Part shown: in pieces, positions 1-11,258 of the stretch
Layout: each line of letters begins with the position of its first letter
Numbering within the stretch: the stretch's first letter is position 1
Assembly (NCBI GenBank): GCA_017431185.1
Contig: JAFRLP010000666.1
Location: 1 to 11,258 of the forward strand
Direction: 5' to 3'
Source of the DNA: Victivallales bacterium
Lineage (GTDB): Bacteria; Verrucomicrobiota; Lentisphaeria; Oligosphaerales; Oligosphaeraceae
Length of the DNA stretch: 11,258 bases
Position numbers and translations under genes: made by a program
The notes under the pieces: generated by a model
What the model was told of the DNA's origin: nothing
The model's input: the letters and a program-made list of their open reading frames with translations, nothing else
The model's database searches: none

Positions 1-250
1 CGCCTGGCTCGCCATTCAGGGCCGACACCTCCAGCCCCGAGTCGTCGGCGACGACCATCCGCCCCAGAGCCTTGGCGGCAGCCACGGCCTTGAGTGCGGC
101 ATTGCCCTGGAAAGTCCCCGCATTCTCCTCGACGGGAGGCATCCCGCCCGCCTCGTCCGCCCCCATGACCGTGTAGCCCAATGGGGCAAGAATCTCCTGA
201 AACTCACGGACTTTGTGGGCGTTGGAAGTGGCTGCGACAATGGTCTTCAT
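1..250 (-). CDS. rdgB: RdgB/HAM1-type XTP/dITP pyrophosphatase, C-terminus beyond window
   Basis: This gene encodes a nucleotide-pool sanitising enzyme that hydrolyses non-canonical purine triphosphates (dITP, XTP, ITP) to monophosphate and pyrophosphate in the cytoplasm. Only the first 83 residues are present, since the gene runs off the left edge. Reading from ATG at 250, the protein opens MKTIVAATSNAHKVREFQ, which contains the family's S-x-N-x-x-K substrate-binding motif. It continues with ENAGTFQGNAALKA (the E-N-A...N-A-x-x-K-A block) and VADDSGLEVSALNGEPG (the conserved D-D-S-G-L active-site strand). All of these match HAM1/RdgB closely and in the right order. The start codon overlaps the stop of the upstream HPr-like gene as ATGA, so translation is probably coupled and this is the promoter-distal gene of the DUF1015-lysA operon as far as the window shows. 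Confidence 0.95.
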   Translation of the reverse strand, partial: MKTIVAATSNAHKVREFQEILAPLGYTVMGADEAGGMPPVEENAGTFQGNAALKAVAAAKALGRMVVADDSGLEVSALNGEPG

Positions 251-1827
251 GGCTTGCGGCGCAGGGAACGGCGTTTGAAATTCAGGTAATCCAGCCGCTT
301 TGGCAACGGCAAGTCCTCGCCACGCTCGGACTCGCAGTAGTTGGCCTCGGCGAGGCAGGCGATGTCGTCCACCGCCTGTTCAGGTCCCGTGAAGGAGACG
401 GTCACATCGTAGATGATGCCGATTTGCCGATCGGTGTTCATCAGGTACTTGATGGTCTCAAAGACGATGGACTGCAGCGACCCGTCCGCCCCCTGGGGCA
501 GTTGTCCGATGCAGAGCGGGAGTTTGTAGATGCGCAGGTAATCGCGCGCCGCCAGCGAGAAGATGATTTGGCGGGTGGCGGTCAGGCGGTCAATGATTCC
601 AGCCTGGATTTGCCTTTCGTACTCGCTTAGGTCCAGTTCATTGATTTTGGCGGAGATGAAGGCCCGCTTCTTCTGGTCAATGTAGTTGTTGGCCATCGCG
701 ATGTTGGCGAAGATGTTGGCGTCGTAGGCCGAATCGTCCAACGTCATCGTGACGTTGCAGCCGTAATGGGTGACAATGGCGGCGACAAGGGACGACGGGC
801 GCACGTGGAAGCCAATGTACGGCGGGGCCTTGACCTGCACCGTCTTCTCCACGCAATACTTCTTGAGCAGCGAACTGCACAATTTGCGCCCGTTGGCGAG
901 GAACTGCCAGAGATAATAGGCCAGGTATTTGACGATGCCGCTGCGGAACAGCGCGATGTCCTGCGGCAGAAGAGATGCGTGCCCCGACCGCAGATGACGC
1001 TCGTAGAAGTGGATGTAAAGCGTGGCGACCCGCAGAAGATGGACTGTGGCGCTGATGTGCCCCCGCAACACGGGCAGGATGCTCTCCGCCGTCTCCATCT
1101 CGCTGTTGGCGATGTAGGTGTCGTACATCGACTGGAGCACATGCATGTTGACCTCCATGCTGCGGAATCGTCTCTCCGAGATGAAATCAAAATCCAGTTT
1201 GTTCCACTCCTCCGGCTTGGCACGGGCCAGATTGCGGAAATTGTTGACTTCCTCGGTGGAGTTCAGGATGGTGATGGCCAGGGAGTCCACCTGGTTCTTG
1301 CTGTCCCCCGCATCCGCCAGGCGACGGTCGTAGGGCAGACGCAAATCCGAGGCAATCTCCTGGAAGGACGAATTGTCAAACGGCTGGGGTTCATGCGGCA
1401 GCGCCAGGCCTTGGGCCTGCTCCAGCAGGGTGCAGAGCGCGGTGTGCAGCACCCTGGCCTGGAACAGCGAATGCTCCTCCGTCGCCTGCTGGAACTCCTG
1501 TAGTTGCTCCCCAAGGTTATAGTACTTGCTGGCGTAGCGGACATGCAGGAGTTCGTGCGCGGCGCCGCTGAAATTCTTGAGCAGGGCCACCGTCTCGCGG
1601 AACGGGAACCAGAGCCTGCTTCCGCGCGCGCCAAAGCCATCCAGAAGTTCCTCGGCGTGTTCCGTCTGCGCCTTGATGAAATTCAACTGGGGACGGGTCA
1701 GGCGAAACTCCTCCACAGGGATGTTTCGGACGAGGGCGGAATAATCCAGCAGCAGCCCGATGCGGACGGCGATGACTGCGGCGATTTTCCGCTCCGCGAC
1801 TTTGCATTCCTCTGCCTGTGTCACCAT
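247..1827 (-). CDS. Large protein with an HPr-like phosphocarrier domain, function unknown
   Basis: I do not recognise this protein as a characterised enzyme. From the chosen ATG it has 526 residues. The N-terminal ~320 residues look mostly helical, with no membrane segment and no motif I can name. Around residues 333-375 there is an HPr-like stretch: IGFHVRPSSLVAAIVTHYG resembles the G-L-H-A-R-P-A helix of PTS phosphocarrier HPr, with His341 in the place of the phosphorylated histidine and Arg343 in the place of the conserved arginine. A second HPr-like piece, VTVSFTGPEQAVDDIACLAE (about 475-494), looks like the last strand and helix of HPr, so the fold may be split by an insertion of about 90 residues. 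The start at 1827 is preferred because AAGGAG (1842-1837) lies 9 nt upstream. ATG at 1836 touches that site, and ATG at 1872 would overlap lysA. The Shine-Dalgarno overlaps the lysA stop codon, so the gene is co-transcribed with lysA. The C-terminus is basic (KRRSLRRKP). Confidence 0.8.
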   Translation of the reverse strand: MVTQAEECKVAERKIAAVIAVRIGLLLDYSALVRNIPVEEFRLTRPQLNFIKAQTEHAEELLDGFGARGSRLWFPFRETVALLKNFSGAAHELLHVRYASKYYNLGEQLQEFQQATEEHSLFQARVLHTALCTLLEQAQGLALPHEPQPFDNSSFQEIASDLRLPYDRRLADAGDSKNQVDSLAITILNSTEEVNNFRNLARAKPEEWNKLDFDFISERRFRSMEVNMHVLQSMYDTYIANSEMETAESILPVLRGHISATVHLLRVATLYIHFYERHLRSGHASLLPQDIALFRSGIVKYLAYYLWQFLANGRKLCSSLLKKYCVEKTVQVKAPPYIGFHVRPSSLVAAIVTHYGCNVTMTLDDSAYDANIFANIAMANNYIDQKKRAFISAKINELDLSEYERQIQAGIIDRLTATRQIIFSLAARDYLRIYKLPLCIGQLPQGADGSLQSIVFETIKYLMNTDRQIGIIYDVTVSFTGPEQAVDDIACLAEANYCESERGEDLPLPKRLDYLNFKRRSLRRKP

Positions 1828-1840
1828 ATCCGACATCTCC

Positions 1841-3109
1841 TTATGCCTGGAGATGGTCTGGCACGTGGACATTGCGGATCATGTCCTCGAAGACCTCTCT
1901 GTCACGAATGAGCCAATGCTGCCGGCCATTGACCAGCACCTCGGCGGGACGCAGGCGCCCATTGTAGGGATAGCTCATCCCGTAGCCATACGCGCCAGCG
2001 TTCTCGACGACCACCAGGTCGCCCAGTGCAATCCCCTCGGGCAGCATGCGGTCGCGCACCCAGTAGTCCGTGTTCTCGCAGACCTGCCCGCAGAGCCCCA
2101 CGGGCTTGCGGCGCTCGCTCTCACGCCCGTTGATGTAGATGTGGTGATAGGCTCCGTACATCGCGGGGCGCGCCAGCGTGTTCATGCTGATGTCCGTGCC
2201 GATGATGCGCGTGTAGCTGTCCTTGATGGTATGCACGGTGCCGAGCAGCCATCCTGCGTCCCCCACAAAATAGCGCGCGGGCTCCATGCCCAGGCGCGGC
2301 GGCTTCAGCCCGTACTGGGCGATTTTGCGCTTGAAGGTGTCCGCGACCAGTTCGGCGGCCTTCTCGATGTCCAGCACGGCGGCCTCGTGACGGTAGGGGA
2401 TGCCCAGGCCACCGCCCAAGTCCACGAAGTCAAAGTCGATGTGCAAGGTCTGTCCGACCTTGCCGATGATGTCCATCAGCAGTTCCGTGATGAAACGGAA
2501 GTACTCCGCGTCACAGATGCAGGAGCCTGGCATCATGTGTACGCCGAAACGCTGAATGCCCGCCTCCTTCGCCATGCGGTAGGCGTCGAGAACCTGGTCG
2601 GGGTGTATGCCGAACTTGGCGTCCGGCCCCGCATTGCAGACAAAATCGCCGACCTCGGATTTGCCATAGCCGGGATTGATGCGGAAGCAGAGGAGTTCCG
2701 GCTTGCCGTACTTGAGGACACGCGGGAGCAGGGAGATGTCGTCCAGATTGAAGATGACTCCCGACTCCAGCCCCTGCCGGATGTCCTCGTCCGACAGGAA
2801 GTTTCCCGAGAACATCACGTTCTCGCCGCCCAGTCCAAGTTGCTTGGCAAGGAGAATCTCATTGACGCTGGCGGCGTCTATGCCCGCACCCTCCTGACGC
2901 AGGATGTTGGCGATGGCCAGGTTGTTGTTGCACTTGATGGCGTAGAAGAAGTGGAAATCGGGATAGTATTTGCGGAAGGCCGCCAATGCGCGCCGGAAAT
3001 TGGCGCGGATGCGGTTCTCCTCATAGACGTAGGTGGGCGTGCCGTAGGCCTTCGCCAAGGCGGTCACGGGGACGTCTTCCAGGTAGATTTGGTCGCTCTC
3101 TATTCTCAT
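1841..3109 (-). CDS. lysA: Diaminopimelate decarboxylase
   Basis: The enzyme is PLP-dependent and converts meso-2,6-diaminopimelate to L-lysine plus CO2, the final step of bacterial lysine biosynthesis. The 422-residue product is normal length for this fold-type III decarboxylase. Lys59 in FFYAIKCNNN is the expected Schiff-base lysine. His191 in GVHMMPGS stacks on the cofactor, DLGGGLGIPY (230-239) is the phosphate-binding glycine loop, and MEPARYFVGDAG (275-286) corresponds to the family E-P-G-R-x-x-V motif. CGQVCENTDYW (340-350) carries the Cys-Glu pair that marks DAP specificity. GAYGYGMSYPYNGRLRPAEV (372-391) is the C-terminal active-site tyrosine region. Departures from the commonest motifs are HMMPGS instead of H-x-G-S, and EPAR instead of EPGR. 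No strong Shine-Dalgarno precedes the ATG. The gene lies 24 bp after the DUF1015 gene, so it is second in the operon. Confidence 0.95.
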   Translation of the reverse strand: MRIESDQIYLEDVPVTALAKAYGTPTYVYEENRIRANFRRALAAFRKYYPDFHFFYAIKCNNNLAIANILRQEGAGIDAASVNEILLAKQLGLGGENVMFSGNFLSDEDIRQGLESGVIFNLDDISLLPRVLKYGKPELLCFRINPGYGKSEVGDFVCNAGPDAKFGIHPDQVLDAYRMAKEAGIQRFGVHMMPGSCICDAEYFRFITELLMDIIGKVGQTLHIDFDFVDLGGGLGIPYRHEAAVLDIEKAAELVADTFKRKIAQYGLKPPRLGMEPARYFVGDAGWLLGTVHTIKDSYTRIIGTDISMNTLARPAMYGAYHHIYINGRESERRKPVGLCGQVCENTDYWVRDRMLPEGIALGDLVVVENAGAYGYGMSYPYNGRLRPAEVLVNGRQHWLIRDREVFEDMIRNVHVPDHLQA

Positions 3110-3133
3110 GGCTCAATGTCGTTTTCTTCGGGA

Positions 3134-4333
3134 TTAAATCTCATGGACGAACAGGCCGTCCCGCAACTTGGGTTCAAACCAGGTTGACTTCGGAGGCATG
3201 ATTTCGCCTTGGTCGGCGATGGCCATCAACTGCTCCAAAGTGGTCGGATACATGGAGAAGGCCGCCTTCGCCTCCCCGCTGTTGACACGGCGCTCCAGCT
3301 CCCCCGTGCCGCGTATCCCGCCCACGAAGTCCAGGCGCTTGCTGGTGCGGGGGTCGTCAATGCCCAGAAGCGGCGCGAGGATGGCATTCTGCAGACGGCT
3401 GACGTCCAGCGTCTCCACGGCATTCGCATCGGCGGGCAAAGGCAAGGTCAACTGCCACCACTTTCCCAGGCAGTAGAGGCAGGCCACGCCAGGATGCGCG
3501 GGGACGGGGGAGGCTGCCTCGGCCAGCGGGGCGACCTTCCCCACAGCCGTCAGGAAATCCTGCTCGCTCATGCCGTTCAAGTCAAAAATGAGCCGATTGT
3601 AGGCCAGAATGCGCAGTTGGCTGGCAGGGAAGATGACCGCCAGAAAACGCCCCGATTCCCCGTCTCCCTGAAGGGCGGCGTTGACGCGGGAGGCGGAGGC
3701 GGCGCGGTGATGCCCGTCCGCAATGTACAGTTTGGGGATTTTGGCGAAGGCCTCCTGCACGGCTGCGGTCGCCTCGTCCTTCACGCGCCAGCCCGTGTGG
3801 GAGATGCCGTCCTCCGCCGTGAAGTCAAACAGGGGTGCGCCCTGCATGGTCTCGGCGACGATGGCGTCCAGTTCCGCGCAGTCGGGATAGGTCAGGAAGA
3901 CGGGTCCCGTCTGGGCGCGCAGAGTCTGGATGTGGTTGGTGCGGTCGTCCTCCTTGTCACGGCGGGTCTTCTCATGCTTGAGAATGACCTGGCGGTCGTA
4001 GTCCTCCACCGCAGGCGTGGCGACAATGCCCGTCTGCCGCCGTCCGTTCATCACCAGGGAATAGACGTAGTAGGCGGGAACCGCGTCCTTGGCCATACGG
4101 CGGTCACGCAGTTTCTGCCAGTTCTTGGCGGCCGTCTCATAGACCTTGGTGTCGTATGGAGAAACATCGTCAGGCAGGTCGATTTCAGACCGTGTGACGT
4201 GCAGAAAACTGTCGGGACCGGTGGCCATCCGCTTCGCCTCGTCCCGATTCATCACATCGTATGGCAACGTGGCGATCTTACTGGCTTTGGAAGCGGATGG
4301 GATTATCGCGGAAAATGGATAGACTTGAGCCAT
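3134..4333 (-). CDS. DUF1015 family protein (ParB-like DGHHR motif, possible small-molecule kinase)
   Basis: The 399-residue product is recognised as DUF1015 from two blocks in the right order: KHEKTRRDKEDDR (119-131) and YIADGHHRAASA (203-214). It begins with an N-terminal ALPYDV-like segment (ATLPYDVMNRDEA, 21-33) and shows no signal peptide or membrane segment, so it is cytosolic. The D-G-H-H-R motif is shared with ParB-fold serine kinases of archaea, and from memory a serine-kinase activity has been proposed for DUF1015 relatives. Phosphorylation of a small metabolite is therefore a reasonable guess, but nothing here proves the substrate. The gene is first in an operon with lysA, the HPr-like gene and rdgB. 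No clear Shine-Dalgarno precedes the ATG. Confidence 0.88.
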   Translation of the reverse strand: MAQVYPFSAIIPSASKASKIATLPYDVMNRDEAKRMATGPDSFLHVTRSEIDLPDDVSPYDTKVYETAAKNWQKLRDRRMAKDAVPAYYVYSLVMNGRRQTGIVATPAVEDYDRQVILKHEKTRRDKEDDRTNHIQTLRAQTGPVFLTYPDCAELDAIVAETMQGAPLFDFTAEDGISHTGWRVKDEATAAVQEAFAKIPKLYIADGHHRAASASRVNAALQGDGESGRFLAVIFPASQLRILAYNRLIFDLNGMSEQDFLTAVGKVAPLAEAASPVPAHPGVACLYCLGKWWQLTLPLPADANAVETLDVSRLQNAILAPLLGIDDPRTSKRLDFVGGIRGTGELERRVNSGEAKAAFSMYPTTLEQLMAIADQGEIMPPKSTWFEPKLRDGLFVHEI

Positions 4334-4385
4334 TTTGACAGGGGAAGAAGGTTAATTTTACGCAAAAAACAAGCAAATCCAGTAT

Positions 4386-4413
4386 AATGTATGCTGTAAA
4401 AGGCATTTTGCAA
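4386..4413 (-). promoter_or_regulatory. Candidate sigma70 promoter of the DUF1015-lysA-HPr-like-rdgB operon
   Basis: On the minus strand, TTGCAA (4413-4408) is followed 16 nt later by TACATT (4391-4386), which overlaps a second possible -10, TATACT (4386-4381). Transcription would start near 4375, about 40 nt before the DUF1015 ATG at 4333. The AT-rich stretch between terminator and gene fits a promoter. It is a match by eye to consensus only. I saw no leader structure like a lysine riboswitch in the ~40 nt leader. Confidence 0.4.
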
Positions 4414-4424
4414 GCCGTAAGGTG

Positions 4425-4445
4425 AAAAACTCGCGGGGATGCGAG
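4425..4445 (-). terminator. Rho-independent terminator after the CDF transporter gene
   Basis: Reading the minus strand from the CDF stop at 4470, a hairpin CTCGC-ATCCCC-GCGAG (4445-4430) is followed directly by TTTTT (4429-4425). The stem is short (5 bp) but all G/C-rich, with flanking GGTG and CACC that could extend the structure. It separates the CDF transcript from the promoter of the DUF1015 operon just downstream. Confidence 0.65.
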
Positions 4446-4469
4446 CCACCGTGTCTGCGGCGCACACCG

Positions 4470-5396
4470 TCAGCCGTGCTTCTTTTCCATAAGGCTATCG
4501 GGTTCCAGATGCGTCAGGATATCCACCACGGAAGGCATCTGGCTCCTGATGGCCGCGGCGGCCTCATCGCAGATGCGGTGTCCCTTCTCCACCGTCATGT
4601 TCCTGTCCACCAGAATGTGCAAATCCAGCAGGATGCCGTTTCCGAAATGGCGCGTGCGGAGTTTGTGGACCTCCATGACGCCAGGAATGCTGGAGGCGAG
4701 ACGCCGAATCTCATCCAGTTCGCGCTGGCTCACCCCCTGGTCGGAAAGTTCCTTGAGGCAGGGCCAGGCAATCGTCCACGCCGTGTGGAGCAGGAGCGAG
4801 GCGACGATGATGGCGGCGATGCTGTCCAGAAAGATGAACTGCGGCCAAATGCGCCCGATGACCGCCACCACGGCAACTGGAATCGAGGACACCGCGTCCG
4901 AACGATGATGCCAGGCGTTGGCGTGCAAAGCGGGGGAGCCGCATCGGCGGGCGACGGCGACCGTCCACCGATAGAGCATCTCCTTCAGGACGATGGACAG
5001 CAGCGCCACGCCGAAAAGCGCCAAGGAGGGCACTCCCGCATTGTGGTGCGCCGCTATGCTCTCCAACGCGCGGTAAATCATGTCGATGGCGCATGCGCCT
5101 AGAAATATTCCTATGAACATCGTAATCAGGACCTCGATGCGCTGATGTCCAAGGGGATGGTCTCTGTCGGCTGGCGCCGACCAGAACCGTAGGCCGACCA
5201 ACACCGCGATGTCCGTGAAAAAGTCGGAGAAACTGTGCAAGGCGTCCGCAACGCACGCCTGACTGTGGAAAACGAATCCCACGCCGAATTTGACCAGCAT
5301 AAGAAGGGCGTTCCCCACCATTCCCCAGACGGTGATTCGACGCACCGCACAATCATCCTGCGGAAGAGCGTTCCCGCTATTGACTACATTATACAT
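4470..5396 (-). CDS. Cation diffusion facilitator (CDF) family metal exporter
   Basis: This inner-membrane antiporter would export divalent metal (Zn2+, possibly Fe2+, Mn2+ or Co2+) in exchange for protons. Numbered from ATG 5396, transmembrane site residues are His54/Asp58 in ADALHSFSD and His163/Asp167 in ANAWHHRSD. These correspond to the paired metal ligands of TM2 and TM5, and the HxxxD/HxxxD combination is the type often linked to zinc selectivity. About six hydrophobic helices are followed by a soluble ferredoxin-like C-terminal domain (about 225-308; VMEVHKLRTRHFGNGILLDLHI) that carries the usual H-x-L-R-T-R-x-x-G motif. The start is uncertain. ATG 5396 has no Shine-Dalgarno and a candidate -10 box lies immediately inside it. 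A GTG at 5345 has AGGA 10 nt upstream and would give a typical short CDF N-terminus. A TTG at 5432 is also in frame. Substrate is not determined. Confidence 0.9.
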   Translation of the reverse strand: MYNVVNSGNALPQDDCAVRRITVWGMVGNALLMLVKFGVGFVFHSQACVADALHSFSDFFTDIAVLVGLRFWSAPADRDHPLGHQRIEVLITMFIGIFLGACAIDMIYRALESIAAHHNAGVPSLALFGVALLSIVLKEMLYRWTVAVARRCGSPALHANAWHHRSDAVSSIPVAVVAVIGRIWPQFIFLDSIAAIIVASLLLHTAWTIAWPCLKELSDQGVSQRELDEIRRLASSIPGVMEVHKLRTRHFGNGILLDLHILVDRNMTVEKGHRICDEAAAAIRSQMPSVVDILTHLEPDSLMEKKHG

Positions 5397-5416
5397 GTCA
5401 GAGTGTGTTTTGAAAA
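5388..5416 (-). promoter_or_regulatory. Candidate sigma70 promoter for the CDF gene
   Basis: On the minus strand, TTTTCA (5416-5411) lies 17 nt from a perfect TATAAT (5393-5388). The -10 begins with the nucleotide directly after the ATG at 5396-5394. If this promoter is used, the transcript starts near 5381 and the ATG at 5396 cannot be the start of the protein. The downstream GTG at 5345, with its AGGA, would then serve. Confidence 0.35.
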
Positions 5417-5464
5417 GGATTTTTCGCCCCAATGCCTACCGATTACCAATGTGAGAAATACGGA
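5400..5464 (+). pseudogene. Truncated copy of the fmdB-like gene's ribosome-binding region and first codons
   Basis: This stretch matches the start of the FmdB-family gene at 10381-10446. Both begin with AGAGTGT, have a purine-rich GAAA(A)GGA site, T-rich and C-rich spacers, then ATGCCTACC. Here the reading continues as MPTDYQCEKYG against MPTYDYKCEKCG in the intact gene, so one TAC codon is missing, one third-position change is silent (TGT/TGC), and the second zinc-binding Cys has become Tyr. After GGA (5464) similarity stops. The frame stays open for 78 codons to 5668, but the remainder has no FmdB features and enters the antisense of the deacylase gene. I read it as the remnant of a duplicated fmdB gene, not a functional protein. 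Confidence 0.6.
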
Positions 5465-5550
5465 TTAGCGAATTCACAAGCGCAGTTTCCGACCGCCGAA
5501 AGTCCCGTCCTGAGCCGCGCAGAAGGCGCGAGCATCCGTAAGGGTGTCGT

Positions 5551-7047
5551 TCAACAAGGCAGGAAACGCCCGCGGCGGACAATCATCTGGGGGTGCGAGG
5601 CCTCCCATGCGGTCTGGCCCGCGACCATCACGCGGGACACCCCCAAAGGATATCTGTTCTCGCCGTGAAAGCCTGCCTGGGAGTCGAAGCGTTCCGCGTC
5701 AAGGATGACCAGGTCGGCGATGTATCCGGGGCGAACCAGCCCCCGTTCGGGAATGCGGAAGATGCTGGCGGGGAGGGAGGTCATTCGGCGCACGGCCTCC
5801 CCTGTCCCGCACAAGGCGCTGACCATGCGGAAGAATCTCGGGAAGGTTCCTTCGGCCCTGGGATGTCCCGACGCCGCGGGCGAGTCCAAAGGAGCGGCAA
5901 TGGCGTCCGAGCCGGCACAGACCCATGGCTGGGCGAGAATGCGGCGAAGATTGTCCTCCGACATGCAGAGGTAGGCGGCGCTCTGTTCGGGATTCCCGCA
6001 AAGTTCCAGCATGCAGGCGTGCTCCAGCGAGCATCCTTTCTCCTCGGCAAGGTCGGCAAGCGTCTTGCCCTTGGCAATGACAATCGTGGTGGCAAGGTCA
6101 CGGGGGCTGTGCTTCAATGCCTCGGCAATCTCCTGCCGATAACTGTCGGACTCCCGCAGTTTGGCGCGCAGTTCCGTCTCCAGGCTATAAGGAGGCGGCA
6201 GCGTCTGTCCAAGGCGGGTCGAGGAGTAGATGTAGGGATAGCGGTCGGCATGCACATCCAGTCCCATGGCACGTGCATTCTCAATGGTTTCCAGGAGTCG
6301 GTCGATTTTATGGAAATTGCGCGGGAAGATGGTTTTCAGGTGACTGAGCTGCAGCCGTCCGGAACCGGCCTTGGCGACGGCGATGGCCTCCTCCACCGCC
6401 TCGAGCAAAGAGTCCCCTTCACTGCGCATGTGCGTGGCGTGGATTTTGTCACCGCCACGGGTGACGGAGGACAATGCCTCCAGTTCCGCCGTGTCGGAGA
6501 ATTTGCCTGGGAAATAGGTCAGCCCCGTAGTCCAGCCAGCGGCGCCAGATGCCAGAGCCTCCTCCAGCAAGGTCTGCATGGCGCGCAATTCATCGGCGGT
6601 GGGCAGAGCGTTTCGGTTGCCCATGACCGCCCGACGCACACTGTTGTGCCCGCACAGCGCCACGGTATTGGTGGAGATGCGCAGGCGATTGACCAGTTCC
6701 GCATAATCCGCCAGATTGTCCCAATGCAAATCATCAAGGGTACCGGGGACGCAACTGGGGGATGCGCCGCAGTTGCCGTCCACCTCAGTGGTCACGCCCT
6801 GAAGCAGTTTCGTGCGGTTTTCAGGGAACTGGAGTTTGCGGGTATCGCCGTGGGAGTGGGCGTCAATGAATCCAGGGGTGACCATCAGGCCGGAGGCGTC
6901 CAGTCGCTCCGCATCCGCCCCCGCGCAGAGGCCAGGCGGCTCAACAGCCACGATGCGCGTACCCTGCACCAGGATGTCGCGGGGAACGGGAGGTGTCCCA
7001 GAGCCATCGCAAACCAGGCCGCCGTGTATCAGCAATTTGGAATCCAT
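5551..7047 (-). CDS. N-acyl-D-amino-acid deacylase (D-aminoacylase), amidohydrolase superfamily
   Basis: The enzyme would hydrolyse N-acyl-D-amino acids to a carboxylate and the free D-amino acid; related family members act on N-acyl-D-glutamate or D-aspartate. The 498-residue product has the TIM-barrel amidohydrolase plan with flanking beta domain. Metal ligands are visible at His64/His66 (GFIDAHSHGD), Cys93 (DGNCGAS, the bridging cysteine typical of D-aminoacylases), His206 (ATHMRSEGDS), His236 (LQLSHLK) and Asp381 (CAGSDAIA). Their spacing closely tracks that known for the Alcaligenes D-aminoacylase (67, 69, 96, 220, 250, 366). The conserved HPRAEGTFPR block follows at about 394. The start at 7047 (MDSKLLIHGG) matches the family N-terminus. 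An in-frame ATG at 7077 would add ten poorly fitting residues. Neither start has a clear Shine-Dalgarno. There is no signal peptide, so it acts in the cytoplasm. It stands alone, divergent from moxR. Confidence 0.9.
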   Translation of the reverse strand: MDSKLLIHGGLVCDGSGTPPVPRDILVQGTRIVAVEPPGLCAGADAERLDASGLMVTPGFIDAHSHGDTRKLQFPENRTKLLQGVTTEVDGNCGASPSCVPGTLDDLHWDNLADYAELVNRLRISTNTVALCGHNSVRRAVMGNRNALPTADELRAMQTLLEEALASGAAGWTTGLTYFPGKFSDTAELEALSSVTRGGDKIHATHMRSEGDSLLEAVEEAIAVAKAGSGRLQLSHLKTIFPRNFHKIDRLLETIENARAMGLDVHADRYPYIYSSTRLGQTLPPPYSLETELRAKLRESDSYRQEIAEALKHSPRDLATTIVIAKGKTLADLAEEKGCSLEHACMLELCGNPEQSAAYLCMSEDNLRRILAQPWVCAGSDAIAAPLDSPAASGHPRAEGTFPRFFRMVSALCGTGEAVRRMTSLPASIFRIPERGLVRPGYIADLVILDAERFDSQAGFHGENRYPLGVSRVMVAGQTAWEASHPQMIVRRGRFLPC

Positions 7048-7093
7048 GAAAGAAACAGGAGTGTTGACAGTGACCATATCAAAAAACAGCGAT

Positions 7094-7122
7094 AATGTAA
7101 TATGGAGAGTCAGGGATTACAA
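7094..7122 (-). promoter_or_regulatory. Candidate promoter of the D-aminoacylase gene
   Basis: On the minus strand, TTGTAA (7122-7117) and TACATT (7099-7094) are separated by 17 nt, each matching four of six consensus bases. Transcription would begin near 7087, leaving about 40 nt before the ATG at 7047 and only about 10 nt before the alternative ATG at 7077, which further favours 7047. It lies in the 218-bp divergent region shared with moxR. Confidence 0.35.
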
Positions 7123-7133
7123 TGGGACGGGCA

Positions 7134-7165
7134 ATTTTTGGCGCAAATCCCGCTTTTTTGCGCAA
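7134..7165. repeat. Inverted repeat with GCGCAAA/TTTGCGC arms upstream of moxR
   Basis: GCGCAAA (7141-7147) and TTTGCGC (7157-7163) form a perfect 7-bp inverted repeat around a 9-nt centre; the outer words GCGCAAAT and TTTGCGCAA are also found in the palindrome after moxR (8276-8311). It lies about 20 bp upstream of the candidate moxR -35 element and about 20 bp upstream of the deacylase -35, so it is well placed for a regulator of either gene. The word ATTTTTGGC at 7134-7142 recurs at 7227-7235, and a weaker copy is at 7255-7263. Confidence 0.45.
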
Positions 7166-7181
7166 CCTTTCGGATTGTCGC

Positions 7182-7209
7182 TTGAAAAAAAAAAAACATC
7201 ATTTATACT
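7182..7209 (+). promoter_or_regulatory. Candidate sigma70 promoter of moxR
   Basis: TTGAAA (7182-7187) and TATACT (7204-7209) are separated by 16 nt, and a run of twelve A (7185-7196) fills the start of the spacer. Transcription would start near 7216 and give a leader of about 80 nt. That leader holds a second ATTTTTGGCAA word (7227-7237) and a small TTGGC/GCCAA hairpin (7259-7273) just before the ribosome-binding site AAGGA (7284-7288), which is 7 nt from the ATG. Confidence 0.5.
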
Positions 7210-7295
7210 AATGAAAAATAGGCGATATTTTTGGCAACACGCTGAAATTCGGCAACTTTTGGCCTCGCGCCAACAGAAGAACGAAGGATTCAAAA

Positions 7296-8276
7296 ATGCA
7301 AATCGTGGAACTGATTACGGCGATACAAACCGAGATGTCCCGTCATCTGGTCGGACAGACCGGGGTAGTGGAGGCGCTGCTGGTCGGTGTGCTGACGGGC
7401 GGGCATATTCTCCTCGAAGGTGTCCCTGGCCTGGCCAAGACCCTGGCGGCGCGCGTGCTGGCGGGCAGTCTGGGCGGGAAGTTCTCCCGCATCCAGTTTA
7501 CCCCTGACCTGCTCCCCTCGGATATTGTCGGCAGCACTGTCTATCAGCCGGAGACAGGCCAATTTGCAACCCGCCCCGGCCCCGTCGCCGCCAATTTTGT
7601 GCTGGCGGATGAAATAAACCGCGCCCCTGCAAAAGTCCAGAGCGCACTGCTCGAAGCCATGCAGGAACACCAGGTCACCATTGCGGGACAGCGCTTCCCC
7701 CTGCCGGAGCCCTTTCTGGTGATAGCGACGCAAAACCCCATTGAACAGGCCGGCACCTACCCGCTTCCCGAAGCCGAAAAAGACCGTTTCCTGCTGAATG
7801 TCCACCTGACTTACCCCGAACGGGAGGAGGAACTGCAAATCATGGCCCGACAGCCGGCAGGCCCCGTGGAGCCCCAGGTCAGGCAGGTGGTCGCCGTGTC
7901 GGACGTGCTGGCGGCCCGCCAGGAACTGGAGCAGGTGCAGATGGACAGCCAAATTGCCGACTACGCATTGGATCTGGTGGTGGCTACCCGCCCTGGACAG
8001 CAGTCGCGGCTGTCGGCACGTCAGGACGAACACCGCTTTGACGCCGATGCGCTGGTGGAGTGCGGGGCCTCGCCCCGCGCCTCCCTGGCGATTGTGCAGG
8101 CGGCACGTGCGCTGGCCCTGCTCCATGGCCGTGCCTACGTCATACCGCATGACATCAAGCAGGCGGCCAGATTGGCCCTGCCGCACCGCATCATTCCCTC
8201 CCTGGAGGCGGAGAATCGGGGATTCAGCAGTCGGGATTTGGTGGAGCAGCTGCTGGGCAGCCTGTTGCCCCCTTAG
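7296..8276 (+). CDS. MoxR-family AAA+ ATPase
   Basis: MoxR proteins are cytosolic ATP-driven chaperone-like remodelers that usually work with a VWA or DUF58 partner to mature or activate a client. The 326-residue product is typical in length. Walker A is GVPGLAKT (42-49, Lys48). Walker B is FVLADE (101-106), followed by INRAPAKVQSALLEAMQEHQ. Sensor 1 is VIATQNP (142-148), and LPEAEKDRF (157-165) holds the conserved arginine-finger region. The C-terminal lid helices run to about 320. The start is supported by AAGGA 7 nt upstream. The gene has its own promoter. The usual downstream DUF58/VWA/transglutaminase genes are absent: the next genes are a Y-family polymerase and its YolD partner. The client is therefore unknown. 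Confidence 0.93.
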   Translation: MQIVELITAIQTEMSRHLVGQTGVVEALLVGVLTGGHILLEGVPGLAKTLAARVLAGSLGGKFSRIQFTPDLLPSDIVGSTVYQPETGQFATRPGPVAANFVLADEINRAPAKVQSALLEAMQEHQVTIAGQRFPLPEPFLVIATQNPIEQAGTYPLPEAEKDRFLLNVHLTYPEREEELQIMARQPAGPVEPQVRQVVAVSDVLAARQELEQVQMDSQIADYALDLVVATRPGQQSRLSARQDEHRFDADALVECGASPRASLAIVQAARALALLHGRAYVIPHDIKQAARLALPHRIIPSLEAENRGFSSRDLVEQLLGSLLPP

Positions 8277-8311
8277 TGTCTAATTGCGCAAATATTTGCG
8301 CAATTGGACAC
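8276..8311. promoter_or_regulatory. 36-bp near-perfect palindrome between moxR and the polymerase gene
   Basis: The core is a 12-bp arm AATTGCGCAAAT (8282-8293) followed without a gap by its exact reverse complement (8294-8305). Outside one T/G mispair (8281/8306), five more bases pair on each side (GTGTC 8276-8280 with GACAC 8307-8311), giving 17 of 18 pairs. It begins on the last base of the moxR stop codon and ends 21 bp before the polymerase ATG. No T-run follows on the plus strand, so it is not a standard terminator. The zero-spacer symmetry and position fit an operator for a dimeric regulator of the polymerase-YolD genes. An RNA hairpin at the end of the moxR transcript is the alternative. 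Confidence 0.7.
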
Positions 8312-8320
8312 CAATGCCAT

Positions 8321-8327
8321 GGAGGAG
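8321..8327 (+). promoter_or_regulatory. Strong ribosome-binding site setting the polymerase start
   Basis: GGAGGAG at 8321-8327, with the GGAGG core ending 7 nt before ATG 8333, is the best Shine-Dalgarno in the window. It shows that translation begins at 8333 and not at the earlier in-frame codon at 8276, which lies in the palindrome. Confidence 0.8.
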
Positions 8328-8332
8328 AGAAG

Positions 8333-9832
8333 ATGCCTGACCGTATTTACATCGCCATTGACCTGAAGTCGTTCTACGCCTCGGTGGAGTGCGTTGACCG
8401 ACGGCTTGACCCGCTGACCACCAACTTGGTGGTGGCGGACAAGAGCAGGACTGACAAGACCATCTGCCTGGCGGTCTCCCCCGCGCTGAAACAGTGGGGG
8501 ATTCCTGGGCGTCCCAGGCTTTTTGAGGTTGTCCAGAGGGTGCAGGAAATCAATGCCCTGCGTTTGCTGGATGCGCCATACCGCCGTTTCATCGGCAAAT
8601 CCTGCTTCACGCCAGCGCTTCAGTCGAATCCCGCGCTGGCACTGGACTATCTGGTCGCCCAGCCCCGAATGGCCCGCTACATGGAGGTCAGTTCGCTGAT
8701 TTACGCCGTCTATATGAGATTCGTCTCCCCCCGAGACGTCCACGTCTATTCCATTGATGAAGTGTTCATCGACGCCACACAATACCTGAAACTGTACAGA
8801 CTCACCCCGAGGGAATTCACAATGCGCCTTGTTCGCGGAGTGCTCCGCTCCACTGGCATCACCGCCACCGCAGGCATTGGCACGAACCTCTATCTCGCCA
8901 AGGTCGCCATGGACATCGTGGCAAAACACATTGCCGCTGACCAGGACGGCGTGCGCATCGCCGAACTGGATGAACTCGCCTACCGTCGGCAGTTGTGGTG
9001 CCATCGTCCGCTCACGGATTTTTGGCGCATCGGACGGGGCTACGCGGAGCGCCTGGAATCCCGGGGTCTGCGCACGATGGGGGACGTGGCACGGATTTCC
9101 CTACACAACGAGGAGTGGCTTTACCGCCTGTTCGGCGTCAACGCCCAACTGCTCATTGACCATGCGTGGGGATGGGAGCCATGCACCATTTCGGCCATCA
9201 AGAACTATCGTCCGCAAAGCAATAGTCTGAGCGTCGGTCAGGTGCTGCAAACTCCATACGATTTTGCCAAAGGCCGACTGGTGGTGAAGGAGATGGCCGA
9301 CGGTCTGTCGCTTGATTTGGTGGCAAAGCACCTGGTCGCCGACCAGATGGTTCTGACGGTGGGCTACGACATCGAGAATCTGAAGGGAGAGCATGTGTCC
9401 TATCGTGGTCCGATTCACATTGACCACTACGGAAGGGCAGTGCCCAAAGAGGCGCATGGCTCCCAAAATCTGTCGCAGTACACCTCCTCCTCACGCGCGA
9501 TTATGGAGGCGGTGCTCTGTCTCTATGACCGCATTGTGAACAGGAGTCTGCTGGTGCGCCGAATGTATGTCGTCGCCAATCACGTGCGGAACGAGGAGGC
9601 AGTCCAATCCTCAGCCCGTCCCGTGCAGTTGGAACTCTTCGCCGATTATCGGGCAATGGAGGCAAAGGAGGTTGCGCAGAAGGCCAAGCGCGCCCGCGAA
9701 AGACGGGCGCAGGAGGCGGTCATCGCCATCCGAAGAGCCATGGGCAAAAACGCCATTCTGAAAGGGATGAATCTGGAGGAAGGCGCAACGGCCCGCGAAC
9801 GGAACCAGCAGATTGGCGGACACCGCGCTTAA
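8333..9832 (+). CDS. Y-family translesion DNA polymerase, UmuC/UvrX-like
   Basis: This would be an error-prone DNA polymerase that copies past damaged template bases. In the 499-residue product, catalytic acids are Asp10 in IAIDLKSFYASVE and Asp142/Glu143 in VYSIDEVFID. The substrate helix block ITATAGIGTNLYLAKVAMDI (about 180-199) and a helix-hairpin-helix thumb (FWRIGRGYAERLESRGLRTMGDV, cut here for length: about 230-250) follow. A little-finger domain occupies about 285-430. QLELF (432-436) is a textbook beta-clamp binding motif, and a charged, Arg/Lys/Glu-rich helical tail of about 60 residues follows it. The GIGTNLYLAKVAMDIVAKH block resembles Firmicutes UvrX/YqjW polymerases more than E. 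coli DinB, as does pairing with a YolD-like gene 2 bp downstream. The start is fixed by GGAGGAG. No LexA box of E. coli or Bacillus type was seen; the adjacent palindrome may be the control site. Confidence 0.93.
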   Translation: MPDRIYIAIDLKSFYASVECVDRRLDPLTTNLVVADKSRTDKTICLAVSPALKQWGIPGRPRLFEVVQRVQEINALRLLDAPYRRFIGKSCFTPALQSNPALALDYLVAQPRMARYMEVSSLIYAVYMRFVSPRDVHVYSIDEVFIDATQYLKLYRLTPREFTMRLVRGVLRSTGITATAGIGTNLYLAKVAMDIVAKHIAADQDGVRIAELDELAYRRQLWCHRPLTDFWRIGRGYAERLESRGLRTMGDVARISLHNEEWLYRLFGVNAQLLIDHAWGWEPCTISAIKNYRPQSNSLSVGQVLQTPYDFAKGRLVVKEMADGLSLDLVAKHLVADQMVLTVGYDIENLKGEHVSYRGPIHIDHYGRAVPKEAHGSQNLSQYTSSSRAIMEAVLCLYDRIVNRSLLVRRMYVVANHVRNEEAVQSSARPVQLELFADYRAMEAKEVAQKAKRARERRAQEAVIAIRRAMGKNAILKGMNLEEGATARERNQQIGGHRA

Positions 9833-9834
9833 AG

Positions 9835-10257
9835 ATGATGGACGTTTTTCCCTACGAGGACATTGTGAATCTTCCGCATCATGTCTCGCGACGGCATCCC
9901 GCGATGCCTCTGCATGGCCGTGCCGCGCAGTTTGCGCCATTTGCCGCGTTGACGGGATACGAGGAGGTCATTGACGAGACGGCCAGGCCGACCGAGGAGC
10001 GCCGCGAACTCGCCGATGATGCCCGTGCATTGCTAGACATGCATCTAAAACTGCTGGCCGCGCATCTGGCGGAGCAACCATGGGTGACAGTGACGTATTT
10101 TGTTCCGGACCAGCGCAAACAAGGAGGCAGGTATCTCCGTGTCACAGGTCGTCTGCTTGCCATCATGCGGTCAGAGCAGGCATTGCGCCTTGCTGACGGA
10201 ACCGCCATCCCCATCCATGAACTGTATGCCATTGACAGTCCCCTGCTGGACAGGTAA
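9835..10257 (+). CDS. YolD-like protein, partner of the Y-family polymerase
   Basis: The 140-residue product matches the YolD-like family seen beside UvrX/YqjW polymerases in Firmicutes. It opens with YEDIVNLPHHVSRRHPAMPL and continues GRAAQFAPFAALTGYEEVID (28-47) and ETARPTEERRELA (48-60), all family hallmarks. The second half, VTVTYFVPDQRKQGGRYLRV (84-103) and DGTAIPIHELYAID (121-134), is a small beta-rich domain. Family members have been suggested to act like UmuD as polymerase accessory factors, but this is not established. The start codon lies 2 bp after the polymerase stop with little Shine-Dalgarno (TTAAAG), indicating translational coupling. ATG 9838 is an alternative start one codon downstream. 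No membrane segments are visible. Confidence 0.9.
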   Translation: MMDVFPYEDIVNLPHHVSRRHPAMPLHGRAAQFAPFAALTGYEEVIDETARPTEERRELADDARALLDMHLKLLAAHLAEQPWVTVTYFVPDQRKQGGRYLRVTGRLLAIMRSEQALRLADGTAIPIHELYAIDSPLLDR

Positions 10258-10267
10258 TGTTACGCGC

Positions 10268-10293
10268 CTGACATTTTCCGTCAGTTGGTTTTT
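10268..10293 (+). terminator. Weak candidate terminator after the polymerase-YolD operon
   Basis: CTGAC (10268-10272) and GTCAG (10280-10284) form a 5-bp stem with a 7-nt loop, followed by TTGGTTTTT (10285-10293). It sits 11 bp after the YolD-like stop and just before a new promoter, the expected place. The stem is short, so efficiency would be low. Confidence 0.35.
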
Positions 10294-10304
10294 CAAGAGT
10301 GAGA

Positions 10305-10332
10305 TTGAAAAAATCGGCAAGGCGTATATATT
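10305..10332 (+). promoter_or_regulatory. Candidate sigma70 promoter of the fmdB-like gene
   Basis: TTGAAA (10305-10310) and TATATT (10327-10332) are separated by 16 nt, the same layout as the candidate moxR promoter. TATATA at 10325-10330 is an overlapping alternative. Transcription would start near 10339 and give a leader of about 70 nt to the ATG at 10411. Confidence 0.5.
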
Positions 10333-10410
10333 TTAATGATGCACGGAATATGACACCGAAGCATCCCCTGGCGGTGCCAGAGAGTGTTCAAGAAAGGAGT
10401 TTTCACCCAA

Positions 10411-10698
10411 ATGCCTACCTACGATTACAAATGCGAGAAATGCGGAGACCGTTTCGAGCATTTTCAGAGCATGAGTTCGGAGCCACTGCGTGTCTGCAAG
10501 AAATGCGGCGGCAAACTTCATCGTCTGTTTGGAGAAGGAGCCGGAGTCATTTTCAAGGGTGGTGGATTCTATTGCACGGACTACCACAGCAAGAACAGCG
10601 TGTCCAGCGAGACGCACGAGGCCAAAACCGAAAACGGGGTCAAGTCGGACAGCAAGCCATCCGGCGCGGCAACCTCCGCCAGCAGCGCTGGCAAATGA
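10411..10698 (+). CDS. FmdB-family zinc-ribbon protein
   Basis: The 95-residue product starts MPTYDYKCEKCGDRFEHFQS and has two Cys pairs, Cys8/Cys11 and Cys29/Cys32 (RVCKKCGGKL), forming one zinc ribbon. VIFKGGGFYCTDY (46-58) is the usual FmdB-family ending of the folded part. A low-complexity Ser/Lys/Ala tail completes it. The family name comes from a putative regulator of methanogen formamidase, but the role of most bacterial members is unknown. The start is chosen at 10411 because AAAGGAG (10393-10399) lies 11 nt upstream and the family begins MPxYxYxC. The upstream in-frame codon at 10384 precedes the Shine-Dalgarno. The next gene, also a zinc-ribbon protein, starts 40 bp downstream, probably in the same operon. 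Confidence 0.9.
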   Translation: MPTYDYKCEKCGDRFEHFQSMSSEPLRVCKKCGGKLHRLFGEGAGVIFKGGGFYCTDYHSKNSVSSETHEAKTENGVKSDSKPSGAATSASSAGK

Positions 10699-10738
10699 GC
10701 GCATCGCGTTTACCAACACCACCGAATGAGGAATCACC

Positions 10739-11258
10739 ATGGGTTTGAAATGTCCGAAATGCGGCACTGACAATCTGCTGACCTCCATCTTCTGCCGCGG
10801 ATGCGGCGAGAAACTTGACCTGAATGCGATGAAGCCGGACGCAATCCAGAAGACTGCCGCCGGCGACAAGGCCAAAAAGAAGACCAGCCCCGCCGCCAAA
10901 GCGGTCACGGCTGGCCTGACCGTCGTGCTCATTCTGTTCATTGCCGCATTTTTCTGCCCCACGGGAGGTTTAAAGGGGAATGAGCCCAGCGAGCAGGCCA
11001 AGAAGGATTTTCAGACACTGCAGAAGAGCAAAAGCACCTCTGGCAAGAAAAAGAAGAACAAGAAGGCCGCGCCTGCGCCCGCCCAGTCAAAAAGTTTCAC
11101 CTTCAGCGATGCGGACTCCACCGCCCTGGCCAACAAGACCCTGGGATTGCCGAAGAGCGAGGGCAACGATGTGCTCCCCCAGAATCTGAGCGTGCGTTAC
11201 CAGGAGGAGAACACCCTTCAGCTCATCCTCACCTGCAAGCTATTCGGCTTTCTGCCCA
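10739..11258 (+). CDS. Zinc-ribbon, single-pass membrane protein, C-terminus beyond window
   Basis: The gene starts at ATG 10739 with GAGGA (10728-10732) 6 nt upstream and is open to the right edge, so 173 residues are visible. It begins MGLKCPKCGTDNLLTSIFCR, with Cys5/Cys8 and Cys19/Cys22 forming a short zinc ribbon of the kind found at the N-terminus of many bacterial membrane proteins. A Lys-rich segment precedes one hydrophobic helix (about 55-72, AVTAGLTVVLILFIAAFF). Then come a Lys/Ala/Pro-rich linker (about 95-116) and the start of a probably folded, extracytoplasmic domain (from about 117). The positive side before the helix favours the zinc ribbon in the cytoplasm. I do not recognise the outer domain and assign no function. 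Confidence 0.85.
   Translation, partial: MGLKCPKCGTDNLLTSIFCRGCGEKLDLNAMKPDAIQKTAAGDKAKKKTSPAAKAVTAGLTVVLILFIAAFFCPTGGLKGNEPSEQAKKDFQTLQKSKSTSGKKKKNKKAAPAPAQSKSFTFSDADSTALANKTLGLPKSEGNDVLPQNLSVRYQEENTLQLILTCKLFGFLP

Follow-up and report, generated by a model that had tools for sequence, protein, structure and literature searches.

A loopless palindrome between moxR and a Y-family DNA polymerase gene in a Victivallales bacterium is probably the relic of an IS630-type miniature element

The 36 bp that join the end of moxR to the leader of a DNA polymerase gene in an uncultured Victivallales bacterium form a nearly perfect palindrome, and the question raised by this locus is whether these bases regulate the neighboring genes, fold in their transcript or were left behind by a mobile element. 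The window (the whole stretch of 11,258 nucleotides that was analyzed, from contig JAFRLP010000666.1) carries three consecutive forward-strand genes around the junction: moxR (7296-8276), encoding an AAA_3/MoxR-type ATPase (Pfam AAA_3, 8e-62, and AAA_lid_2); a UmuC/UvrX-like Y-family DNA polymerase gene (8333-9832), assigned from its homologues and from Pfam IMS (6e-25) and IMS_C; and a gene for a YolD-like partner protein (9835-10257). The latter was named by position and homology, and its product matched neither Pfam nor NCBIfam. A YolD-like homologue adjoins the polymerase in 135 of 144 loci, and polymerase homologues, one of them 85% identical, include entries named Oligosphaeraceae, Lentisphaerota and Victivallales. 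YolD proteins are described in the literature as paired with such polymerases (PMC6511836).

The palindrome spans 8276-8311 (GTGTCTAATTGCGCAAAT/ATTTGCGCAATTGGACAC), with 17 of its 18 positions paired and a loop of zero. An inverted-repeat search placed a perfect 24-bp core at 8282-8305, beyond which lie one mismatched pair and then five extra pairs on each side, in agreement with the first-pass annotation, which had described an exact 24-bp palindrome extended to 36 bp. The same annotation correctly had the palindrome starting on the moxR stop codon (position 8276 is the last base of the TAG at 8274-8276 and the first base of the palindrome) and a strong ribosome-binding site downstream of it (GGAGGAG, 8321-8327, ahead of the polymerase ATG at 8333). 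Its further remark that a terminator T-run is lacking agrees with the sequence, where no T-run adjoins the palindrome on either strand, and with a terminator scan of 7050-10800, which returned no site at 8276-8311, a classical intrinsic terminator (stem plus T-run) being absent there. An Rfam search gave no match at gathering scores, and megablast of the moxR-polymerase DNA against plasmids gave no match.

Among the six inverted repeats listed for the window (arms within 200 bp), this palindrome is the longest. Its loopless perfect arm measures 12 bp with the outer five pairs left uncounted, compared with a maximum of 11 bp in 300 first-order resamples of the window, and because no resample reached a 12-bp arm, the palindrome is not regarded as chance sequence. 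Hence, the initial assessment that it lies far beyond chance holds relative to random sequence; it does not carry over to related genomes, in which long loopless palindromes are common. DNA totaling 1.54 Mb, taken from six relatives’ genomes, contained 54 of them (at least 11 pairs, a loop of at most 2, one mismatch), including 33 outside crude ORFs, a term that in these censuses means simply the longest open frames and not predicted genes. Noncoding pieces held 28 palindromes, whereas five second-order resamples averaged 1.4, and 10 of the 33 non-ORF palindromes had at least five T among eight flank bases. Some of the arms are themselves dispersed repeats: GAGGNAATTTCAAAACT (at most one mismatch) occurs about 200 times each in genomes G045 and G001, partly as inverted pairs, and is present in 14 of 29 family genomes. 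Since loopless intergenic palindromes are common in Lentisphaerota relatives and some arms are dispersed, the presence of a perfect one next to a gene argues only weakly for regulation, and for the latter reason we tested the window’s arm as a repeat end.

The arm was searched as GTGTCYAATTGCGCAAAT with at most three mismatches, against a reversed-pattern control. Matches outnumbered those of the control in G044 (24 versus 0), G047 (12 versus 2) and G046 (11 versus 3), and some of those in G044 and G047 form inverted pairs about 140 bp apart. Matches above control were also found in G050 (20 versus 3), G051 (14 versus 2) and G053 (8 versus 0), where they varied in sequence and where the one inspected from each genome had no TA outside. 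A one-mismatch match in G051, the closest single one in the family, was rejected as an element end on account of the missing outside TA. In G045, six scattered three-mismatch matches were found, with no sign of the terminal inverted repeat (TIR) family. Twenty loci, picked for recurrence or pairing, were fetched from G043, G044, G046 and G047 and yielded 25 related ends, with TA directly outside 24 of 25 and CTA outside 21 of 25. Positions 1-4, 7-10, 15, 16 and 18 are invariant across these ends, which resemble the window partly by selection, having been found with its own arm, and all of these positions match both window arms; base 14 is C in both window arms versus T, G or A in the 25 ends. 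The outside TA and the transposase were not selected for, with the exception that the pattern that found the viral element L438 (see below) contained the left TA. A control set of 11 scattered matches was drawn from eleven genomes, the closest carrying one mismatch; TA was outside 0 of 11, and six lay inside ORFs.

Related ends were found on both noncoding and coding elements. In G044 and G047, the arm bounds transposase-less MITEs of 97-158 bp, five of them complete, with TA outside 9 of 10 ends, and in G046 and G047 it lies at the ends of transposase-coding elements. A 42-aa transposase tail in G047 had no match in a Pfam scan and weak matches to plasmids (E of 0.09 and above among the matches listed), several annotated as IS630 family transposases and others not; 21 of its 42 residues are identical to the transposase tail of L438. 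The TIR pattern matched two viral contigs, L438 and L437. The former holds an intact element of 1,119 bp (6177-7295), whose left end is exactly TAGTGTCTAATTGCG and whose right end has diverged (2 mismatches in 16), with CTA outside both. Its 359-aa transposase contains Pfam DDE_3 (2.6e-21) and HTH domains and is 47-49% identical to annotated plasmid IS630 transposases, ISRj1 included (best 25 of 892); a search by sequence yielded no solved structure for it. The L437 match falls within an ORF and lacks a partner end, and the window’s own variant of the pattern led to one viral contig, L439, likewise with no paired end. A search for PF13358 transposases in the 29 family genomes gave 19 matches in 10 genomes; no fetched locus had the TIR on both sides, and one three-mismatch TIR match (L422) was seen.

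Both arms of the window palindrome can be placed in this family of ends. The left TIR (GTGTCTAATTGCGCAAAT, 8276-8293, forward strand) is identical to both G047 MITE ends at 16 of 18 positions. Outside it stands a TA (8274-8275) that also supplies the first two bases of the moxR TAG and presumably represents the retained target dinucleotide; from this TA into GTGTCTAATTGCG, 15 bases (TA and the outer 13) are shared without mismatch with the left end of the L438 element, which has TA on both sides and which, unlike the window palindrome, is 1,119 bp long with a 359-aa transposase. The right TIR (8294-8311, reverse strand; reverse complement GTGTCCAATTGCGCAAAT) abuts the left TIR and differs from the left arm at base 6. 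On this side, GTGTCCAATTGCG is followed by CA (8312-8313), one base off TA and presumably the target duplicate with one substitution, such that the target-duplication comparison finds TA on the left flank and CA on the right. The pattern TAGTGTYTAATTGCG matched the window with 0 mismatches at 8274 and 2 mismatches at 8299-8313, and at up to three mismatches these two arms were its only matches, with no further end in the window. The palindrome has no transposase gene of its own, being 36 bp long with abutting arms. Because of the TIR identity, the left TA and the TIRs common to MITEs and a complete transposase-coding element, the palindrome is read as two abutting IS630-type TIRs. Judged from these sequence comparisons, it is very likely a defunct miniature element of the IS630 (Tc1/mariner) type that lacks an interior and sits at the moxR stop codon, although the CA on the right flank and the C at base 14 of both arms speak against this. 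What looked like an operator may thus be reinterpreted as probably a relic of a mobile element, and for uncultured Lentisphaerota relatives, the termini of an IS630-type element and of its MITEs are described here.

The following course of events would account for the present arrangement. An IS630-type transposase in the lineage may have moved elements ending in GTGTYTAATTGCG, inserting them at TA, and one copy would have landed in a TTAA where moxR ends. The moxR stop codon would thereby have become TAG, composed of the target TA and the first G of the element. Once the 36 bp and one copy of the target are taken out, the flanking sequence is CCCCCTTA|ATGCCATGG; in the joined flanks (TTAATGCC), moxR would stop at TAA and its protein would be unchanged. 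The interior would have been either lost or absent from the start, so that two TIRs of 18 bp came to stand head to head; on the right, two substitutions would have followed, at TIR base 6 and in the change of TA to CA. We infer the insertion event, the loss of the interior, their timing and the lack of function from the present-day sequence. The first-pass suggestion of a scar or recognition end from a cassette insertion is supported as to the kind of feature, a scar, which is however ascribed to an IS630-type miniature element; as to the polymerase cassette it finds no support, no further copy of the end lying in the window at up to three mismatches.

Several known systems resemble this element in part. 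Insertion at TA with duplication of this dinucleotide, as by IS630-type transposases, is documented for ISY100 (PMC2170065), and a precedent for IS630-type MITEs is provided by RUP of Streptococcus pneumoniae, which has TIRs in common with IS630-Spn1 and TA targets (PMC2229807). As described there, RUP is like the window element in carrying the TIRs of an IS630-type transposase element, in its TA target and in being intergenic and noncoding, but it is 107 bp long with an interior, compared with 36 bp without one. Correia/NEMIS elements are likewise short, TIR-bounded and TA-flanked, but at 107 and 155 bp, with a 24-bp TIR, they are set apart by their description in the same source (PMC2229807). 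The G044 and G047 MITEs have the TIR of the window and TA outside their ends as noted, but differ in having at least 61 bp between the 18-bp ends. In the relatives examined, no interior-less element of the window’s TIR family was seen. ISRj1, of the IS630 family, encodes a transposase 47% identical to that of L438; its type of ends was rejected as a match, as the best TA-flanked pairing in one copy begins GTACCC, is poorly paired and is not GTGTYTAATTGCG. One full-text literature search on miniature inverted-repeat elements in Lentisphaerota gave one paper, which concerned Porphyromonas.

Alternatively, the palindrome could act in RNA, forming a hairpin between cistrons or at the 3' end of the moxR transcript that serves termination, processing or stability. 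When folded, the sense RNA forms 16 pairs around a 4-nt loop and turns the mismatch into a U-G pair, at an energy of -24.1 kcal/mol versus -19.8 kcal/mol for the opposite strand, and an 85-nt context has a z of -4.62. In relatives, hairpins of at least 10 pairs are distributed at 1.22 per kb in convergent gaps, 1.01 in tandem gaps and 0.37 in divergent gaps. Such a role is possible, at a low probability: any pair of transposon ends would fold likewise, and the palindrome is without a T-run, although a published survey reports that poly-U is not required (PMC8355165). Moreover, mismatches in relatives’ tandem gaps are A-C in 42 cases versus G-U in 47 (10-pair, two-mismatch setting), and since A-C is about as frequent as G-U, the relatives give no indication that the RNA strand is under selection; none of four settings showed a clear G-U excess. 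In three relatives, the next ORF begins at most 16 nt past the moxR stop codon, and no hairpin was seen there.

It is similarly improbable that the palindrome is an operator, with TTGCGCAA-ATAT-TTGCGCAA bound by a dimeric regulator (a repressor or an activator) of the polymerase-YolD pair and perhaps also of moxR. The two TTGCGCAA blocks lie 12 bp apart, and a third exact copy is located at 7158-7165 in the moxR/amidohydrolase gap, 16 bp upstream of a moxR promoter-like site, where 0.0065 copies are expected in that gap (an expectation tested after the fact). That copy is single, however, and not a repeated pair, and the noncoding DNA of relatives shows no excess of TTGCGCAA (8 observed versus 7.4 expected). 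The search of relatives for the core upstream of polymerases, set beforehand by the first-pass annotation, went against an operator of the polymerase-YolD pair: within 200 bp upstream of homologous polymerases, the 10-bp half-site was found in 0 of 140 regions and TTGCGCAA in 1 of 140. Of these regions, 80 came from genome loci, 28 from the 30 class loci and 32 from the 34 viral loci; four loci were omitted for want of a gene start. Palindromes of unrelated sequence (arms of at least 8) did precede the polymerase in 9 of the 80 genome loci and 5 of the 28 class loci. No regulator was recognized by Pfam among the ten window proteins scanned, and the outer GTGTC/GACAC and the TA are accounted for by a TIR, not by an operator.

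The 20-bp core was likewise of little help to an operator. Exact copies were absent among the matches listed for 197 class genomes (all but those of G191, G192, G197 and one of G190), and the exact 20-mer was not found in the literature searched. At up to three mismatches, the core occurred in 54 of the 197 genomes, and because 25 of the 30 matches fetched lie inside ORFs, these matches are mostly ascribed to chance. Among the viral contigs, the exact core occurs once (L001, 10509-10528), accompanied by a partial second copy; it stands some 60 bp ahead of a HicA/HicB toxin-antitoxin pair (hicA-hicB), for which it is plausibly the operator. This proves little for the window, as a 20-bp palindrome has only ten free bases. 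A LexA-type or other SOS operator finds no support either: the upstream regions of lexA in 24 relatives (up to 170 bp, by reading) contain no TTGCGCAA-type palindrome. The Gram-positive LexA box (GAACN4GTTC) precedes the polymerase in 9 of 80 genome loci, where shuffles predict 0.25, and in 1 of 32 viral loci; it was found in 0 of 28 class loci and nowhere in the window.

A combination of relic and operator, in which a transposon-derived palindrome was co-opted such that a host regulator or the HTH domain of an IS630-type transposase controls the polymerase-YolD pair and finds a second site in the TTGCGCAA copy near the moxR promoter, appears quite unlikely. Least likely of all is that the palindrome marks a boundary or integration end of a polymerase-YolD cassette: the pair does look accessory (G045 has just a weak polymerase match, and in class loci with flanks of about 1.5 kb, no window gene except the pair is found beside the polymerase), but no second end lies on the far side of the pair at up to three mismatches, and the IS630-type ends in relatives flank their own MITE or transposase, not polymerases.

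By the decarboxylase encoded at 1841-3109 (89%), which we take to be NspC, G045, from the class of a Victivallales genome, is the nearest of the relatives compared; this match and the names of the polymerase homologues place the host in Lentisphaerota. G045 is not syntenic at the junction: its long match to the window stops at 4198, its polymerase match is weak (4.3e-4) and not a close homologue, and it has no copy of the palindrome core. A second dispersed family, with ends GAGGNAATTNCAAAACT, was observed 201 times in G045, 196 times in G001, 65 times in G047 and 54 times in G046, often as inverted pairs (in many of the pairs inspected, the starts are 33-137 bp apart) and in places joined directly as a pure palindrome (e.g., L203 11525-11572 and L358 8671-8703). 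Two G045 loci near contig ends (L345 and L369) contain long palindromes of the form CTGTCCCCC...GGGGGACAG with nearly identical flanks, which suggests another repeat element. Elsewhere in the window, a 541-aa protein without a Pfam match is encoded at 247-1872, its NCBIfam match to HPr (residues 343-386) being weak and short of the cut-off, and a T-tailed, terminator-like hairpin lies 3' of the YolD-like gene at 10268-10284. Lastly, G001 carries two full polymerase copies (C78:410399 and C32:16020), 73% identical to that of the window, in addition to a fragment.
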